64,000 bases of DNA, taken from positions 930,001 through 994,000 of the forward strand of contig NZ_CP094929.1 of NCBI RefSeq assembly GCF_022869165.1, given 5' to 3'. Both the position numbers and the translations under genes were made by a program. Origin of the DNA: Sphaerochaeta associata (GTDB taxonomy: Bacteria > Spirochaetota > Spirochaetia > Sphaerochaetales > Sphaerochaetaceae). Under the pieces are notes generated by a model. It saw only the letters and a list, made by a program, of their open reading frames with translations. It ran no database searches and had not been told where the DNA came from. This document shows positions 1 through 64,000 of this stretch, piece after piece (positions within the stretch are counted from its first letter, which is position 1; each line of letters starts with the position of its first letter).

Positions 1-204
1 GATGTTGTCGCATTCAGCGTTTCTTTGATAGGGAAAAATAAAGGATGCTATTTGGACCATCTTGATGGTCGGTTCGCCTATAGCACGATAGGGGATGCTC
101 TTTCGTATCGGTATCGCGTCTTCAACTATGAGACCGATGAATTGGAAGGGGAGTATGAGACAATCGATGCCTTGATCGAAGCAGGTTGGAAGGTAAGCAC
201 ATGA
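1..204 (+). CDS. C-terminal fragment of an unrecognised protein
   Basis: The first frame is open from base 1 to a TGA at 202-204 and gives the last 67 residues of a protein that begins outside the window. The fragment is mixed charged and aromatic, has no membrane segment, and ends in ALIEAGWKVST. I do not recognise the family. Its stop overlaps the ATG of the next gene (ATGA at 201-204), so the two are probably translationally coupled and co-transcribed. Confidence 0.7.
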   Translation, partial: DVVAFSVSLIGKNKGCYLDHLDGRFAYSTIGDALSYRYRVFNYETDELEGEYETIDALIEAGWKVST

Positions 205-548
205 ACTATAGCGATGACTACATCAAGCAGGCACACAAGGCAACGTTTGCGAATGAGAAACAGATTCTTGCGAGTGACAGTTGCACCTGTTTCTACTGCG
301 GTCATACCTTCAATCCACAGGCCGAGCGGAAACTCTACTGGATTGTAGAGCGCCCTCCACGTGATAAGACGCTGCAGTGTCCGATGTGCGGCCTTGACTG
401 CATGCTCGGCAATGCTTCCTCTTTTCCTATTCATGATCAGTCGTTCATCTTCCAGTGTACCGAAGCGTGGTTCAACGGTATCAGCAGGATCAGCGACGGC
501 AAGCCGGTTGAGAAAGTCTCATGGGCATCGTTGCTGCTTAATGACTAG
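201..548 (+). CDS. Small zinc-ribbon-like cytoplasmic protein
   Basis: This 115-residue protein has two cysteine clusters, CTCFYC near residues 28-33 and CPMCGLDC near 60-67, the layout of a small zinc-binding ribbon. The sequence around them resembles the bacterial family usually annotated only as 'cytoplasmic protein'; that assignment is from memory. An in-frame TTG at 186 exists, but ATG 201 has GGAAGG about seven bases upstream and overlaps the previous stop, so 201 is preferred. There is no signal peptide or membrane segment. Function is unknown; metal binding is inferred from the cysteines only. Confidence 0.7.
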   Translation: MNYSDDYIKQAHKATFANEKQILASDSCTCFYCGHTFNPQAERKLYWIVERPPRDKTLQCPMCGLDCMLGNASSFPIHDQSFIFQCTEAWFNGISRISDGKPVEKVSWASLLLND

Positions 549-578
549 GAACACAAGCATCAGGAAACACCTTTTCCT

Positions 579-620
579 GTCCCTCATACCTGGCCGGGGT
601 CATGAGGGACGGTGTTGTTT
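579..620 (+). terminator. Rho-independent terminator after the zinc-ribbon gene
   Basis: A perfect 9-bp stem (GTCCCTCAT at 579-587 with ATGAGGGAC at 602-610) encloses a 14-base loop and is followed by a T-rich tail containing GTTTTTCTTG. It lies about 30 bases after the stop at 548 and closes the first operon. Confidence 0.75.
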
Positions 621-738
621 TTCTTGTATATAAAGAAACAGGAAAGTTGTAATTAATTTTGGAAAAATACAGCGTGACGTGTTTTTTTGTATGTAATTGG
701 TTTTATGAAAATTCATATAAATCTATTCAGGAAAACAG

Positions 739-766
739 TTGACAACTGACTATGCTGCTTTATACT
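739..766 (+). promoter_or_regulatory. Sigma-70-type promoter of the arabinofuranosidase gene
   Basis: TTGACA at 739-744 and TATACT at 761-766 are separated by 16 bases, about 115 bases before the abfA start. No better promoter is visible in the 549-880 gap. Confidence 0.65.
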
Positions 767-777
767 TGCGCCTAAAG

Positions 778-794
778 GTACAAGAAATTTGTAC
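778..794. promoter_or_regulatory. Palindrome downstream of the abfA promoter, possible operator
   Basis: GTACAA (778-783) and TTGTAC (789-794) form a perfect inverted repeat with a 5-base spacer. It starts 11 bases after the -10 element, so a bound protein would block transcription start or early elongation. The ArsR-like regulator encoded just downstream at 2402-3337 is the obvious candidate ligand, but this is inference from position. A second weaker inverted repeat (CAAGAA with TTCTTG) lies at 810-835. Confidence 0.4.
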
Positions 795-880
795 AAAAGA
801 TAGTGTCTTCAAGAAATATGCAAGAGTTTTTCTTGTTTAGTGATACCCTCCACCATTGAAAATTGAAAAGGAGCAGCACC

Positions 881-2374
881 ATGAAGTGTACGATACATGC
901 CGCCAGGCAATTTACCCGGGGAACCGTAGATCCCAGATTGTTCGGTTCATTTGTCGAGCAACTTGGAAGGGCTGTATATGGAGGTGTCTACGAGGTGGAC
1001 CACCCTGCATCGGACGAGGAGGGCCTTCGCACTGATGTGATGAACCTTGTCCGTGAACTTGATGTTCCGGTGGTTCGATTCCCCGGTGGCAACTATGTAT
1101 CCAATTTCAATTGGGAGGATTCAATAGGGCCAAAGGAAAGCCGTCCCACCCGTCTGGATTTGGCTTGGAAGGCCCTCGATCCGAACCAATTCGGCCTGCA
1201 GGAGTTCATGCATTGGGCCAGGAAAGTAGGAACAGAGCCGATGATGGTGTTCAACCTCGGGACTCGAGGCCTCGCTGAAGCCAGGGAGCTTGTTGAATAT
1301 TGCAATCACCCCGGAGGATCCTATCTGAGCGACCTGAGAAAGCAACATGGCTCACCTGAGCCGTTTGCCATCAAGCTGTGGGGTTTGGGTAATGAGATGG
1401 ACGGCCCCTGGCAGGTCGGACACAAGACCGCCGAGGAGTATGGTCGTCTGGCATGTGAAGTGGCAAAGGCGGTGAAGCTGTTCGACCCGTCCCTTGAACT
1501 GGTTGCCTGTGGTAGTTCCAATGTTTTCATGCCTACATTTCCCCAGTGGGAGGAAACCGTGCTCGACCATGCCTATGAGGTGGTTGATTATCTCTCTTTG
1601 CACATGTATTTCCGCAATGAGGAGAAGGATATCGCAACCTTTCTCGCTTGCTCGGCTGGTATGGATTCCTTTATTGAAACCGTCGTACATGTATGCGACT
1701 ACGTAAAGGCAAAAAAGCGGTCAAAGAAGACGATGTACCTCTGCTTTGATGAGTGGAATGTATGGTTCCATTCCCTCCAAAAGGATAAGGAGCAAAAACC
1801 CTGGATTGTAGGTCCCTCCCTGCTGGAGGATGTCTATACCTTCGAGGATGCCCTGGTGGTTGGCTGTCTTCTGAACAGCCTGCTCCGGCACTGCGACCGG
1901 GTAAAAATTGCCTGCCTCGCCCAGTTGGTGAACACCATAGCCCCGATCATGACTGAAACAGGAGGGCCTGCCTGGAGGCAGACCATTTACTGGCCGTTCT
2001 ATTATGCATCCAAATACGGCAGGGGAGAGGTATTGGACTGTCGTGTCGAGGTTGGCTCTTATGAGAATGCACAGTATGGAACCATCCCGTATGCCGATAC
2101 CCTTTTGGTGCATCATCCTGATACCGGTGAGATTGATATGTTTGTGGTGAACCGTCATCAACGGCAGGCGTTGGCCATCGAGTTGGACCTGTCCGGTTTT
2201 TCTGGTTCGTATACGCTATTCGAGCATATTGCATTGGAGCATAAGGACCTGTATGCGGTGAATGACAAGCTCCATCCCGATGAAGTTGTGCCGAAACAGA
2301 TCTCCCATGGTGATATCGGTTCGGTTGTGGAGGTTGCTCCGCTGACGTGGAATCTCCTGCGGTTTCATCCATAA
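881..2374 (+). CDS. abfA: Alpha-L-arabinofuranosidase, GH51
   Basis: The 497-residue protein is a glycoside hydrolase family 51 enzyme, which releases terminal L-arabinofuranose from arabinan or arabinoxylan oligosaccharides by a retaining mechanism. The acid/base glutamate is in GLGNEMDG (Glu172) and the nucleophile in FDEWNVW (Glu291). An early VRFPGGNYVS motif is also typical. There is no signal peptide, so it acts in the cytoplasm on imported oligosaccharides. An upstream in-frame start at 863 exists, but ATG 881 has AAGGAGC seven bases upstream. The next gene, 27 bases on, encodes an ArsR-type regulator and is probably co-transcribed. Length matches the family. Confidence 0.93.
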   Translation: MKCTIHAARQFTRGTVDPRLFGSFVEQLGRAVYGGVYEVDHPASDEEGLRTDVMNLVRELDVPVVRFPGGNYVSNFNWEDSIGPKESRPTRLDLAWKALDPNQFGLQEFMHWARKVGTEPMMVFNLGTRGLAEARELVEYCNHPGGSYLSDLRKQHGSPEPFAIKLWGLGNEMDGPWQVGHKTAEEYGRLACEVAKAVKLFDPSLELVACGSSNVFMPTFPQWEETVLDHAYEVVDYLSLHMYFRNEEKDIATFLACSAGMDSFIETVVHVCDYVKAKKRSKKTMYLCFDEWNVWFHSLQKDKEQKPWIVGPSLLEDVYTFEDALVVGCLLNSLLRHCDRVKIACLAQLVNTIAPIMTETGGPAWRQTIYWPFYYASKYGRGEVLDCRVEVGSYENAQYGTIPYADTLLVHHPDTGEIDMFVVNRHQRQALAIELDLSGFSGSYTLFEHIALEHKDLYAVNDKLHPDEVVPKQISHGDIGSVVEVAPLTWNLLRFHP

Positions 2375-2401
2375 CTCAACAATGGAAGAAGGAAGGTAGT
2401 G

Positions 2402-3337
2402 ATGTTGAAGGATATACTGCTTGATTACTCTGATAAGCAGAAGATGCTGGTCGTTGCCAAGGCTATCGCCAATGAGGCGAGGATCAACATCCTTGAGCTT
2501 CTCAATGAGCGCAGTCTCAGTGTAAATGAAATCGCCGAACAGCTCGGCCTCCCTACCTCGACAGCTGCCTTGAATGTGCGCATTCTTGAGAATGCCGGGC
2601 TTTTGTTCACCGAGTCGCAACCTGGGATTCGGGGCAGTATGAAGGTAAGCAGCCGTGTCTGTGACCGGGTGGTTTTTCGGCTGTTGCTTGATCAGATGCA
2701 TGAGAACAAAGAAAACTCGATAGTGTTGAGCATGCCCATTGGCAACTTTGTGAACTGTGAAATACATCCGACGTGCGGCTTGGTCAGTGAAAAGAGCGCC
2801 ATAGGGATTTTTGATCAACCCTGCAGTTTCTACTATCCTGACAGGACCGGTGCGCAACTGCTTTGGTTCTACAAAGGGTTTGTGGAGTACAGGTTCCCCA
2901 ATACGATTGTCAATGGAGGACTTCCCAAGCAATTTGATCTCTCTTTCGAGGCGTGTTCCGAGGCTCCATTCTATCGGAATGACTGGCCGAGTGACATCAC
3001 CGTATGGGTAAACGACATTGAAGTAGGGACGTGGACGAGCCCTGGTGACTTGGGCGGTCGGAAAGGGAAGTTCAACCCTTCCTGGTGGCCCGAGTCGCTG
3101 AATCAGTATGGATTGCTTACCGATTGGAAGGTCAATTCACACGGGACGTTCCTCAACAACGAGCGTATCGCAGATTTGGCTATTGATTCCTTGGGCATAA
3201 AGGATGACTGCTTTATCAGTGTAAGGATCGAGATCAAGGAAGATGCCCGTTTTGTCGGAGGTGTGAGCCTCTTCGGTGAGCATTTCGGTGATTATCCGCA
3301 GAACATCGTCCTGAAGCTCGACTACGACATGTATTAG
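2402..3337 (+). CDS. ArsR-like winged-helix regulator with a large C-terminal domain
   Basis: This 311-residue protein begins with an ArsR/HTH winged helix at about residues 15-80 (EARINILELL, then EIAEQLGLPTSTAALNVRIL). The remaining 220 residues form a separate domain with several cysteines and tryptophans (HPTCGL, PSWWPESL) and may sense a ligand; I do not recognise it as an annotated domain. ATG 2402 lies five bases after GGAAGG; a GTG at 2399 is too close to that site. It follows abfA closely, so control of arabinoside use is the likely role. It ends before a short palindrome at 3345-3356. Confidence 0.8.
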   Translation: MLKDILLDYSDKQKMLVVAKAIANEARINILELLNERSLSVNEIAEQLGLPTSTAALNVRILENAGLLFTESQPGIRGSMKVSSRVCDRVVFRLLLDQMHENKENSIVLSMPIGNFVNCEIHPTCGLVSEKSAIGIFDQPCSFYYPDRTGAQLLWFYKGFVEYRFPNTIVNGGLPKQFDLSFEACSEAPFYRNDWPSDITVWVNDIEVGTWTSPGDLGGRKGKFNPSWWPESLNQYGLLTDWKVNSHGTFLNNERIADLAIDSLGIKDDCFISVRIEIKEDARFVGGVSLFGEHFGDYPQNIVLKLDYDMY

Positions 3338-3437
3338 AATAATTCTCTGAGAGAATACAAGAAAAGCAAAAGCAGTACTATTGACCGCTTGATAATCCTA
3401 TTTCACAATGAGTCTTACATAGGGAGGGAGGTGTTGC

Positions 3438-3869
3438 ATGTGGCATCTGATGTTTCCCCAAGACCAGGCTCCAAGTCTTGAGCAGATGAGCGATTATGTC
3501 GGCTCCGGAAGGAGGCGTTGGAATCACCTGAATGAATACTTGCAAAGTGCCTACCATGTCCAGCCGATCATTGAGTACAGCAGCTGCAGCGCTCAGCCGG
3601 GTTGGAATGTTAAGTACAAGAAAAGCGGCAAGGCTCTTTGTACGCTTTACCCACTTAAGGATTCCTGTATCGTCTTGGTGGTTGTAGGACCGAAACACGA
3701 TGCACAGGTGGCCTTCGAAATGGACGCGGGGATGTATACTCCATCGGTAACGAAATCGTTTTCCAAGGCAAAACCGATGGCCATCGGCCGTTGGCTTATG
3801 ATCGAGGTCGTTGACGATGCAGTGCTCGAGGATATCAAGCACCTCATCGGCATCAGAATCACCACTTAG
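3438..3869 (+). CDS. DUF3788 family protein
   Basis: This 143-residue cytoplasmic protein contains the SAQPGWNVKYKKSGK and CTLYP stretch that I associate with DUF3788. The family has no established function. ATG 3438 follows a strong AGGGAGGGAGG ribosome-binding site. The gene is two bases upstream of the ribosome-binding site for the next gene and almost certainly shares its transcript. No membrane segment or signal peptide is visible. Confidence 0.75.
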   Translation: MWHLMFPQDQAPSLEQMSDYVGSGRRRWNHLNEYLQSAYHVQPIIEYSSCSAQPGWNVKYKKSGKALCTLYPLKDSCIVLVVVGPKHDAQVAFEMDAGMYTPSVTKSFSKAKPMAIGRWLMIEVVDDAVLEDIKHLIGIRITT

Positions 3870-3877
3870 GAGTGCGT

Positions 3878-4900
3878 ATGGACAGATGGCGTAGTTTTGC
3901 ATCCGAGCAGACTCTACAATGGTTGATGGAGGAGAACAATCCATCGGTGCGCTACTTCACCTTGACCGACCTCTTGGACACACCAATCGAGGACGATGAG
4001 GCGCTGAAAGCCAAAGCAGCAATACAGAGAACCGGGCTTGTACCGCAGATGCTCGAGATGATGGCCCGACCTTCCTATCAGGACACATACCGTCGGTTTT
4101 ATACGTACAAGTACGAGGGCTTGGTCTGGTCTCTCATTACCCTGGCGGAACTGGGAGCCGAACCGAACGACCAGATTCGAACCATGTGTGAGTACCTGCT
4201 TTTGAACTCGCAGGAGTTGGAGGATGGCGGTTTTTCCATGAATACCGCCCAGAAAACCGGAGGGGGGAGGAAGTCCGAAGTCATTCCGTGTTTGACCGGC
4301 AATCTTGTGTGGGTCCTGATTCACTTCGGCTATCTTGAGGATGAGCGGCTGCAGAAGGCCCTGGACCACCTGGTTCGCTTTCTCGTGCTCAATGATGGGG
4401 AGGTTGTCGAGCCTCAGGTCGCCCCCTATGACCGCTATGACATGTGTTGGGGTTCCCATACGTGTTTTATGGCTGTCGTAAAGGCGTTGAAAGGCCTTTC
4501 GGCAGTACCTAAAGAGGTACGAACGAAACAGCAACAGGCCCAGCTTGATCGTTTGGTTGAGTTCATGTTGATCCATCATATCTATAAAAGCAGCCATAAC
4601 CTGAAGAAGAAGGCAAAACCGCTCTGGCTGCACTTCGCCTTTCCCTTGATGTATCAGACCGATGTACTGGAGATTCTCGATATTCTCGTTTCCGAGCAGG
4701 TGAAGGACCGGCGTATGGAGGAAGCCTTGCAGGTGGTTCTGGAGAAACAGAACCACCAAGGCCGCTGGCTTATGGGCAACAGTTATGCCAGTGAGAGGCT
4801 CTTGATCCCCATGGAAAGGAAAGGAGAAGAGAGCAAATGGGTCACCTTGCGCAGCTTGCGGGTGATCAAGCGATATTCAGAGCAGTCCGATGCATCGTAG
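3878..4900 (+). CDS. Alpha-alpha toroid (prenyltransferase/squalene-cyclase-like) protein
   Basis: The 340-residue protein is made of repeated helical pairs with motifs such as GGFSMNTAQ, CLTGNLVW and NHQGRWLMGNSY, as in the terpenoid cyclase/prenyltransferase toroid fold. Homologues are often mislabelled 'nitrogen fixation protein NifH'. The DxDD motif of squalene cyclases is not seen, so cyclase activity is doubtful. ATG 3878 has AGGAG five bases upstream; GTG 3872 overlaps that site. The gene abuts the DUF3788 gene and overlaps the convergent LuxR-type gene by 24 bases at its 3' end. Role unknown. Confidence 0.65.
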   Translation: MDRWRSFASEQTLQWLMEENNPSVRYFTLTDLLDTPIEDDEALKAKAAIQRTGLVPQMLEMMARPSYQDTYRRFYTYKYEGLVWSLITLAELGAEPNDQIRTMCEYLLLNSQELEDGGFSMNTAQKTGGGRKSEVIPCLTGNLVWVLIHFGYLEDERLQKALDHLVRFLVLNDGEVVEPQVAPYDRYDMCWGSHTCFMAVVKALKGLSAVPKEVRTKQQQAQLDRLVEFMLIHHIYKSSHNLKKKAKPLWLHFAFPLMYQTDVLEILDILVSEQVKDRRMEEALQVVLEKQNHQGRWLMGNSYASERLLIPMERKGEESKWVTLRSLRVIKRYSEQSDAS

Positions 4901-5723
4901 GTAGTACATGGCTTGGGCGATGTGACGGGTTTGCGTCTTGGCCAGGATGTTTTGCCTGTGGTTGTTCACCGTGTGGATGCTGATGCAGAGCCTGTCGGCG
5001 ATCTGGTTGCTGTCCAGTCCTTGGGAAATAAGTCGGACTATCTCCTTCTCCCTGCTTGTCACCAGCTCTTGTTCCTTGTCGAAGAGGCAAACCTTTTGTG
5101 TTTTTGTATTGAGTAGAACCCTCCGAGGATGCAGTTCCTCCGGATACTGTTGCAGGACATCGCTGATGACCAGCATCAGCCAAGCATGGCGATCCCGATC
5201 GCAGGCAAAAATGGCCATCTGATGGAGGAACCTGATGTAGCTTCCATCGGTTGCCCGCACCCGATAGTCATAGACCAGCTTGTAATCCATTTTGTCATCC
5301 CTGCCTTCAAGGTAACGGTACATCTGTAGTTCAGAGTCATACAGGAAGGGCTGGTCGTCAGGGTGAACCATCCGGTGATAGCGGGAAACTTCAATTTCAC
5401 GGTTCTTGTAGCCCAGCAGCTCCATGTGCCGGTCGGTTTTAAGAAGAAAGGATTTGCTGTTGATGTCGTACAGGGCGATTGATCGGTTCTGTCACCATGC
5501 TCGAACAGGGCAGGGTCTTGCTTGTCACCATGCCATCGCCCGACAGTGGAACACATCCAAGGGAAAGCGTGTGGTCCGCCGCTGGCTTGTGGAACAAGGC
5601 TTGGAGTATCCGAAGATTTGCCAACCGTAGAATTCGATGCTGCATGTCATCCTTTGAACAGATTGATGTACTGCTGATGAAAGTCTCTATGATTCGCTGA
5701 TAGAGAAGCCCAGGCTCTTCCAA
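4877..5723 (-). pseudogene. PAS-LuxR transcriptional regulator split by a frameshift
   Basis: The 3' part (frame open 5491 to 4877) encodes a PAS-like sensor segment (YRVRATDGSYIRFLHQM) followed by a LuxR/GerE helix-turn-helix (LVTSREKEIVRLISQG, NQIADRLCISIHTVNNH). Its first ATG, at 5425, lies in the middle of the PAS segment, since residues such as SIALYDINSKSF are encoded in frame upstream without any start codon. A second frame, from TTG 5723 to 5439, supplies a plausible N-terminal part (LYQRIIETFISS, LALFHKP-like text and SGDGMVTSKTLP). The frames overlap between 5439 and 5491, so one indel there would restore a protein of about 280 residues. Either a real pseudogene or an assembly error. 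Confidence 0.65.
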
Positions 5724-5789
5724 TTTAATCCCAATTCAATCAGACTCCATCTATACTTGCATAGTGTAGTAACGCGGGAAGGAGTGAGT

Positions 5790-6326
5790 ATGGATTTCTT
5801 GGACAATTTGGGAATTTGGATTTATTTCATCATTTTTTTCGGCAAAATATTGGAAGTGACCGTGTCGACGATCCGAATGGTTCTCATCAATCGAGGCGAA
5901 CGGGTCAAGGGAACCATGGTTGCTTTTTTCGATAGTGCCTTGTGGCTGCTGATAACCGGGACTGTTTTGGATGGATTCCAGGATGATCCGATGAGGATGG
6001 TGGTCTTTGCCCTTGCCTTTGCCGTCGGCAATTACATGGGGTCGTGGTTTGAGGACAAGCTCGCATTCGGACTCAGTTCGGTCCAGGTCATTGTGCCTGA
6101 GGGACCGCAGAGTGTGGAACTGGCCGACTCCCTTCGCAAGGACAATTTTGCAGTGACCGTCGTTAAAGGTACAGGCCGAAACGGCAATCGCGATATTCTT
6201 ATGTTGCACCTGAAACGAAAACGGATTGCAGAGGCTGTGACTCTGGTGAACACCATGCTTCCTGGAGCCGTAGTGGTGGTCAACGACTCCAAGATTATCA
6301 GCGGTGGGTATATTTCCCGAAAATAG
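5790..6326 (+). CDS. UPF0316/DUF2179 membrane protein
   Basis: The 178-residue protein has an N-terminal membrane region with about three hydrophobic helices (residues 5-90), then a soluble domain of about 80 residues (VQVIVPEGPQS, FAVTVVKGTGR, GAVVVVNDSKIISGGYI) of the DUF2179 type. This matches the UPF0316 family, whose C-terminal fold resembles small ligand-binding domains. Function is not established. ATG 5790 is preferred to 5757 because GGGAAGGAG lies just upstream. The gene is monocistronic, between the broken LuxR-type gene and the convergent arsenite pump. Confidence 0.8.
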   Translation: MDFLDNLGIWIYFIIFFGKILEVTVSTIRMVLINRGERVKGTMVAFFDSALWLLITGTVLDGFQDDPMRMVVFALAFAVGNYMGSWFEDKLAFGLSSVQVIVPEGPQSVELADSLRKDNFAVTVVKGTGRNGNRDILMLHLKRKRIAEAVTLVNTMLPGAVVVVNDSKIISGGYISRK

Positions 6327-6332
6327 CGGCGG

Positions 6333-7382
<1,050 letters not shown>

Positions 7383-7600
7383 ATGAGCCTCACAAATAGA
7401 TAAGTATCAATATGAGTATACCTGTTGTATGTGGATTATTGTCAATACCTGATCGGCATTGGTATACTCTTCGGCGGGTGCGAATGAAGAGAATGGCAGG
7501 TCTTTGTCGGACTCATTGGTTCGCTAACTTGGGTGAATATATTGAGCAAATAACTAGGATATAGATACAATACGAGCAATACATAGAGAGGAGGTCGAGC

Positions 7601-8167
7601 ATGAATACAGCAGCAGCCACGTTACAAACCGAGCAGCAGGTGACCCTTCTTGCATTGCTCAAAAATAGATTTCTCAAGCATATGAACCGCCATGAAGCTC
7701 TTTCCTGGACTCAGATCGAACAGCGTATTTTGATCGAGCCACAGAAACTTTTTTCTCTTTCAGAGATGGAACGTACCGGTGGAGAGCCTGATGTGATCGG
7801 GTATGACAAAGCCTCGGATACGTATCTGTTCGTCGATTGTTCTGCTGAAAGTCCAATCGGTAGAAGAAGTCTGTGTTATGATCAAGTTGCTCTGGAGCAA
7901 AGAAAAAAGTTTCCTCCAACCGGCAGTGCCTGCGGTTTTGCTGCACAGATGGGCATTGAGCTTCTTGATGAGGGACAGTATCGGACCCTCCAGACGATCG
8001 GTGTCTTCGATGTAAAAACATCAAGTTGGATCCGTACTCCCCAGGCCATGAGAAGTCTTGGAGGAGCGCTCTTCGGCGATAGCCGCTATGACCGGGTGTT
8101 CATCTACCACAATGGTGCCGACTCCTACTATGCATCACGCGGCTTTAGGGGCCTGTTGAGGGTGTAA
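7601..8167 (+). CDS. DUF4256 family protein
   Basis: The 188-residue soluble protein matches the DUF4256 pattern: HEALSWTQIEQRI, MERTGGEPDVIG, FVDCSAESPIGRRSLCYD, ASRGFRGLLRV. The family is widespread and uncharacterised. ATG 7601 follows GAGAGGAGG. The gene stands alone: a 218-base upstream region separates it from the divergent arsenite pump and an 83-base gap with a promoter separates it from mnmA. Confidence 0.85.
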   Translation: MNTAAATLQTEQQVTLLALLKNRFLKHMNRHEALSWTQIEQRILIEPQKLFSLSEMERTGGEPDVIGYDKASDTYLFVDCSAESPIGRRSLCYDQVALEQRKKFPPTGSACGFAAQMGIELLDEGQYRTLQTIGVFDVKTSSWIRTPQAMRSLGGALFGDSRYDRVFIYHNGADSYYASRGFRGLLRV

Positions 8168-8189
8168 TCGAGAAAATTTCCCATACCCC

Positions 8190-8219
8190 TTGGAAAAGGG
8201 CGGCCCTCTGCCTTATAAT
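8190..8219 (+). promoter_or_regulatory. Promoter of the mnmA-like gene
   Basis: TTGGAA (8190-8195) and TATAAT (8214-8219) are 18 bases apart, 31 bases before the mnmA-like start codon. The -10 element is a perfect consensus. Confidence 0.6.
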
Positions 8220-8250
8220 CCTATTGATTTAATAAGAAATAGGAGATTCG

Positions 8251-9324
8251 ATGAAAGTTTTGATAGGTATGAGCGGAGGGATTGACTCTTCAGTTGCAGC
8301 ATTTCTTTTAAAGCAGCAAGGTCATGAGGTTGTCGGGGTGACGATGACCGTATGGGGAGGAAGGACCGACCTTCCCCAGTCCAAGCATTCCAACAGTTGT
8401 TATGGTCCCGAACGAGAAGATGACATTCAGGAAATCCGTACGATTTGCAGGAAGATCGGCATTGAGCATCATATACTTGATTTGAGTGCACTCTATGAAA
8501 CGGTGGTGCTGAAGAACTTCAAGGATGAGTATCTTCAGGGAAGAACGCCGAATCCCTGCATCTGGTGCAATGCCAAAGTAAAGTTCGGAGCCATGGTGGA
8601 GTATGCACGCGAGCAAGGCCTTGTGTTTGACAAGTTTGCAACCGGGCACTATGCCAGGATAGTAGAACGTGATGGCAGGTACGCCATCGCCCGTGCACTC
8701 GATATCAAGAAAGACCAATCATATTTTCTGTATCGTCTCTCACAACAGCAATTGGCACATACTGTATTCCCCTTGGGTTCGATGACCAAGGAAGAGGTGA
8801 GAAAAATCGATGTCGAGCAGGGATTCCACGGTGCCGGTCACGAGGAAAGCCAGGATTTCTACGCCGGTTCTTACACCGACTTGCTTGATGTTGCAAATCA
8901 AACCGGAAATATCGTTGACAAGACCGGTACCATTCTGGGCACCCATCAGGGTATATGGAACTATACCATCGGTCAGCGCAAGGGATTGGGTGTCAGTTCA
9001 GAAAAGCCGTTGTATGTCCTTGCACTGCGCCCTTCTACGAATGAGGTATTGGTCGGCTATGAGGAGGAAACCAGACAAACCCAGGTCATTGCCTCCCAGT
9101 TGCATTGGTCGCTGTATCCTACACTCGACCATGGGGTGGAGTTGAAGGCGAAAATCCGTTCGGCGGGGACTCCTGCTCTTGCAGTAGTGCATCTCGAGGA
9201 TGATGGCACAAGGTTGGCTGCGAGCTTCAACGATGAAGTGAAGGCAGCCGCTGTCGGCCAATCGTTGGTTGTATATGACGGTGATGCCATTGTTTGCGGA
9301 GGCATAATCGAAAGGACGGCATAG
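8251..9324 (+). CDS. mnmA: tRNA 2-thiouridine(34) synthase, MnmA-like
   Basis: The 357-residue protein has the PP-loop SGGIDSS at residues 8-14, the tRNA-binding region RTPNPCIWCN (Cys103, Cys106), the GHYARI motif and the C-terminal beta-barrel. MnmA adds sulfur to U34 of Lys, Glu and Gln tRNAs. Two features are unusual. The first cysteine motif is a CxxC pair. The loop that in E. coli carries the second catalytic cysteine (STGICFIG) reads EESQDFYAGSY (198-208) with no cysteine. The protein may use another sulfur-transfer route or belong to a divergent subfamily. ATG 8251 follows AGGAG. Confidence 0.85.
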   Translation: MKVLIGMSGGIDSSVAAFLLKQQGHEVVGVTMTVWGGRTDLPQSKHSNSCYGPEREDDIQEIRTICRKIGIEHHILDLSALYETVVLKNFKDEYLQGRTPNPCIWCNAKVKFGAMVEYAREQGLVFDKFATGHYARIVERDGRYAIARALDIKKDQSYFLYRLSQQQLAHTVFPLGSMTKEEVRKIDVEQGFHGAGHEESQDFYAGSYTDLLDVANQTGNIVDKTGTILGTHQGIWNYTIGQRKGLGVSSEKPLYVLALRPSTNEVLVGYEEETRQTQVIASQLHWSLYPTLDHGVELKAKIRSAGTPALAVVHLEDDGTRLAASFNDEVKAAAVGQSLVVYDGDAIVCGGIIERTA

Positions 9325-9385
9325 AACAACGCGCACTTTCTTTCCTCAGTCGATGGGAGTATAGTTGTGGGGTGAGGTGAGGCAT

Positions 9386-9685
9386 TTGAACACATTCTTC
9401 AGCCAGGTCCATGCAATCGTCTCCCGCATTCCCTCCGGCAGGGTTGCTTCTTATGGACAGATCGCCGGAATGCTCGGTGATCCCCGAAGGGCAAGAACGG
9501 TAGGATGGGCAATGCATGGCTGTCCAGAGGGACTTCCCTGGCACAGGGTGGTCAAAGCCGATGGTTCGCTGCCGAACCCGAATTTCGCCGAACTGCAGAA
9601 GGCTATGTTGGAAACTGAAGGTATCGCCTTTCTCAACAATGGACTAATTGATATGGAGACATTCGCTTGGAAAGGAGACGCATAG
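9386..9685 (+). CDS. Alkyltransferase-like (ATL) DNA repair protein
   Basis: This is an MGMT-fold domain of about 99 residues (VSRIPSGRVASYGQIA, ARTVGWAMHGCPEGLPWHRVV). The active-site PCHR cysteine of O6-alkylguanine transferases is replaced by tryptophan (PWHR, Trp52), the hallmark of ATL proteins, which bind O6-alkylguanine and channel it to nucleotide excision repair. The start is uncertain: TTG 9386 gives the usual N-terminus MNTFFSQV and has GAGG eight bases upstream, while in-frame GTG 9377 and TTG 9365 are possible. A TATAGT element lies at 9360-9365. uvrC is present in the window at 47189. Confidence 0.85.
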   Translation: MNTFFSQVHAIVSRIPSGRVASYGQIAGMLGDPRRARTVGWAMHGCPEGLPWHRVVKADGSLPNPNFAELQKAMLETEGIAFLNNGLIDMETFAWKGDA

Positions 9686-9707
9686 TCTCCCTCCCAAGCG
9701 TGTTCAC

Positions 9708-11054
9708 TCAGGCAAATGCCAGCTCGGTTCGCAAGTCCTGTTCATCGAACGCCTTCTTGTCAAATTCTCCGAGTGAGTTGGCGACCACCACCGAAGTGGT
9801 CAGATCCCCGGCCACATTGGTCATGGTGCGGAACATATCGACCAAGAAGTCGACTCCTGCCACCAATCCTACAGCTTCCACCGGCAGTCCCACCGTGGTG
9901 AGGGTGATAACGGTAAACGCCGTGGCTCCCATCGGCACTGCTGCACTGCCAAGACTGGCGAAAATGGAGACTACTACAATAAGGACGTACTGGGAGAGGG
10001 TCAAATCAATACCAAACGCGTTTGCGGCAAAGATTGCAACCATCGCAGGAAAGATTCCTCCACAGGCATCCATATTCATGACAGCTCCCAAGGGTCCGAC
10101 AAAGTTTGCCACCCGGTCACTTACCTTGAGCCGGCCCTTCATCGTACTGATGGTCATGGTCAAGGAACCCAGACTGGAACGACTTGAAAAAGCCAGAAGA
10201 AGGGCTGGGCTTGCAGCTCGGAAAAACTTCAGAGGATTGATCTTTGCCGCAGCGGCGACCAAGCCACCATATACCAGTCCCATATGAAGCAGGCACGCTG
10301 TAATCATGGCAACGACAAAGAGTCCAAGTTGCAGCAGTGCAGAGAGGCCCGAGCTTGACAGCCAATAGGAGGTGAGGCCGAGCACACCGTAGGGAGTGAG
10401 GCTCAGTACCATCATGGTCAGCTGCATTACAATTGCCAGGAACCCTTCCAGCAGTGCTTCGATCGGTTGTATTTTCTCAGGGTGCTTCGTTTTGACCGTA
10501 ATAGCGGCGATTCCGAGCAGCACGGAAAACACTACAAGGGGAATCATCTGCATCTCGGACGCCGACCGTATGGGGTTGGATGGGATGAAGGCCCTGAATT
10601 GGGAGAAGAGGTTGGTGATGGTGTTCGCCTCCCGCTTGGCGAGCTCTCCAACCACCATGCCGCTTCCCACAGAAAACAGTGAACCTATCACCAGACCGAT
10701 AATTCCGGCTATGGTTGCGGTAAGGAGAAAGAGAGCGATGGTCCTCACTCCCAGTTTCTTCAGCTCCCCGGTATTACTCAACCTTAATAGACCTGCGATG
10801 ATGCTGGTGGGAACCAATGGGATGATCAGCATGCGCAAGAGGTCGACATATCCATTGCCGACCAATGCTGTCCATCTTCGAACTTCCTGCGATACCGAAG
10901 ATTCGGCAAAGAAGAAAAGTGACAAGCCGAACATGGCTCCCAGAATCAATGAGGTGAAAACACGTACCGAGAACGGAATGGTAAATCGCTTATCCAGTAC
11001 AATAAGCACTGCTAAAAGGAGAACGAATACTCCCAGCCAAAGAACTACACTCAT
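9708..11054 (-). CDS. Dicarboxylate/amino acid:cation symporter, TcyP-like
   Basis: The 448-residue protein has about nine membrane helices and the SDF-family signature region (FSSRSSLGSLTMTIS, then GACGGIFP-like MDACGGIFPAMVAIF and SLGSAAVPMGAT). Overall it resembles the Bacillus L-cystine importer TcyP more than the C4-dicarboxylate carriers; that choice is made from memory and is tentative. ATG 11054 lies after AGGAGGGGGC. It has its own promoter (TTGACA and CATACT, 11097-11125) and runs divergently from the PTS-like gene. Confidence 0.8.
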   Translation of the reverse strand: MSVVLWLGVFVLLLAVLIVLDKRFTIPFSVRVFTSLILGAMFGLSLFFFAESSVSQEVRRWTALVGNGYVDLLRMLIIPLVPTSIIAGLLRLSNTGELKKLGVRTIALFLLTATIAGIIGLVIGSLFSVGSGMVVGELAKREANTITNLFSQFRAFIPSNPIRSASEMQMIPLVVFSVLLGIAAITVKTKHPEKIQPIEALLEGFLAIVMQLTMMVLSLTPYGVLGLTSYWLSSSGLSALLQLGLFVVAMITACLLHMGLVYGGLVAAAAKINPLKFFRAASPALLLAFSSRSSLGSLTMTISTMKGRLKVSDRVANFVGPLGAVMNMDACGGIFPAMVAIFAANAFGIDLTLSQYVLIVVVSIFASLGSAAVPMGATAFTVITLTTVGLPVEAVGLVAGVDFLVDMFRTMTNVAGDLTTSVVVANSLGEFDKKAFDEQDLRTELAFA

Positions 11055-11096
11055 GGATGCCCCCTCCTGTTAAAATACTATAAAATCTATAGCAGA

Positions 11097-11125
11097 AGTA
11101 TGATATAGGAAATAGGCTGTGTCAA
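11097..11125 (-). promoter_or_regulatory. Promoter of the TcyP-like symporter gene
   Basis: On the minus strand TTGACA (complement of 11120-11125) and CATACT (complement of 11097-11102) are 17 bases apart, 43 bases before the start codon. Confidence 0.65.
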
Positions 11126-11169
11126 GTACCTCCTCATCATGTGAGGAAATTGAATACAATGAAACGACC

Positions 11170-11198
11170 TTTACTAAATTTCCCTCACTTGGTATAGT
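11170..11198 (+). promoter_or_regulatory. Promoter of the PTS-like IIC gene
   Basis: TTTACT (11170-11175) and TATAGT (11193-11198) are separated by 17 bases. The leader to the preferred start at 11283 would be about 78 bases. No riboswitch or attenuator is recognised in it. Confidence 0.5.
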
Positions 11199-11282
11199 CA
11201 CCGCCAACGGAGGCCTGTTGCAACGCTACGGATGTTGCAGCTGACAAGTCATCCACCAAATCCAATTCTATGGGAGCTCTCT

Positions 11283-12323
11283 ATGGCAGAAGGCAACACT
11301 TCTCACCATGGCAGGCAGGTGGGTGCGTATATCACCCGGGTTCTGAGCGGAATGGCTCAAGGCCTGTTTGCCTCGTTGATCATCGGTCTCATCATCAAAC
11401 AAATCGGACATTACAGCGGCTGGCTGCTCTTGGAGCAAATCGGGCTTGTCGCCCAATATCTGACCGGACCGGCCATTGGTGTAGGGGTAGCCCTTGCCGT
11501 AAAAGCCCCGATGCTGGGCGTGCTCTGCTGTGCCGTTGCAGGGGCTGTCGGGGCGGGAACCTTTGTACTGGGTGAGGGACCTTCTCTTATAAAGGTAGTT
11601 CTGGGTGAGCCCTTTGGTGCAATGCTTGCATCCTTGGCAGGTTCTGAGATTTCCAAGAAAGTAGTCGGCAAAACCGGCGTGGACATTATTGTGGTTCCCC
11701 TTGCAACCATCTTGGGTGGTAGTCTGGTCGGCCACTTCATTGCTCCTCCCATCGCCGCCTTGATGACATCCTTGGGAGCTTTCATCAATCTGTTGACCAC
11801 CCTCTATCCACTTCCCATGGGAATACTGGTTTCTACGGTGGTCGGGATGGTGCTGACACTTCCGATCAGCAGTGCAGCCATCTGCATCAGCCTTGGCATC
11901 GATGGTCTTGCAGCAGGGGCTGCTGTGGTTGGTTGCAGCTGTCAGATGATTGGATTCGCTGTAAGCTCCTATAAGGAGAACAAACTGGGCGGGCTTATCA
12001 GCCAAGGACTGGGAACCAGCATGCTGCAGATTCCCAACATCTGGAACAACCCCTTGATTTGGCTCCCACCGACCTTGACTGCGGCCATCCTGGGGCCGGT
12101 AAGCACCATGGTGTTCAAGATGGAAAACAACAGTGCAGGAGCCGGCATGGGGACGAGTGGGTTGGTCGGACAGTTCAATGCCGTAGCTGTCATGGGCTTT
12201 GACGCATTGCCGCAGATTGTGCTGATGCATTTCATTCTTCCAGCGGTAATCACCCTGCTTATCAGCACCTGGATGCGCAAGAAGGGTTGGATCAAGGATG
12301 GGGACATGTTGTTGCAGAAATGA
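11283..12323 (+). CDS. PTS_EIIC_2-type membrane protein
   Basis: The 346-residue protein is almost entirely membrane helices rich in Gly and Ala (GVGVALAVKAPMLGVLCCAVAGAVGAGTF), with conserved GDMLLQK-like and GMGTSGLVGQ stretches. It fits the IIC-like family PF13303, whose members stand alone without IIA or IIB domains, as here. The substrate is unknown. ATG 11283 has GGAG six bases upstream; an upstream ATG at 11232 has no ribosome-binding site. HPr and HPr kinase are encoded at 50.7-51.9 kb, but no EI gene is in the window. Confidence 0.75.
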   Translation: MAEGNTSHHGRQVGAYITRVLSGMAQGLFASLIIGLIIKQIGHYSGWLLLEQIGLVAQYLTGPAIGVGVALAVKAPMLGVLCCAVAGAVGAGTFVLGEGPSLIKVVLGEPFGAMLASLAGSEISKKVVGKTGVDIIVVPLATILGGSLVGHFIAPPIAALMTSLGAFINLLTTLYPLPMGILVSTVVGMVLTLPISSAAICISLGIDGLAAGAAVVGCSCQMIGFAVSSYKENKLGGLISQGLGTSMLQIPNIWNNPLIWLPPTLTAAILGPVSTMVFKMENNSAGAGMGTSGLVGQFNAVAVMGFDALPQIVLMHFILPAVITLLISTWMRKKGWIKDGDMLLQK

Positions 12324-12343
12324 GGAGGGGTACTCTCTTGAGC

Positions 12344-13147
12344 TCAGTCTTCAGTCCAAGGTTCACCTTGCATGATTTGTTCGATAAGAAAGCGTGCACC
12401 TTGGTTGTCCGGAGGATTCAATCTCAGCATTTTTCGTGCAACTTGTTCTGCTTCAGCGAAATTGCCCAGCCTCCACGCTACCAGACACAGGCCGTGAAGC
12501 GCCCTCAAATAGGGGCGGTTGTTCAGTTCGGACCAGAGAAAGATGCCATCCAGACCGGGTGGAACAAGCTTCTCGGCAATGTGGATTGCCACTCGGTGGC
12601 AGTTCTCCGCATTTCTCAGGGACCTTGAAAAGTTGAAATTCAGATATCCCATATGAACGAGGGCATCAATGCACTGCGGATAGTCTTCCCAAAGCTTTGC
12701 CAGCTTGTCGTATTTCTGATCAACTGAGTCGCTCTCATTTGCCTCTGTGACGGGATCAGAGTCTGCTTGGTAGAAGCCATAGCCGGTATAGTCTTCGAAA
12801 GCATAGGACATTCTTTTGCCTCCTCTGAGGCATTCGCCGATAAACCCCTTCAGTTCATATGGCTCATACCACTGCAATGCAGAAACCAGCGCTACTTCAC
12901 GGAACTCATGACCGGGAATATCGAGAGCCTCCAAATCGAAGTGGTGGTCGATCAAGGAACCTGAAAGATAGGTGGTTTTCTTGAATTGCCACTGTTTGGT
13001 TACTTCAAAGGTAACCGTGTCACATTCAGCGATTTTGTAGGATTCTGGACTTTTTACTGAAACAATGGTTCCATTTGCCAAGTCTTTTGCCCTGAAAGCG
13101 CCTCGTCCCAGTTTCAAGACCAAGAGTGTTCGTATGTCTTTCTCCAT
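12344..13147 (-). CDS. Tetratricopeptide-like protein of unknown function
   Basis: This 267-residue soluble protein has an N-terminal beta-rich part (LLVLKLGRGAFRAKDL, TVTFEVTKQWQFKKT) and a C-terminal helical part with tetratricopeptide-like pairs (residues 150-260: ALVHMGYLNFNFSRSLRNAENCHRVA-type text broken into helices, then LHGLCLVAWRLGNFAEAEQV). I do not recognise the full family. ATG 13147 has AAGGAAG seven bases upstream. It is convergent with the PTS-like gene and divergent from the MBL hydrolase. A scaffold role is typical of TPR proteins but unproven here. Confidence 0.65.
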   Translation of the reverse strand: MEKDIRTLLVLKLGRGAFRAKDLANGTIVSVKSPESYKIAECDTVTFEVTKQWQFKKTTYLSGSLIDHHFDLEALDIPGHEFREVALVSALQWYEPYELKGFIGECLRGGKRMSYAFEDYTGYGFYQADSDPVTEANESDSVDQKYDKLAKLWEDYPQCIDALVHMGYLNFNFSRSLRNAENCHRVAIHIAEKLVPPGLDGIFLWSELNNRPYLRALHGLCLVAWRLGNFAEAEQVARKMLRLNPPDNQGARFLIEQIMQGEPWTED

Positions 13148-13271
13148 GCAACGGCTTCCTTATGATGGTGGTATCTAGTGGCAGTATGGAGGTGAATGCT
13201 GGAAAATGTAAAGAAATGAATCTTGGCATGGTATACTATTTGGTAAGATTTCCCTTACAAGGATCAGTGAA

Positions 13272-13964
13272 ATGCAGCACATCATTGAACTTACGCTACA
13301 GATGCCGGATGGCCGGAAAGAAGTGCCCATCCATCCAATCGTCCTTCAGGATGATGAACACCTCATCCTTGTAGACTGCGGCTTCATCGGCTCTCTTAGG
13401 TTGCTGGAAATAGAGCTTGGAAAGCATGGAATTTCAATGGAACAGCTTACTGCTTTGGTTCTGACCCATCACGACCACGACCATATGGGGGCGGCTGCAG
13501 CCTTGAAGCGGGCTAATCCCAGAATCCAGATATATAGTTCGCTCGAGGAGTCTGTATATATATCTGCAAGGGAAAAACCGCTGCGGTTGGTCCAAGCAGA
13601 AGAGCTGCAAGCTCAGCTTCCCCCCCAACAGCAAGCGTTTGGCCGGATGTTTTGTGACATGCTTCAGAGGGTGGAGCCGGTTACCGTAGATGCTCATCTC
13701 ACAGACAGTCAAGAGACAGGGTGGTGCGGCGGCTGTCAGGTTCTCTTGAGTGCAGGCCATACTCCCGGGCATATCTCACTGTACTGCAAGGGCCTCGATG
13801 CAGTAATAGTAGGGGATGCTTTTGCTTTGGAACACGATACTCCTGTCTTGGCGAATCCTCAGTTTACGCTGGATGTCGAAATGGCAAAGCGTTCAATGGA
13901 AAAGCTTCTCTCTTTGAAGGCCCGGACCTATTACTGCTACCATGGGGGGGTCTATCGGCCATGA
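13272..13964 (+). CDS. MBL-fold metallo-hydrolase
   Basis: The 230-residue protein has the metallo-beta-lactamase fold motif THHDHDH at residues 65-71, a later SAGHTPGHIS histidine and VGDAFAL aspartate, and a final CYHGGVY histidine, a complete set for two metal ions. Substrate cannot be told; the family includes glyoxalase II-like thioesterases and lactonases. There is no signal peptide. The last 13 bases overlap the convergent acetyltransferase gene. Confidence 0.85.
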   Translation: MQHIIELTLQMPDGRKEVPIHPIVLQDDEHLILVDCGFIGSLRLLEIELGKHGISMEQLTALVLTHHDHDHMGAAAALKRANPRIQIYSSLEESVYISAREKPLRLVQAEELQAQLPPQQQAFGRMFCDMLQRVEPVTVDAHLTDSQETGWCGGCQVLLSAGHTPGHISLYCKGLDAVIVGDAFALEHDTPVLANPQFTLDVEMAKRSMEKLLSLKARTYYCYHGGVYRP

Positions 13965-14728
13965 TCGTCTTTTCCCCTATTTGCTTCCAGAAGCTTCTGC
14001 AGGCTCTTGCTGTTAAGCAGCTGCAGCGTTAGGAAGTGCTTGTGGTAAAAGACTGCATAGTTGTTGAATACACAGGGAAGCTCTTTGGCTTGCTGCAATG
14101 TTTCGACTTTGATCAGGTGCAAGGCAATACTCTCCTGCTTGCAGTAAGCTTGCACTTCATCGATGCAGAAGGTGATATACGGACATTGCGCCGAGTAGTA
14201 GATAGTCAATTCCGGTGAGGCAATCTGCATCGATTTGGCACCATCGGTGAACCTTGGGAGACTGCCGTCGAAGGAGCGTGCGAGTAGTTCATACCCGTCT
14301 CCTGCACGGTCGACTACTTCAAATCCATGTCCAAGCAGGAAGGCCTTGTCGCTGAGAAACGGTTTCTTGGTTGTTGAACTCAGGATGCAAATTCCACTTT
14401 TATGCTGTTCCTTGGCATCCTCGATACAGGAATCGAGCAATGCCGTTCCATGTCCTCTTCCTGCATAGGAACCCGATACCCAGAAACAGTGGATGTACAG
14501 GTAGTTTTGACCAACAATGGGAACCCATGCGGTTTCAAGGGGGGTATATTCTATGAACACCTTCCCTCGTGCATCCAATTTCCTGAATACATGTCCTTCA
14601 GGAATCCGCTCCTTGAGCCAGTGCTTTTTCAATTCGACACCCTTCTGATGTTTTTTATCGGAGATGGCACAACACATGTGCTCTCTCTCAATATTCTCAC
14701 TGGTTACGGTAACATACCGCTCTTCCAT
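13952..14728 (-). CDS. GNAT N-acetyltransferase with YoaP-like C-terminal domain
   Basis: The 258-residue protein has a GNAT domain at about residues 1-150 with the acetyl-CoA loop YAGRGHGTALL, and a C-terminal segment (LTIYYSAQCPYI, then CKQESIALHLIKVET, VFYHKHFLTLQLL) with the CPY motif of YoaP-type thioredoxin-like domains. This two-domain layout is common in bacteria of unknown function. ATG 14728 follows AAGGAGGAGTGCC. It is divergent from the WYL regulator; the 83-base intergenic space holds that gene's operator. Confidence 0.8.
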   Translation of the reverse strand: MEERYVTVTSENIEREHMCCAISDKKHQKGVELKKHWLKERIPEGHVFRKLDARGKVFIEYTPLETAWVPIVGQNYLYIHCFWVSGSYAGRGHGTALLDSCIEDAKEQHKSGICILSSTTKKPFLSDKAFLLGHGFEVVDRAGDGYELLARSFDGSLPRFTDGAKSMQIASPELTIYYSAQCPYITFCIDEVQAYCKQESIALHLIKVETLQQAKELPCVFNNYAVFYHKHFLTLQLLNSKSLQKLLEANRGKDDHGR

Positions 14729-14770
14729 GGCACTCCTCCTTCTTGTATGGAAAGAGTATAGCGATTAAAA

Positions 14771-14799
14771 TTGACATGGCTTGTCAAGGTTTATATAAA
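14771..14799 (+). promoter_or_regulatory. Promoter and operator of the WYL regulator gene
   Basis: TTGACA (14771-14776) and TATAAA (14794-14799) are 17 bases apart. The palindrome TGACA-N5-TGTCA (14772-14786) lies on the -35 element and spacer, so a bound repressor would exclude RNA polymerase. The same palindrome recurs at 15709-15723 before the next gene. Confidence 0.65.
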
Positions 14800-14811
14800 G
14801 TCAGGAAAAGT

Positions 14812-15711
14812 ATGAAAGAATCACGGCTGTTTTTCATTCTCTATCATCTTGTTGCCAACCGAACTGTCACTGCTGGTCAATTGGCAGATAAACTGGATGT
14901 TTCGGTTCGTACCATCTACCGGGATGTCGAGCGGTTATGCGAGGCTGGGATTCCTGTCTACACCACCTCAGGAAGACATGGTGGGTTGGCTCTGGTGGAA
15001 GGGTATACCTTGGATTCAGTGTTGTTCTCCTCCGAGGAGAAGCGGACCATCCTTGCTTCCCTGCAAAGTCTGGATGCAACGCAGGAACCTGGGCATGAAG
15101 TGGTTGTGGAGAAGCTTTCAGCTCTTTTCGGCGACCAGGAGGATTCTTGGTTGGAAGTCGATTTCTCCGGATGGGGAAGCCGTGAGCTGGACAACCGGAA
15201 GTTCAATATGGTCAGGGATGCAGTAATCAACCACAGGGTGTTGGAGATTGAATATTGCAACAGCAAAGGAGAGCAGGACATTCGTATGCTCGAACCTTTG
15301 CAGATGCTGTATAAGGCAAGGGCTTGGTATCTGAAGGCGTACTGCAGAACAAACGGGGGATTTCGGTTGTTCAAGCTTTCCAGAATACTTTCGGCGAAAG
15401 CCGTGGGGCGGCAGGTTGAGAAAAAATGCTATCCAGCACCTTCTCCTACTGAACACGAAACCCCTTATACCACGTTTATTCTGCGTTTTTCAGCAGTAAT
15501 GGCCTATCGGGTGTATGATGAGTTCGATGCAACGAGTGTTCAGAAAGAGAAGGATGGAACTCTGCTGGTCACCACCTGCTGGCCGTATGACAGCTGGGTG
15601 GCGGGGTATGTTCTCTCCTTCGGCCCGTCAGTGACGGTAGTGGAACCGCAATGCTTGCGCGATGAGATACACGAAATGGCCAAAAAACTATGCGAGTTGT
15701 ATAAAACCTGA
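14812..15711 (+). CDS. YafY-type transcriptional regulator with WYL domain
   Basis: This 299-residue protein starts with an HTH_11 winged helix (residues 5-60: ANRTVTAGQLADKLDVSVRT, then IYRDVERLCEAGIPV) and has a WYL ligand-binding domain in the C-terminal half (RVLEIEYCNSKG, PLQMLYKARAWYLKAYC). ATG 14812 has AGGAAA upstream and sits just downstream of a promoter, so the longer 14743 reading is rejected. A shared palindrome at its own promoter and at that of the GyrI-like gene indicates autoregulation and control of the neighbour; related proteins often regulate stress or small-molecule responses. Confidence 0.87.
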   Translation: MKESRLFFILYHLVANRTVTAGQLADKLDVSVRTIYRDVERLCEAGIPVYTTSGRHGGLALVEGYTLDSVLFSSEEKRTILASLQSLDATQEPGHEVVVEKLSALFGDQEDSWLEVDFSGWGSRELDNRKFNMVRDAVINHRVLEIEYCNSKGEQDIRMLEPLQMLYKARAWYLKAYCRTNGGFRLFKLSRILSAKAVGRQVEKKCYPAPSPTEHETPYTTFILRFSAVMAYRVYDEFDATSVQKEKDGTLLVTTCWPYDSWVAGYVLSFGPSVTVVEPQCLRDEIHEMAKKLCELYKT

Positions 15712-15723
15712 CAAACCGTGTCA
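15709..15723. promoter_or_regulatory. Second WYL-regulator operator, before the GyrI-like gene
   Basis: TGACA (15709-15713), five bases, TGTCA (15719-15723): identical half-sites and spacing to the site at 14772-14786, with a different spacer sequence. The left half overlaps the TGA stop of the regulator gene. A -10-like TGTAAT lies at 15745-15750. Confidence 0.6.
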
Positions 15724-15781
15724 GCTTTGTTCTCGTAGTCTCTCTGTAATGAGACAAGAACTATGAAGAGTGGAGGATGCC

Positions 15782-16414
15782 ATGCCGTTCGATTTCAAAA
15801 AAGAGTACAAGGCTTTCTATCAACCACCGCAACAGCCGCAGATTGTCACGATTCCTGCCATGCCGTATATCGGCATGAAAGGGAAGGGTGATCCGAACGA
15901 AGCCGGCGGTGAGTATCAAAGAAGTGTGGAATGTCTTTATGCAACAGCCTATACGTTGAAAATGAGCAAGAATGGAGACCATCGCATGGATGGATACTTC
16001 GACTATGTGGTTCCTCCCTTGGAAGGGCTGTGGCATCAAGAGGGGATTGAGGGTATGGATTATGCAAGAAAGGATCTGTTGCACTTCACCTCCTTGCTGC
16101 GTCTGCCGGATTTCGTACAGGAGCAGGACGTCCTGTGGGCCATCGATTTGGTTAAGCGCAAGAAAGGACTGGACTGCAGTGCTGTAGAATTCCTGATCCT
16201 GGATGAAGGGCTATGTGTACAGGCTCTTCATATCGGACCGTACGACACAGAACCTCAAACGGTTGGGGGTATGCATGCTTATGTTGCCTCTTGCGGTTAT
16301 GTACTGGATTTCTCAGGAGTTAGGCTTCACCATGAGATCTACCTCTCCGATCCAAGAAAGACTGAGGCAGAAAAGCGCAAGACAGTCATTCGGCACCCGA
16401 TTGCAACTCAATGA
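15782..16414 (+). CDS. GyrI-like domain protein
   Basis: The 210-residue protein matches GyrI-like small-molecule-binding proteins (IVTIPAMPYIGMKGKGDPN, then LHIGPYDTEPQTV, VRLHHEIYLSDPRK). These share the SH2-like fold of the SbmC/Rob C-terminal domain and bind or hydrolyse toxic small molecules; the catalytic pair cannot be confirmed by eye. ATG 15782 is five bases after GGAGG, so the GTG at 15770 is rejected. A WYL-type operator lies 58 bases upstream, so the upstream regulator probably controls it. Confidence 0.82.
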   Translation: MPFDFKKEYKAFYQPPQQPQIVTIPAMPYIGMKGKGDPNEAGGEYQRSVECLYATAYTLKMSKNGDHRMDGYFDYVVPPLEGLWHQEGIEGMDYARKDLLHFTSLLRLPDFVQEQDVLWAIDLVKRKKGLDCSAVEFLILDEGLCVQALHIGPYDTEPQTVGGMHAYVASCGYVLDFSGVRLHHEIYLSDPRKTEAEKRKTVIRHPIATQ

Positions 16415-16470
16415 CAGGTGCCTGCTCCGACGTTGATTGTAGGCAGACTTACGACCAACGGCGCTGGCCT

Positions 16471-16860
16471 TTACAAATACTGAGAGAACTCAACCTTCTC
16501 GGCATTCGGTCCCTGGATGGTGAAGTAGCTGACCCCTTTGCTGAAGAAGGGGAGTGTCTGGATGCCGTTCTCCAGTTCCTGATAGCCGAGTGAACGTACC
16601 TGCACGTAGGCGGCCTGTATGTCTCTCACATTCAGTGCGATATGGTCGATGGCGCCTGTTCGGCCGGCTGTCTCATCGTTTTCATATGCTTCGATGACTA
16701 CATCAGCCAACTTGAGAAATGCAACTTTCTTATGCTCGTGCTCAGGAGCATGGATGACAATAAAGCCCAGACTTCGGTAGAAATCGATGGTCTTTTCAAT
16801 CGATCGTGTCGGTATTCCGATATGCTGGAGCCCGAGAACCAATTCCGGTAGCGTAGGCAT
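16471..16860 (-). CDS. VOC family (glyoxalase/bleomycin-resistance fold) protein
   Basis: The 129-residue protein is a single vicinal-oxygen-chelate domain pair (LQHIGIPTRSIEKTIDFYRS, then IDHIALNVRDIQAAY), with metal-ligand candidates at the histidine of LQHIG, the glutamate of VIEAYE, the histidine of IDHIA and the glutamate of KVEF. Substrate is unknown. ATG 16860 has GGAGG seven bases upstream, so the reading from 16941 is rejected. It is divergent from the LysE-type exporter. Confidence 0.85.
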   Translation of the reverse strand: MPTLPELVLGLQHIGIPTRSIEKTIDFYRSLGFIVIHAPEHEHKKVAFLKLADVVIEAYENDETAGRTGAIDHIALNVRDIQAAYVQVRSLGYQELENGIQTLPFFSKGVSYFTIQGPNAEKVEFSQYL

Positions 16861-16958
16861 GGCTATCCTCCACGCCAAAGTATAAAGGTTCGAAGTCTGC
16901 AATACATCCTCTGCCGGCATTGATTTTGAAAATTTTTCCATTTTCCACTTTGAATGCT

Positions 16959-16987
16959 TTGCAAAACTTTTTGGTATTGACTACTCT
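16959..16987 (+). promoter_or_regulatory. Promoter of lysE-type gene placed for a leaderless transcript
   Basis: TTGCAA (16959-16964) and TACTCT (16982-16987) are 17 bases apart and the ATG follows only seven bases later (16995). Initiation at the usual distance would begin at or next to the start codon. Confidence 0.5.
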
Positions 16988-16994
16988 GACCGGC

Positions 16995-17639
16995 ATGGAA
17001 CTACCATTCTTTACGGGTATGGCGACGGGTGCCGGCCTGATAATCGCAATCGGTGCACAAAATGCCTTTGTGCTGACACAAGGGATCCGCAAACAGCATC
17101 GATTTGCCGTGGCTCTCATCTGTTCGCTCTGTGATGCCCTGCTCATTTCTGCAGGTGTTGCAGGAATGGGCAGCCTGATCGAACAATCACCGAAGCTGCT
17201 GGGTATTGCCGCCTCCTTGGGTGCGCTGTTTCTCTTCGTCTATGGATTGAAGAGTCTGGTATCGGTATTCCGAGCCGGGCAGGGGCTGGAGGAAGCCGAG
17301 GGAAAGGTTGTCAGCCGTAAACAGGTCGTTCTTACCACGTTGGCAATCACCTTGCTTAATCCTCATGTCTATCTCGATACCGTAGTGCTGCTCGGGGGCA
17401 TCAGTGCGACCTTTGAAGGAGCAGGGCGACTACTCTTTGGTGCAGGTGCATTGTCCATGTCTTTTGTCTGGTTCTTCACTTTGGCCTATGGATCGGCGCT
17501 TCTCGGTCCGCTCTTCAGGAAACCAATAACCTGGCGAATCCTCAATGGTGCAATTTTTCTGATCATGTGGAGCATCGCCTACAAGTTGCTGGCCTATGCA
17601 GGGGTGGTGCAGGCAATCCTTCAGCTTCTTGCGCTATAG
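16995..17639 (+). CDS. LysE/ArgO-type amino acid exporter
   Basis: The 214-residue protein has six predicted membrane helices and the LysE-family N-terminus (GLIIAIGAQNAFVLTQGIR) with the NPHVYLDTVVLLG segment typical of ArgO and LysE, which expel arginine or lysine. ATG 16995 has no Shine-Dalgarno site but sits seven bases after a -10-like TACTCT. Starting here also gives the usual distance to the AIGAQ motif. Substrate is inferred from the family only. Confidence 0.88.
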   Translation: MELPFFTGMATGAGLIIAIGAQNAFVLTQGIRKQHRFAVALICSLCDALLISAGVAGMGSLIEQSPKLLGIAASLGALFLFVYGLKSLVSVFRAGQGLEEAEGKVVSRKQVVLTTLAITLLNPHVYLDTVVLLGGISATFEGAGRLLFGAGALSMSFVWFFTLAYGSALLGPLFRKPITWRILNGAIFLIMWSIAYKLLAYAGVVQAILQLLAL

Positions 17640-17738
17640 CAGGAATCTGCGGTTTTTGTTTGATTGGTCTTGATGGATTGGATAAATTTCAATGAACTGT
17701 AAACAGTTTTAATCCTCGCTGATTGTTGATTTTACAGG

Positions 17739-17783
17739 TTGACGAATCAGTTTTATCACCGTAGAATCATTTAAGCGTTTAAC
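17739..17783 (+). promoter_or_regulatory. Promoter and LacI-type operator of the regulator gene
   Basis: TTGACG (17739-17744) and TAGAAT (17762-17767) are 17 bases apart. TTTAAGCGTTTAAC (17770-17783), a palindrome-like site with a central CG, begins three bases after the -10 element. An equivalent site is at 18932-18945. Confidence 0.65.
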
Positions 17784-17802
17784 ATACTACTGAAAGGAAT
17801 CT

Positions 17803-18807
17803 ATGAAAAAAGTAACAATTGAAACTGTTGCACAAAAAGTTGGTGTTTCTGCAGCGACTGTCTCATATGCACTCTCGGGCAAGAGGAAAATCAGTCAGGA
17901 AGTGACGGAGAAAATCCTGAAGGCGGTTGAGGAGCTTGATTACAGACCCAGCATTACTGCAAGGAATCTTGCGAGCAATAAGACGTGGTCGGTGGGGTTG
18001 TATGCCTCTCCTACACAAAATATCCGTGAGGACTACTTTTTCAATAACATACTTGCAGGAGTTCTTGACGTACTTCACGTCAAGAAGTACCAGATTCATC
18101 TCTATGCCGACTACTTGAACGAGAAATCGAAGAACCACCCTGATTTGAACCTGACCCAGCCTATAGACGGTGCGCTGATCATGAATCCGAGAATCAACGA
18201 TGTGTATATCAATCACCTCAAGCAGAGAAATATCCCCTATGTGGTAATCGGGACTCCCGATGAGCGGGATGATTCATTCTATGTGGATGCAGATGTAACG
18301 GCAGGGTATTATGCCATAGTCAATTATCTTATCAGGAAGGGACATCGAAAGATCATTCTTGTAAACGGAGATAAAGCGTATACGCAGAGTGAGAAGCGTC
18401 GAACCGGCTACAGCATGGCCTATCACGACAACGGTTTGGGTTTCAGTGAGGATTGGATCATCAACGTGCCCATGCTCGAGGAGCAAGGATACAAGGTCTT
18501 CATGCAAACCATCAAGAGAATCCCCGATTTTACAGCCGTCGTCACCTTCAACGATACCATTGCCGTCGGGGTGCTCAGGGCATTGAAGGAGAGCAACCTC
18601 GCCGTACCTTCCAGGGTGGCTGTAGTCAGCGCAGGTAATACGATGATCACCAGGATTCACTCCCCGGCTATAACCAGCCTGGACATGGGGGCGTATGAGA
18701 TTGGTTCGAAAGCGGCAGAGTTGTTGATTGATGTCATCGAAAAAAGACGGATTCAGCCCTCTCATGAGATCATCCAAACACGCTTGGTGGAGCGAGAAAG
18801 CAGCTGA
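17803..18807 (+). CDS. LacI-family transcriptional regulator
   Basis: The 334-residue protein begins with a LacI helix-turn-helix and hinge (TIETVAQKVGVSAATVSYAL, residues 5-24, then DYRPSITARNLAS) followed by a periplasmic-binding-protein-like sensor domain (VAVVSAGNT, AITSLDMGAYEIG). It lies directly upstream of the sugar ABC operon and matching operators lie at both promoters. It is therefore the likely local repressor, relieved by an imported sugar, probably an alpha-xyloside or its product given the GH31 enzyme. Confidence 0.9.
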   Translation: MKKVTIETVAQKVGVSAATVSYALSGKRKISQEVTEKILKAVEELDYRPSITARNLASNKTWSVGLYASPTQNIREDYFFNNILAGVLDVLHVKKYQIHLYADYLNEKSKNHPDLNLTQPIDGALIMNPRINDVYINHLKQRNIPYVVIGTPDERDDSFYVDADVTAGYYAIVNYLIRKGHRKIILVNGDKAYTQSEKRRTGYSMAYHDNGLGFSEDWIINVPMLEEQGYKVFMQTIKRIPDFTAVVTFNDTIAVGVLRALKESNLAVPSRVAVVSAGNTMITRIHSPAITSLDMGAYEIGSKAAELLIDVIEKRRIQPSHEIIQTRLVERESS

Positions 18808-18899
18808 GTCTGATTTGACTTTTCGGTACTATTGAGAACTTTTCGTGTATGTAAAGGCTTTCTTTCCCCGTCTTTCTAGTGATGAATATACATTTTTGC

Positions 18900-18945
18900 T
18901 TGACAGAAAAGGAAAATCGTCCATATAGTAGTTTAAGCGATTAAA
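18900..18945 (+). promoter_or_regulatory. Promoter and LacI-type operator of the sugar ABC operon
   Basis: TTGACA (18900-18905) and TATAGT (18924-18929) are 18 bases apart. TTTAAGCGATTAAA (18932-18945), nearly a perfect palindrome around CG, starts three bases after the -10 element, the same arrangement as at the regulator's own promoter. A partial third copy, TTTAGCGTTTA, lies at 18967-18977. Confidence 0.7.
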
Positions 18946-19087
18946 TAATAATACTGTAAAAATATGTTTAGCGTTTATCCGATGAGCATGTACCTGTCCG
19001 TTTGTGATGACTGCAATGGAACCTTGAAAGCCGTTCTTGATGGAGAAAGCATTCAACGTAAGAGTTGATTTGTAATAGGAGGAACGT

Positions 19088-20404
19088 ATGAAAATTCGAG
19101 TTAAGGTCGTATGTGTGCTGCTTATGCTGATACCGTCCATGATGCTCTGGTCAGCCGGGACCAAGGAGCAAGGTTCAGCAAAGACCGACGGTGCTGCTGT
19201 AATCACTATTTGGGATTTCAAATATGGTGATGTCCAAGGCGTTCAACCGGCAATGAAAAAAATTGATGATTTGATCATGAAGAATAATCCCGGTCTTACC
19301 ATCAAGCATGTCGGACAGCCGAATGACAACTATTATCAATTGGTCCGTGCCGCTGTACAGGCTGGACAGGGCCCTGATATCGTCATGTTCCATGGTGGCG
19401 TCCAAGCCTATGAGTTTGATGACTATACAATCGGCATGGACCAGTACATCGCACCTTGGAGATCGGAGATTTCCGAGTTCAGCTGGGCTTACTGCTCCGA
19501 AGGCGGGGATGGCTCAAAGCCGGTTCATATGGTTCCGCTGACAACCCAGGGTTTCGGCATCTACTACAATAAGGCCCTCTTCAAGCAAGCCGGCCTTGAT
19601 CCTGAGAAGGCTCCCTCCGACCTCGATTCCTTCATGGCTGCCTGTGAGAAGCTCAAGAAGGCGGGAATCGTACCGATGGTTGCCGGTTTGCAAGGTGATC
19701 CGTACACCATTGATTTCCTGTTCAGATGCTTTATAGCAAATATCTACGGCGACAATGTGAAGGATCTGGGAACCGGCAGGCAAAACTTCAAGGGTAATGC
19801 CCAATTCAAGCGTGCAGCCGAGATTGTTCAGGAAATGTTTGCAAAGGGATATGTCGACCCAGCAGGAACCTCGACTCCGTACTTCATGGATGCAGCCAAT
19901 AACTTTGCAGCAGGCAAGGGTGCCATGTTCGTCGGTCTTCTCTCGGATGTCTGCCACTGGAAAGTCTTCAACGATGCGCTGGGCAAGGATGGCGTAGGAT
20001 ACATGCCGACCATCAATTTCCCCGGAGCCTCGTTTAAGGACCAGCAGGTCGGCCAACCTGCCGGCATCGGCTACAGTGTCATGAAATGGTCGAAGAATCC
20101 TGAAGCGGCTATGAAGGTGGTGGAAGCGTATGCCCGCGGTGAAGGGAATGCAATATGGATGGGCATGACTGGAGCACTGTCGCCCAACAAGAATGTCGAC
20201 ATCAATAGCCTTGGATATCCTTTGGTGGCCAAGATTCTTGAGAAGCCGTTCGTGCTGGACTTCAACACCCTGTTGTTGAACGAGGATGCCAACGGGAACT
20301 TCGATCGATACTGTGCACAGGCATTCGTATCGAAGGAAATCACCATCGATAAATTCATCGATTTGTGCCAAGGCATGTTGGACAATGTTCAGAAAGCGAG
20401 ATAA
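19088..20404 (+). CDS. Sugar ABC transporter substrate-binding protein
   Basis: The 438-residue protein has a signal peptide (positively charged start, hydrophobic residues 8-23, LWSAGTKEQ at the likely cleavage region) and a family 1 solute-binding fold (VRAAVQAGQGPDIVMFHGG, PMVAGLQGDPYT, GKGAMFVG). No lipobox cysteine is present, so anchoring is not by a standard lipid. ATG 19088 follows AGGAGG. It heads the operon and is separated from the permease genes by a strong hairpin. Ligand probably an oligosaccharide for the GH31 enzyme. Confidence 0.9.
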   Translation: MKIRVKVVCVLLMLIPSMMLWSAGTKEQGSAKTDGAAVITIWDFKYGDVQGVQPAMKKIDDLIMKNNPGLTIKHVGQPNDNYYQLVRAAVQAGQGPDIVMFHGGVQAYEFDDYTIGMDQYIAPWRSEISEFSWAYCSEGGDGSKPVHMVPLTTQGFGIYYNKALFKQAGLDPEKAPSDLDSFMAACEKLKKAGIVPMVAGLQGDPYTIDFLFRCFIANIYGDNVKDLGTGRQNFKGNAQFKRAAEIVQEMFAKGYVDPAGTSTPYFMDAANNFAAGKGAMFVGLLSDVCHWKVFNDALGKDGVGYMPTINFPGASFKDQQVGQPAGIGYSVMKWSKNPEAAMKVVEAYARGEGNAIWMGMTGALSPNKNVDINSLGYPLVAKILEKPFVLDFNTLLLNEDANGNFDRYCAQAFVSKEITIDKFIDLCQGMLDNVQKAR

Positions 20405-20417
20405 GTAAGTCAATGGC

Positions 20418-20454
20418 GGGTTGTCCGGTCTTGTGCCATGTACACGGACAACCC
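20418..20454 (+). terminator. Intercistronic hairpin after the first binding-protein gene
   Basis: A perfect 10-bp stem (GGGTTGTCCG at 20418-20427 with CGGACAACCC at 20445-20454) with a 17-base loop and a short T-rich tail lies between the binding-protein and permease genes. Such hairpins usually act as partial terminators or mRNA stabilisers that keep the binding protein in excess. Confidence 0.65.
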
Positions 20455-20476
20455 ATACTTTTGCAGGGGGCTTCAT

Positions 20477-21370
20477 GTGAAAATCCGAGCATCCAGAGTG
20501 AACAGCCAGAGCATTGAACCCTATCTGCTGATAGCACCGCTTCTGGTTCTTCTGCTTGTTTTCATTCTCTACCCGGTTGTCGCCAATATGTATTTGAGCT
20601 TCTTCAAATGGAAAGGAATGGGAAAGGCGACGTTCATTGGATTGGAAAACTATCGGACCATGTTCAGTGATGAGACTTTTTGGGTATCGATCAAGAATAC
20701 CATGGTCCTTCTGCTCTATATACCATTGGGAGTCATGCTACCCGTTCTCATCTCCGCCGTTCTGCGAGAGGGCCTTAAGGGATGGTCTCTTTTCAGGGCG
20801 ATCATCTATCTGCCGAATATTCTCGGGTATGTGATCATGGGGATGATCAGCAGCATTCTGTTCAGAAAGTTGGGTCCCATCAATCATGTGCTGACATCGC
20901 TGGGTTTGGAATCGCTGGCTCTCGATTGGTTGAGCATTCCGATTCTGGCCCTCAATACGTTGGGCTTGGTCTATGGCGTCTGGCTTCGTTTGGGATTCGG
21001 ATGCATCTTCTTCCTTGCTGCGATGAGCGGCATAGATGCATCGCTCTATGATGCTGCAAAAATTGACGGGGCGCTGTGGTGGCGGACATTCTGGAATGTC
21101 ACCATTCCTTCCATTCGATTTTCGATTGAGTTCTGGATTGTACTTTCCTTCATCGAGATCCTTGCCCGTGCATTCTCATTCATCTACTCATACTCTCGCG
21201 GTGGTCCGGGGTTCGCAACCTTCACCTTGGAGTACGGAATCTACAATGAAGGTTTTGTCGCCTTCAATATGGGCTATGCAAGTACCTGGGCGAGTGTGTT
21301 GTTCATTGTGTGTGCAGTCATCGCATATTTCCAGATTGTCTTGATGAGGAAGAATTCGGATGTCCAATAA
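20477..21370 (+). CDS. Sugar ABC transporter permease, MalF-like
   Basis: The 297-residue protein has six predicted membrane helices and the permease EAA-loop region (DASLYDAAKIDGALWWRTFW, then VTIPSIR). GTG 20477, preceded by GCAGGGGG, gives the usual short cytoplasmic N-terminus; the frame is open further upstream to 20438 without a good start. It overlaps the next permease gene by 11 bases. No ATPase gene is in the operon, so a shared MsmK/UgpC-type ATPase elsewhere is inferred. Confidence 0.9.
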   Translation: MKIRASRVNSQSIEPYLLIAPLLVLLLVFILYPVVANMYLSFFKWKGMGKATFIGLENYRTMFSDETFWVSIKNTMVLLLYIPLGVMLPVLISAVLREGLKGWSLFRAIIYLPNILGYVIMGMISSILFRKLGPINHVLTSLGLESLALDWLSIPILALNTLGLVYGVWLRLGFGCIFFLAAMSGIDASLYDAAKIDGALWWRTFWNVTIPSIRFSIEFWIVLSFIEILARAFSFIYSYSRGGPGFATFTLEYGIYNEGFVAFNMGYASTWASVLFIVCAVIAYFQIVLMRKNSDVQ

Positions 21371-22193
21371 TTATCGGAAGATTGTGAAAGGCATCATGTA
21401 TCTGGTTCTGGTGATATGTGCCTTGATGGCTCTTTATCCCTTGTATTTCATGCTCATCACCAGCCTTAAAGGATCGGCTGAGTACGTCAATAACAAGCTG
21501 TTCATCCCCACCAATCCGATGGTGGACAACTACCACTACGTCTGGGTGAAAGGCAACATGCTCAGGTATTTCCTCAACAGCTGCCTCCTGATTCCGTCCG
21601 GGTTGCTGCTGTATCTCTTTGTTTGCATCACCGCCGGTTTTGCATTCGGGCGCCTGAAGTTTCCCTTCCGGTTCGTTCTGTTCCTTTCGGTCTTATTCCT
21701 GATGATCTTCCCGCAGATGCTGCTTTCGATTCAAATATTCCAGATTTGCCGGAAACTGAATCTGATCAACAATTACGCGGGCTTGATTCTTGTTTGGGTG
21801 GCTTACTTCGGGCCCTTCGGCACCTACATCATGACCACCTACTATGCAACGGTTCCCATTGAAATGGTCGAGTCTGCACGACTTGATGGAACCGGTGTCT
21901 ATAAGATGTTGTACTACATCATGGTCCCGATTGCAAAACCCATGATTGTCATCATCATAGTCATCGGCACGCAATCCATGTGGAATGAGCTGCCGTTCTC
22001 TCTTCTGTTGTTGCAAACTGAATCACTGAGGACCATCACCCAGGGAATCGGTTTGCTTAAAGGCCAATATGGGCTGGATGATACAATTTTGTCGGCTGCC
22101 ATCTTGTCCGCCTCGGTGGTTCCCCTGTTGCTGTTCCTGTTCTTCCAGCGTCAGATAACCATGGGGGCCTACAGCGGGGCGGTCAAGGGCTGA
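21360..22193 (+). CDS. Sugar ABC transporter permease, MalG-like
   Basis: The 277-residue protein has six predicted membrane helices and an EAA loop (VESARLDGTGVYKMLYYIMV) that contacts the ATPase. The C-terminal GAYSGAVKG is typical of MalG-type partners. It starts within the last 11 bases of the MalF-like gene, indicating coupled translation, and lies 28 bases before the GH31 gene. Confidence 0.9.
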   Translation: MSNNYRKIVKGIMYLVLVICALMALYPLYFMLITSLKGSAEYVNNKLFIPTNPMVDNYHYVWVKGNMLRYFLNSCLLIPSGLLLYLFVCITAGFAFGRLKFPFRFVLFLSVLFLMIFPQMLLSIQIFQICRKLNLINNYAGLILVWVAYFGPFGTYIMTTYYATVPIEMVESARLDGTGVYKMLYYIMVPIAKPMIVIIIVIGTQSMWNELPFSLLLLQTESLRTITQGIGLLKGQYGLDDTILSAAILSASVVPLLLFLFFQRQITMGAYSGAVKG

Positions 22194-22221
22194 TGGTGCA
22201 TGATACAGGTAAAGGGCGGGT

Positions 22222-24507
22222 ATGAAGCAAAGAAATCGGTTTGTATTTGATATGTTGGACCAGGATTCCCCCGAGGCGGGCAGAGAATCGATTTATCGAG
22301 CGGGAACACCAAAGAGAGTGTATCAGGAAGCTCTTGATACCGTGCTTGAAGTTCCATTCACAAAACAGGAACTCAAAGGTCTGTTCCTGCATCCTGATAT
22401 ACAAGCACCAGAGATGATGCCGAATATGATTATACGCTCCTACGGGGATGCAATCATCAGGTTGACCATGGCTTGCAGCCCCGATGTTCCTGATGATGCA
22501 GGCAATCCCATGCTTTTATGGGACGCTTCCTTGCAGCAGGGGGCTCTTCTTCCTGTCAGGACGAAGGATGGCTGGGAACTGAAGGATGAACGAGGCATTT
22601 GCAGGGTATGCATCAATACCAAGCAGGAGAACAGGGAAATCTTGAGTACCTTGCAGCCTGAGCCGCCCCGGACCTTTGATGTGACCATCCTTGCAGATGG
22701 GAAAACCCCGGTGCCTTTTATGGCCTATGATGACTTTTTTCCTTCTCAATCCGAGTCTTTCAGTCTGGGGTTTGTTCAACGGGATGATCTAGTCAACCGA
22801 TGGGTATACTCGCTTCATGCACAGGCTGACGAGAAATTTGCCGGTACCGGAGAACGTTTTGCGTCGATGAATTTGGCTGGAAAAACATTTGTGTTGGAGA
22901 ATACCGATGGACTTGGGGTAAACAGCAGGCGAGCCTACAAGAATGTGCCGTTCTACCTATCCAGCAAGGGATATGGACTGTTGATCATGTCTTCGGGTCA
23001 TGTACGCCTCTCCTTGGCTGACATATCCACCCGTGCCGCCCAGGCTGTGGTGGAGGATGAAGTACTGGATTTGTTCTTTATCGGTGGAAACACGGTAGAG
23101 CAGATAGTACGCAATTATCGAAGAATCACCGGCTTTCCCTCTGACGTGCCTCTCTGGTCCTATGGGACATGGATGAGCCGCATGAGTTACTTCTCCGCTG
23201 ATGAGACACGCATGGTAGTGAAGAACATGCGCGAGGGCGGCTATCCTTGTGATGTCATCCACATCGATACCGGCTGGTTTGAAAAAGACTGGAAATGCGA
23301 GTGGGAGTTCAGTAAAACTCGATTTCCTAACCCTGAGGCCTATTTGAAGGAGATGGAAGAGCAGGGGATGCGAATAAGCCTTTGGCAGCTTCCCTGCATA
23401 GCAAAGGACACCAAGCATTACGCTCTTGCACAAGCACATCGGTTTGTAGCTCCTAAAAGCGAACATGTTGCATTGGGGTCGAATTTCAGCGAGGTGGAGT
23501 TCGACGGGAACATTGATTTTACGAATCCAGAAGCTGTTCGCTGGTATCAAGGGCTGCTGGAGCACTTGCTGAAGCTGGGTGCAGCGGTGATCAAGACGGA
23601 TTTCGGCGAGGTGATAGAGGAGCATGCCGATTACCATGGCATGCCGTACCGAACATTGCACAACCTGTATTCCCTGCTGTACCAGAAAGCTGCCTATGAG
23701 GTCAGCAGGCAGGTCAAAGGTGCCGAGGCGATGATTTGGGCCAGAGCGGGATGGATAGGGTGTCAGCGCTATCCCGTGCATTGGAGCGGCGATTGCGCTT
23801 GTTCCTGGGATGGTATGGCCGGCTCATTAAGGGGAGGGCTCCATCTGGGCCTTTGCGGGTTCGCCTTCTGGAGCCACGATGTCCCCGGCTTCCAGGGCGT
23901 TCCCAGTTTTATGAACAGCCGGCCGGACAATGATTTGTATATCAGATGGACACAGATGGGGGTATTCACTTCACACCTTAGATACCACGGGACGACAGCA
24001 CGGGAACCGTACGAATACCCCGAGGTTGCCGATCTTGCACGCCAGTGGCTGAGGCTTCGCTATGCTTTGATCCCCTACCTTGCCCGGGAGGGGAGAAAAG
24101 CTACGCAAACCGGATATCCTGTTTTGCGCGCCTTGATCTTCCACCATCAGGATGATCCGATCTGTTGGTCCATCGATGACCAGTTCTATTGCGGGGATGC
24201 GTTTTTGGTTGCTCCTGTCATGAACAGTTCAGGGTTAAGGCACGTGTATCTGCCTGCAGGAGAGTGGGTCGATTTCTGGAGCGGGGATGTGATACAAGGC
24301 GGCATCTGGCTGAAGCATGTAGCACACTCTCTTGCCTTGATGCCGGTATTCGTGAAAAAGGGTTCCATAATTCCCATATACCCTGAAATTGTGCAGCATA
24401 CCGGACAGATGGAGATGCAAAAGATTCGGGAACTGCATTTTGATGCAACATATTCAGGGTTCCGAACATCAATACTGGGTTCGATCATTCATCTGGGTGA
24501 TTCCTGA
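22222..24507 (+). CDS. yicI: Alpha-xylosidase, GH31 (YicI-like)
   Basis: The 761-residue protein is a GH31 retaining alpha-glycosidase. The nucleophile is Asp460 in IKTDFGE and the acid/base Asp524 in HWSGD. IDTGWFEKDWKCEWEF and RAGWIGCQRYPVHW are typical of the YicI alpha-xylosidase branch, which releases xylose from isoprimeverose-type xyloglucan fragments. There is no signal peptide, so it acts on sugars brought in by the ABC importer encoded just upstream. Length fits YicI (about 770). An alpha-glucosidase remains possible. Confidence 0.88.
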   Translation: MKQRNRFVFDMLDQDSPEAGRESIYRAGTPKRVYQEALDTVLEVPFTKQELKGLFLHPDIQAPEMMPNMIIRSYGDAIIRLTMACSPDVPDDAGNPMLLWDASLQQGALLPVRTKDGWELKDERGICRVCINTKQENREILSTLQPEPPRTFDVTILADGKTPVPFMAYDDFFPSQSESFSLGFVQRDDLVNRWVYSLHAQADEKFAGTGERFASMNLAGKTFVLENTDGLGVNSRRAYKNVPFYLSSKGYGLLIMSSGHVRLSLADISTRAAQAVVEDEVLDLFFIGGNTVEQIVRNYRRITGFPSDVPLWSYGTWMSRMSYFSADETRMVVKNMREGGYPCDVIHIDTGWFEKDWKCEWEFSKTRFPNPEAYLKEMEEQGMRISLWQLPCIAKDTKHYALAQAHRFVAPKSEHVALGSNFSEVEFDGNIDFTNPEAVRWYQGLLEHLLKLGAAVIKTDFGEVIEEHADYHGMPYRTLHNLYSLLYQKAAYEVSRQVKGAEAMIWARAGWIGCQRYPVHWSGDCACSWDGMAGSLRGGLHLGLCGFAFWSHDVPGFQGVPSFMNSRPDNDLYIRWTQMGVFTSHLRYHGTTAREPYEYPEVADLARQWLRLRYALIPYLAREGRKATQTGYPVLRALIFHHQDDPICWSIDDQFYCGDAFLVAPVMNSSGLRHVYLPAGEWVDFWSGDVIQGGIWLKHVAHSLALMPVFVKKGSIIPIYPEIVQHTGQMEMQKIRELHFDATYSGFRTSILGSIIHLGDS

Positions 24508-24552
24508 GTGACACTGTTCATCATAAGAAGTCACCGCTACATTACAACAAGA

Positions 24553-24592
24553 CACGAGCCATCGACGTCATGTCATGCATCGATGGCTTGTG
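24553..24592. terminator. Hairpin between convergent GH31 and aldo/keto reductase genes
   Basis: A 13-bp stem with one G-U pair (CACGAGCCATCGA at 24553-24565 with TCGATGGCTTGTG at 24580-24592) encloses a 14-base loop. It lies between two convergent stop codons and has no strong T-tract on either side, so termination may be partial. Confidence 0.6.
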
Positions 24593-24612
24593 CTGTAAAG
24601 ACTTCATTCCTG

Positions 24613-25596
24613 TTAATACGGGCCTCGGATGTGCCGGGCTACCTTGCTTTCATAAAAGGCTTGTATCTTGGCATGCAGGTCGCTGCTGAGCGGAGGCAGC
24701 TTTGAGATGGAAGCATTCGCCGCAACCTGTGAGGGACGGCTCGCCCCTGGAATTACTACGGTTACCGCATCGAAATCCAGGATCCATCGTAGTGCCATCT
24801 GAGCCAGCGTCATTCCTTCTGGTTTCAACAAGGCGAGCTCATCGGCCAGTTCAACTCCCTTCTCAAAGGGGACTCCTGCAAACGTCTCGCCGACATTGAA
24901 TGAAGCACCGTCACGGTTGAAGTTGCGGTGGTCTGACTCTCCGAACGTGGTTGCTTTTGTCATCTTGCCGCTGAGCAGTCCACTGGCCAGGGGAACCCTT
25001 GCAATGATGGATACCTGTTTTTCCTTTGCTTTGGCAAAGAGCTCGCTGATGGGTTTCTGTCGGTAGATGTTGAAAATCACCTGCAGTGATGCTAGCCCTT
25101 CCTGCTCGAGGCAGATCAGGCCTTCCTCAACGGTTTCAACGCTGGCTCCGAAGTGCTCGATCTTGCCTTGTTTCTTCAGCTCGCGTAGCGTATCGAAAAC
25201 GGCTCCCTCGGCCATCACTTCACGAGGAATGCAGTGCAACTGGGTGAGATTCAGCCGTTCCAAGCCAAGTCGCTTCAGTGAGGCTTCGGTATGCTTGATG
25301 ATGTTCTCCCTGGTAAAGTTTCCCGGCCATCCGGGATCAGAACCCCGACCGAGTTTCGTAGCAACAAATACGTTGTCAGAGTGTGTGCGAAGGAATTTCC
25401 CGATGAACTGTTCACTTCTTCCGTCACCATACACATCGGCGGTATCGAAAAATGTGATGCCTTCTTGTGTTGCAGTAGTAAGAATTTGCATTGCGGTTGC
25501 TTCATCCACCGAGCCCCAGGAGCCGCCGATTTGCCAGGTTCCCAATCCAACTTCCGAAACGAGTCTTTTATCCGGTCCAAATGGTCGTGTATTCAT
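24613..25596 (-). CDS. Aldo/keto reductase
   Basis: The 327-residue protein is a complete aldo/keto reductase barrel: GLGTWQIGGSWG at the start, the catalytic FFDTADVYGDGRSE with Asp and Tyr, KLGRGSD lysine, LTQLHCIP histidine, and VVIPGASRPSQV for NADPH binding. Substrate is unknown. ATG 25596 has GGAG eight bases upstream, so the 354-residue reading from 25677 is rejected. It stands alone and is convergent with the GH31 gene. Confidence 0.9.
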   Translation of the reverse strand: MNTRPFGPDKRLVSEVGLGTWQIGGSWGSVDEATAMQILTTATQEGITFFDTADVYGDGRSEQFIGKFLRTHSDNVFVATKLGRGSDPGWPGNFTRENIIKHTEASLKRLGLERLNLTQLHCIPREVMAEGAVFDTLRELKKQGKIEHFGASVETVEEGLICLEQEGLASLQVIFNIYRQKPISELFAKAKEKQVSIIARVPLASGLLSGKMTKATTFGESDHRNFNRDGASFNVGETFAGVPFEKGVELADELALLKPEGMTLAQMALRWILDFDAVTVVIPGASRPSQVAANASISKLPPLSSDLHAKIQAFYESKVARHIRGPY

Positions 25597-25692
25597 ACTT
25601 TGTACTCCATGACGTTTTGTGGTATCCATCAGCCTATACGCTACGTGAGAATATTGCAAATACATTGCCTGTAGCAAAGAAGTGATACTTGT

Positions 25693-26046
25693 TTACACTG
25701 GATTATAAAAACTTCCTGTATGAAAATTCTCATTGCCAAGAGGAGTTGCCGTCATTCTGAAGATGACACAGCCATCAGGACAAACGAGGTCTTTGCAATA
25801 TTTGCTCGATCCACCGATGTTCCGCAAATCCCCTCCGCTTCGCACTGCCTCCATGATGGGAAACATGAGCATCATCACTTTGGAGCAGATACCCTGTCCC
25901 TGCTCATTTACCGGACAACCGTATGTGCAGGTGTAGACATCTCCGACCTCTTCACCATTTCTACAGTAACGCTCGGTTTGATCACCGCGAAGGAATCCTG
26001 TTACTTCAATTGTCCACTCATACTCTTCTGCATACCATTTTTTCAT
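25693..26046 (-). CDS. TIGR04076 family cysteine-rich protein
   Basis: The 117-residue protein matches the TIGR04076 pattern: KKWYAEEYEWTIEVTG, CRNGEEVGDVYTCTYGCP, then ICSKVMMLMFPIMEAVRSGG and CPDGCVIFRM. Eight conserved cysteines suggest metal or cluster binding; the function of the family is not known. ATG 26046 is six bases after GCGAGG. It is convergent-free and divergent from the membrane protein gene at 26209. Confidence 0.82.
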   Translation of the reverse strand: MKKWYAEEYEWTIEVTGFLRGDQTERYCRNGEEVGDVYTCTYGCPVNEQGQGICSKVMMLMFPIMEAVRSGGDLRNIGGSSKYCKDLVCPDGCVIFRMTATPLGNENFHTGSFYNPV

Positions 26047-26208
26047 GACAAACCTCGCTGAACGATGGGTTTTTACTGTTTGAATTCTATTGGAGATAGA
26101 ATACCATACATGTGTCCCATTTTCATTGCTCGACTATCTGCTTCGGTGCAAGAGGATGAGAAAATGAAAGATGAATCAGTAACAACGTTCTAATGGATGG
26201 GATGCACA

Positions 26209-26637
26209 ATGAGCAAGAGAACTATTTCTGTCATAAAAGTTTTCTCGACCAAAAAATCATATGTACTGAAAATTCTACTCATCGTTTACCTGTTGTCGTT
26301 TCTAGGTGCTACCTACAATCATGCAATGGACTTAATCAAGTACGGGTTGTTTCCTTATCAGAGACTGAACAGCAGTGTTCCTGTCTGGTTGAACATCTAT
26401 TGGACTCTGCTTACTCTCATCGATCCACTGGCCATGGCACTTCTTCTGTACTGCATCGATGTAGGTCTGGTGCTGTATGGAGTGGTGATTATTTCAGATG
26501 TATGTATCAACTATTGGTTCATGATTACCACCAATGGATTGTTCAGCTGGGTGAACTTCGGACAGATAAGCCAGTTGCTGTTCCTGATTTTCTATGTTTC
26601 TACAGTTCGGTATATCCATCTACAGTCAAAAAAGTGA
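26209..26637 (+). CDS. Small multi-spanning membrane protein, family not recognised
   Basis: The 142-residue protein has a basic N-terminus (SKRTISVIKVFSTKKSYV) followed by about four hydrophobic helices (residues 20-40, 65-85, 87-105, 120-135) and a basic C-terminus ending QSKK. ATG 26209 has GGATGGG seven bases upstream; ATGs at 26193 and 26197 are alternatives, the former in another frame. I do not recognise the family. It lies at the left edge of an accessory stretch with a Fic gene and toxin-antitoxin remains. Confidence 0.6.
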   Translation: MSKRTISVIKVFSTKKSYVLKILLIVYLLSFLGATYNHAMDLIKYGLFPYQRLNSSVPVWLNIYWTLLTLIDPLAMALLLYCIDVGLVLYGVVIISDVCINYWFMITTNGLFSWVNFGQISQLLFLIFYVSTVRYIHLQSKK

Positions 26638-26731
26638 GCTTGCTCTTCCTTTATGCAATCGAATGACCCGTTGCCGTAGGGAAGTGGAATTAGGTCCAGG
26701 CAAACAATGCTTTTGAAGTACAATGTATGCC

Positions 26732-26790
26732 TTTATCGGCAAGTATGCTATGGTTATCTAATTCGTAAGTATTGATTTTTTGCCGATAAA
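26732..26790. repeat. 11-bp perfect inverted repeat before the Fic gene
   Basis: TTTATCGGCAA at 26732-26742 and its exact complement TTGCCGATAAA at 26780-26790 are separated by 37 bases and end 33 bases before the fic start codon. The space between is AT-rich and could hold the promoter. The Fic protein carries an N-terminal DNA-binding-like domain, so this may be its own operator. Confidence 0.5.
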
Positions 26791-26822
26791 ATGATATACA
26801 TGTTTGAAGGTAAAGAAATATC

Positions 26823-27713
26823 ATGAAGTATCTATCGGTAGTTGAAACTGCGAAGAAATGGAATATGCCAGAGCGCACTGTGCGTAACTACTGCGCAGAG
26901 GGTAAGATTCCTGGAGCATTTCTTACCGGAAAAACATGGAATATTCCAGTTGATGCCGTGAAGCCCGGCAGGATTAATGCCGTTGCAGCCAAACCAAAGT
27001 CGCTGCTGGATAGTCTTAAGGCTGAGCAAGCCGCCAAAACATCAGGTGGTATCTACCACAAGGTGCAGGTTGACCTTACGTATAACTCAAACCACATCGA
27101 AGGAAGCCGCCTGACCCACGAACAGACCCGTTATATTTTCGAAACGAACACCATCGGCTTTTCTACAGGATCCATCAATGTAGACGACATCGTGGAGACT
27201 GCCAACCATTTCAAGTGTATCGATATGATACTAGAGAGAGCAAAATATGCTCTATCTGAGAGTTTTATCAAGGAACTTCACCGTAGTCTGAAAAACGGCA
27301 CCAGCGACTCTCGGCGAAACTGGTTCGTAGTGGGTGGCTACAAGCGTTTGCCCAATGAGGTTGGTGGCAGAGAAACTACCTCTCCTGAAAGAGTATCGGC
27401 AGAAATGCGTGCACTTTTGGAAACATACAATGCCATACAAGAGAAAACACTGGATGACATTATCACTTTCCATGTACGCTTTGAAACCATCCATCCGTTC
27501 CAGGATGGGAACGGTCGCATCGGTCGGCTGATCATGTTCAAGGAATGTCTGGGAAATGACATCGTGCCGTTTATCATTGATGATGCGATGAAGATGTTCT
27601 ATTATCGCGGTCTGCAAGAGTGGAACAGCGAAAAGGGGTATCTCAGAGACACAATCCTTGCAGCTCAGGATGATTTTAAGAAATACCTGGACTATTTCAG
27701 AATTGCGTATTGA
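26823..27713 (+). CDS. Fic-family protein with N-terminal helix-turn-helix
   Basis: The 296-residue protein has the complete Fic motif HPFQDGNGRIGR at residues 224-235, whose histidine drives AMP or other NMP transfer to a target protein. The N-terminal side of the Fic domain carries SNHIEG (89-94), which fits the inhibitory [ST]xxxE[GN] helix of class II Fic proteins. Residues 1-45 (YLSVVETAKKWNMPERTVRN) resemble an excisionase/MerR-type DNA-binding motif. It therefore looks like an autoinhibited AMPylator that may also bind its own promoter. Targets are unknown. It lies in an accessory stretch near a toxin-antitoxin remnant. Confidence 0.87.
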   Translation: MKYLSVVETAKKWNMPERTVRNYCAEGKIPGAFLTGKTWNIPVDAVKPGRINAVAAKPKSLLDSLKAEQAAKTSGGIYHKVQVDLTYNSNHIEGSRLTHEQTRYIFETNTIGFSTGSINVDDIVETANHFKCIDMILERAKYALSESFIKELHRSLKNGTSDSRRNWFVVGGYKRLPNEVGGRETTSPERVSAEMRALLETYNAIQEKTLDDIITFHVRFETIHPFQDGNGRIGRLIMFKECLGNDIVPFIIDDAMKMFYYRGLQEWNSEKGYLRDTILAAQDDFKKYLDYFRIAY

Positions 27714-28203
27714 GTGATGCATCGTACTTGGAAAAAGCGTCTCATGTGTGACTTTGAGGTATTCGATTTCATTGCATAAGCATTGAGAAGTTACTCGATT
27801 AGTAGACCTACTTCTAAACGCTTGGGGATCAGAGTGCATCAAGCACCGTGGCCCGTGAGCTTTTGGCTGCGTCTGAAGCATACTAAAAGCAAACGTTTGT
27901 ATCGGTACTTTCAAGGCACGCTCGTGATTCTGTATTGGATGTGAATGCTCCATTATGCAAAAGTGGTAAACTTACCAGTTTTGTTTTCCAGAAGTACCAG
28001 AGCGCTTCTCTCCATGAGGGTTTTCCTCTGGTTTTGTTCCAATGTTTTTGGACTGGTGAGGACGAGAAAGGCTGTGGATGGTGGATAGCCTGTGAGAAGC
28101 GGTATGGATGGATTTGTGATTGAAAGTAAATGTCTCTTCCATAAAACCCTAGATATCTGAGGGTAAGCTTCTGTGATTGAGCGAAAGGGTAATACTTACC
28201 GGC
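27714..28203. other. 490-base stretch without a convincing gene
   Basis: Both strands carry only short open frames. The longest on the plus strand (27935-28123, 62 codons, Cys- and Trp-rich) lacks a ribosome-binding site and resembles nothing I know. A palindrome AAACGTTT occurs near 27893. The stretch separates the Fic gene from the 3' end of the toxin remnant and may be decayed sequence. Confidence 0.5.
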
Positions 28204-28647
28204 CTAAATTCCAAGCTCCTTATGGAAATACTGCAATGCAGAGTAACGACACCAGGCAGGTATTGGTATCGATGGATTGTTCTGGATGCGTTTCATTTGC
28301 TTACAATATTTCGTTAGAAATCGGACGAAATTTTGTTTGATATCAAAATCATGCTGTTGTAATACTTCAAACTCATGTTGTCGAATTTGAATAGCATTTG
28401 GCTCAAGATAACGTTGAGAATCTGTAATCACTACGGCTTTGTAGAAATCCAATCCAGCATCATTCCCATCAGCCACAAAACAGAACCTACGATCAACAGG
28501 TAAATGAGATCGTAACGGTATTGCAAAGGTGAGATTGTTGATGCTTAAAAGCACCACGTAATAGGGTCATGTCTGTTTATTCAAGATTTCTAGGCAAGTA
28601 TTCTCATGGTCTTTGAAGAATACAGCAGTTAATCGGTAGAATCGCAT
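28204..28647 (-). pseudogene. Type III toxin, TenpN-like, interrupted by an in-frame TGA
   Basis: Read from ATG 28647 (AGAGAG upstream) the frame encodes MRFYRLTAVFFKDHEN and NKQT, then TGA at codon 27 (28569-28567), then continues in the same frame PYYVVLLSINNLTFAIPLRSH, DGNDAGLDFYKAVVI, IRQHEFEVLQQHDFDIKQNF and RYSALQYF to a TAG at 28206-28204. This is the layout of TenpIN/ToxN-type endoribonuclease toxins of about 147 residues. The stop could arise by CGA to TGA, restoring NKQT-R-PYYV. GTG codons at 28557 and 28554 could restart translation but would lose the N-terminal strand. Family call is from memory of TenpN sequences. Upstream lie a hairpin and two repeats, as in type III systems. 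Confidence 0.7.
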
Positions 28648-28663
28648 CTTTCTCTCTTCAGAA

Positions 28664-28694
28664 TAATGCCCCCGTCACCAGGAAGGGGGCATTA
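28664..28694 (-). terminator. Hairpin between antitoxin repeats and toxin gene
   Basis: A perfect 10-bp stem (TAATGCCCCC at 28664-28673 with GGGGGCATTA at 28685-28694) has an 11-base loop. On the minus strand only a weak TTCTG tail follows. In type III toxin-antitoxin loci a leaky terminator in this place sets the ratio of antitoxin RNA to toxin mRNA. Confidence 0.75.
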
Positions 28695-28793
28695 TCGATT
28701 GAGCTTTCTTTTGATTAACGTGGTTGCGCTCTACAAACACATCATCGATTGAGCTTTCTTTTTATTGGTATGGTTGTGCTCTACAACCACTTA
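28694..28793 (-). ncRNA. Type III antitoxin RNA, two 50-nt repeats (TenpI-like)
   Basis: Two tandem units, 28744-28793 and 28694-28743, match at 41 of 50 positions by hand alignment. On the minus strand each forms a stem (GUGGUUGU/ACAACCAU in the first, GUGUUUGU/GCAACCAC in the second) around the loop AGAGC. The loop GAGC is complementary to GCUC in AAAGCUCAAUCGAU near the end of each unit, so each unit can fold as an H-type pseudoknot. Most differences between units lie outside the stem and pseudoknot pairing. This matches antitoxin RNAs of ToxIN/TenpIN type. Confidence 0.72.
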
Positions 28794-28795
28794 CA

Positions 28796-28847
28796 TCTAT
28801 AAGATATATCAGAAAGCACAAAAAGTAAAGGGTATTGAATCTTCAAT
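28796..28847 (-). promoter_or_regulatory. Candidate antitoxin promoter region with palindrome
   Basis: On the minus strand TTTACT (28829-28824) and TATATC (28808-28803) are 15 bases apart, and a second -10-like TATAGA lies at 28801-28796; none is a strong promoter. The palindrome ATTGAATCTTCAAT at 28834-28847 lies just upstream and could bind a regulator. Confidence 0.35.
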
Positions 28848-28907
28848 GAATTGGATGTTTTCCATGATATGAGAGTCTTCAATCGAACGAGAATTGAGAC
28901 GTTATCC

Positions 28908-28942
28908 AAAAAAAAGCAAACCCTTTATAGTAAAAGGTTTGC
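28908..28942 (-). terminator. Rho-independent terminator of left tRNA-Leu
   Basis: On the minus strand GGCAAACC pairs with GGTTTGC (arms at 28936-28942 and 28916-28922) and is followed by eight T residues (28915-28908). It is a textbook terminator seven bases beyond the tRNA 3' end. Confidence 0.85.
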
Positions 28943-28948
28943 CTTAAG

Positions 28949-29032
28949 TGCCCAGAAGAAGACTCGAACTTCCACGAGTGTGACCCCGCTAGGACCTGAA
29001 CCTAGTGCGTCTACCAATTCCGCCATCTGGGC
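28949..29032 (-). tRNA. tRNA-Leu(CAG), left copy
   Basis: The 84-base gene folds as a class II tRNA: acceptor GCCCAGA with TCTGGGC, D arm with AATTGGTAGACGC, anticodon stem CTAGG/CCTAG around TTCAGGT (anticodon CAG), a variable arm and T arm GTTCGAGTC. Discriminator A; CCA is not encoded. It is identical to the copy at 39747-39830. A -10 TATAGT lies at 29047-29042, but the bases 18 upstream (CTTTTT) are a poor -35, unlike the other copy. It starts 24 bases after the stop of the sensor kinase gene on the same strand and may be read from that operon. Confidence 0.95.
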
Positions 29033-29056
29033 GCAGGCACAACTATACACGGGGAT

Positions 29057-30823
29057 TCAGGATGGAAAAAGCGGGAGTGTGATGATCACCACGGTTCCTT
29101 TTCCGATTTTACTCATGAATCGAAGGCCGAAGTAATCCCCATGTGCCAGGCGAATACGTTCATGAATATTCCAAACACCATAACCAGAATGCTCAATGGA
29201 TGTAGACAGCAAGGACTTGATTTTTTCGTTTTGCATACCAACCCCATTGTCAGCAATCGAAATGACCAATGTATCTGCTTTGATTCGCGCCCGAATCCAA
29301 ATTGTTCCTTTTTCATCCTCCCTTTCACGAATGCCATGGAGAATGGCGTTTTCGACGATGGGCTGGAGCATTATTTTAAATACTGTCTGTTCAAGCAATT
29401 CGTCAGAAACTTGGATTTCAAGTTGAATTTTCCCATCGAACCTCATGTTCTGGATTTCTACATACGCTCGAACATGTTCAAGCTCCTGTGAAAGAGGAAC
29501 CATCGTCTGCCCATGCCCTAGACTAAGTTTATAGAACTTGCTCAGCGCCTTTGCCAGCTTCGTTGATTCCTCGTCATGATTTTTCATTGCCTTCCAACTC
29601 ATTAAATCAAGCGTATTGTAAAGGAAATGTGGATCGATCATTGATTGTAATACTTTGAATTCGAGATTTTTTATCTGGTATCCGGATTGGAATTGTTCTT
29701 CCAGCAACCCGCGCAGATTGTTTGCCATGTCATCATAACAAGCAGTAAGTTGGCCTATCTCATCGGTTCCATTGTCCAAAGGTGTTATATCAAATCCCTT
29801 TTTTCTTGAAGACCCGATATGCTCCTGGAGTTTTCTGAGCCTATTTGTTACTGTTTTTGTCGTATAGAGTGAAAGCGGGATGGAAGCTAGAAAGAAAGCG
29901 AGTAGCATCCATACCATTTGTTTTCGATAGGTAGTAGATGCAGAGAGTACTTGATTGGCATCTATCAAACAAACCAGATTCCAATCAGATAGTTCGATTT
30001 CTGTTCCTCCTAAAAAATATGGTTTCCCCTGTACTTCTATGGAATGGAGCGTTCCATTGATGGGTATATGTTCATCTCCGATCAGTTTGGAAATAAATGG
30101 TACATCCATCAGTGAAGCCTCACCTGTGCTGGCAATAATCTCGCCGAAATTATTGAATAATAATGTAGTCGAACCTTTTGAAGCAGCTGTTTGTTCTACG
30201 ATTTCCTGGAACACATATTGAGGTATGTCACCTTTAATTAAGCCGATATACTTATTGATACTATTGAAATCTGGAACACGTTTCACCAAGGATATAGTTT
30301 TAGGAAAGTTGCCTGAAAAAAAAGAAGAAGGGACTAAAATCGTCTTGAACAGTGCAAGACTTTCCATTCTGGCATTCCACTCCTGCTGCCGCTTAATATC
30401 TAGTTTCTGGTAACTCTCAGTTTGGTTGAATGACGAGGGTCCTTCATCCGGATATACTTGCACCGATTGTAACTCGCTGCTGGTGTATGGATTGTAAATG
30501 ATATTGAGAATATCTGTACGCTGGATGAACCAGTTGCCTTCCATCGTTCGATCATAAGAAGAACCTGACTTCAATAATGTTTGCACTGTATCATCAAAAC
30601 TTAGTGTATCCACGATATTGTTCAGAGATGATAGGGTATAATTTAGGAACGCGGCTGATTGTTTCAGCGAACGTTCATTCATATCCAGGGTTTGGATGGT
30701 TGTGGTAACCTTGAACGATCGATAATTGATGAGTGTGATGGCTAGCAAAGGAATGAGCAACATTCCCAAATAGACGAAACCGAGGCGAGTGGCAAATTTG
30801 ATGGGTTTCATTCTCCACCTCAT
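29057..30823 (-). CDS. Sensor histidine kinase, YesM-like
   Basis: The 588-residue protein has a first membrane helix at 15-35, an extracytoplasmic sensor region of about 260 residues, a second helix at 303-320, a HAMP region, and the His_kinase domain with phospho-acceptor His399 in IDPHFLYNTLD, then VENAILHGI and the ISIADNGVGM nucleotide-binding motifs. YesM-type kinases pair with YesN-type regulators to control sugar importers. Its ATG overlaps the TGA of the response-regulator gene. The likely target is the divergent ABC/GH112 operon at 32.4 kb, with the signal a sugar outside the membrane. Confidence 0.93.
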   Translation of the reverse strand: MRWRMKPIKFATRLGFVYLGMLLIPLLAITLINYRSFKVTTTIQTLDMNERSLKQSAAFLNYTLSSLNNIVDTLSFDDTVQTLLKSGSSYDRTMEGNWFIQRTDILNIIYNPYTSSELQSVQVYPDEGPSSFNQTESYQKLDIKRQQEWNARMESLALFKTILVPSSFFSGNFPKTISLVKRVPDFNSINKYIGLIKGDIPQYVFQEIVEQTAASKGSTTLLFNNFGEIIASTGEASLMDVPFISKLIGDEHIPINGTLHSIEVQGKPYFLGGTEIELSDWNLVCLIDANQVLSASTTYRKQMVWMLLAFFLASIPLSLYTTKTVTNRLRKLQEHIGSSRKKGFDITPLDNGTDEIGQLTACYDDMANNLRGLLEEQFQSGYQIKNLEFKVLQSMIDPHFLYNTLDLMSWKAMKNHDEESTKLAKALSKFYKLSLGHGQTMVPLSQELEHVRAYVEIQNMRFDGKIQLEIQVSDELLEQTVFKIMLQPIVENAILHGIREREDEKGTIWIRARIKADTLVISIADNGVGMQNEKIKSLLSTSIEHSGYGVWNIHERIRLAHGDYFGLRFMSKIGKGTVVIITLPLFPS

Positions 30824-32313
30824 TTTTTTACTCCGTCACGATATTGACTCGGTGTCATCCCACAACGAGTCTTGAACATACTGCTCAAGTAATTTGGATC
30901 TGCCATGCCTACCTTGTTGGCAATCTCATATAATCGGAGGTCTGTGGTTCTAAGCAGTTTTTTAGCTTTTTCAAGACGTACATCCATCATGACATTGTTG
31001 ATTGTGGTTCCCGTGTTTTGCTTGAACAGAGAACAAAGGTAATTTTGAGAAAGGTCCGCATGGTCAGCCAATACTTTGATGGATAGATTTTGATCCATGT
31101 AATGCCAGAGAATGTAGTGGATGGTTTCTTTCACTTTGGGGTCGTAGGTATCATTACCAAGCGTGCCGAATACATGCATTCCATAGAGTAACAGTTTCTG
31201 CATTTCTTCCAAGGAATACTCTGCGAAATCTTCAAATCTAAGGCAGTCTTCATTGATTGTCACTTCCATCATCTTCAAATACATCGCATAGAGTTCTTTT
31301 TTCACAATAATAATGTCAGACCATCGCTGCTCTCTGAGTTGGAGAAAAACTGATTGAACCGAGGAGAAACACAATCCAGTGGTTGTAGGTATGAGTTGTG
31401 GTCTGCCTTCATGAACTTTGCACAACAGGGTATCCTCAAATAGTATGGTGCCTTTCTGAACATAGAACCAGAGGGAACAAATTCTCTGAGCTTGCTTCCA
31501 CCCTTGAGGTAATTGGTGTATCGATTGGATTCCAGGGCTTACTCCCACAGATAGAGTTTCTCCTAACTCCAACTCAAGGCTTCGCTTGATAATGCCTATA
31601 TGAGAGACATCCAAGAGCGAGGTCACTAGGGCGATTTCTCCATTGCCAAAGTCAGTTGCCATGTAGTCATGGGAATTGCCAACCACCTCAATATCTTGCA
31701 TGATTCCACACAATGTCTCTAAAAAGGAAGTGTGTTTGTGTGAGTGAAGGCACGAGACTTGATATTTCCCTTCCTCTTTCCAGTCGAAATACAATGGATA
31801 GAACCGCGAGTGTACAAAGCCATATCCACCTTTCTGGGGTTTGAGCAATTCTGTTGCTATCTCCTGTTTTATCAAACGAGAGGCTTTTGCAAGTGAAGAG
31901 AGGGGAAAACCATGGTTTGGGAGATTTTCATCCTGATGGTCGAGCTGCTCGATGATTTTTACCAAAACCGATTTCAATTCCTCGATTTCAATGGGTTTCT
32001 CGACATATTGCTCAACTTTCAAGGTAATTGCTGATTTTAAATACTCTTTGTCTGTATATCCACTGAGGAACACAATTTTACATCGAGGGTATTTGGCCCT
32101 GACATTCATGGCCAATTCAATCCCGTTCATGTGAGGCATTCGTACATCGGAAAGAAGAATATCTACTGGGAGTTCTTCCATTTTTTCTAGTGCATTCAAT
32201 CCATCGGTGGCAGTAAATGATACGGCAAGGTTGAGATCTGCCCAAGGGACAAGATTTGAAAGACTTTCCCGTGTTATCCGTTCATCATCCACAATTCCCA
32301 CCGTATGCTGCAT
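30820..32313 (-). CDS. Response regulator with AraC-type DNA-binding domain, YesN-like
   Basis: The 497-residue protein has a receiver domain at 1-125 (acidic pair at 9-10, phospho-acceptor Asp56 in LLSDVRMP, Lys106 in VEKPIE), a middle region of about 260 residues, and a C-terminal AraC helix-turn-helix pair (IKVLADHADLSQNYLCSLFK and NKVGMADPNYLSSMFK). It is the partner of the YesM-like kinase, with which it overlaps by four bases, and is divergent from the ABC operon 143 bases away. It presumably activates that operon. Confidence 0.93.
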   Translation of the reverse strand: MQHTVGIVDDERITRESLSNLVPWADLNLAVSFTATDGLNALEKMEELPVDILLSDVRMPHMNGIELAMNVRAKYPRCKIVFLSGYTDKEYLKSAITLKVEQYVEKPIEIEELKSVLVKIIEQLDHQDENLPNHGFPLSSLAKASRLIKQEIATELLKPQKGGYGFVHSRFYPLYFDWKEEGKYQVSCLHSHKHTSFLETLCGIMQDIEVVGNSHDYMATDFGNGEIALVTSLLDVSHIGIIKRSLELELGETLSVGVSPGIQSIHQLPQGWKQAQRICSLWFYVQKGTILFEDTLLCKVHEGRPQLIPTTTGLCFSSVQSVFLQLREQRWSDIIIVKKELYAMYLKMMEVTINEDCLRFEDFAEYSLEEMQKLLLYGMHVFGTLGNDTYDPKVKETIHYILWHYMDQNLSIKVLADHADLSQNYLCSLFKQNTGTTINNVMMDVRLEKAKKLLRTTDLRLYEIANKVGMADPNYLSSMFKTRCGMTPSQYRDGVKK

Positions 32314-32400
32314 GGATAGTTGACTCCTTTGACTTTGCTATCAGAAGATTTTCAAGATTATAGTACAATTCTTGCGGTTTTGCGTTAAAAGAATCAACCC

Positions 32401-32406
32401 TATACT
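32401..32406 (+). promoter_or_regulatory. -10-like element of the cassette ABC operon
   Basis: TATACT at 32401-32406 lies 51 bases before the binding-protein start. No good -35 is seen (TTTTGC at 17 bases spacing), as is common for promoters that need an activator such as the YesN-like regulator encoded divergently. Confidence 0.4.
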
Positions 32407-32456
32407 AAGGACGTATTACAAAAGGACGGATGATCAACATCCGAATAGGAGGACTC

Positions 32457-33782
32457 ATGAAAAAGGTATTTCTCGCATTGTTCGTGATTCTGCTCTGTGT
32501 ATCCCCCGTTTTTGCAACGGGTAGCAAGGAAGCGGCAACCACTTCAACCCCCCAAAGTTCCCCAAAAAATGTTTGGGATGGAGACCCAGTTGACTTGAAA
32601 ATGATGGTATTTCCTGCGACTGCAAACTATGAACGCATCAATGCAAATTTCCTGGCAGCAAATCCTGAGATTGACCGTAAGGTGAATATTGAGGTGCAGT
32701 TAGGTGGTAGTGGTGACGGGGACGTTGCGCAGAAACTCCGGCTTGCACTTGCTTCCGGGCAGAATATTCCTGACTTGATTCGTCTCAATTATACCCAGTT
32801 GCCCGAATTCGCAGAAGCCGGTGTGTTGGAAGACATCAGCGCCTACATCAAGCCGTATGAAGATTCCATCATCGATGCTGCAAAGACCGTGATGCAATAC
32901 AAAGGCACTTATTATGCCTTTCCAAGGGAAATCAAACCCAAGGTATGGTTCTATCGCAAGGATATCTTCGATGCAGTGGGTATTGATCCCTACCAGGTGA
33001 AAACTCTCGATGAGTTCATCGCTGCTGGCGAGAAAATCCAGGCAAAGTACCCCAATGCGCATATGGAAAATTTCAATATTCCTGCTCGCAGTTACGATTT
33101 AATGATGCTTCTCAGTGGCACTGATGGCTCATTCTGCAGCGAGAAGGGTGAATATGACTTGGCCTCTGATCCCGATGTGAAATTGACCTTTGAACGTATC
33201 AAGAAATTGAATACATCCAAGGTGAACAGCACTGTCGCGGAATGGAGTGCAGACTGGAAACCCGCTTTCAATAGTGGAGAGTTGGTCAGTCAGCTTATTG
33301 GCGGTTGGTTCAAGACTGATTTTATGAATTTCGGACTTACCGAACAACAGGGCAAGTGGGCCATCGCTCCATGGCCGGAAGAAATCCGTTATGGTTCCGA
33401 CGCTGGTGGAGCTATTTGGGTTGTTCCCAAGGCTTCCAAGAACAAGGAAGTTGCTGCATCCTATATTGCAAAGCTTTGTTTTGATCTGGATGCCTCGAAG
33501 ATTATCTTTGATGAGACCGGTATCATACCAGCCCTCAAGACTGCAAAAGACGATCCGTACTTTAATGCTCCTCACAAGTTTTACGCTACGAGTCTTGGCC
33601 CTGTGAACTTTGAGACCCTGGGGTATCTGAAGGTTTATCCTTTCACCCCAGCCTCAACTCAGGAAATCACCATTGCCCTTCAGTATTTAGATGAGTACCT
33701 CAAGGGAAAGATGACCGTTGATGAAGCGCTTGCTGCAGCACAGAAAGATATGATCAACCAGATTGGCAATCCCTTCAAATAA
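32457..33782 (+). CDS. Sugar ABC transporter substrate-binding protein
   Basis: The 441-residue protein has a classic signal peptide (MKKVFLALFVILLCVSPVFA, then TGSKEA) and a family 1 solute-binding fold (RLALASGQNIPDLIRL, NSGELVSQLIGGWF, APWPEEIRYGSDAGGAIWV). No lipobox cysteine at the cleavage site. ATG 32457 has AGGAGG five bases upstream. Heads an operon with two permeases, an aldolase, an aldo/keto reductase and a GH112 phosphorylase, so the ligand is probably a galactosyl disaccharide. Confidence 0.92.
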   Translation: MKKVFLALFVILLCVSPVFATGSKEAATTSTPQSSPKNVWDGDPVDLKMMVFPATANYERINANFLAANPEIDRKVNIEVQLGGSGDGDVAQKLRLALASGQNIPDLIRLNYTQLPEFAEAGVLEDISAYIKPYEDSIIDAAKTVMQYKGTYYAFPREIKPKVWFYRKDIFDAVGIDPYQVKTLDEFIAAGEKIQAKYPNAHMENFNIPARSYDLMMLLSGTDGSFCSEKGEYDLASDPDVKLTFERIKKLNTSKVNSTVAEWSADWKPAFNSGELVSQLIGGWFKTDFMNFGLTEQQGKWAIAPWPEEIRYGSDAGGAIWVVPKASKNKEVAASYIAKLCFDLDASKIIFDETGIIPALKTAKDDPYFNAPHKFYATSLGPVNFETLGYLKVYPFTPASTQEITIALQYLDEYLKGKMTVDEALAAAQKDMINQIGNPFK

Positions 33783-33793
33783 GCAACAATGCT

Positions 33794-33822
33794 CCTTGGC
33801 CAGTGGGTTACTCTGGCCAAGG
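33794..33822 (+). terminator. Intercistronic hairpin after the second binding-protein gene
   Basis: A perfect 10-bp stem (CCTTGGCCAG at 33794-33803 with CTGGCCAAGG at 33813-33822) and nine-base loop lies 11 bases after the binding-protein stop. Position and strength mirror the hairpin at 20418-20454. No T-tract beyond CTCTT, so it likely stabilises or attenuates rather than ends the message. Confidence 0.65.
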
Positions 33823-33853
33823 GGACTCTTCTCGGTTCCTGGAGATGTATTTC

Positions 33854-34735
33854 ATGGCAATACGAATAAAAAATGGGATGAAAGGGGAGAGACAGTGGAC
33901 TCCGTATTTGTTCATCCTGCCCTTTCTGGTTTCCTATGCATTATTTTTTATCTACCCCGCAGTCTATTCGCTGGCGTTGAGTTTTTTTCGGTACAAGGGT
34001 TATGGCAAAGCTTCTTTCATAGGTTTCAACAATTACAAGAATCTATTGACGTACCGCACGCTGTGGATGTGCTTGGGCAATACTCTGTTTTACTTCATTG
34101 CCAGCTTTATTCCTGTCATGATTGTTTCCTTCTCCCTCGCTCTGATTGTACGTTCAAAGCTGGTTCGTAAATGGCAAAGCCTATACAAGCCAATAATTTT
34201 CCTTCCTCAAGTGTGTGCAGTTGTTGCAAGCAGCCTATGTTTCAAGATAATTTTTGGTGATCGAGTGGGAGTTTTCAGCCAACTGGCCGGTCACCCGATT
34301 CCCTTCCTCTCCGATAACACTCTTATGAAATGGGTTGTAGTGGTACTCTTGACTTGGAGAGGCATCGGTTGGTACTTCATCATTTTTCTCTCGGGTTTGA
34401 CGACAATCAGTGATGAAATTACTGAAGCTGCCACCATCGATGGTGCAGGCCCTATTGCAACAATATTCTCAATTGTAATTCCGATGATGAAACCAACCTT
34501 CATGCTTGCGTTCATCACCAATGCCATCGGTTCATTGAAAATTTATACGGAACCGAATCTGCTGCTTGCGTTGAACTACGATCCACCGATGCAAGTAGCC
34601 CCATACATCAACCTCATCATCAACAGCATGGGCGGCGGGCAGTTCGGTATGGCAAGCGCAGCGGGCTGGATTCTTGTTGTGGTCATTCTGATTCTGACTC
34701 TTTTTCAGTTGAATTTGTTTCAAGGAGATGAATGA
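33854..34735 (+). CDS. Sugar ABC transporter permease, MalF-like
   Basis: The 293-residue protein has six predicted membrane helices and the EAA-type loop (DEITEAATIDGAGPIATIFS, then IVIPMMK). ATG 33854 lies nine bases after GGAG; ATG 33845 is too close to it. It overlaps the next permease gene by four bases. The pair forms the membrane channel of an importer that lacks its own ATPase gene. Confidence 0.9.
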   Translation: MAIRIKNGMKGERQWTPYLFILPFLVSYALFFIYPAVYSLALSFFRYKGYGKASFIGFNNYKNLLTYRTLWMCLGNTLFYFIASFIPVMIVSFSLALIVRSKLVRKWQSLYKPIIFLPQVCAVVASSLCFKIIFGDRVGVFSQLAGHPIPFLSDNTLMKWVVVVLLTWRGIGWYFIIFLSGLTTISDEITEAATIDGAGPIATIFSIVIPMMKPTFMLAFITNAIGSLKIYTEPNLLLALNYDPPMQVAPYINLIINSMGGGQFGMASAAGWILVVVILILTLFQLNLFQGDE

Positions 34736-35571
34736 TGAGAAAGCCACATCCAACCACGATTCTGATGCATGTTATTCTTATCCTTGTCTGTTTACTTCTG
34801 CTCTATCCTGTTTTCGTTATGGTGGCAGGTTCACTCAAGACTGCCGAGGAGTTGGCCTTGAATGCATCTGGGCTGCCAAAGACTCCTGTATTGGAAAATT
34901 TCAGACGATTATTCAATTTCAACTCAGGTTTGATAATCCGTACATACGCAAACAGTATATTTGTTGCCACATCCTATACAGGCTTGGTGGTTGCCGTGGC
35001 ATCGCTGGCGGGTTTCGCATTTGCGAAATTCCGCTTTTGGGGAAGGGATGTTCTGTTTCTCTTGCTCTTGATTACCATGATGATTCCCGTTGAATTGAAT
35101 ATTACTCCGTTGTATCTCTTTTTCTCCCGTCTTGGATGGCTCAATACCTACAGGGTGCAGATAATACCTGGAATTGCCAATGTGTTTTCTCTATTTTTGA
35201 TGCGCCAGTATATGGTGACCATTCCCGATTCCCTAATAGAAGCTGCGCGTATCGATAGTGCGGGTGATTTCTTCATTTTCAGAAAAATCATAATTCCCGT
35301 CTCGGTACCAGCCATTGGAGCTTTGGCAATCCTTCAATTTCTCAGCAAGTGGAACGAATTGCTATTCCCCAAAATCATGCTTACCAAAGAACGCTTGATG
35401 CCCATCATGGTAATACTCCCTACTCTCAATGAGATTGACTCGGCAAGGAGTGTACCTTGGGAATTGGTATTGGCAGGGTGCACCCTGGTCACTCTACCCT
35501 TGATTATTGTGTTTTTAATATTCCAGGATAAGTTTTTATCCAGTGTTACATTAGGTGCTGTCAAAGGTTGA
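34732..35571 (+). CDS. Sugar ABC transporter permease, MalG-like
   Basis: The 279-residue protein has six predicted membrane helices and the EAA loop (IEAARIDSAGDFFIFRKIII). The end, SVTLGAVKG, is typical of MalG partners. ATG 34732 and ATG 34735 are both possible after AAGGAG. Its stop lies 17 bases before the preferred start of the aldolase gene. Confidence 0.9.
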   Translation: MMRKPHPTTILMHVILILVCLLLLYPVFVMVAGSLKTAEELALNASGLPKTPVLENFRRLFNFNSGLIIRTYANSIFVATSYTGLVVAVASLAGFAFAKFRFWGRDVLFLLLLITMMIPVELNITPLYLFFSRLGWLNTYRVQIIPGIANVFSLFLMRQYMVTIPDSLIEAARIDSAGDFFIFRKIIIPVSVPAIGALAILQFLSKWNELLFPKIMLTKERLMPIMVILPTLNEIDSARSVPWELVLAGCTLVTLPLIIVFLIFQDKFLSSVTLGAVKG

Positions 35572-35588
35572 TGAGTGAGGAAAAGCTG

Positions 35589-36359
35589 ATGAGAATTGAC
35601 GATTTGAAAACGAAGATTGCCCAAGGGAAACTGGTTAAGGGGGTCTTCATTACGATGGCTGACAGTGTATCCAGTGAGATGGCTGGGTATTGTGGATATG
35701 ACTATGTCTGGATAGATGCTGAGCATGGGGCCCTTGATCGTCAGGAAATATTGGCTCATATCCGTGCTGCCCAAGGCACTGGTTGTTGCGCTTTTGTACG
35801 TGTCAGGGTAGTTGATCCTTCCTTGATGAAAGCAATCTTGGATATGGGGCCTGATGGAGTCATTTTCCCCTTCTGCGACAATGCAGAGATAGCCCGTTTG
35901 GCAATCGCCTCCTGTGCGTATCCTGACAGCGCATTACATGGCATTCGGGGGCAAGGACCGGTAAGGGCAATAAGGTACGGCTTGGACGATGAAGGTACAT
36001 ATTTGGAGCATGCATACGAAAAAGTTTTAAAAATTCTCCAAATTGAGACGATTGAGGGGTATGAGAACCTTAAGCAGATCATCGAGGTTCCCGGTATCGA
36101 TTCCCTGTTCATTGGTGCTGCAGACCTCAGTCGAAGTATTGCGGGTAGTGAGAAGCACTATGATTTGTCCACAGTGTATGATGAAATTTGCCATCAGGTA
36201 CGGCAAGCTGGGTTGTTGCTTGGAGCTGCCATCGGGCCTACTCTGTCCGATGCCAGGAAGGTGATGTCCAAGGGTGTTCAATGGGTTGTCTTCGGACAGG
36301 ATTCCCGTATTCTGGCAGAAGGGCTGAATGCCAACCTTAAAGCATTGGAAGGGGTGTGA
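35589..36359 (+). CDS. HpcH/HpaI-family class II aldolase
   Basis: The 256-residue protein matches HpaI/RhmA aldolases (YDYVWIDAEHGALDRQE, FVRVRVVDPSLMKAILDMG, PDGVIFP, LQIETIEGYENL, DSLFIGAADLSRS), which cleave 2-keto-3-deoxy sugar acids into pyruvate and an aldehyde with a divalent metal. Given the GH112 phosphorylase downstream, a 2-keto-3-deoxy-L-rhamnonate aldolase is plausible but unproven; no rhamnonate dehydratase is in the operon. ATG 35589 follows GAGG by eight bases; ATG 35571 is an alternative. Confidence 0.85.
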   Translation: MRIDDLKTKIAQGKLVKGVFITMADSVSSEMAGYCGYDYVWIDAEHGALDRQEILAHIRAAQGTGCCAFVRVRVVDPSLMKAILDMGPDGVIFPFCDNAEIARLAIASCAYPDSALHGIRGQGPVRAIRYGLDDEGTYLEHAYEKVLKILQIETIEGYENLKQIIEVPGIDSLFIGAADLSRSIAGSEKHYDLSTVYDEICHQVRQAGLLLGAAIGPTLSDARKVMSKGVQWVVFGQDSRILAEGLNANLKALEGV

Positions 36360-36366
36360 TTTGCGT

Positions 36367-37371
36367 ATGAAATATGTTCCTTTTCCTGGCCGTTATGAAT
36401 CGATTCCATACGAGAGATGTGGGAACAGTGGTCTTCTCTTGAGCCGACTCAGTCTGGGGCTTTGGCACAATTTTGGATCAGATTCAGATTTCGAAAATTG
36501 CCGCGATTTGGTGCTCGGCTGTTTTGACCGTGGAATAACCCATTTTGATTTGGCAAACAACTATGGGCCCCCTCCAGGGAGTGCTGAATCGGTATTCGGC
36601 AAAATCTTGAAACAAGATTTGGGCGATTGTAGGGACGAATTGGTCATATCCACCAAGGCAGGGTACCATATGTGGGGAGGCCCATATGGGGAATGGGGGA
36701 GCAGGAAACATCTTTTCTCTAGTTTGGAACAAAGTCTGAAGCGAATTGGATTGGACTATGTGGATATTTTTTATCATCATCGGCCAGATCCGAATACGCC
36801 CCTTGAGGAGACTGCTCGTGCCCTATCTGATATTGTGCTGGCAGGGAAAGCCCTGTACATAGGCATTAGTAACTATGATGTTACTCAAACTGAGAAAATC
36901 TCCCAGCTTTTAGCTCAATCAGGGACTCCGTGTCTCATCCACCAGTTTAAATATTCAATGCTTACAAGGCAGAATGAGGAGCTTCTCCCAGTCCTTCTGG
37001 ACAAGGGTATAGGAGGTATCGCCTTTTCTCCCTTGGCTCAAGGATTGCTTACCGGCAAATACCAGAAGGGAATTCCTTCTGATTCCCGCGCCGCAGGAAA
37101 CAGTGTATTTCTCAAGCCCGAATCAATCAAATCGGGGTTGCTCGGAGTGATTGATGAGCTGGGCATCATAGCGAAGGCGCGTAATCAAAATTTAGCCCAA
37201 TTGGCGCTGTCCTGGATTCTCAAGGAACCAGCAATAACCAGTGTCATCATAGGAGCAAGTAAACTATCACAGGTTGATGACAATCTGAAGTCCTTTGATA
37301 ACCTAGTCTTTTCTGACGGTGAATCCAGCACTATTGATCAAATTCTGTCCAAGGTATTAGGAAATGAGTGA
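36367..37371 (+). CDS. Aldo/keto reductase, YghZ-like
   Basis: The 334-residue protein resembles the YghZ (L-glyceraldehyde 3-phosphate/methylglyoxal reductase) branch of aldo/keto reductases: SRLSLGLWHNFG, HFDLANNYGPPPGSAE with Asp and Tyr, STKAGYHMWGGPYG, YVDIFYHHRPD, SVIIGASKLSQV. In this operon it may reduce the aldehyde released by the aldolase, for instance lactaldehyde to propanediol, which is inference. ATG 36367 is chosen over TTG 36361. Overlaps the GH112 gene by eight bases. Confidence 0.88.
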   Translation: MKYVPFPGRYESIPYERCGNSGLLLSRLSLGLWHNFGSDSDFENCRDLVLGCFDRGITHFDLANNYGPPPGSAESVFGKILKQDLGDCRDELVISTKAGYHMWGGPYGEWGSRKHLFSSLEQSLKRIGLDYVDIFYHHRPDPNTPLEETARALSDIVLAGKALYIGISNYDVTQTEKISQLLAQSGTPCLIHQFKYSMLTRQNEELLPVLLDKGIGGIAFSPLAQGLLTGKYQKGIPSDSRAAGNSVFLKPESIKSGLLGVIDELGIIAKARNQNLAQLALSWILKEPAITSVIIGASKLSQVDDNLKSFDNLVFSDGESSTIDQILSKVLGNE

Positions 37372-39541
37372 GACAATTGGATTCTTTACCATTCCAGGTG
37401 AATCGGGGTATGAAGATTTAACCTTGAATTTAGCGAAACGATGGGGTGCGGACTGCGTGCGTGATTGCGATGGTACCAAGCTTTCAGATCAAATCCTTAA
37501 CTCTGGCATGCAGGTGTATTCCACTCTTTGCATCATCCGAGAACACAATGAATATGTTAGGAAGCATCCCGAGCATCAGCAACAGGTTTTCTTGGAAAGT
37601 AAGCGCATTCTCTGCACCGGATCATCTGTTTGCCTTCCCTTGCTCGATGGATACTTCAAAAAGCAGTTCCAAGTCAATGAAAGCGTGGATTCCCTGAGGT
37701 ATTGGCAAGTGTTTGACCGGACAAGCCAGAAGGAAATCCCTTCTTCGGATTGGAAGTATGATTCGCTCTCTCAGTCTGTATTGGTCTCAAACCCTCATGC
37801 GTTCCATGAATATTCAGTCGATTTTATGGCTTACAGGATTTGGGAAGAAATCAACATGTATAACCATGTGACCAATGACTGGAACAATGAACCTTTGAGA
37901 CAACTTGATCCGAGGTATCCTGAGGTTCGGGAATATTTATTACAATGGCTGGACGCATGGTGCAATTCCCATCGTGAGACATCAATCGTTCGATTTACAT
38001 CCTTGTTCTATAACTTCGTCTGGATTTGGGGTGATGATGAGAATAACAGGCACCTCTTTACCGATTGGTCGTCCTATGATTTTACAGTAAGCCCGTTGGC
38101 CCTCGATCAATTTGTCTCTCGTTTCGGCTATTCTCTCTCAGCTGAGGATTTCATCAATAGTGGGCTTCGGAATCCATCCCATGTTGCGTGGGAGGGGAAG
38201 ATGATGGATTACCTTGATTTCACCAACCAGTTCGTCTCGAGCTTTGCCAAAGAGCTGGTTGATGTAGTACACCGATATGGGAAAAAGGCATACGTATTCT
38301 ATGACGATAGTTGGGTAGGTATGGAACCTTATGGACACCGGTTCTCTTCCATTGGGTTTGACGGAATAATCAAGTGTGTATTTTCAGCATTTGAAACCAG
38401 GATGTGTGCTGGTGTTGAAGGTCCGGATGTGCATGAGATACGATTACATCCCTATCTTTTCCCCGTTGGTCTAGGAGGCAGTCCTACCTTTACAGATGGA
38501 GGAAATCCTGCCTTGGATGCCCAAAAGTATTGGGTACAAATCCGTAGGGCCTTGTTACGTTCTCCTGTACAACGTATTGGCTTGGGTGGATATCTGCACC
38601 TGACTGAAGGTTACCCGGATTTTGTGGATTGCATTACTGGTATAGCTGATGAATTCAGGATGATTAAAGACTTGCATCAATGCGACTCTCCTCTGGTATA
38701 CAGGCCAAGAATCGCAATACTTTCCAAGTGGGGGAAACTCCGAAGCTGGACCTGTGGAGGACACTTTCATGAACATCCTGACCTTGATTTGTTGAATATC
38801 CTGGAGAGTCTGGCAGGCTTGCCTTTTGAAATTTGTTTCTTAGGATTTGATGAACTAAGCCTCGACCTTTTGGATGATATTGATGTTATTATCAATGCTG
38901 GTATCGCGACGAGCAGTTGGAGTGGAGGAAACGCATGGTGTTCTGATACTGTGGTGGAAATACTCAATCGTTGGGTATGGAAGGGTGGTACGTATCTTGC
39001 AGTAAATGAAGCATCTGCTTTCCCTGGTTGTGATACTGGTCTGCGCATGGCTCCGGTTTTAGGTCTCATCCTAGATGATGGAAGCAGGCTTTGCCATGGG
39101 AGATGGCCAATTTGTGAAGCAAGACAATATACCACGTTGTTTGGGAATGCCTCTCTCTTTGGGAAGTCCAATATTTTGATTCTTGACTCTGAAACAGAAA
39201 TCATCAAAGCGGAGGAGGGGCGTATTGTTGCTGCAAGCCGTTCCTTTGGAGCAGGTCGGGGTGTATACCTTTCAGAATTCAGATATACAGCAGCAAACAC
39301 AAAGATGCTTGAGAGGCTACTTCTCTGGTGTTGTACGAATGAAGTTCATCAAGCGTTTAGTTGTGATTGCGATGATGTTTCTCTGACGTATTTTGTGAAT
39401 AAGAAGATATTAGTGCTTTCCAATACGAGTAATAATGAGAAGAGTGTTCATTGTGAAACGCCTTATGGTCTCATCATCGAAACTATAGAACCTTTTGGTA
39501 TGGTAATTATGGCTAAAGGTGAATCAAACGTATTCTCTTGA
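37364..39541 (+). CDS. GH112 galactosyl phosphorylase
   Basis: The 725-residue protein matches the lacto-N-biose phosphorylase family GH112 (YWQVFDRTSQKEIPSSDW, TSLFYNFVWIWGDDENNR, VFYDDSWVGMEPYGHRF, FDGIIKCVFSAFETRM, GVEGPDVHEIRLHPYLFPVG). The acid is probably the Asp in DDSWVGMEP. Members split beta-galactosides (lacto-N-biose, galacto-N-biose, or galactosyl-1,4-L-rhamnose) with phosphate to give galactose 1-phosphate. The aldolase and reductase next door favour the galactosyl-rhamnose type, but specificity residues were not checked. No signal peptide. Last gene of the operon. Confidence 0.87.
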   Translation: MSETIGFFTIPGESGYEDLTLNLAKRWGADCVRDCDGTKLSDQILNSGMQVYSTLCIIREHNEYVRKHPEHQQQVFLESKRILCTGSSVCLPLLDGYFKKQFQVNESVDSLRYWQVFDRTSQKEIPSSDWKYDSLSQSVLVSNPHAFHEYSVDFMAYRIWEEINMYNHVTNDWNNEPLRQLDPRYPEVREYLLQWLDAWCNSHRETSIVRFTSLFYNFVWIWGDDENNRHLFTDWSSYDFTVSPLALDQFVSRFGYSLSAEDFINSGLRNPSHVAWEGKMMDYLDFTNQFVSSFAKELVDVVHRYGKKAYVFYDDSWVGMEPYGHRFSSIGFDGIIKCVFSAFETRMCAGVEGPDVHEIRLHPYLFPVGLGGSPTFTDGGNPALDAQKYWVQIRRALLRSPVQRIGLGGYLHLTEGYPDFVDCITGIADEFRMIKDLHQCDSPLVYRPRIAILSKWGKLRSWTCGGHFHEHPDLDLLNILESLAGLPFEICFLGFDELSLDLLDDIDVIINAGIATSSWSGGNAWCSDTVVEILNRWVWKGGTYLAVNEASAFPGCDTGLRMAPVLGLILDDGSRLCHGRWPICEARQYTTLFGNASLFGKSNILILDSETEIIKAEEGRIVAASRSFGAGRGVYLSEFRYTAANTKMLERLLLWCCTNEVHQAFSCDCDDVSLTYFVNKKILVLSNTSNNEKSVHCETPYGLIIETIEPFGMVIMAKGESNVFS

Positions 39542-39691
39542 TTATTCTGTAATGCTCTAGTCAAAGGGCTCACAGTAGACTGGATTGATGAATTTTTAGG
39601 GTGTTGAGCAATCAGTAAATATATAATGAGAATGTCATAGAACTGAGACTCCGTGATTCTGGCCACCTTGGATTCTGTCTTGAGCCTTCTT
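39542..39691. other. Short spacer between GH112 gene and right repeat
   Basis: This spacer has no clear terminator or gene. A minus-strand frame starting at 39666 (MARITESQFYDILIIYL) runs into the GH112 gene; its start looks gene-like but I cannot place it, and it may be a remnant. Confidence 0.4.
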
Positions 39692-39705
39692 TTGAGACGT
39701 TATCC

Positions 39706-39740
39706 AAAAAAAAGCAAACCCTTTGTTATAAAAGGTTTGC
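39706..39740 (-). terminator. Rho-independent terminator of right tRNA-Leu
   Basis: Same GCAAACC/GGTTTGC stem and eight-T tail as the left copy; the loop differs in sequence (about five bases), which shows the copies have diverged. Confidence 0.85.
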
Positions 39741-39746
39741 CTATAG

Positions 39747-39830
39747 TGCCCAGAAGAAGACTCGAACTTCCACGAGTGTGACCCCGCTAGGACCTGAACC
39801 TAGTGCGTCTACCAATTCCGCCATCTGGGC
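39747..39830 (-). tRNA. tRNA-Leu(CAG), right copy
   Basis: Identical in sequence to 28949-29032: class II tRNA with anticodon CAG, discriminator A and no encoded CCA. It has a full promoter 10 bases upstream, so it is probably the main expressed copy. Confidence 0.95.
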
Positions 39831-39839
39831 GCAGGCACA

Positions 39840-39869
39840 ACTATAAAGTATTTATTTGGATTGTGTCAA
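39840..39869 (-). promoter_or_regulatory. Promoter of right tRNA-Leu
   Basis: On the minus strand TTGACA (39869-39864) and TATAGT (39845-39840) are 18 bases apart. The -35 overlaps the last bases of ispF. Confidence 0.7.
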
Positions 39870-40345
39870 CACGGTATTTCAGAAATTAGGACACTGGCTT
39901 GGGCAATAATTGCATCTCCGCTTCCGAGTTCACCAAGTATTGTCTCAGCAGTCTTTGCCTTCACCGAGACTTTATTCAGCTCAAGCTGCAGTGCTTTTGC
40001 GAGGTTGGCCCTGATGGCATCGATATGTTCCCGAAGTTTGGGTTTCTGGAGAATAATGGTCGTATCAAGATTGACGATGTGGTAGGGTGGGAGATCCTGC
40101 TCAAGTACCTCCTTGAGTAGGTCTATGCTATTGGAGTCTTTATACTTTGGGTCGGAGTCGGGGAAGTGTGAACCGATATCACCTTTTGCCAAGGCACCAA
40201 GCAGGGCGTCGATGATAGCATGGATCAGGACATCGCCATCGCTGTGGGCTATTTCGCCTTTCTCGCTGGGAATTATTACTCCACCGAGGATGAGTTTTCT
40301 CCCTGGGCCCAGCCGGTGTACGTCCCACCCGGTTCCAATTCTCAT
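39866..40345 (-). CDS. ispF: 2-C-methyl-D-erythritol 2,4-cyclodiphosphate synthase
   Basis: The 159-residue protein has all IspF marks: GWDVHRLGPG with metal ligands Asp8 and His10, HSDGDVLIHAIIDALLGA with His42, GSHFPDSDPKYKDSNS and AKTAETIGELG-like KAKTAETILGELG. It makes the cyclic diphosphate of the MEP isoprenoid pathway. Its start overlaps the stop of ispD by four bases, and the pair follows carD, an arrangement that I associate with spirochaetes. Confidence 0.96.
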   Translation of the reverse strand: MRIGTGWDVHRLGPGRKLILGGVIIPSEKGEIAHSDGDVLIHAIIDALLGALAKGDIGSHFPDSDPKYKDSNSIDLLKEVLEQDLPPYHIVNLDTTIILQKPKLREHIDAIRANLAKALQLELNKVSVKAKTAETILGELGSGDAIIAQASVLISEIPC

Positions 40346-41154
40346 AGACCAGCCTGCTCCCTTTTCGCCTCATCCATTGCCTGGTGAAGCAGCCTCGCAG
40401 CCTTTGCGCTGCGCTTTCCTTCTTCAAGGTTCTTCAGATATTGTTCAATCTGGACCTCGGCATCAGGGATGTCATCCATGTAGGTAATCTTGCGATTCTC
40501 CCGTTCCCCTTCGCAAATCCCCACCGAAAGGCCGAAATCGGTGAAAATCTGGGTATCATCAATGTAATCGGAGGCTTTGTTTCGTGCTTGCTGGTGGGCC
40601 TCCCAAATTTCAGGGTACTTGAATATCTGGGGAGTCTGAACACCCACGGCATGGGTTCTGTCTATATGGTGGGTAAGCATACCGTTGTCATCGATGATCT
40701 TCAGGGCATCGGTGGCGGGGAGGGCGGGAACCGCCCCCTTGAACACCTTTGCAGTAGCCAAGGTGCGGATGATCAACTCGGGGCTTACAAAGCAGCGGGC
40801 TCCATCGTGTATTGCTACAAATTCTGCATCAAGGGCCATGGTGGAGAGAAACCTCAGTGCCTCGTATACCGACTCCTGCCGACTCTTTCCGCCCTTTACC
40901 AGGATAAGGGGGACGAAATTCTGATGCAGCAAGTCCTCCAATGCAACAGCACACTGGTCCTCCATCCCCTGTGGATAGGTGACCAGAATGGCGGCACAGT
41001 TTGGAACTTGGAGAAAAGGAGCAATGGAGCGGTAGAGAACCGTGTGGCCATCGATGGACAGGTACTCCTTCTTGACACCGAGTTCCTTGCTTGCATTGAA
41101 CCGTTCGCTGCTGCCTGCAGCGGTTACTATCACCACGTGTTTAGGAAAAGCCAT
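40342..41154 (-). CDS. ispD: 2-C-methyl-D-erythritol 4-phosphate cytidylyltransferase
   Basis: The 270-residue protein has the cytidylyltransferase start VIVTAAGSSERF, an KKEYLSIDGH lysine region, VKGGKSRQESVYEAL, FVAIHDGARCFV and HAVGVQTPQIFKY, matching IspD. The C-terminal 35 residues are a charged helix beyond the usual end. It acts just before IspE and IspF in the MEP pathway. It begins one base after the carD stop. Confidence 0.94.
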   Translation of the reverse strand: MAFPKHVVIVTAAGSSERFNASKELGVKKEYLSIDGHTVLYRSIAPFLQVPNCAAILVTYPQGMEDQCAVALEDLLHQNFVPLILVKGGKSRQESVYEALRFLSTMALDAEFVAIHDGARCFVSPELIIRTLATAKVFKGAVPALPATDALKIIDDNGMLTHHIDRTHAVGVQTPQIFKYPEIWEAHQQARNKASDYIDDTQIFTDFGLSVGICEGERENRKITYMDDIPDAEVQIEQYLKNLEEGKRSAKAARLLHQAMDEAKREQAGL

Positions 41155-41155
41155 G

Positions 41156-41659
41156 TTATTTCTCCAATCGGGAGAATACGAGCAACTCGATCTCCTTTTT
41201 GTCTTTTTTCAAAGAGAAAGAAGTCTCATCGATTAAAAGTCGCAAGGCATTATCGTAAAGCTTGCGTTCCTGAACCGGCAGCTCCTTGATCTTGCTGCGG
41301 TGATAGAGTGCCTGGACAACTTTTGCGATGGAGGCGATGGAACCCTGCTTGAGCAGGTCGACATTCATCTGATAGCGGGCCTTCCAGTCCACCGGCATAG
41401 GTTCATACTTGCTGGAGATGGAATCGATTGCCGCCTGGGCTTCTTTTTGCTCAACGATGGGTCGGATACCCATCTCTTTTGATTTTTCCACAGGAATCAT
41501 AACCGTCATGTCTGAAATATCAAGGTAGATGACGTAATACATCGTCACCGCACCTCGGAACGTTCGCTCTTCGATGCGTTTGATGACGCCTACACCTTGA
41601 AGAGGATACACTACGTGTTCCCCAACGGCAAATTGTACTTTTTCCTGCGGTAAATTCAT
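41156..41659 (-). CDS. carD: CarD-family transcription regulator
   Basis: The 167-residue protein has the CarD/CdnL N-terminal Tudor-like RNA polymerase-interaction domain (FAVGEHVVYPLQGVGVIKRIEE) and a C-terminal helical DNA-binding part. CarD stabilises open promoter complexes, notably at rRNA promoters. ATG 41659 has no Shine-Dalgarno site, but TATACT (41671-41666) ends six bases before it and TTGTTG lies 17 bases further up, so the mRNA is probably leaderless. Upstream frame text is not conserved-looking. Confidence 0.9.
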   Translation of the reverse strand: MNLPQEKVQFAVGEHVVYPLQGVGVIKRIEERTFRGAVTMYYVIYLDISDMTVMIPVEKSKEMGIRPIVEQKEAQAAIDSISSKYEPMPVDWKARYQMNVDLLKQGSIASIAKVVQALYHRSKIKELPVQERKLYDNALRLLIDETSFSLKKDKKEIELLVFSRLEK

Positions 41660-41665
41660 AGCACA

Positions 41666-41694
41666 AGTATATCCGATTTTTTGGCTTTCAACAA
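41666..41694 (-). promoter_or_regulatory. Promoter of carD-ispD-ispF, leaderless type
   Basis: On the minus strand TTGTTG (41694-41689), 17 bases, TATACT (41671-41666), six bases, then the carD ATG at 41659. Confidence 0.55.
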
Positions 41695-41764
41695 GGCGAG
41701 CTGAAGGGAAACTCATCCTGCCTCCAGATAGCCAATAGAGGACAAAATGCAGTATAGTCGAAGT

Positions 41765-43279
41765 ATGAAACAGAATACACGACGATGCGGTGTGCTGATG
41801 CACCCTACATCATTACCATCGAAACACGGAATTGGATCACTTGGCGATGAAGCCTTTCAGTTCCTTGATCTCCTGAAAAAAACATCGGTCAGATTGTGGC
41901 AGATTCTTCCCCTAGGCCCAACCGGGTATGGTGACTCTCCCTATGCCGCCCGTTCCTCCTTTGCAGGCAATGAACTGCTCATCGACTTGAAGAGCCTTGC
42001 CTATGACGGGTATTTGGACGTTGAGGATGTATTTTACAACCCGGATTTCCCCTCCGACCGGGTCGATTACGGCATGGTACGATCCTTCAAGGAACCCTTG
42101 TTGGAGAAGGCAGCCCAAGAGTTTCTTGCACATGCCGAGCCTGACGAACTGTCAGCCTACCAGAACTTTGTCTCTGAGAATGCCTGGTGGCTTGACGATT
42201 ACGCCCTGTATCAGGTGCTCTGCAGACATTACAACGACTCCCGTTGGTTTGAAATATGGCCTGAAGAGCTCAGGTTACGAAAAGCAGCAGCCTTGAAAAA
42301 GGCTCAAAAAGAGTTCTCCAGCCACATTGAGATCATCAAGATCCAGCAGTACTTCTTCTTCACCCAATGGCAGAAAGTAAAGAGCTATGCCAACACGCAC
42401 GGCATTCAGATCATCGGTGACATACCCATATTTGTCGCACCGGACAGTGTGGATGCATGGGCAAACCGTCACCTGCTCAAGATTGACAAGGACGGCAGGC
42501 AGACCGTTTCCAGCGGTGTGCCGCCTGATGCGTTTTCCGATGACGGACAGCTGTGGGGTAATCCCGTCTATGACTGGGAAGCCCATCGGAAGGAGGGCTT
42601 TTCCTGGTGGATCAAGCGAATCCAGAAAACCTTGGAGACCTGTGACATTGTACGCATAGACCACTTCCGTGGTTTTGCCGCATATTGGGAAGTTCCCCAA
42701 GGTGAAAAAACCGCGATGAACGGCACCTGGGTTGAAGCTCCGGGCAAGGAGCTGTTTGTTGCCCTCAAGCAGGCACTGGGCAATGATCTTCCCATCATTG
42801 CAGAGGATCTGGGAGTAATAACCGAGGACGTCGAGGATCTCAGGGACTCAAACAACTTCCCCGGCATGAAAATCCTTCAGTTTGCCTTCAACGTGGAAGG
42901 CGGGAAGCTGGATGCCTCCAATGCATACCTTCCCCACAACTGTGTATACAACAGTGTCATCTATACCGGGACGCATGACAACAACACCACACGCGGCTGG
43001 TATGATGCCATGGACGGGGCGGGCAAGGATGTGGTCCGGCGATATCTTGAGTGTCCCGACGACCAGGTGGTCTGGCAGATGATCCGACAGATGCTCCTCA
43101 GCTGTTCCAAGGATGCAATACTGCCCATGCAGGATTGGTTGGAACTCGGAGCCGAGGGGCGGATGAACATTCCCTCCACCTGCGGCCAGAGCAATTGGAG
43201 CTGGCGGGCCAGGAGCCTGCACCTCGAGCCCTGGAGAATCGACCGGTTGCGCTCTTTGATTGAGCTCAGCGGACGCTAG
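41765..43279 (+). CDS. malQ: 4-alpha-glucanotransferase, GH77
   Basis: The 504-residue protein has the GH77 signature GVLMHPTSLPSKHGIGSLG, LLPLGPTGYGDSPYA-like text, the nucleophile region DIVRIDHFRGF, the acid/base IIAEDLGVIT and YTGTHDNNTTRGWY. It moves maltosyl and longer units between maltodextrins. ATG 41765 fits the family N-terminus and lies six bases after TATAGT (41753-41758), so a leaderless transcript is likely; ATG 41747 with GAGG upstream is the alternative. It is convergent with lplA and overlaps it by four bases. Confidence 0.94.
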   Translation: MKQNTRRCGVLMHPTSLPSKHGIGSLGDEAFQFLDLLKKTSVRLWQILPLGPTGYGDSPYAARSSFAGNELLIDLKSLAYDGYLDVEDVFYNPDFPSDRVDYGMVRSFKEPLLEKAAQEFLAHAEPDELSAYQNFVSENAWWLDDYALYQVLCRHYNDSRWFEIWPEELRLRKAAALKKAQKEFSSHIEIIKIQQYFFFTQWQKVKSYANTHGIQIIGDIPIFVAPDSVDAWANRHLLKIDKDGRQTVSSGVPPDAFSDDGQLWGNPVYDWEAHRKEGFSWWIKRIQKTLETCDIVRIDHFRGFAAYWEVPQGEKTAMNGTWVEAPGKELFVALKQALGNDLPIIAEDLGVITEDVEDLRDSNNFPGMKILQFAFNVEGGKLDASNAYLPHNCVYNSVIYTGTHDNNTTRGWYDAMDGAGKDVVRRYLECPDDQVVWQMIRQMLLSCSKDAILPMQDWLELGAEGRMNIPSTCGQSNWSWRARSLHLEPWRIDRLRSLIELSGR

Positions 43280-44238
43280 AGCAACGAGACGACATGGGAG
43301 AGCAGGCTGACCAGATCGGCCTGCTCGCATGTTCTTGCAAGCTCTGCCAGGACGGCATGGTTGTATGGGACACCCTTCAGGATGCCGACAGCCCTGTCGA
43401 CAATGGAAGTATCGAGGGCATCGGTGAACATCCTCACTTCACTGATGAGACCTTTTTCCACCTGCAAATGCAGGCTTGCCTCACCCCAGTCGAACCGGTG
43501 GGTAAAGAAGTGGGTGAACTGAGGAGTCTTCTCAAGAATCACCGAAAGATCTCCAAACCGTCGATAGTTCGCTTGGGCTTCAGGAATCGCAGCACAGTCG
43601 ATGGCGGTAACCTCAGTTTTTCCGTACGCCGCATTGAAGGCTTCGATGAGGGATGTCTCCACCATCTCGTTGGTGATGTCTTCTCTCCCTTCCTTCAGGT
43701 TTCCCACACGGGAGGCAACGGACCTCACCGCTTTGGAAGCCAGCTTCGTCGAGCTGGGGGTGAGGTAGTTGCTCATCACCGAGAGGTCGCTGCTGACCAG
43801 AAGCGTCCCATGGTGGCAGAACTTGGTGGCTGTGGTCTGAAACGCATTGCCGGATATCTTTTTCCCGTCGAGCAGGATGTCGTTGCGCCCTGAAAGTTCA
43901 CAATGCAATCCAAGGTTTGCAAGCGCCTTGAGGACCAAGGAAAAATTCTCCTCCTTGGTGTTGGTCTCCTTGTTCCCGATCAAGGTGAAGCAGAGATTTC
44001 CCCGGTCGTGATACACTGCACCTCCACCGCTCTGGCGGCGCACCAGCTGTACATTGTGTTCCTCCATATTCTTCAGATTGCACTCTGAGAATGGATTCTG
44101 ATAACGCCCGATGACAATGCAGGGATCGTTCACCCACAAAAAAAGAATGTGGTCATACTCAAGGGTGAGCATGTATGCCTCCCCTGCCAGATTTGCTGCA
44201 CAGTCATGGGATGTAGCCAGGTATATTGCATTCTTCAT
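43276..44238 (-). CDS. lplA: Lipoate--protein ligase
   Basis: The 320-residue protein matches LplA: HILFLWVNDPCIVIGRYQNPFSECN, VRRQSGGGAVYHDRGNLCFTLI, GRNDILLDGKKISGNAF with the catalytic lysine, and a C-terminal accessory domain. It attaches scavenged lipoate to E2 or GcvH subunits. ATG 44238 lies six bases after the -10-like TAGAGT and has no good Shine-Dalgarno site. Divergent from rsmE; the 47-base gap holds both promoters. Confidence 0.93.
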   Translation of the reverse strand: MKNAIYLATSHDCAANLAGEAYMLTLEYDHILFLWVNDPCIVIGRYQNPFSECNLKNMEEHNVQLVRRQSGGGAVYHDRGNLCFTLIGNKETNTKEENFSLVLKALANLGLHCELSGRNDILLDGKKISGNAFQTTATKFCHHGTLLVSSDLSVMSNYLTPSSTKLASKAVRSVASRVGNLKEGREDITNEMVETSLIEAFNAAYGKTEVTAIDCAAIPEAQANYRRFGDLSVILEKTPQFTHFFTHRFDWGEASLHLQVEKGLISEVRMFTDALDTSIVDRAVGILKGVPYNHAVLAELARTCEQADLVSLLSHVVSLL

Positions 44239-44272
44239 GTCCCAACTCTACCTTCTAACCCCATGGCTATGC

Positions 44273-44278
44273 TATACT
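44273..44278 (+). promoter_or_regulatory. -10 element of rsmE, leaderless type
   Basis: TATACT at 44273-44278 ends seven bases before the rsmE ATG (44286). No clear -35 is seen. Confidence 0.45.
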
Positions 44279-44285
44279 CACCTGT

Positions 44286-45005
44286 ATGAATATCATCCTT
44301 TTTAAGGCGCTTTCTGCACAGAATGAGCTTTCCATGCAGGACCCGCGGGCCCAACACATCTGTAAAATCCTTCGGCTCAAGGAGGGTGAAAGCTTTCAGG
44401 CCGGCATCATCAATGTGGGTAAGGGAACCGCGACCCTTACCGATTTGGGAAAAGAGCACATACGTTTTGACTTCGTGCTGGAGGACACGCAAAGCGCCCA
44501 TCTGTACCCGGTGACCTTGTTGGTCTCCCAGGTAAGGCCCATCTGCATGCGCAGGATCCTACGCGAAGCGGTGAGCCTGGGAGTTCAGACGATCATCCTT
44601 TGCACTACACAGACCGGCGAGAAATCCTACGCCCAGGCGACGCTGTACACCAGCGGTGAATATCGCTCCATCCTGCTCGACGGAGCGATGCAGAGCGGCA
44701 AGTGCGGAGTCAGCGAGGTGCAGTTCGCCCCCTCGGTCGCCTCGGCGATGAAGCTGCTCGATGAAACCAGCCAACGCATTGTTTTGGACAATGTACGTGA
44801 GGGCTCCAGTCTCGCTCATGCGACAATTACTGCTGCTTCGGTGGTGCTCGCCATCGGCGGCGAGCGGGGGTTCACCGATGAGGAGAGGTCTGTCTTCGAG
44901 AGCAACGGCTTCTCATTTGCCGCACTCGGAAGCAGAATCCTCCGCACCGAAACCGCCTGCAGTGCCGGTCTGGCCGTCCTGCTTGGCCGGATGGGCTTGC
45001 TCTAG
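44286..45005 (+). CDS. rsmE: 16S rRNA m3U1498 methyltransferase
   Basis: The 239-residue protein has an N-terminal PUA-like part and a SPOUT fold with the knot motifs VLAIGGERGFTDEE and ALGSRILRTETACSAGLAVL. RsmE methylates U1498 in the decoding region of 16S rRNA. No Shine-Dalgarno site is present; a TATACT sits seven bases before the ATG. The thyX gene follows 49 bases later with its own ribosome-binding site. Confidence 0.93.
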   Translation: MNIILFKALSAQNELSMQDPRAQHICKILRLKEGESFQAGIINVGKGTATLTDLGKEHIRFDFVLEDTQSAHLYPVTLLVSQVRPICMRRILREAVSLGVQTIILCTTQTGEKSYAQATLYTSGEYRSILLDGAMQSGKCGVSEVQFAPSVASAMKLLDETSQRIVLDNVREGSSLAHATITAASVVLAIGGERGFTDEERSVFESNGFSFAALGSRILRTETACSAGLAVLLGRMGLL

Positions 45006-45054
45006 ACGGCCCGAGCAGGCATAATACTCAGACTTGTTGATAGGAGAGAGAGAC

Positions 45055-45876
45055 ATGGCACATTGCATCGTAGCAGAAGCTGAAGAGATTCTGGACAAGG
45101 AGTTCCCTGTTCTGGACCATGGATTTGTCCGGCTTGTAGATTATCTGGGCAGTGATGAACGGATTGTGCAAAGTGCGCGTGTCTCCTACGGCAGCGGGAC
45201 AAAAACCTACCGGCAGGACAAGGGCCTTATCAGCTACCTGCTGCGCAATGACCATACATCGCCGTTTGAGCAGGTTAACTTCACCTTCCATGTGAAAATG
45301 CCCATTTTTGTCGCCCGCCAGTGGATTCGCCACCGAACAGGAAGGGTGAATGAGATCAGCGGCCGTTACAGTGTCATGAGCGACGAGTGCTATCTGCCCG
45401 ACAGGGAGCATATCAACTTCCAAAGTGAGGACAACAAGCAGGGGCGAACCGATCAGGCGGTCTCTGCCGAGTTGGCCGATGAAGTGTTGGCATTGCTCAG
45501 CGAGGACCAGAAGCGCAGCTATGAAACCTATCAGAAGTTGCTTGACCTGGGCATCGCCCGTGAGCTTGCCCGGGTGGACCTGCCGTTGAGCCTCTATACC
45601 GAATGGTACTGGCAGATGGATTTGCACAACCTCTTCCACTTCCTGCAGCTCAGGCTCGACAGCCATGCACAGTACGAAATAAGAGTGTACGCCCAAACCA
45701 TCCTGGAAATGGTTCGCTTGGTCTGTCCCATGGCGACCGAAGCCTTTGAAGAGTATAAGCTTGGCGGAAAGCTCTTCAGCAGGAGTGAGCTGGATGCCGT
45801 GAAAGCCATGCTCAAGGGTGAGGAGAATCCACTGAAGGGCAGGGCGCTGGAGCTCTTCGAGCAAAAACTGAACTAA
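45055..45876 (+). CDS. thyX: Flavin-dependent thymidylate synthase
   Basis: The 273-residue protein has the ThyX motif RHRTGRVNEIS at residues 92-102 and RQWIRHR, plus LPLSLYTEWYWQMDLHNLFHFL and ARELARVDLP for substrate binding. ThyX methylates dUMP to dTMP with methylene-folate and FAD. ATG 45055 follows AGGAGAGAG. It ends four bases past the convergent radical SAM gene's stop. Confidence 0.96.
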   Translation: MAHCIVAEAEEILDKEFPVLDHGFVRLVDYLGSDERIVQSARVSYGSGTKTYRQDKGLISYLLRNDHTSPFEQVNFTFHVKMPIFVARQWIRHRTGRVNEISGRYSVMSDECYLPDREHINFQSEDNKQGRTDQAVSAELADEVLALLSEDQKRSYETYQKLLDLGIARELARVDLPLSLYTEWYWQMDLHNLFHFLQLRLDSHAQYEIRVYAQTILEMVRLVCPMATEAFEEYKLGGKLFSRSELDAVKAMLKGEENPLKGRALELFEQKLN

Positions 45877-47126
45877 CCTTGCAGATTCCTGTTTCTCCAT
45901 GCTTGCAGACAGTCCTGATATGATTGCTTCATTGCGCGTTCGAAGGCAGCATCGTTCTCATAGCTGAATCCGAATGTCGGCTCCCACAAGCTTGGGTCCT
46001 CCATGCAGAGGTAGAAAAAGGGAGAACCCTGCTTCCATGAGGAGGGAACCTCGTTGTATGCAAAGCTGAACATCTCTTGTTTCACCTCCAATGGATAGGT
46101 GTATTTGCCAGCACTGAGGGTAAGGTCCATATCGGTTACCCTTGTTTCATATGCACCAGTGCGAAGCGTGCGCAATACCGCCTTGGTGAAAGTCAGTGTT
46201 CCCAGGGAGAACATCATCAGCTCATCAGGCCGAAACGATGTGGTGACCTGGTTGATCAAGGTGCCGTATTCTTCCTGCCAACCATCAAAGTAGACCATGG
46301 GATGAAGGTGAAAGCCGATGATCCTTCCCTTGTCCCTTGCTCGCTTGGCAGCATCGATGCGCTGCTCGAGGGTGGCGGTGAGGTGCTCCTCCTTCTCAAT
46401 GATCGTCGGTGCATTCAAGGACCAAGTGGAAACGATATTCAAAGGCAGATTGAGATTCAGATAGTCGCTTCGATGACTCTTGGTCTTCAATTCGATGACA
46501 AGATCGGGATACCGTTGTGCAAGGAGTGCAAGGGCATCGAGTGTACCGTAGTCATTCCCCCACAGAAGGGAGTCGCTGCTCTGACCGGTTCCTATGTGCC
46601 AGCAATCCTGATCTAAAACCAGTTCTCCAAGCCTCTGCTTCAAGTTCTGCACCACCTTGATCTCATGGCTGTTGTAGAAGGATTGGATGGAGCAATAGCT
46701 GCAGCCGAAAGCACATTGCTGTACTGCATCGAGGGTCTTCAGGTTGCAGCAACGTGTTTTTTCTCCATCCACAGGACAGGGACAGCGCCCCATCAAGGTG
46801 CTTGATGAGACGAAAAGGCTTTGGTATGTATCCGCAAGACGCTCGGAAGGGAAGAAGTCGCTGTAGGAGGTGGGTTTTACCCGTTCGGCTTCCATCCGCC
46901 GCAGATGATCTGCAAGCAAGGCTTGGGAGCGGTGCTTGCCTGCCATATGGGAACAGCCATCCTCATCCATCCACCGTTTCAACGGACCGAGCTTCCACAT
47001 GGCCAGGTCGGCACAACTCTCGACCAGTTGCCGCTGTTGTTGGTATGAGAAGTGGTAACGACTGTCGAGATCTGTAAGGTAGTGCTGCTCCGATAGTGGC
47101 AGATGTGCAAAGAGGGGGTGTTCCAT
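45873..47126 (-). CDS. Radical SAM protein, spore photoproduct lyase-like
   Basis: The 417-residue protein has the radical SAM cysteine motif CAFGCSYC (Cys138, Cys142, Cys145) in the QQCAFGCSYCSIQSF context used by SplB-type enzymes, and later segments (HIGTGQSSDSLLWGND, VIELKTKSH, FHLHPMVYFDGW) of the same family. Spore photoproduct lyase reverses a UV-induced thymine dimer in spores; no spores are expected here, so substrate is open. ATG 47126 lies seven bases after TACAAT with TTGTTT 17 bases further up. Back-to-back with uvrC, which supports a DNA-repair role. Confidence 0.78.
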   Translation of the reverse strand: MEHPLFAHLPLSEQHYLTDLDSRYHFSYQQQRQLVESCADLAMWKLGPLKRWMDEDGCSHMAGKHRSQALLADHLRRMEAERVKPTSYSDFFPSERLADTYQSLFVSSSTLMGRCPCPVDGEKTRCCNLKTLDAVQQCAFGCSYCSIQSFYNSHEIKVVQNLKQRLGELVLDQDCWHIGTGQSSDSLLWGNDYGTLDALALLAQRYPDLVIELKTKSHRSDYLNLNLPLNIVSTWSLNAPTIIEKEEHLTATLEQRIDAAKRARDKGRIIGFHLHPMVYFDGWQEEYGTLINQVTTSFRPDELMMFSLGTLTFTKAVLRTLRTGAYETRVTDMDLTLSAGKYTYPLEVKQEMFSFAYNEVPSSWKQGSPFFYLCMEDPSLWEPTFGFSYENDAAFERAMKQSYQDCLQAWRNRNLQG

Positions 47127-47133
47127 GGCCGGT

Positions 47134-47179
47134 ATTGTATCGGGTGTGGATTGCCAAAACAAGGGGAGCTGGCTATGCT
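47134..47179. promoter_or_regulatory. Back-to-back promoters of the SplB-like gene and uvrC
   Basis: Minus strand: TTGTTT (47162-47157), 17 bases, TACAAT (47139-47134). Plus strand: TTGCCA (47151-47156), 17 bases, TATGCT (47174-47179). The two -35 elements touch at 47156/47157, so the promoters overlap fully and could be co-regulated or compete. Confidence 0.6.
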
Positions 47180-47188
47180 CTTACCTGT

Positions 47189-49042
47189 ATGAAGAAGAAA
47201 CCACAAGAGCAGACAGTGTATCAGACCGAGAGTGAGGTGGAAAGCTTCGGAAGTGTTGTTTCCGAAGGCGGGGGGCCATCCCAACAGGCCAAGGACCTGC
47301 CGCACAACAGCGGTGTCTACCTTATGAAGGACAGCAAGGATACCATTATCTATGTGGGCAAGGCCAAGGATCTGCGCAAGCGCGTCACCAGCTATTTCCT
47401 TGCCAACCGGAGTCCCAAGACTGCTGCCTTGGTTTCTAAAATCGCCCGCATCGAGCATATCATCACCGGAAACGAATATGAGGCTTTGGTGCTGGAGAAC
47501 AACCTGATCAAAAAGTACTCACCCCGGTACAATATCTCGCTGAAGGACGGCAAGAGCTATCCGATCATCCGAATCACCAATGAGCCTTTCCCCAAGGTCT
47601 TCAAGACCAGAAGATTCATTGACGACGGTTCAACGTACTACGGACCCTATCCTGATGCCGGGAAGCTCGAACTCTACCTTGATCTGATCGCCAAGCTCTT
47701 TCCTCTCAGGCGCTGTGGCACTCCGCTGAAGAAGCGCGACAAACCGTGTCTTTACTATCATATCGGTCTCTGCCTCGGTCCGTGTGCAGGCCTTGTGAGC
47801 GTCGAAGAGTACAACAAATCCATAACTGCAGTGAAAAACCTATTGGAAGGAAAAACTGAAGCGCTCCTTGCGGGTCTCGAAGAGGAGATGCAACGGGCAA
47901 GCAAAGCGCTGAACTTCGAAGAAGCGGTGGTCAAGCGGGACCAGATCGCCGCCATCAGGGCGGTGGAGACAGGTCAGCAGGTGCAGGATTTCTCGCAGGA
48001 AAGCCGCGATTATGCAGCGATCGAGATGCGTGGGCCCCTGTGTACCATCAGTCTCATGCAGATGCGAAGCGGCCAGCTTATCGGTCGTGCCCTCTACCGG
48101 GCGGAGACGTTCGGTGATGAGACCGAGACACTGCTCAACTTTCTTGTGCAGTATTATGCCGATGGCTTGAAACTTCCGCAATTCCTCTATGTCACCCACG
48201 AAATAGATGTGAATCTCATCCGGCGCTACTTCAGCGAGCAGCTCGGCGGCAGACTGGAAGTCTCTCTTCCCTTGGATGGCAAACACTTCAGGATATTGCG
48301 GATGGCCAGGGAGAATGCCGTCAGGGATGTGGAGAAACGACTGAAGAGCAGGGACAACACCAAGGCCCTGGACGACCTAGCCGAGGTATTGGGACTCGGC
48401 GCCCCGCCTGCTTTGATCGAAGGTTTCGACATCGCCCACCTTGCAGGCAAATATACCGTAGCCTCGCTCATCTCCTTTCGGGATGGAAATCCTGACAAGC
48501 CCAACTATCGCAGGTACAACATCAAGAGTCTGGAAGGGAAAATCGACGATTATGAATCCATCAGGGAGGCTGTCGCCCGCAGGTATACCAAGATTCTCAA
48601 CGAGAACCTGCAGAGGCCCGACCTGCTGATCATTGATGGAGGCAAGGGGCAGGTCAATGCAGCCAGACAGATCCTGGATGACTTGGGAATGTTCGAGATT
48701 CCCATCATCGGGCTGGCCGAGGAGTACGAGACCATCGTATTTGATGACGATCGCGATGATCTGCAACTTCCCGAAGATCATGAGGCCCTGCGACTGGTAA
48801 TGGCGGTGCGGGATGAGTGCCACCGCTTCGCAACCAGTGCCAACCAAGCCTCCCGCAGCAAGGAAGCCTCCTTCCGCGTTCTCGAATCGGTTCAGGGTAT
48901 AGGGAAGAAGCGCAGCGAGCAACTGATGAAGCAGTACGGAAGCCTGGATGTACTGTTGTCCAAGAAAGCCGAAGAGCTGGCAGCAGAAGCTTCCCTTCCC
49001 CTTGCCGTCGCCCAACGACTGCTCAAACAGCTGACGCTTTAA
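47189..49042 (+). CDS. uvrC: Excinuclease ABC subunit C
   Basis: The 617-residue protein has a GIY-YIG nuclease domain (NSGVYLMKDSKDTIIYVGKAKDLRKRV), a CLYYHIGLCLGPCAG cysteine cluster, a UVR helix, the RNase H-like domain (ALIEGFDIAHLAG, LLIIDGGKGQVNAARQIL) and a C-terminal helix-hairpin-helix pair (VQGIGKKRSEQLM). UvrC makes both incisions in nucleotide excision repair. About 30 extra residues precede the GIY domain. ATG 47189 lies nine bases after TATGCT; ribosome-binding site weak. Confidence 0.96.
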   Translation: MKKKPQEQTVYQTESEVESFGSVVSEGGGPSQQAKDLPHNSGVYLMKDSKDTIIYVGKAKDLRKRVTSYFLANRSPKTAALVSKIARIEHIITGNEYEALVLENNLIKKYSPRYNISLKDGKSYPIIRITNEPFPKVFKTRRFIDDGSTYYGPYPDAGKLELYLDLIAKLFPLRRCGTPLKKRDKPCLYYHIGLCLGPCAGLVSVEEYNKSITAVKNLLEGKTEALLAGLEEEMQRASKALNFEEAVVKRDQIAAIRAVETGQQVQDFSQESRDYAAIEMRGPLCTISLMQMRSGQLIGRALYRAETFGDETETLLNFLVQYYADGLKLPQFLYVTHEIDVNLIRRYFSEQLGGRLEVSLPLDGKHFRILRMARENAVRDVEKRLKSRDNTKALDDLAEVLGLGAPPALIEGFDIAHLAGKYTVASLISFRDGNPDKPNYRRYNIKSLEGKIDDYESIREAVARRYTKILNENLQRPDLLIIDGGKGQVNAARQILDDLGMFEIPIIGLAEEYETIVFDDDRDDLQLPEDHEALRLVMAVRDECHRFATSANQASRSKEASFRVLESVQGIGKKRSEQLMKQYGSLDVLLSKKAEELAAEASLPLAVAQRLLKQLTL

Positions 49043-50070
49043 AAGGAGGCGAAAGAGGCTTGATGAAGTGCTTTCCCCTTGCCCTTGATGATTCGGTAGA
49101 GCAGTCGTTCCAAGAGCAGGGGAGTCAGTTCATTGCTTGCTTCCTTCACTTGGATATCAGCTTCAGACAAGGCCGTAATAATGAGCCGTACTGAAGCAAG
49201 GTCGAACAGGCGAACGGCATCATGGTAGGTTGTCCTGTCTTTCGGCTTGCGGATGGGGGATGGCTTGCCTTGCACATTCGCCTTTGAGAAGGCTTCAGAC
49301 TCCGAACCACCCGCGCTTATCTCTTCTGCAATCGAAAGCAGCCGTCTGAATTGCCAGAGCAAGCCGTTGACCAGGAGAATCGGGGTTTGGCTGTCTCCGC
49401 TCCCTAGCATTGCCGAGAGGCTTTTCAGGCTCTGTTTCAAGTCGGCACGGGCGATGAGAGGGAAGAGGGTGAAAGCGTCCTCCTGCCGGCTGTGGTGGAT
49501 ATAGGTCTGTACATCTTCCTCGCCGATAGGTCGTCCTTTCTCCCCGATCTGCCAAAAGAGGCCCAACTGATTGCAGATGGTTCTCAGCTCCTGGGTATTG
49601 TCCTCGGTCAAGTCCATCAACAGGTCGACGGCATCGCTTGTGATCGAAAGTCCCATTCTTCGGAAATGATTGCGTATCCACTCCGCCTTCTGCGATTCCA
49701 AGAGGTCGTAGAAAATTTTTGTATTCTGCTTGGGAACCAGTTTCATGATTTTCTGGGAAATCGAGAGCTCGCTGGAGACGATGACCAGCGTTGCCGTATC
49801 GACCGGATGGGCCAGATAATCGGCGATGGCTTGGGCCAAGGAGGCACTCGCACTTTCGGCCTGGCCGAGTATGACAAGGCGGTAATCGCTGAACAGCGAG
49901 TTGTTGTTCAGGACGGTGAACATCTCTCCGTTCTCTGTCTCGAACGGGTAAAACCGTGCAAGTTCAATCTCATTGCCGTACTCGCTGCGAAGCCGAGAGC
50001 GGATATCCTTCAGTTCTTGTTCTTTCGCCCCGGCTTCAGGTCCGAGGAGCAGGTAGGCCCGTTCGCTCAT
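49039..50070 (-). CDS. holA: DNA polymerase III subunit delta
   Basis: The 343-residue protein matches the delta subunit of the clamp loader: YLLLGPEAGAKEQ at the start, RLVILGQAESAS, a KLVPKQNTKIFYDL segment, AFTLFPLIARADLKQSL and a helical collar (ELTPLLLERLLYRIIKGKG). No Walker motif, as expected. Its ATG overlaps the lexA stop (ATGA at 50070-50067), so it is translationally coupled to lexA. Its stop overlaps uvrC by four bases. Confidence 0.85.
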   Translation of the reverse strand: MSERAYLLLGPEAGAKEQELKDIRSRLRSEYGNEIELARFYPFETENGEMFTVLNNNSLFSDYRLVILGQAESASASLAQAIADYLAHPVDTATLVIVSSELSISQKIMKLVPKQNTKIFYDLLESQKAEWIRNHFRRMGLSITSDAVDLLMDLTEDNTQELRTICNQLGLFWQIGEKGRPIGEEDVQTYIHHSRQEDAFTLFPLIARADLKQSLKSLSAMLGSGDSQTPILLVNGLLWQFRRLLSIAEEISAGGSESEAFSKANVQGKPSPIRKPKDRTTYHDAVRLFDLASVRLIITALSEADIQVKEASNELTPLLLERLLYRIIKGKGKALHQASFASF

Positions 50071-50687
50071 GCGTAGGTGCGAATCAGCAAGAAAAGCTTG
50101 CCGTGGATCTTGCACGAGCGGGTGATGATCGGGCCCATGGAGGAGTTGGCGGGTCTCAATTCGATATAGCCGTTGGAAGGATAGTATGCCTTCAGGGTTA
50201 TCCCGGGTTCGTCCTCGCCGATGGTTGCGGCGATGATTTCACCGGTGTCGGCGACATCGCACTTCTTGATGATGGCTATGTCGCCGTCATAGATTCCCTC
50301 CTCGATCATACTCTCTCCGCGTACTTTCAACGCAAAATAGGTATTACGGGTGTTCTTGAGCATGGTTGCCGGCAGGTTGAGCATATACTCGGTGTTCTCT
50401 TCGCTCATCAGCGGCGTGCCGGCGGCAATGGATCCGATGAGGGGAACCTGGATCATCTCCTCGCGTGGAAAAAACTCCTGACCGATAACCTCGATCGATC
50501 GGGAGATTCCCCCGGTAGTCTTGATGACCTGCTTGGCCTCAAGTGCTTTCAAATGGTCATGGGCAGCTTTGACCGAGAATTTAAAATGGTCTGCGATATC
50601 CCTGACCGAGGGTGCATAGTTGTTTTGTTTGATAAAGGTGCTGATAAAGGAAGCAACATCCTTTTGCCGCTGGGTTAGCTCGCGCAT
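50067..50687 (-). CDS. lexA: LexA repressor
   Basis: The 206-residue protein has an N-terminal winged helix (LTQRQKDVASFISTFIK, YAPSVRDIADHFKFS) and a self-cleaving serine protease domain with the cleavage bond Ala89-Gly90 (SIAAGTP), Ser126 in VRGESMIEEG and Lys166 in ITLKAYY. LexA represses DNA-damage genes and is cleaved with RecA. It lies 4 bases after the HPr gene in an operon hprK-HPr-lexA-holA; no LexA binding site could be identified by eye. Confidence 0.95.
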   Translation of the reverse strand: MRELTQRQKDVASFISTFIKQNNYAPSVRDIADHFKFSVKAAHDHLKALEAKQVIKTTGGISRSIEVIGQEFFPREEMIQVPLIGSIAAGTPLMSEENTEYMLNLPATMLKNTRNTYFALKVRGESMIEEGIYDGDIAIIKKCDVADTGEIIAATIGEDEPGITLKAYYPSNGYIELRPANSSMGPIITRSCKIHGKLFLLIRTYA

Positions 50688-50690
50688 TAC

Positions 50691-50954
50691 TTACTCCTCA
50701 AACCTGTTCTCGAACAGCGATTGAATGGCATCGGCCATTTGCTGCTCGTCCGGACCATCACAGGTCATGACGATGGTGCTTTGATGGGTTGCCCCAAGGG
50801 TTATGATACCCATGATGGACTTGCCATTGATTTTCATGTTTTCCTTCTCAAGGTAGAGTTCGCTCTCATATTTGTTTGCCAGTTTGACAATCGAAGCTGC
50901 CGGCCTGGCATGGATGCCCGCCCTGTTGAAGACTTTCAATTCCCTGGTGACCAT
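50691..50954 (-). CDS. ptsH: Phosphocarrier protein HPr
   Basis: The 87-residue protein has the HPr site His15 in NRAGIHARPA and the regulatory Ser46 in MKINGKSIMGI, the target of HPr kinase. ATG 50954 shares a base with the hprK stop (TGATG) and has GAGGAG eight bases upstream, so the two are coupled. No enzyme I gene lies nearby; the protein may be mainly regulatory. Confidence 0.95.
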   Translation of the reverse strand: MVTRELKVFNRAGIHARPAASIVKLANKYESELYLEKENMKINGKSIMGIITLGATHQSTIVMTCDGPDEQQMADAIQSLFENRFEE

Positions 50955-51937
50955 CAAAATGTCTCCTCGTTTATATAGTACATCTTACGTGCTGATTCAC
51001 TCTCAAGCCATTTGAGAACGCTTTGGTCGAACTCCTTGGCAGAGTAATAGCCGAGCTTTTTCAGCCGCTCGTTTCGTGCTGCAGTCTCGATGATGACCGG
51101 GATGTTTCTTCCCGGCTTCACGGGAATGACCACCTTTGGAATGGAGATTCCCAGGTAGGTATCCTCCATGGTGGCCTCACCGACGCGGTCGTAGTTTTTT
51201 TTGGCATCCCAAGGCTCGAGATGAATGGCCAGCTGAACCTGCTTGCGGTCCCGGATAGCCCCGACACCGTAGAGGTTGGCCAAATTGATGATTCCCAAGC
51301 CCCTGATCTCCATATGGTGGGCCAGCAGGGGGTTTTCTCCCATGCCGATCAAGTAGTTGTCACTGATGTTTCTCAGCTTGACCGTGTCATCGCTGATCAA
51401 GCGATGGCCCCGCTCGATGAGTTCCAAAGCCGTCTCGCTCTTGCCGACCCCGCTTTCGCCGGTGATCAACACACCGATGCCATACACCTCAACGAACACT
51501 CCATGGATGGTTTGAGTAGGGGCGAAAACCTCGTCGAGGGTTTGGTAGAGTCTTCGAGAAAAGTCGGAGGAGATGAGGTTTGTCTTCAGGATGGCCGTCC
51601 CGGTCTCCTCGGCAAGCTCTATGAGTTTCGTACTGGGTTTGCCATCGTCGCAGAATACAAAGCAAGGGATGTCGTAGCTGAAAAGTTTCTCTATGCTGGC
51701 AAAATTGAGTTCACTCTCAAGTTTTTCCAAGTAAACCTGTTCTCCCCGTCCGAGGACCTGAATTGAATTGTTGCTGAACTCCTCGAAAAATCCAGAGAGA
51801 GGAAGGCCGGGACGGCTGATCTTACTCGTGGTAATTTTTTTGGATAGACCGGTTCTGCCGGCCATGCAGCTCAACCTCAGATGATTGTGTTCCTTCAAAT
51901 CCAGATCCAACAGGTCCAGAACGGTAAAATCAGGCAT
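50954..51937 (-). CDS. hprK: HPr kinase/phosphorylase
   Basis: The 327-residue protein has an N-terminal domain followed by the kinase core with Walker A GESGVGKS (160-167), GHRLISDDTVKL, EIRGLGIINL and the HprK signature HLEPWDAKKNYDRVG. It phosphorylates and dephosphorylates Ser46 of HPr in response to ATP and metabolites. ATG 51937 follows GAGGAG; the reading from 51985 is rejected. First gene of a four-gene operon. Confidence 0.96.
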   Translation of the reverse strand: MPDFTVLDLLDLDLKEHNHLRLSCMAGRTGLSKKITTSKISRPGLPLSGFFEEFSNNSIQVLGRGEQVYLEKLESELNFASIEKLFSYDIPCFVFCDDGKPSTKLIELAEETGTAILKTNLISSDFSRRLYQTLDEVFAPTQTIHGVFVEVYGIGVLITGESGVGKSETALELIERGHRLISDDTVKLRNISDNYLIGMGENPLLAHHMEIRGLGIINLANLYGVGAIRDRKQVQLAIHLEPWDAKKNYDRVGEATMEDTYLGISIPKVVIPVKPGRNIPVIIETAARNERLKKLGYYSAKEFDQSVLKWLESESARKMYYINEETF

Positions 51938-52132
51938 GTCGAACTCCTCTTCAGTACCTCGTGCAAGTACTTTTTTACTATACAATTGTTGGTGCTCTTT
52001 CGCAAGTGCAAAGATTGGGCAGTAGTATAATACTAGGATTTCAGCAGCTCTTTCGGAAATATTTAAATACTTGTAATAAAAATAAATAAAAATTTATATA
52101 TCGTGGGAAACTTTGTTCTTTACAATTGTCCA

Positions 52133-52161
52133 TTGACGATTGGCCCGCCAAGCCTTATCCT
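52133..52161 (+). promoter_or_regulatory. Promoter of the ribosome hibernation gene
   Basis: TTGACG (52133-52138) and TATCCT (52156-52161) are 17 bases apart, about 31 bases before the ATG at 52192. A very AT-rich stretch (52060-52105) lies just upstream and may act as an UP-type element. Confidence 0.55.
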
Positions 52162-52191
52162 TAGAGTATGACCATAGTCAAAGGAGGGCTT

Positions 52192-52488
52192 ATGAATTTG
52201 ACTGTCAGAGGCATCCGTTACAACCCAAGCGATGAGACCCGTGAGTTTTTGGACAAGAAACTCCAAAAACTGCAATTTGCCGAAGGGTATCTGCATGACC
52301 TGGATATCGTGATGACACGAGAAACAGAAGGTCAGGGGTTCCACTTGGACGCAAAACTCCATTTTTCTTGGGGTACCATCAAGATGGTCAGCTATGACTG
52401 CTATGAGCTGTACGAGGGCATCGAATTGTTGACTGACAAGATCGAAGCCACAGCTCGAAAGGAGAAAAGCAAAATCAAGGAACACTAG
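52192..52488 (+). CDS. hpf: Short ribosome hibernation-promoting factor
   Basis: The 98-residue protein has the HPF/RaiA fold (NLTVRGIRYNPSDETREFLDK, LDIVMTRETEG, YELYEGIELLTDKIEAT). It is the short form without the dimerising C-terminal extension. ATG 52192 follows AAGGAGGG. It is the only plus-strand gene between two minus-strand operons (rpoN-lpt and hprK-holA). In proteobacteria hpf commonly sits between rpoN and PTS genes, and that neighbourhood is kept here with the gene inverted. Confidence 0.9.
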   Translation: MNLTVRGIRYNPSDETREFLDKKLQKLQFAEGYLHDLDIVMTRETEGQGFHLDAKLHFSWGTIKMVSYDCYELYEGIELLTDKIEATARKEKSKIKEH

Positions 52489-52515
52489 TAGTTTGAACAG
52501 ACTTTGTATAGGCAG

Positions 52516-52537
52516 GGGGCGCGAAAGCGCCCCTTCT
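52516..52537. terminator. Terminator between convergent hpf and rpoN
   Basis: GGGGCGC (52516-52522), tetraloop GAAA, GCGCCCC (52527-52533), then TTCTG. A compact GC-rich hairpin with a GNRA loop between two convergent stops, likely serving both. Confidence 0.8.
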
Positions 52538-52540
52538 GTG

Positions 52541-53947
52541 TCAGTTGGTTCCTCTGATGAACGAGGGATCGATATTAAGCTCATTACGGTACTTGGCCAC
52601 CGTACGGCGTGCAACTGAAATGCCGCGCTCCTTGAGAATATCGGAGATTTTTTGGTCCGAAAGTGCTTTCTGTCCCTGGTGTTCTTCCAGTATCTGGCGG
52701 ATGGTCTCCTTTGCAGCCTGTTTTGAAAGTTCCGCCCCTTCGTCCCCTACCGCATTGCTGAAGAGCTTTTTTACGGAAATAATGCCCCAGTCGGTATCTA
52801 TCCACTTGGCCGTTGAAATTCTGCTTACCGTGGTTTCATGCACCCCGATTTGAGCGGCAACTTCTTTTTGTGTCAACGGCTTAATGTACTGGGGTCCGAA
52901 AAGGAAGAAATCGCGTTGCTGGACCAATAAAACCTGGGCCAGGCGGTAAAGGGTCTGGTTTCTGACCTGGATTTGGAAAATGAGAGAATTTGCACTCTTC
53001 AATTGATTTTGGATGTACTGCTGGGCTTTTTTTGCCTCATCGGTATTGCCCAAGTCCTGTGCCAACGCCTCAAAGTCCGCACTGACCCTGAGGTCGGGAA
53101 GCGAGGAGTTATTCATACTGAGCACCAGTTCCCCATCCTCTGCTTTAATGCTTAGGTCGGGAATGACATACTGCTGCGGCCCGCTGGCGAACCCCTGACC
53201 GGGAAACGGGGTGAGGGTTTTCAGGAACGAGTACAGGGCATCGAGCTCCATTTCATCGATTCCCAGATTTTTTGCCACCTGACTCTGTTTGCCCGCCCGC
53301 ATCAATTCAAGATTGCCGTTGACCAGAGCCTTGAAATGAACCAGGTCCTCATCCTTGAGCCCTTTAAGAGTGGCTTGGAGAATCAGCGATTCACGCCAAT
53401 CCTTCACTGCGACGCCGGCCGGTTCGAACTGGTGGAGGATCTTCAGAAGCTTCTGTAGATGCGCAGCTTGCTGTGAGGTCAGAATATCGTGCGGGTCCTC
53501 TAGAAAAAAGCCGTTGGCGTCGATGTTTGTGATGAGAATTTGGCCGACGGTGTACTCCTCTTCGCTGAGGGATTCACAACCCAACTGGCTGAGCAGGTGT
53601 TCCTGCAGCGTCTCTTCTTCAGAGAGAGCATTTTCCATGAATTTCTGCTGGCGGTCGCTGGCCTCGTAGTCATACCCGCCACCGTAGTCGCTGCCGTAGC
53701 TGGAGGAATCAGAGTAGGTGTCATCGACTTTGCTTGATTCCTTTTGCTGGCTCTGCTGTGCGAATCGTTCATAAGAGAAGTCCCAACTGGACGGAAGCTC
53801 AAGAGCGGGATTCGATTCAATTTCACTCTTGATTTTCTGTTGCAGCTCAGCCAAGGGTAGGGCCATCAGTTCGAATGACTGAAGCAGTTGAGGGCTGAGT
53901 TTAAGTTGCTGTTTCTGGGAGAGTGAAAGATGTGGTGAAAATTCCAT
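52541..53947 (-). CDS. rpoN: RNA polymerase sigma-54 factor
   Basis: The 468-residue protein has the Gln-rich activator-contact region I (LSLSQKQQLKLSPQLLQSFELM), an acidic Ser-rich linker with repeated Tyr/Gly (residues 70-95), the core-binding domain, and the RpoN box ARRTVAKYR at 446-454. Sigma-54 needs bEBP ATPases; none is encoded in the window. Its ATG shares a base with the lptB stop, so it is coupled to the Lpt operon. Confidence 0.96.
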   Translation of the reverse strand: MEFSPHLSLSQKQQLKLSPQLLQSFELMALPLAELQQKIKSEIESNPALELPSSWDFSYERFAQQSQQKESSKVDDTYSDSSSYGSDYGGGYDYEASDRQQKFMENALSEEETLQEHLLSQLGCESLSEEEYTVGQILITNIDANGFFLEDPHDILTSQQAAHLQKLLKILHQFEPAGVAVKDWRESLILQATLKGLKDEDLVHFKALVNGNLELMRAGKQSQVAKNLGIDEMELDALYSFLKTLTPFPGQGFASGPQQYVIPDLSIKAEDGELVLSMNNSSLPDLRVSADFEALAQDLGNTDEAKKAQQYIQNQLKSANSLIFQIQVRNQTLYRLAQVLLVQQRDFFLFGPQYIKPLTQKEVAAQIGVHETTVSRISTAKWIDTDWGIISVKKLFSNAVGDEGAELSKQAAKETIRQILEEHQGQKALSDQKISDILKERGISVARRTVAKYRNELNIDPSFIRGTN

Positions 53948-54693
53948 CAGGATTCCTCCCCGAATTCTTGTCCAAAATAGATATCCCGTGCAATTTGATT
54001 GGAGAGCAACTCCTCACGGCCTCCAGAGACGAGAATTGTCCCTGCGTTGATGATATGACTGCAGCTTGTTATCGAGAGCGTGTCACGTACATTGTGGTCG
54101 GTCAGCAAGACCCCGATTCCCCGTCCTGCAAGTATTCTAATCAGAACCTTTATCTCATACACGGCCTTCGGGTCGATTCCCGCAAACGGTTCATCCAATA
54201 GGAGGAACTGCGGATTGGATGCCAATGCCCGGGCTATTTCGGTTCTTCTTCGCTCACCCCCGCTGAGGGTGTAGCCCTTCTGCTTGCGAACATCGGTAAT
54301 GCCGAATTCAACCAAGAGCTCCTCGACCCGCTCCTCCTGTTGGGATCGGGTGAGGTCGCGTCTGGTTTGGGCGACAAGGCGAATATTGTCCTCGACGCTG
54401 AGCTTGCGGAAAATCGAGGGTTCCTGAGGCAGGTAGGAAAGCCCACGTTTCGAACGTTGGTACATCGGCAGTTCGGTTATATCCTCTCCATTGAGCAGGA
54501 TGGTTCCCGTCTTTGCCTTCAGAAATCCGACAATCATGTAAAATGTAGTAGTCTTTCCTGCTCCATTGGGACCAAGCAGACCGATGATCTGACCCGATTG
54601 CATGGAGAAAGAGATGTCCTTGACCACCTCTTTTTTGCCATAGGCTTTCGCAAGGTTCCTTACTTCCAGAACGCTGGTGAAGTGTTCAGCCAT
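53947..54693 (-). CDS. lptB: LPS export ABC transporter ATP-binding protein
   Basis: The 248-residue protein has Walker A GPNGAGKT (41-48), a YLPQEPSIFRKLSVEDNI Q-loop region, LSGGERRRTEIARAL and FLLLDEPFAGIDPKAV; the last two are in the LptB style. It drives lipid export with LptFG. ATG 54693 follows AAGGGGG and overlaps the lptA 3' end by eight bases. lptF and lptG are not in the window. Confidence 0.94.
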   Translation of the reverse strand: MAEHFTSVLEVRNLAKAYGKKEVVKDISFSMQSGQIIGLLGPNGAGKTTTFYMIVGFLKAKTGTILLNGEDITELPMYQRSKRGLSYLPQEPSIFRKLSVEDNIRLVAQTRRDLTRSQQEERVEELLVEFGITDVRKQKGYTLSGGERRRTEIARALASNPQFLLLDEPFAGIDPKAVYEIKVLIRILAGRGIGVLLTDHNVRDTLSITSCSHIINAGTILVSGGREELLSNQIARDIYFGQEFGEES

Positions 54694-55306
54694 TGATGAC
54701 CCCCTTGATGGCGCCATCCATGGCAATCTCCTCGGTTTCAAGGTCGACGGTGATGCGCTCGGCCTCGTAGCGGTCGCCGGCCCAGTCGATGGTTGCCTTT
54801 CCCTTCAATTCGAGGGTCTGGTTTGTGCGATTGAATCTCAGTACATCTGATTTGCACACCATCGCCCCGCTGTCGGTATGCTTGAAGAGCCGTACCTCGA
54901 CCTGCAGCAGCACCTCACCCTGTTCGAGGGCGAACTGCATCATGAAGGCCGTTGCATGGACTTCATTTGTGGTGTCATCGAGCTCAACGAATCCATCGAT
55001 GAGGATCAGCTGCTCCTCTCGGTCGAAGAACAGGTGCTGTGCCAGCATCTTGATCCCCCGCTCGGTATCGATGAGCTTGACACCTTTCGTACACGTGACG
55101 TAACGAAAGTCGCTGCCCGAGAGGACAATCTGGTCGGCATACAGTTCAATCGAACCGCTTGCAATCCGGGCTCCCCCTCCTAGGGTGATGGTTTGGAAGC
55201 CCTGTTGCATGCTCATGCGGGTGCTTCCCCCCGAAAAGGTAATCTCTTCGGCCGGTAAGGCGGCACAGGCTAGGAGTATGCACAGCAGGATGAACCATCG
55301 CTTCAT
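54686..55306 (-). CDS. lptA: LptA/OstA-like periplasmic protein
   Basis: The 206-residue protein has a signal peptide (residues 1-19, hydrophobic, ending ALPA) and a repetitive beta-strand body (SGGSTRMSMQQGFQTITLGGGARI, IELYADQIVLSG) of the OstA/LptA jellyroll type, which forms the bridge carrying lipid across the periplasm. Sequence is divergent from proteobacterial LptA; the operon with lptB and lptC supports the call. It overlaps lptC by four bases. Confidence 0.82.
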   Translation of the reverse strand: MKRWFILLCILLACAALPAEEITFSGGSTRMSMQQGFQTITLGGGARIASGSIELYADQIVLSGSDFRYVTCTKGVKLIDTERGIKMLAQHLFFDREEQLILIDGFVELDDTTNEVHATAFMMQFALEQGEVLLQVEVRLFKHTDSGAMVCKSDVLRFNRTNQTLELKGKATIDWAGDRYEAERITVDLETEEIAMDGAIKGVING

Positions 55307-55842
55307 GGGAGTACCACCCCCTCAAGTACCCGCTCGAAGGTAACGTTGGATGTGGCCAGCTCAACGATGAGGCCTGTACCCCGAACACGTTTGTTGCCCT
55401 CATAGGTGATCAACACTTCCTCCCGGCCTTCGCTTAGCAATAGTTGCTGTTCATGCACCCATTGCAGCTCCTGCGCTTCTATAAGCAGCTGTTGATCAAT
55501 TTTTTCAACCGTGACAGATCCCCGCAGCTGTGCATCGTAGGACTGAAGGTCGACGGTAGCTTCATCAGCAGAGCCTTGCAGTACGACGCTTCCTTGATCA
55601 TCACGTTGCGTGAAGGTCACAGAGGTAGCCAAGGCCTTGTGTGTTTGGTCAAAAAGAGCAATGTATCCGGCAACGATGTACAGGGGATGGTCTTCACCCC
55701 TGTCCAGTACGTAGGTTGCATTGGTCAAGGCAAGGTCCGGCAGCTCAACCGAGCGCACCAACGCCGCCTGCTCAGGGGAGAGCGAACAGGCGGCGAAGAG
55801 AAAGGATGCAAGAACCATGCCAAGAAGATACTTTTTGCTCAT
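55303..55842 (-). CDS. lptC: LptC-like lipoprotein
   Basis: The 179-residue protein has a lipoprotein signal (MVLASFLFAAC, Cys at 19) and then beta-rich segments (NATYVLDRGEDHPLYIVAG, DEATVDLQSYDAQLRGSVTVEKID) like LptC. ATG 55842 is six bases after TATACT (55854-55849), with TTGCCC 17 bases further up, so transcription is probably leaderless. It starts the lptC-lptA-lptB-rpoN operon. A lipid-anchored LptC differs from the membrane helix form of E. coli. Confidence 0.75.
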   Translation of the reverse strand: MSKKYLLGMVLASFLFAACSLSPEQAALVRSVELPDLALTNATYVLDRGEDHPLYIVAGYIALFDQTHKALATSVTFTQRDDQGSVVLQGSADEATVDLQSYDAQLRGSVTVEKIDQQLLIEAQELQWVHEQQLLLSEGREEVLITYEGNKRVRGTGLIVELATSNVTFERVLEGVVLP

Positions 55843-55848
55843 GCCTTG

Positions 55849-55877
55849 AGTATACTAGTGCTTTTGCCTTTGGGCAA
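55849..55877 (-). promoter_or_regulatory. Promoter of the lptC-lptA-lptB-rpoN operon, leaderless type
   Basis: Minus strand: TTGCCC (55877-55872), 17 bases, TATACT (55854-55849), six bases, ATG at 55842. Confidence 0.55.
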
Positions 55878-55879
55878 TC

Positions 55880-56296
55880 TCAATCTTGGCTCTCTTCTGA
55901 GAGGATTCGCTCCACAATCGGGAGGTACTGTTTTTGTGAAGTCTTGAAATAGAACCAGACACCCAGAAATCCCAAACCGATGGAGGACAGGGCTGTCAAA
56001 AAGGAGGCCCCTTCCGAAAGGCCCGCCATCTGGGAGAGGTAGTAGCCGATCGGGAAAAGAAGCAATGGGAATATAAGGGTGATGAGAGTACCAGCAATGG
56101 TTCGCGATGGCTTGAGATAAATCTGGACCGATTGACCTGACCGGACTGAAAGACGGGTTTTGTTCCACGCTTCAAAGCGCTTGCCCTTGGTATTGCAAAA
56201 GGCCGCTCCCTTGCAGCCGTTGCAAGCCGAACTGGTACAGGAGACTTCAAGCATTTCAGGTGAAAGAATCTTCGTTACGGTGACGATTTCGTACAT
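55880..56296 (-). CDS. RseC/MucC-family membrane protein
   Basis: The 138-residue protein has an N-terminal cysteine cluster (CTSSACNGCKGAAFC) and two membrane helices (residues 68-88 and 95-115), matching the RseC/SoxR-reducing-system family. Roles proposed for the family include keeping a sensor reduced and, with Rnf, electron transfer; none is shown here. It lies three bases after the YmdB-family gene and is probably co-transcribed with it. Confidence 0.83.
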   Translation of the reverse strand: MYEIVTVTKILSPEMLEVSCTSSACNGCKGAAFCNTKGKRFEAWNKTRLSVRSGQSVQIYLKPSRTIAGTLITLIFPLLLFPIGYYLSQMAGLSEGASFLTALSSIGLGFLGVWFYFKTSQKQYLPIVERILSEESQD

Positions 56297-56298
56297 GC

Positions 56299-57099
56299 TT
56301 ACTCCTCCTTGCCTTCAACACTGATGCGGATGGTTTCGATGGCTGTTGCCTTGCCGTCTTCGGCGATATCCACCAGCACACCGACAAGGGCAAGATCGTC
56401 CCAGCACTCTTGGCTTCGGGTGGGGACTTGGGTGATGTGCTTCTCGATTTCCACCTTGCTGTCAAAGCCGCCCACACTGAGTTGGCTGCCGCAGCGGCCG
56501 TTGTCGGAAATATATGCAGTCCCCCCTTTGAGGATGACTGCATCGGCGCTGAGCACCTTGGTGTGAGTTCCGATGACGGCACTTGCCTTGCCGTCGAGCA
56601 TGAAGCCCATCGACAGTTTTTCAGCCGTCGGGGATGCATGGAACTGAACCAATGCGACGGCCTGGTCTTCCTTTGCCTTGTCAACCAGAACCTGGGCAAG
56701 GCTGAAGGCGTTGGACAGGTGGGTTCTGGGGAAATCGGCATTTCCCAGGATGTTGATGACGCAGACCTTCTGGTCCTTGACCGTCAGATAGCGGACACCC
56801 CGTCCAGGATTTTGCTGCGGGTAGTTTGCAGGGCGTAGAATGGAAGGATTCTTTGCGATGAACTCCACCATATCCATTTTATAATATATTTTCTCACCAC
56901 CGGTGATGACGTCGATGCCAAGCTTGAGCAACTGCATGCTGTGGGCGCGGCCCAGACCGAACCCGCTGGTGGCTCCTTCACCATTGGCGATGACCAAATC
57001 TATCTCGCGTTCCTGCCGCAAAGGCCGAAGGGCATCCTTGACAGTCTTGATACCCGCTTTGCCGACAATCTCACCTAAAAAGAGTACTCGTATGCTCAT
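56299..57099 (-). CDS. YmdB/TIGR00282-family phosphoesterase, divergent metal site
   Basis: The 266-residue protein follows the YmdB family along its whole length (RVLFLGEIVGKAG, IANGEGATSGFGLG, LVQFHASPTAEKLSMGF, VIGTHTK, SVGGFDSKVEI). YmdB is a two-metal cyclic-nucleotide phosphodiesterase. Several ligands differ from the Bacillus protein as I recall it: the first Asp is Glu10, the GNHxW pair reads GGEKIY (Gly68, Glu69), and GTHTH reads GTHTK (Lys181). Activity may be altered or lost. ATG 57099 is six bases after the -10-like TACTGT. Divergent from the GH3 gene. Confidence 0.8.
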   Translation of the reverse strand: MSIRVLFLGEIVGKAGIKTVKDALRPLRQEREIDLVIANGEGATSGFGLGRAHSMQLLKLGIDVITGGEKIYYKMDMVEFIAKNPSILRPANYPQQNPGRGVRYLTVKDQKVCVINILGNADFPRTHLSNAFSLAQVLVDKAKEDQAVALVQFHASPTAEKLSMGFMLDGKASAVIGTHTKVLSADAVILKGGTAYISDNGRCGSQLSVGGFDSKVEIEKHITQVPTRSQECWDDLALVGVLVDIAEDGKATAIETIRISVEGKEE

Positions 57100-57147
57100 A
57101 CTCCTACAGTACCGAGTTTTTCCATGGGAAGGCAAGGCTTGTCGTGC

Positions 57148-57153
57148 TACAAT
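57148..57153 (+). promoter_or_regulatory. -10 element of the GH3 gene
   Basis: TACAAT at 57148-57153 is followed by AAGGGGG (57160-57166) and GTG 57172, which supports that GTG as the translation start. No clear -35 is visible. Confidence 0.45.
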
Positions 57154-57171
57154 TGTCCCAAGGGGGCGGCT

Positions 57172-59307
57172 GTGTCGGTACGCTGGTTTCAGAAAGCACT
57201 CAAACAAGTCATCCAAATGCGGATGATAGAGTTGTTGGCAAGCAGGTCTTTTGGTTTGGACCATGAGCCGATGCAGTTGCAGTTGCCGCAAAGCAAGGAA
57301 AAGTCAGTGGCAAAACGCCTGGTCTCTGCCATGACGCTTGATGAAAAGATTTCGTTGCTCTCCGGTCGTGATGAATTTTGCATTCCGGGCATCGAACGTC
57401 TGGGCTTGAAACCGGTTTGGAGCAGTGATGCCACCATGGGGCTGCGGGGATGGAAAGCCCCTGTCATCGATTTCCCTGCTGCAGTTGCACTAGCTGCCAC
57501 CTTCGACGACAATCTGATGACACGGGTGGGGCGGGTGATGGGTTGTGAATGTCGAGCCCTCGGTATCGGGATATTGCTTGGACCGGGGGTGAATATCGCC
57601 CGCGTTCCGGTCTGTGGTAGAAATTTTGAATATTTTGGTGAGGATCCCTATCTTGCCGGGGAGATGGCCGGGCGGTATATCAGCGGAGTAAGGGAATACC
57701 CGGTAATAACCACGGTAAAACACTTTGCCTGCAACAATAGTGAGTTTGACCGTCACAAGTCCGATTCGGTGGTGGATGAACGTACGCTCAGAGAGCTCTA
57801 CCTGCCTGCCTTCAAGAGAGCCTTGGAAGCCGGTTCTCTGGGCATCATGACCAGCTACAACCAAGTGAACGGCACGTATGCCAGTGAACATCCCTACTTG
57901 ATCGGGTCCATCCTCAGGGGGGAGTGGGGCTTCGACGGTTTGGTCGTCAGCGACTGGAATTCGCTGTACAGCACCGATGGAGCCTTGAAGGACGGGGTGG
58001 ACTTGGAGATGCCTCAAGCCAGGTACTTTACCAAAGAGCGTGTGCTCGATGCCTTGGCAAGAAAGGTTGTTACCGAGCAGGATATTGATACGAAGGTGTT
58101 GCATTTGCTCACTTCCTATGAGAAAGCAGGCCTGTTTGTCGTTCCGATGGCCGATCCGGCCTGCCAGGTCGGCACCCGGGAGAACCGCGATGCAGCCCTT
58201 GATGCAGCCATCGGGGCTCCTGTGCTGCTGCAGAACAAGGCGCAGGCGCTTCCTCTTTCGCCCTCCTTGAATCTATGCATTGGAGGAAGCAACGCCTATA
58301 CAGTCGCTCAAGGCGGTGGATCTTCGATGGTCCAGTGGGAAACGAAACCCCAAACATTCGCGTCGCTCATGCAGGAGAAGGGAGCATTCCTGCTACCCAA
58401 ACGCTGGTTCTCCCAAAAACGATGCAAACAACGTGTCAGCTCCTGCGATGCAGTGGTACTGGTGGTTGGCTTTGGTCATACAGAGGAAAGCGAGGCATAC
58501 GACCGGCCGTGGACGCTCAATAGAGCTGATCTGAAGGCCATTGAAGCAGCCGCCCGACTGAATAAACGGACCATCGTCGTGGTGCAGAGTGGCTCGGCTG
58601 TGGAGATGGAAAGCTGGCATGATCAAGTGGCGGCGATTCTCTATACTTCTTTTCTCGGCTCCTCCACTGCACAGGCCCTCAAGTCCTTGTTGTACGGCGA
58701 GGTCAGTCCGAGCGGGAAGCTTCCCTTCACGCAGGCCCGTCGTCTCAGTGACTATCGGTCCATGCGTGCCTACCCAAGAGATTTCGATACCGTTACTGTT
58801 GACCGCATCAAGAAGGGGCAGGGCGATCCAAAGGTGCGGGAGGTGGAAAAGCTCTGCTATACTGAAGCCCTTATGGTTGGGAACCGCCAATTCGACACGG
58901 AGGGGCCTGAACCTCTGTACTGTTTCGGCTTCGGGCTGAGTTATACGACCTTCTCTTACACGGATTTGCAGGTAAATGAGCTTTCGCAGGGCATGTGGCA
59001 GCTCACGGTGAAATTGACCAATACCGGCAATTTTCCTGCCTCCGAGGTCGCTCAGCTCTATATACAACCGCTGCAGCCGGCGGTATTCCGACCTGCTCAG
59101 GAATTGAAGGGCTACCGTAAGGTGTTCCTTCAACCACAGGAGGCCAGAGAGGTCTTTTTTACCGTGGAGGCAACTGCTTTCGAGCGCTGGGATCTCAATG
59201 CTTGGAAGTTTGTCAGTGACAAGGGTCTGTATGAGCTGCGCATAGGATCAAGCAGCAGGGATATTCGGCTCAAGTGTGTGGTGGATTACAAGAAAAGGAA
59301 GTCATGA
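57172..59307 (+). CDS. Beta-glucosidase/xylosidase, GH3
   Basis: The 711-residue protein has the GH3 barrel (KISLLSGRDEFCIPGIERL, GPGVNIARVPVCGRNFEYFGEDP, TTVKHFACNNSE) with the nucleophile Asp in GLVVSDWNS, a second sandwich domain (VLLQNKAQALPL) and a C-terminal fibronectin III-like domain (LTNTGNFPASEVAQLYIQP). No signal peptide, so it acts on imported beta-glycosides. GTG 57172 has a strong AAGGGGG site; ATGs at 57217 and 57223 are alternatives. Substrate (glucoside or xyloside) cannot be set by eye. Confidence 0.9.
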   Translation: MSVRWFQKALKQVIQMRMIELLASRSFGLDHEPMQLQLPQSKEKSVAKRLVSAMTLDEKISLLSGRDEFCIPGIERLGLKPVWSSDATMGLRGWKAPVIDFPAAVALAATFDDNLMTRVGRVMGCECRALGIGILLGPGVNIARVPVCGRNFEYFGEDPYLAGEMAGRYISGVREYPVITTVKHFACNNSEFDRHKSDSVVDERTLRELYLPAFKRALEAGSLGIMTSYNQVNGTYASEHPYLIGSILRGEWGFDGLVVSDWNSLYSTDGALKDGVDLEMPQARYFTKERVLDALARKVVTEQDIDTKVLHLLTSYEKAGLFVVPMADPACQVGTRENRDAALDAAIGAPVLLQNKAQALPLSPSLNLCIGGSNAYTVAQGGGSSMVQWETKPQTFASLMQEKGAFLLPKRWFSQKRCKQRVSSCDAVVLVVGFGHTEESEAYDRPWTLNRADLKAIEAAARLNKRTIVVVQSGSAVEMESWHDQVAAILYTSFLGSSTAQALKSLLYGEVSPSGKLPFTQARRLSDYRSMRAYPRDFDTVTVDRIKKGQGDPKVREVEKLCYTEALMVGNRQFDTEGPEPLYCFGFGLSYTTFSYTDLQVNELSQGMWQLTVKLTNTGNFPASEVAQLYIQPLQPAVFRPAQELKGYRKVFLQPQEAREVFFTVEATAFERWDLNAWKFVSDKGLYELRIGSSSRDIRLKCVVDYKKRKS

Positions 59308-59321
59308 AAACCATGACTTCC
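59297..59321. terminator. Terminator shared by the GH3 gene and tRNA-Arg
   Basis: A perfect 10-bp stem (GGAAGTCATG at 59297-59306 with CATGACTTCC at 59312-59321) has a five-base loop. The left arm includes the GH3 stop codon. On the minus strand TTTTCTTG follows, so it ends the tRNA transcript well. Confidence 0.8.
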
Positions 59322-59329
59322 TTCCAAAT

Positions 59330-59403
59330 TGAGCCCGGCGGGGTTCGAACTCACGACCTTCTCCTCCGGAGGGAGACGCTCTATCCAGCTGAGCTACGGG
59401 CCC
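59330..59403 (-). tRNA. tRNA-Arg(CCG)
   Basis: The 74-base gene folds as a cloverleaf: acceptor GGGCCCG with CGGGCTC, D arm GCTCAGCTGGATAGAGC, anticodon stem TCTCC/GGAGA with loop CTCCGGA (anticodon CCG), T arm with GTTCGAA. Discriminator A; CCA is not encoded. It faces the GH3 gene. Confidence 0.95.
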
Positions 59404-59615
59404 AAAGCTTTGTCATCGTACGGCAGAGAGCTTGACTGTGTCAAGGGGACAGGCAGGAAATCCTATGACACGAGAAAGAATGATTATAAATCTATATATT
59501 ATAATAAAAAAGTAGTTATTCAATACTAATTCAATCGCTTTAATGATTTTCATTATAGACAACTCTTGACACTTGTTTCCTCTCTAATTACACTTGGCAT
59601 CAGAAGGGAATCAGT

Positions 59616-60194
59616 ATGACGGATCACAGATTGACAAAAGAAGTACAGCGGATATTCCTGACCATTGCGGCACTCGTCTTCATGGTATCCTCCCTCTATG
59701 CTTCCCCGCTGCCGTTCACCAATTTCGAAGTTCGCGGCCAAATGCCTGTCCAAGAGATTTTCCGGGTGCAACAGAATCAGGCTGCGTTGAATTTCAATCT
59801 CGCTGAGAGCAGAAACAGCATTGTACAGGTAGGTTCCTACACCCTTGTTTCCAATAACTCCAATTCGCAGTTCAGGATGGCCATCCGTCCGGGAGAATTT
59901 GGTGATCAGGACCAGTTTGCATTCGTATTGGATGAGGATGAACCCTTGCTTGCAGGCCAGCTCTCTGTGATACCTTTCACGGTCCGTGTCGCCAGTGATG
60001 TTTCCCAGGCAGTGAGTGTTGCCGGATCACAAGCGATGCAGAAAGATCTGGGAGTACGCGGGGTCTATGCCAACAATGAGGCGATTCTCTATGAAACCGG
60101 TGAGATTCTCGCAGAAATCCCTGATTTCGATCCCGACCTCTATGCAACAGGATGGTATTCGGCCGCCATCCAGCTCAGTATCGAAGTACTTTAG
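59616..60194 (+). CDS. Exported protein of unknown function
   Basis: The 192-residue protein has a signal peptide (residues 1-30: basic start, hydrophobic FLTIAALVFMVSSLYA, then SPLPF) and a beta-rich mature part (NFNLAESRNSIVQVGSYTLVSNNSN, LLAGQLSVIPFTVRVA, YSAAIQLSIEVL). This resembles small secreted or pilus-like beta-sandwich proteins found in related spirochaetes, but I do not recognise a named family. ATG 59616 follows GAAGGGA. Convergent with the next gene, overlapping by four bases. Confidence 0.7.
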   Translation: MTDHRLTKEVQRIFLTIAALVFMVSSLYASPLPFTNFEVRGQMPVQEIFRVQQNQAALNFNLAESRNSIVQVGSYTLVSNNSNSQFRMAIRPGEFGDQDQFAFVLDEDEPLLAGQLSVIPFTVRVASDVSQAVSVAGSQAMQKDLGVRGVYANNEAILYETGEILAEIPDFDPDLYATGWYSAAIQLSIEVL

Positions 60195-60496
60195 ATAAAC
60201 TCCTCATCGGAAAAGAAATCATCCTCGTCATCATCCTCATGGAACTGCACTTTCAGGAGATCTTTCAGCCACTGATTGTCATCGTCCTGGTCAATTTTTT
60301 GCTCACACTCATTCTCGTGGCTCTCTGCAAGCCAGGTATCTAATGCTGCAAGGGCTTCCTTGCTGGCAAAACAAGGGCGTTCAGTTGTTAGGAACTGTTC
60401 GTTTTTACCGTTGAGCAGATAGAAAGGGCAACTGTTGCATCGCTCTGACAGTTGGCAGAAACGGATGACTTGGGAATACCATTCTTGATTATTCAT
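60191..60496 (-). CDS. Small protein with four cysteines and acidic tail, unrecognised
   Basis: The 101-residue protein has a cysteine group (FCQLSERCNSCPFYL, then ERPCF) that could bind a metal, and a C-terminal 25 residues very rich in Asp and Glu (FHEDDDEDDFFSDEEFI). I know no family. ATG 60496 lies six bases after TATGCT, the leaderless layout seen elsewhere here; ATG 60514 and a TTG at 60592 are alternatives. Confidence 0.6.
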   Translation of the reverse strand: MNNQEWYSQVIRFCQLSERCNSCPFYLLNGKNEQFLTTERPCFASKEALAALDTWLAESHENECEQKIDQDDDNQWLKDLLKVQFHEDDDEDDFFSDEEFI

Positions 60497-60607
60497 GTGC
60501 GTAGCATACTCCATGCCTTGTTGTTTTTCCACTCTTTGTTCTTTGTTCGTTTGACTAGCTTTCCATGCAGTATTAGAATGGTTGTAGAGCAATAAGAGGA
60601 GTAGTAG

Positions 60608-61516
60608 ATGAAACCAACACTATTGGTATTGGCAGCCGGTATGGGAAGCCGCTACGGCGGAATCAAGCAGATAGACAGTGTGGGAGCCCATGGGGAAACC
60701 CTGCTCGATTTTGGGGTATACGATGCCCGGAAAAGCGGTTTTGAGAAAGTAATTTTCATGATTCGCAAAGATATTGAAAAGGATTTCCGTGAGCGCCTGT
60801 TCGACCGTATTGCAAAGAACATGGATGCTTCCTATCTTTTCCAGAGCCAGGACTCACTGCTCACCGAGGAGCAGAAACACATTTCCAGTGCCCGCAAGAA
60901 GCCTTGGGGTACCATTCATGCCGTGCTTTGCGCCAAGGATACCATCACCGAGCCGTTTGCCGTTATCAATGCAGATGACTATTATGGCAGAGAGTCGTTC
61001 TCCATTCTGGCCGGTCACCTCAGCTCTCTTGAAAGCGGCAGCAGAGAGCATGCCATGGTCGGGTATGTGTTGGACCATACCATGAGCCGAAGCGGAACCG
61101 TAAGTCGGGCGATCTGCAATGTGAAGGACGGGTACCTGATCGATATGGAGGAACATACGAAAATCGGGTATGAGGGTGATCAGGTGGTAAGCCATCGAGA
61201 GGGTGGAGATTTGCTCTTGACCGGGAAGGAGTGGGTTTCCATGAACTTCTTCGGATTTGCCCCCTCGGCCTTTGAGAGCTTCTCCTCCTACTGGGACGGC
61301 TTCATCGAGAAACATATTCGTGAAGAGAAAGCCGAGTGCTACCTGCCCAACGGGGCCAGCAACATTGTGACGAAGAAAGAGGGAAAGATTCGCTTCTACA
61401 CTACCCAGGAGAGTTGGTTCGGGATGACCTACAGCGAGGACCGGGAGAACGTAAAGGAGCAGTTGGCTAAGAAAGTCAGAAGCGGCTATTACCCTGAGAA
61501 GCTCTGGAAGTATTGA
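60608..61516 (+). CDS. Sugar-phosphate nucleotidyltransferase-like protein
   Basis: The 302-residue protein starts with the nucleotidyltransferase loop LVLAAGMGSRYGGIKQ and has AVINADDYYG for metal and VSMNFFGFAPSAF. It resembles NTP transferases of the glucose-1-phosphate group found alone in many bacteria, with an N-terminal catalytic domain only. Substrate unknown. ATG 60608 follows AGAGGAG. Convergent with the YitT gene; the stops touch. Confidence 0.82.
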   Translation: MKPTLLVLAAGMGSRYGGIKQIDSVGAHGETLLDFGVYDARKSGFEKVIFMIRKDIEKDFRERLFDRIAKNMDASYLFQSQDSLLTEEQKHISSARKKPWGTIHAVLCAKDTITEPFAVINADDYYGRESFSILAGHLSSLESGSREHAMVGYVLDHTMSRSGTVSRAICNVKDGYLIDMEEHTKIGYEGDQVVSHREGGDLLLTGKEWVSMNFFGFAPSAFESFSSYWDGFIEKHIREEKAECYLPNGASNIVTKKEGKIRFYTTQESWFGMTYSEDRENVKEQLAKKVRSGYYPEKLWKY

Positions 61517-62443
61517 TCAAGGTTTCTTTTTCTGCTTCTGCGTTACATCCGATAGTCCGGCCCATGCAGCTTCCTCGATGGGGGTGAACCCCTCACCGAG
61601 GACCTTGTATGCTTCTTGGACCACCATGAAGGCGAACTTGTCATGACGGTGGACAATATTGGTCAGCGCTCCCAGCTTGTTGTTGGCAACCACCGTCATG
61701 ATGACCGGTCGGTCGAATCCGGTATACATGCCGCTGCCGTAGAGAATGGTTCCGCCGTGTCCCAATTCCTTGAGGATCTCCTGCTCTATCTCCTTGCGCC
61801 TGTCACTGATGATGAACACGGTCTTTGCCGATCGCGTACCGAAGGAAAGTACGACCTTGTCGATGGTCACTCCTACGATGTAGACCGTTATCGTCGCGTA
61901 GAGGGCCATCTCCAAGGAGAAGATGAAGGCACTCGCGGCAATGATGAGGGCATCGACCAAAAAGAGTGACGTACCGGTCGAGAGCGGTGTGTATCTTGCA
62001 ACTATCTGGGCGAGAATGTCCGTTCCTCCGGTATTTGCTCCGCTGCGAAGCACAAGTCCTACGCCCAAGCCCATCAAGACTCCGCCAGAGATGGCCGAGA
62101 GGAGAATCGAGAGGGGGTTCGAGTAGTCCAGCACTCCGTCGTATCCTGCCCAGGTGTTGATGAGTGTGGTGAAAACGGAGAGCAGCACGGTTCCTGCCAA
62201 GGATTTGACACCGTACTGTTTGCCGAATATCGCAACACCCAGCAAAAAGAGCGGGACGGAGAGAATGAATATGGAAAGGCCGGTATCGAGGTTGATTGTG
62301 TGATACAGGATAATGGCAATGCCGCTTACACCGCCGCTGGCGATTTTGGCTGGAGAAGAAAAGAGTGCGATGCCGAGGGCCGTGAGAAACGACCCTGTTG
62401 TGATGTAGAAGAGTTCCAACAGATGATAATGGCGTTTGGTCAT
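61517..62443 (-). CDS. YitT-family membrane protein
   Basis: The 308-residue protein has five or six membrane helices (residues 10-200; GVSGIAIILYHTINLDTGLSI broken into helices, RSGANTGGTDILAQI) and a C-terminal DUF2179 domain (GHGGTILYGSGMYTGFDRPVIMTVV). The function of the family is unknown. ATG 62443 is six bases after TATGCT with no Shine-Dalgarno site. Confidence 0.87.
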   Translation of the reverse strand: MTKRHYHLLELFYITTGSFLTALGIALFSSPAKIASGGVSGIAIILYHTINLDTGLSIFILSVPLFLLGVAIFGKQYGVKSLAGTVLLSVFTTLINTWAGYDGVLDYSNPLSILLSAISGGVLMGLGVGLVLRSGANTGGTDILAQIVARYTPLSTGTSLFLVDALIIAASAFIFSLEMALYATITVYIVGVTIDKVVLSFGTRSAKTVFIISDRRKEIEQEILKELGHGGTILYGSGMYTGFDRPVIMTVVANNKLGALTNIVHRHDKFAFMVVQEAYKVLGEGFTPIEEAAWAGLSDVTQKQKKKP

Positions 62444-62482
62444 GACGTAAGCATAGTCCTTGCCGGCGGTTTTTTCTACTGT

Positions 62483-63064
62483 TCAGCGTCCCAGCTTGTC
62501 ACTGAGTCTTCCTTCAAAGCGCGCCAGTCTCTCGAAGAGTGCATCGATGTCCGACTCTACGATGAGGGCCTTCAGATGATCGGCCTTGAGAAAGCCTTCC
62601 TGGACGCTATGCTGGAGAAATGCCAGCAGGCAGTCGTAGAATCCGGCAACGTTGAGCAGTGCGACTGGTTTGGTATGGAAGCCAAGCTGCAGCCAGGTGT
62701 AGACCTCCAGGATTTCCTCGAATGTTCCGATGCCCCCCGGCAGTGCCACGAACGCATCGGCAAGCCTATACATGGTTGCCTTGCGTTCGTGCATAGTCGG
62801 TACTACGATCAGCTGCTCTTCCACCGGACGTAGGCAAATATCACTGCGATTCAAAGCTTCGGGGATGACTCCGATCACCCTGCCGCCCAGTGAGTGGATG
62901 CTCTCTGCGACAGTGCCCATCAGCCCTCGGTTTCCACCTCCATATACCAGGGTGGTTTGCCTCTGATACATCTGGTTCCCGAACAGCCTGGCTGTCTCTT
63001 GATAGATGGGCTTGGCCCCGTTGCTGCTTCCACAGAAAACTGCAATTGATCTGATTGTGTTCAT
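62483..63064 (-). CDS. LOG-family protein (cytokinin riboside monophosphate phosphoribohydrolase-like)
   Basis: The 193-residue protein has the LOG/TIGR00730 motifs: IAVFCGSSNG, VYGGGNRGLMG, MHERKATMYRLADAFVALPGG and PGGIGTFEEILE, where the glutamate is catalytic. Family members cleave nucleoside 5'-monophosphates to base and ribose 5-phosphate. ATG 63064 is seven bases after TACGCT, with TTGTCA 17 bases further up, and has no Shine-Dalgarno site. Confidence 0.9.
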   Translation of the reverse strand: MNTIRSIAVFCGSSNGAKPIYQETARLFGNQMYQRQTTLVYGGGNRGLMGTVAESIHSLGGRVIGVIPEALNRSDICLRPVEEQLIVVPTMHERKATMYRLADAFVALPGGIGTFEEILEVYTWLQLGFHTKPVALLNVAGFYDCLLAFLQHSVQEGFLKADHLKALIVESDIDALFERLARFEGRLSDKLGR

Positions 63065-63071
63065 GCAAGGT

Positions 63072-63100
63072 AGCGTAGCGATATGCAAAAGGTATGACAA
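63072..63100 (-). promoter_or_regulatory. Promoter of the LOG-family gene, leaderless type
   Basis: Minus strand: TTGTCA (63100-63095), 17 bases, TACGCT (63077-63072), seven bases, ATG at 63064. Confidence 0.55.
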
Positions 63101-63234
63101 CAGGGTGGGGAAAAGGGGTTACCCATTGCGCATTTGCTTGTTATAATCTATTGAGAAGTGTATGATGGTTGTAAGGAACACTGACTTGAAATTGTTGTGA
63201 CCCCGTTGAGGGTTATGTATAGGAGTTAAGCACT

Positions 63235-64000
63235 ATGAGAATGAAATTCATCGCTTTATTGGCAGCCTTGGTCTTATTGCCAGCCGTATTGTTCGCTGTC
63301 CCTGTCGTAGTGACATGGGAGTGGTTGCTTGAGGATCCGATGGTCACGACATTCAGGTATCAGGTGGATGGCGAAGACGACGACAAATGGACTGTTGTCG
63401 ATTCTTCTGTCACAAGCTATACCGAACGTGGCCTGGATGGGACCCTTGCACACACCTTGTATCTTCAACAGTCCTATGACGGTGTTCATTTCAGCGGCAG
63501 TGCAATCTCCGTAGCCGAGCCGATGTTCCCTGCGATCGAGGAGATGCCCGTCCTTGCCGAGGAACCGGCAATTGTTGCTGAACCTGAAGTACTGGCCCCC
63601 GTTGCTGAAGAGATACCGGTTGTTGTAGCAGAAGAGGAAATTGCTCCGGTTGCTGAAACCGAGGCGGTTGTCCCAGTTGCTGAAGAAGTGGTAGTGGCCG
63701 AAGAGGTTGTTCCTGTTGCTGAGGAAGTAATAGCAGCCGAAGAGGTTGTTCCCGTTGCTGAGGAAGTAATAGCAGCTGAAGAGGTTGTAGCTGCAGAAGA
63801 GCCGGTGATGGTAGCTGAAGAAGTTGCCGCACCTGTTGAGACTGCACCGGTTGAACCCGTGGTTGCAACACAGCCGGAGCCTGTTGTCGCTCCTGTTGAG
63901 CCGGTTGAGCTTCCCAAGGCAAAAGCTGAGAGCAGGTACTACACCACCATCAGTTTGGGTGGAACGTTCAATTGGCAAAGCGAAAAACCAGGGCTCTCAT
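63235..64000 (+). CDS. Exported repeat-rich protein, truncated by window end
   Basis: The open frame runs from ATG 63235 (AGGAG nine bases upstream) past base 64000, at least 255 residues. Residues 1-21 are a signal peptide. About 70 residues follow that resemble a fibronectin-like strand set (WEWLLEDPMVTTFRYQVDG, TSYTERGLDG). Next comes a 120-residue Val/Ala/Glu/Pro-rich region with near-perfect 13-residue repeats (EEVVPVAEEVIAA). A new domain begins at YYTTISLGG, which looks like the first strand of an outer-membrane beta-barrel. The repeat region may span the periplasm. Confidence 0.72.
   Translation, partial: MRMKFIALLAALVLLPAVLFAVPVVVTWEWLLEDPMVTTFRYQVDGEDDDKWTVVDSSVTSYTERGLDGTLAHTLYLQQSYDGVHFSGSAISVAEPMFPAIEEMPVLAEEPAIVAEPEVLAPVAEEIPVVVAEEEIAPVAETEAVVPVAEEVVVAEEVVPVAEEVIAAEEVVPVAEEVIAAEEVVAAEEPVMVAEEVAAPVETAPVEPVVATQPEPVVAPVEPVELPKAKAESRYYTTISLGGTFNWQSEKPGLS
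63661..63777 (+). repeat. 39-bp tandem repeats inside the exported protein gene
   Basis: Three consecutive 39-base units (63661-63699, 63700-63738, 63739-63777) encode E-(A/E)-VVPVAEEV-x-x-A. The last two differ at only two bases. Such recent in-frame repeats can change in number by slippage. Confidence 0.8.

What the first reader, a model, noticed from the sequence alone, without database searches (positions are those of the whole stretch)
28204..28847. Degenerate type III (TenpIN-like) toxin-antitoxin locus with intact antitoxin repeats and a nonsense-mutated toxin
Minus strand order is: weak promoter with palindrome, two 50-nt repeats each able to form an H-type pseudoknot, a 10-bp hairpin with a weak tail, and a toxin frame resembling TenpN. 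The toxin is broken only by TGA at 28569-28567, one C-to-T change from an arginine codon. The repeats match at 41 of 50 positions and the differences mostly spare the paired bases. A single stop with no frameshift suggests recent loss, or suppression or readthrough, while the RNA may still act as an orphan antitoxin against related toxins. Type III loci are rarely described in spirochaetes as far as I know.
Basis: partly seen in the sequence, partly recalled or inferred. Interest (0 to 1): 0.85.

Follow-up and report, generated by a model that had tools for sequence, protein, structure and literature searches.

The report
Broken TenpIN toxin-antitoxin locus, Sphaerochaeta
A spirochaete carries a type III (RNA-inhibited) toxin-antitoxin locus whose toxin gene is cut short by a stop codon while its two RNA antitoxin units are still largely recognisable; the comparison also shows that an Rfam family of unstated function, '6A RNA', is the antitoxin of this toxin family.

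Summary
On the minus strand lie a promoter-like site, two 50-nt repeats (41-42/50 identical), a hairpin and a 147-codon frame stopped by TGA at codon 27. With that codon read as X, the frame matches NCBIfam TenpIN (111.5 bits, cut-off 90). Both repeats match Rfam RF02925, '6A RNA' (51.3 and 36.3 bits), typed there only as sRNA with one hairpin. In relatives from spirochaetes, Firmicutes and viral contigs, 6A-type repeats stand directly upstream of TenpN genes, and a second pseudoknot stem covaries: 95-97% of pairs kept, against 27-43% in slid controls. So 6A RNA is a TenpI-type antitoxin, which nothing I could search states. The toxin is very probably dead: the stop is at a residue invariant in 26 uninterrupted relatives and removes all but 26 residues. 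Private changes are mostly third-position, so the loss looks recent. 'Intact repeats' is too strong: copy 2 has one broken stem pair and copy 1 a diverged linker. Five of eight 6A-type spirochaete loci have toxins broken by five different lesions, with repeats still recognisable in all. No partner toxin was found elsewhere in this genome. An orphan-antitoxin role is possible but untested. The locus lies beside a duplicated tRNA-Leu.

The parts
28801..28829 (-). Promoter-like site of the antitoxin operon: TTTACT, 17 nt, TATCTT
   Evidence: In register with TTKAC-17-TAT..T in six relatives; below the threshold of the consensus scan, so inferred from conservation of position
28744..28793 (-). Antitoxin repeat copy 1 (upstream): 6A/TenpI-type pseudoknot; stems paired, linker diverged from relatives
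   Evidence: RF02925 36.3 bits at 28748-28789, below the gathering score of 41.2; sequence-only model R1 39 bits
28693..28744 (-). Antitoxin repeat copy 2 (downstream): 6A/TenpI-type pseudoknot with one broken pair in stem 1
   Evidence: RF02925 51.3 bits, gathering 41.2; R1 49.4 bits; mismatch seen
28663..28695 (-). Hairpin between antitoxin and toxin, the attenuating-terminator position; weak T tail
   Evidence: Inverted repeat 14 nt, 93%; fold of the region z = -4.65; better T tracts in relatives
28204..28647 (-). tenpN toxin pseudogene, 147 codons, stopped by TGA at codon 27 (28569-28567)
   Evidence: NF047358 111.5 bits, cut-off 90, with X at codon 27; own-genome scan 110.9 bits, one TGA
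28204..28557 (-). Remaining open frame after the stop (GTG start, 117 aa), an N-terminally truncated TenpN if translated at all
   Evidence: the ORF listing; lacks the first strand and helix of the predicted fold
28948..29032 (-). tRNA-Leu (CAG) directly upstream, second copy of the tRNA at 39746-39830; marks an insertion site
   Evidence: ARAGORN; the two copies are identical over 85 nt; the copy at 39746-39830 keeps the conserved neighbour gene

Best explanation
This is a decayed TenpIN type III toxin-antitoxin locus of a Sphaerochaeta chromosome. In an intact locus of this kind one promoter would drive an RNA of tandem pseudoknots. Most transcripts would stop at the hairpin; a minority would read on into tenpN, whose RNase product would cut the RNA into single pseudoknots and be held inactive by them (established for ToxIN and CptIN, inferred for this family). 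Here a nonsense codon at position 27 ends translation before the RNase core, so the product should be inert. The antitoxin RNA may still be made, but no TenpN or ToxN partner was found elsewhere in the genome. The loss is recent relative to divergence from sister loci. Keeping the repeats while losing the toxin is the expected order of decay, because losing the antitoxin first would be lethal.
For: TenpIN match over cut-off; the only TenpIN hit and the only 6A locus in the genome, no ToxN_toxin hit (where no control genome rang either). Both repeats match RF02925. 6A-type repeats stand directly upstream of TenpN in G106, G080, G276, G439, Alkalibaculum, Lachnospiraceae and viral contigs. Two-stem pseudoknot covariation: 97.3% of cells paired against 27-41% when slid, 94 double changes against 25.6 shuffled, on an alignment made by a sequence-only model (similar). 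The stop is at a residue invariant in 26 uninterrupted relatives. Private changes of the frame by codon position 15/8/32, i.e. mostly accumulated under protein constraint. Recurrent toxin loss with repeats still present: frameshift in G080, transposon in G106 contig 27, palindromic inserts in L027, internal deletion in L008. Sister genome G101 keeps the promoter and is then cut by an IS; G091 lacks the locus.
Against: No RNA or protein data. UGA followed by C is, from my own knowledge, a leaky context, so trace readthrough cannot be excluded. A base-call error at codon 27 cannot be excluded without reads. The third-position bias would also be seen if the protein were still made.
Confidence: 0.85

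Rival explanations
1. The RNA is kept by selection as an orphan antitoxin: it neutralises TenpN toxins brought in by phages, plasmids or islands, and the dead toxin is the end state of a useful process.
For: Repeats remain recognisable in five of five spirochaete 6A loci with broken toxins. Relatives of TenpN occur on viral contigs and plasmids. The promoter position is retained.
Against: Toxin-first decay is expected anyway. In the window one copy has a broken stem pair and the other a diverged linker; in L027 one copy has a stem-2 mismatch, so relaxation has begun. No cognate toxin was found in the genome.
Confidence: 0.1
2. The toxin is still made at a low level by UGA readthrough or suppression, giving a hypomorphic but working TA system.
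For: One lesion only, frame otherwise open; private changes mostly third-position; TGA followed by C.
Against: The stop replaces an invariant residue, so a misread residue would often be wrong. TGA is the ordinary stop of neighbouring genes. Other loci of this kind are broken by plainly inactivating lesions.
Confidence: 0.05
3. Sequencing or assembly error at codon 27; the locus is intact.
For: A single substitution in an otherwise open, constrained frame; only one assembly could be read.
Against: The genome is one complete contig, 99.69% complete; antitoxin copies also show private divergence.
Confidence: 0.05

Closest known systems
TenpIN, type III toxin-antitoxin family (NCBIfam NF047358)
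   Same: Toxin sequence over the curated cut-off; order promoter, tandem repeats, hairpin, toxin; chromosomal
   Different: Toxin stopped at codon 27; two repeats only, partly diverged; weak T tail after the hairpin
Rfam RF02925 '6A RNA'
   Same: Both repeats match the model, one over its gathering score
   Different: Rfam types it as sRNA with stem 1 only; here a covarying second stem (H-type pseudoknot), tandem arrangement and TenpN linkage are shown
CptI / CptIN (Eubacterium rectale, PDB 4rmo; PMC4627078)
   Same: 45-nt H-type pseudoknot with a very short loop 1 and a long A-rich loop 2 from two tandem repeats; weak sequence match of the toxins
   Different: Different toxin family and repeat sequence
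ToxIN / AbiQ
   Same: Operon order and pseudoknot antitoxin; weak matches PF13958 15.5 bits, AbiQ 16.1 bits; best fold match ToxN 4ato, probability 0.80, TM 0.46
   Different: Below the family cut-off; repeat about 50 nt rather than about 36

Membership tests
TenpIN type III TA | TenpN-family toxin sequence | tested here: met
   NF047358 111.5 bits, cut-off 90, with the stop read as X
TenpIN type III TA | Tandem array of antitoxin repeats upstream of the toxin | tested here: met
   Two 50-nt copies, 84% identical
TenpIN type III TA | Repeats able to form an H-type pseudoknot | tested here: met
   Covariation of both stems across 50 distinct repeats; in the window copy 1 has all pairs, copy 2 lacks one
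TenpIN type III TA | Rho-independent terminator between antitoxin and toxin | tested here: inconclusive
   Strong hairpin but T-poor tail; relatives have T tracts
TenpIN type III TA | Functional endoribonuclease toxin | tested here: not met
   In-frame TGA at codon 27; filed as a pseudogene relic of the family, not a working member
TenpIN type III TA | Toxin processes the RNA and is inhibited by it | not testable with these tools
   Needs kill/rescue and RNA assays
Rfam RF02925 6A RNA | Score over the gathering threshold of 41.2 bits | tested here: met
   28693-28744: 51.3; 28748-28789: 36.3, sub-threshold
ToxIN (PF13958) | Score over the Pfam cut-off of 25 bits | tested here: not met
   15.5 bits

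The most novel reading that the evidence does not exclude
6A/TenpI RNAs are repeatedly left as stand-alone antitoxins after toxin loss in spirochaetes and are kept by selection as immunity against incoming TenpN toxins on phages and plasmids.
Probability: 0.1. Interest if true: 0.75.

Novelty: new member of a known kind. Interest (0 to 1): 0.45.

Why it matters
It gives a role to Rfam family RF02925, filed only as sRNA: a TenpI-type antitoxin with a covarying pseudoknot, found in spirochaetes, Firmicutes and viral contigs. It adds spirochaetes to the range of TenpIN, and it offers a set of loci with independently killed toxins and recognisable antitoxins in which the fate of orphan type III antitoxins can be tested.

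Tried and rejected
Pfam ToxN in the genome: no hit, but no control genome rang either, so weak evidence. Consensus promoter scan: nothing on the right strand at the right place; the promoter came from comparison instead. PDB sequence search: only a weak CptN match, E 0.59. Fold search of an intact relative: only weak ToxN/MazF-like matches, none at E <= 0.001, so not used as proof. Recoding of TGA: neighbours end in TGA and the residue is invariant. Literature: no paper in the held library mentions RF02925; searches for other spellings of '6A RNA' found only unrelated papers; the paper I believe described many such motifs (10.1093/nar/gkx699) is not held, so priority for the 6A-TenpI link is unknown. 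A dN/dS value was not computed because third positions are near saturation. The excess of broken toxins in 6A-type against other spirochaete TenpN loci (5/8 against 1/11, Fisher p = 0.04) rests on few loci, partly MAGs, and is only descriptive.

Full report
Observation. The hairpin is a 14-nt, 93% complementary inverted repeat at 28663-28695. The RNA of 28660-28810 folds far better than shuffles (z -4.65). The toxin frame 28647-28204 is open except for one TGA at codon 27.

Identity of the protein. With the stop read as X the frame scores 111.5 bits against NCBIfam TenpIN (cut-off 90), over profile positions 1-141 of 141. Pfam ToxN (15.5 bits) and PADLOC AbiQ (16.1 bits) are only weak matches. 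It is therefore a TenpN relic rather than ToxN or CptN. An AlphaFold model of the intact relative from Sphaerochaeta sp. MAG3 (L003) is confident (pLDDT 91). Its best solved match is ToxN of B. thuringiensis, followed by MazF/Kid toxins, but these matches are weak (probability 0.80, TM 0.46, E 0.08).

Identity of the RNA. Both repeats match Rfam RF02925, '6A RNA' (51.3 and 36.3 bits, gathering 41.2). Rfam types that family only as sRNA and models one hairpin. The same family lies immediately upstream of TenpN in the genomes with 6A hits in the family and phylum scans: G106, G080, G276 and G439, with one copy now separated from its toxin by a transposon. It also lies upstream of TenpN in Alkalibaculum, Lachnospiraceae and viral contigs. 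A sequence-only model built from 32 repeats found 55 repeats in TenpN loci. On that alignment, which was not fitted to any structure, stem 1 (6 pairs) and a second stem (loop GAGC with downstream GCTC, or GAAC/GTTC, GGGC/GCCC, AAGC/GCTT) give 97.3% standard pairs and 94 cells with both sides changed. Shuffles give 77.4% and 25.6; sliding the 3' partners gives 27-41%. The 32-sequence set gives the same picture, 95.2% against 33-43%. The unit is thus an H-type pseudoknot with a 2-nt loop 1 and an A-rich loop 2 of about 15 nt, in outline like the CptI antitoxin described in PMC4627078. I conclude that 6A RNA is a TenpI-type antitoxin. I found no statement of this in the held literature, but the likely source paper is not held.

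State of the locus. The stop is at a residue invariant in 26 uninterrupted relatives and leaves only the first strand and helix of the predicted fold. A GTG-started frame of 117 codons follows but lacks that N-terminal part. Among 117 codons shared with two relatives, changes private to the window frame fall 15/8/32 on codon positions 1/2/3, so most divergence arose under protein constraint and the stop is late. The antitoxin is not wholly intact: copy 2 has one stem-1 mismatch, and copy 1 has a linker that differs from that of close relatives. The promoter keeps its register. The hairpin tail is poorer in T than in relatives.

Recurrence. Eight spirochaete loci of the 6A type were read. Three have uninterrupted toxins (L003/L023, L006/L024, L025). 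Five are broken, each by a different kind of lesion: nonsense (window), frame shift in the conserved core (G080), an insert of about 6 kb with transposase-like genes (G106 contig 27), two palindromic inserts (L027) and an internal deletion (L008). Recognisable repeats remain in all five. Of the other 11 spirochaete TenpN loci, one is broken. The difference is suggestive only (p = 0.04). Toxin-first loss is what an addiction module predicts, so this does not show selection on the orphan RNA.

Context. The locus follows a tRNA-Leu(CAG). An identical second copy lies at 39746-39830, 97% identical over 154 bp including its terminator. Genus relatives show that the copy at 39746-39830 is the original one, because its upstream gene is conserved. 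G091 has the sequence that lies downstream of tenpN close to the tRNA, without TenpIN. G101 keeps the sequence up to the promoter and then has an insertion that looks like an IS of the ISL3 type (assigned by eye, not by a profile). This is thus a variable tRNA site.

How it works. Shown: sequence family, pseudoknot covariation, operon order, broken toxin. Inferred from ToxIN and CptIN (PMC5086642, PMC8860590): single promoter, attenuating hairpin, RNA processing by the toxin, inhibition by the processed pseudoknot. Not shown: transcription, residual activity, any role of the orphan RNA.

Verdict. A real, recently decayed member of a known system, in a phylum where it is sparse, with two useful by-products: an assignment for RF02925, and a set of loci with independently killed toxins and remaining antitoxins.

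Noticed in passing
window 28948-29032 and 39746-39830: Two identical tRNA-Leu(CAG) genes as direct repeats (97% over 154 bp with the terminator) bracket a 10.8-kb segment that includes a two-component system and sugar ABC transporter genes; many genus relatives show one strong match only. Looks like accretion at a tRNA site.
   Followed up: partly
window about 8170-39700: In five genus relatives the tRNA-Leu is followed within a short distance by the homologue of window 7601-8167, so about 31.5 kb separates the two in the window: a large insertion or rearrangement.
   Followed up: partly
window 26823-27713: Fic/DOC family protein with an N-terminal HTH domain next to the TenpIN relic (Pfam PF02661, 63 bits).
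   Followed up: no
L083 1715-3139 (G101): An IS-like element, probably ISL3 type, inserted just after the antitoxin promoter of the sister locus; the other side of the insert lies off the contig.
   Followed up: partly
L019 4870-10940 (G106 contig 27): About 6 kb of nested transposase-like genes inserted in a tenpN gene whose single antitoxin repeat and terminator remain.
   Followed up: partly
L007, L029-L036, L042, L067: Treponema TenpN loci carry a second repeat type (GAGGACATAGGGCTTGTCC...) with alternating unequal copies that do not reach RF02925; probably a further TenpI class.
   Followed up: partly
L048-L055, L057, L058, L060, L064, L066: Firmicutes TenpN loci with a third repeat type (GTGACGGTTCTGACAGG...GTAAAATAAAA...TGACCG); two tested examples (L049, L052) match no Rfam family over threshold.
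   Followed up: no
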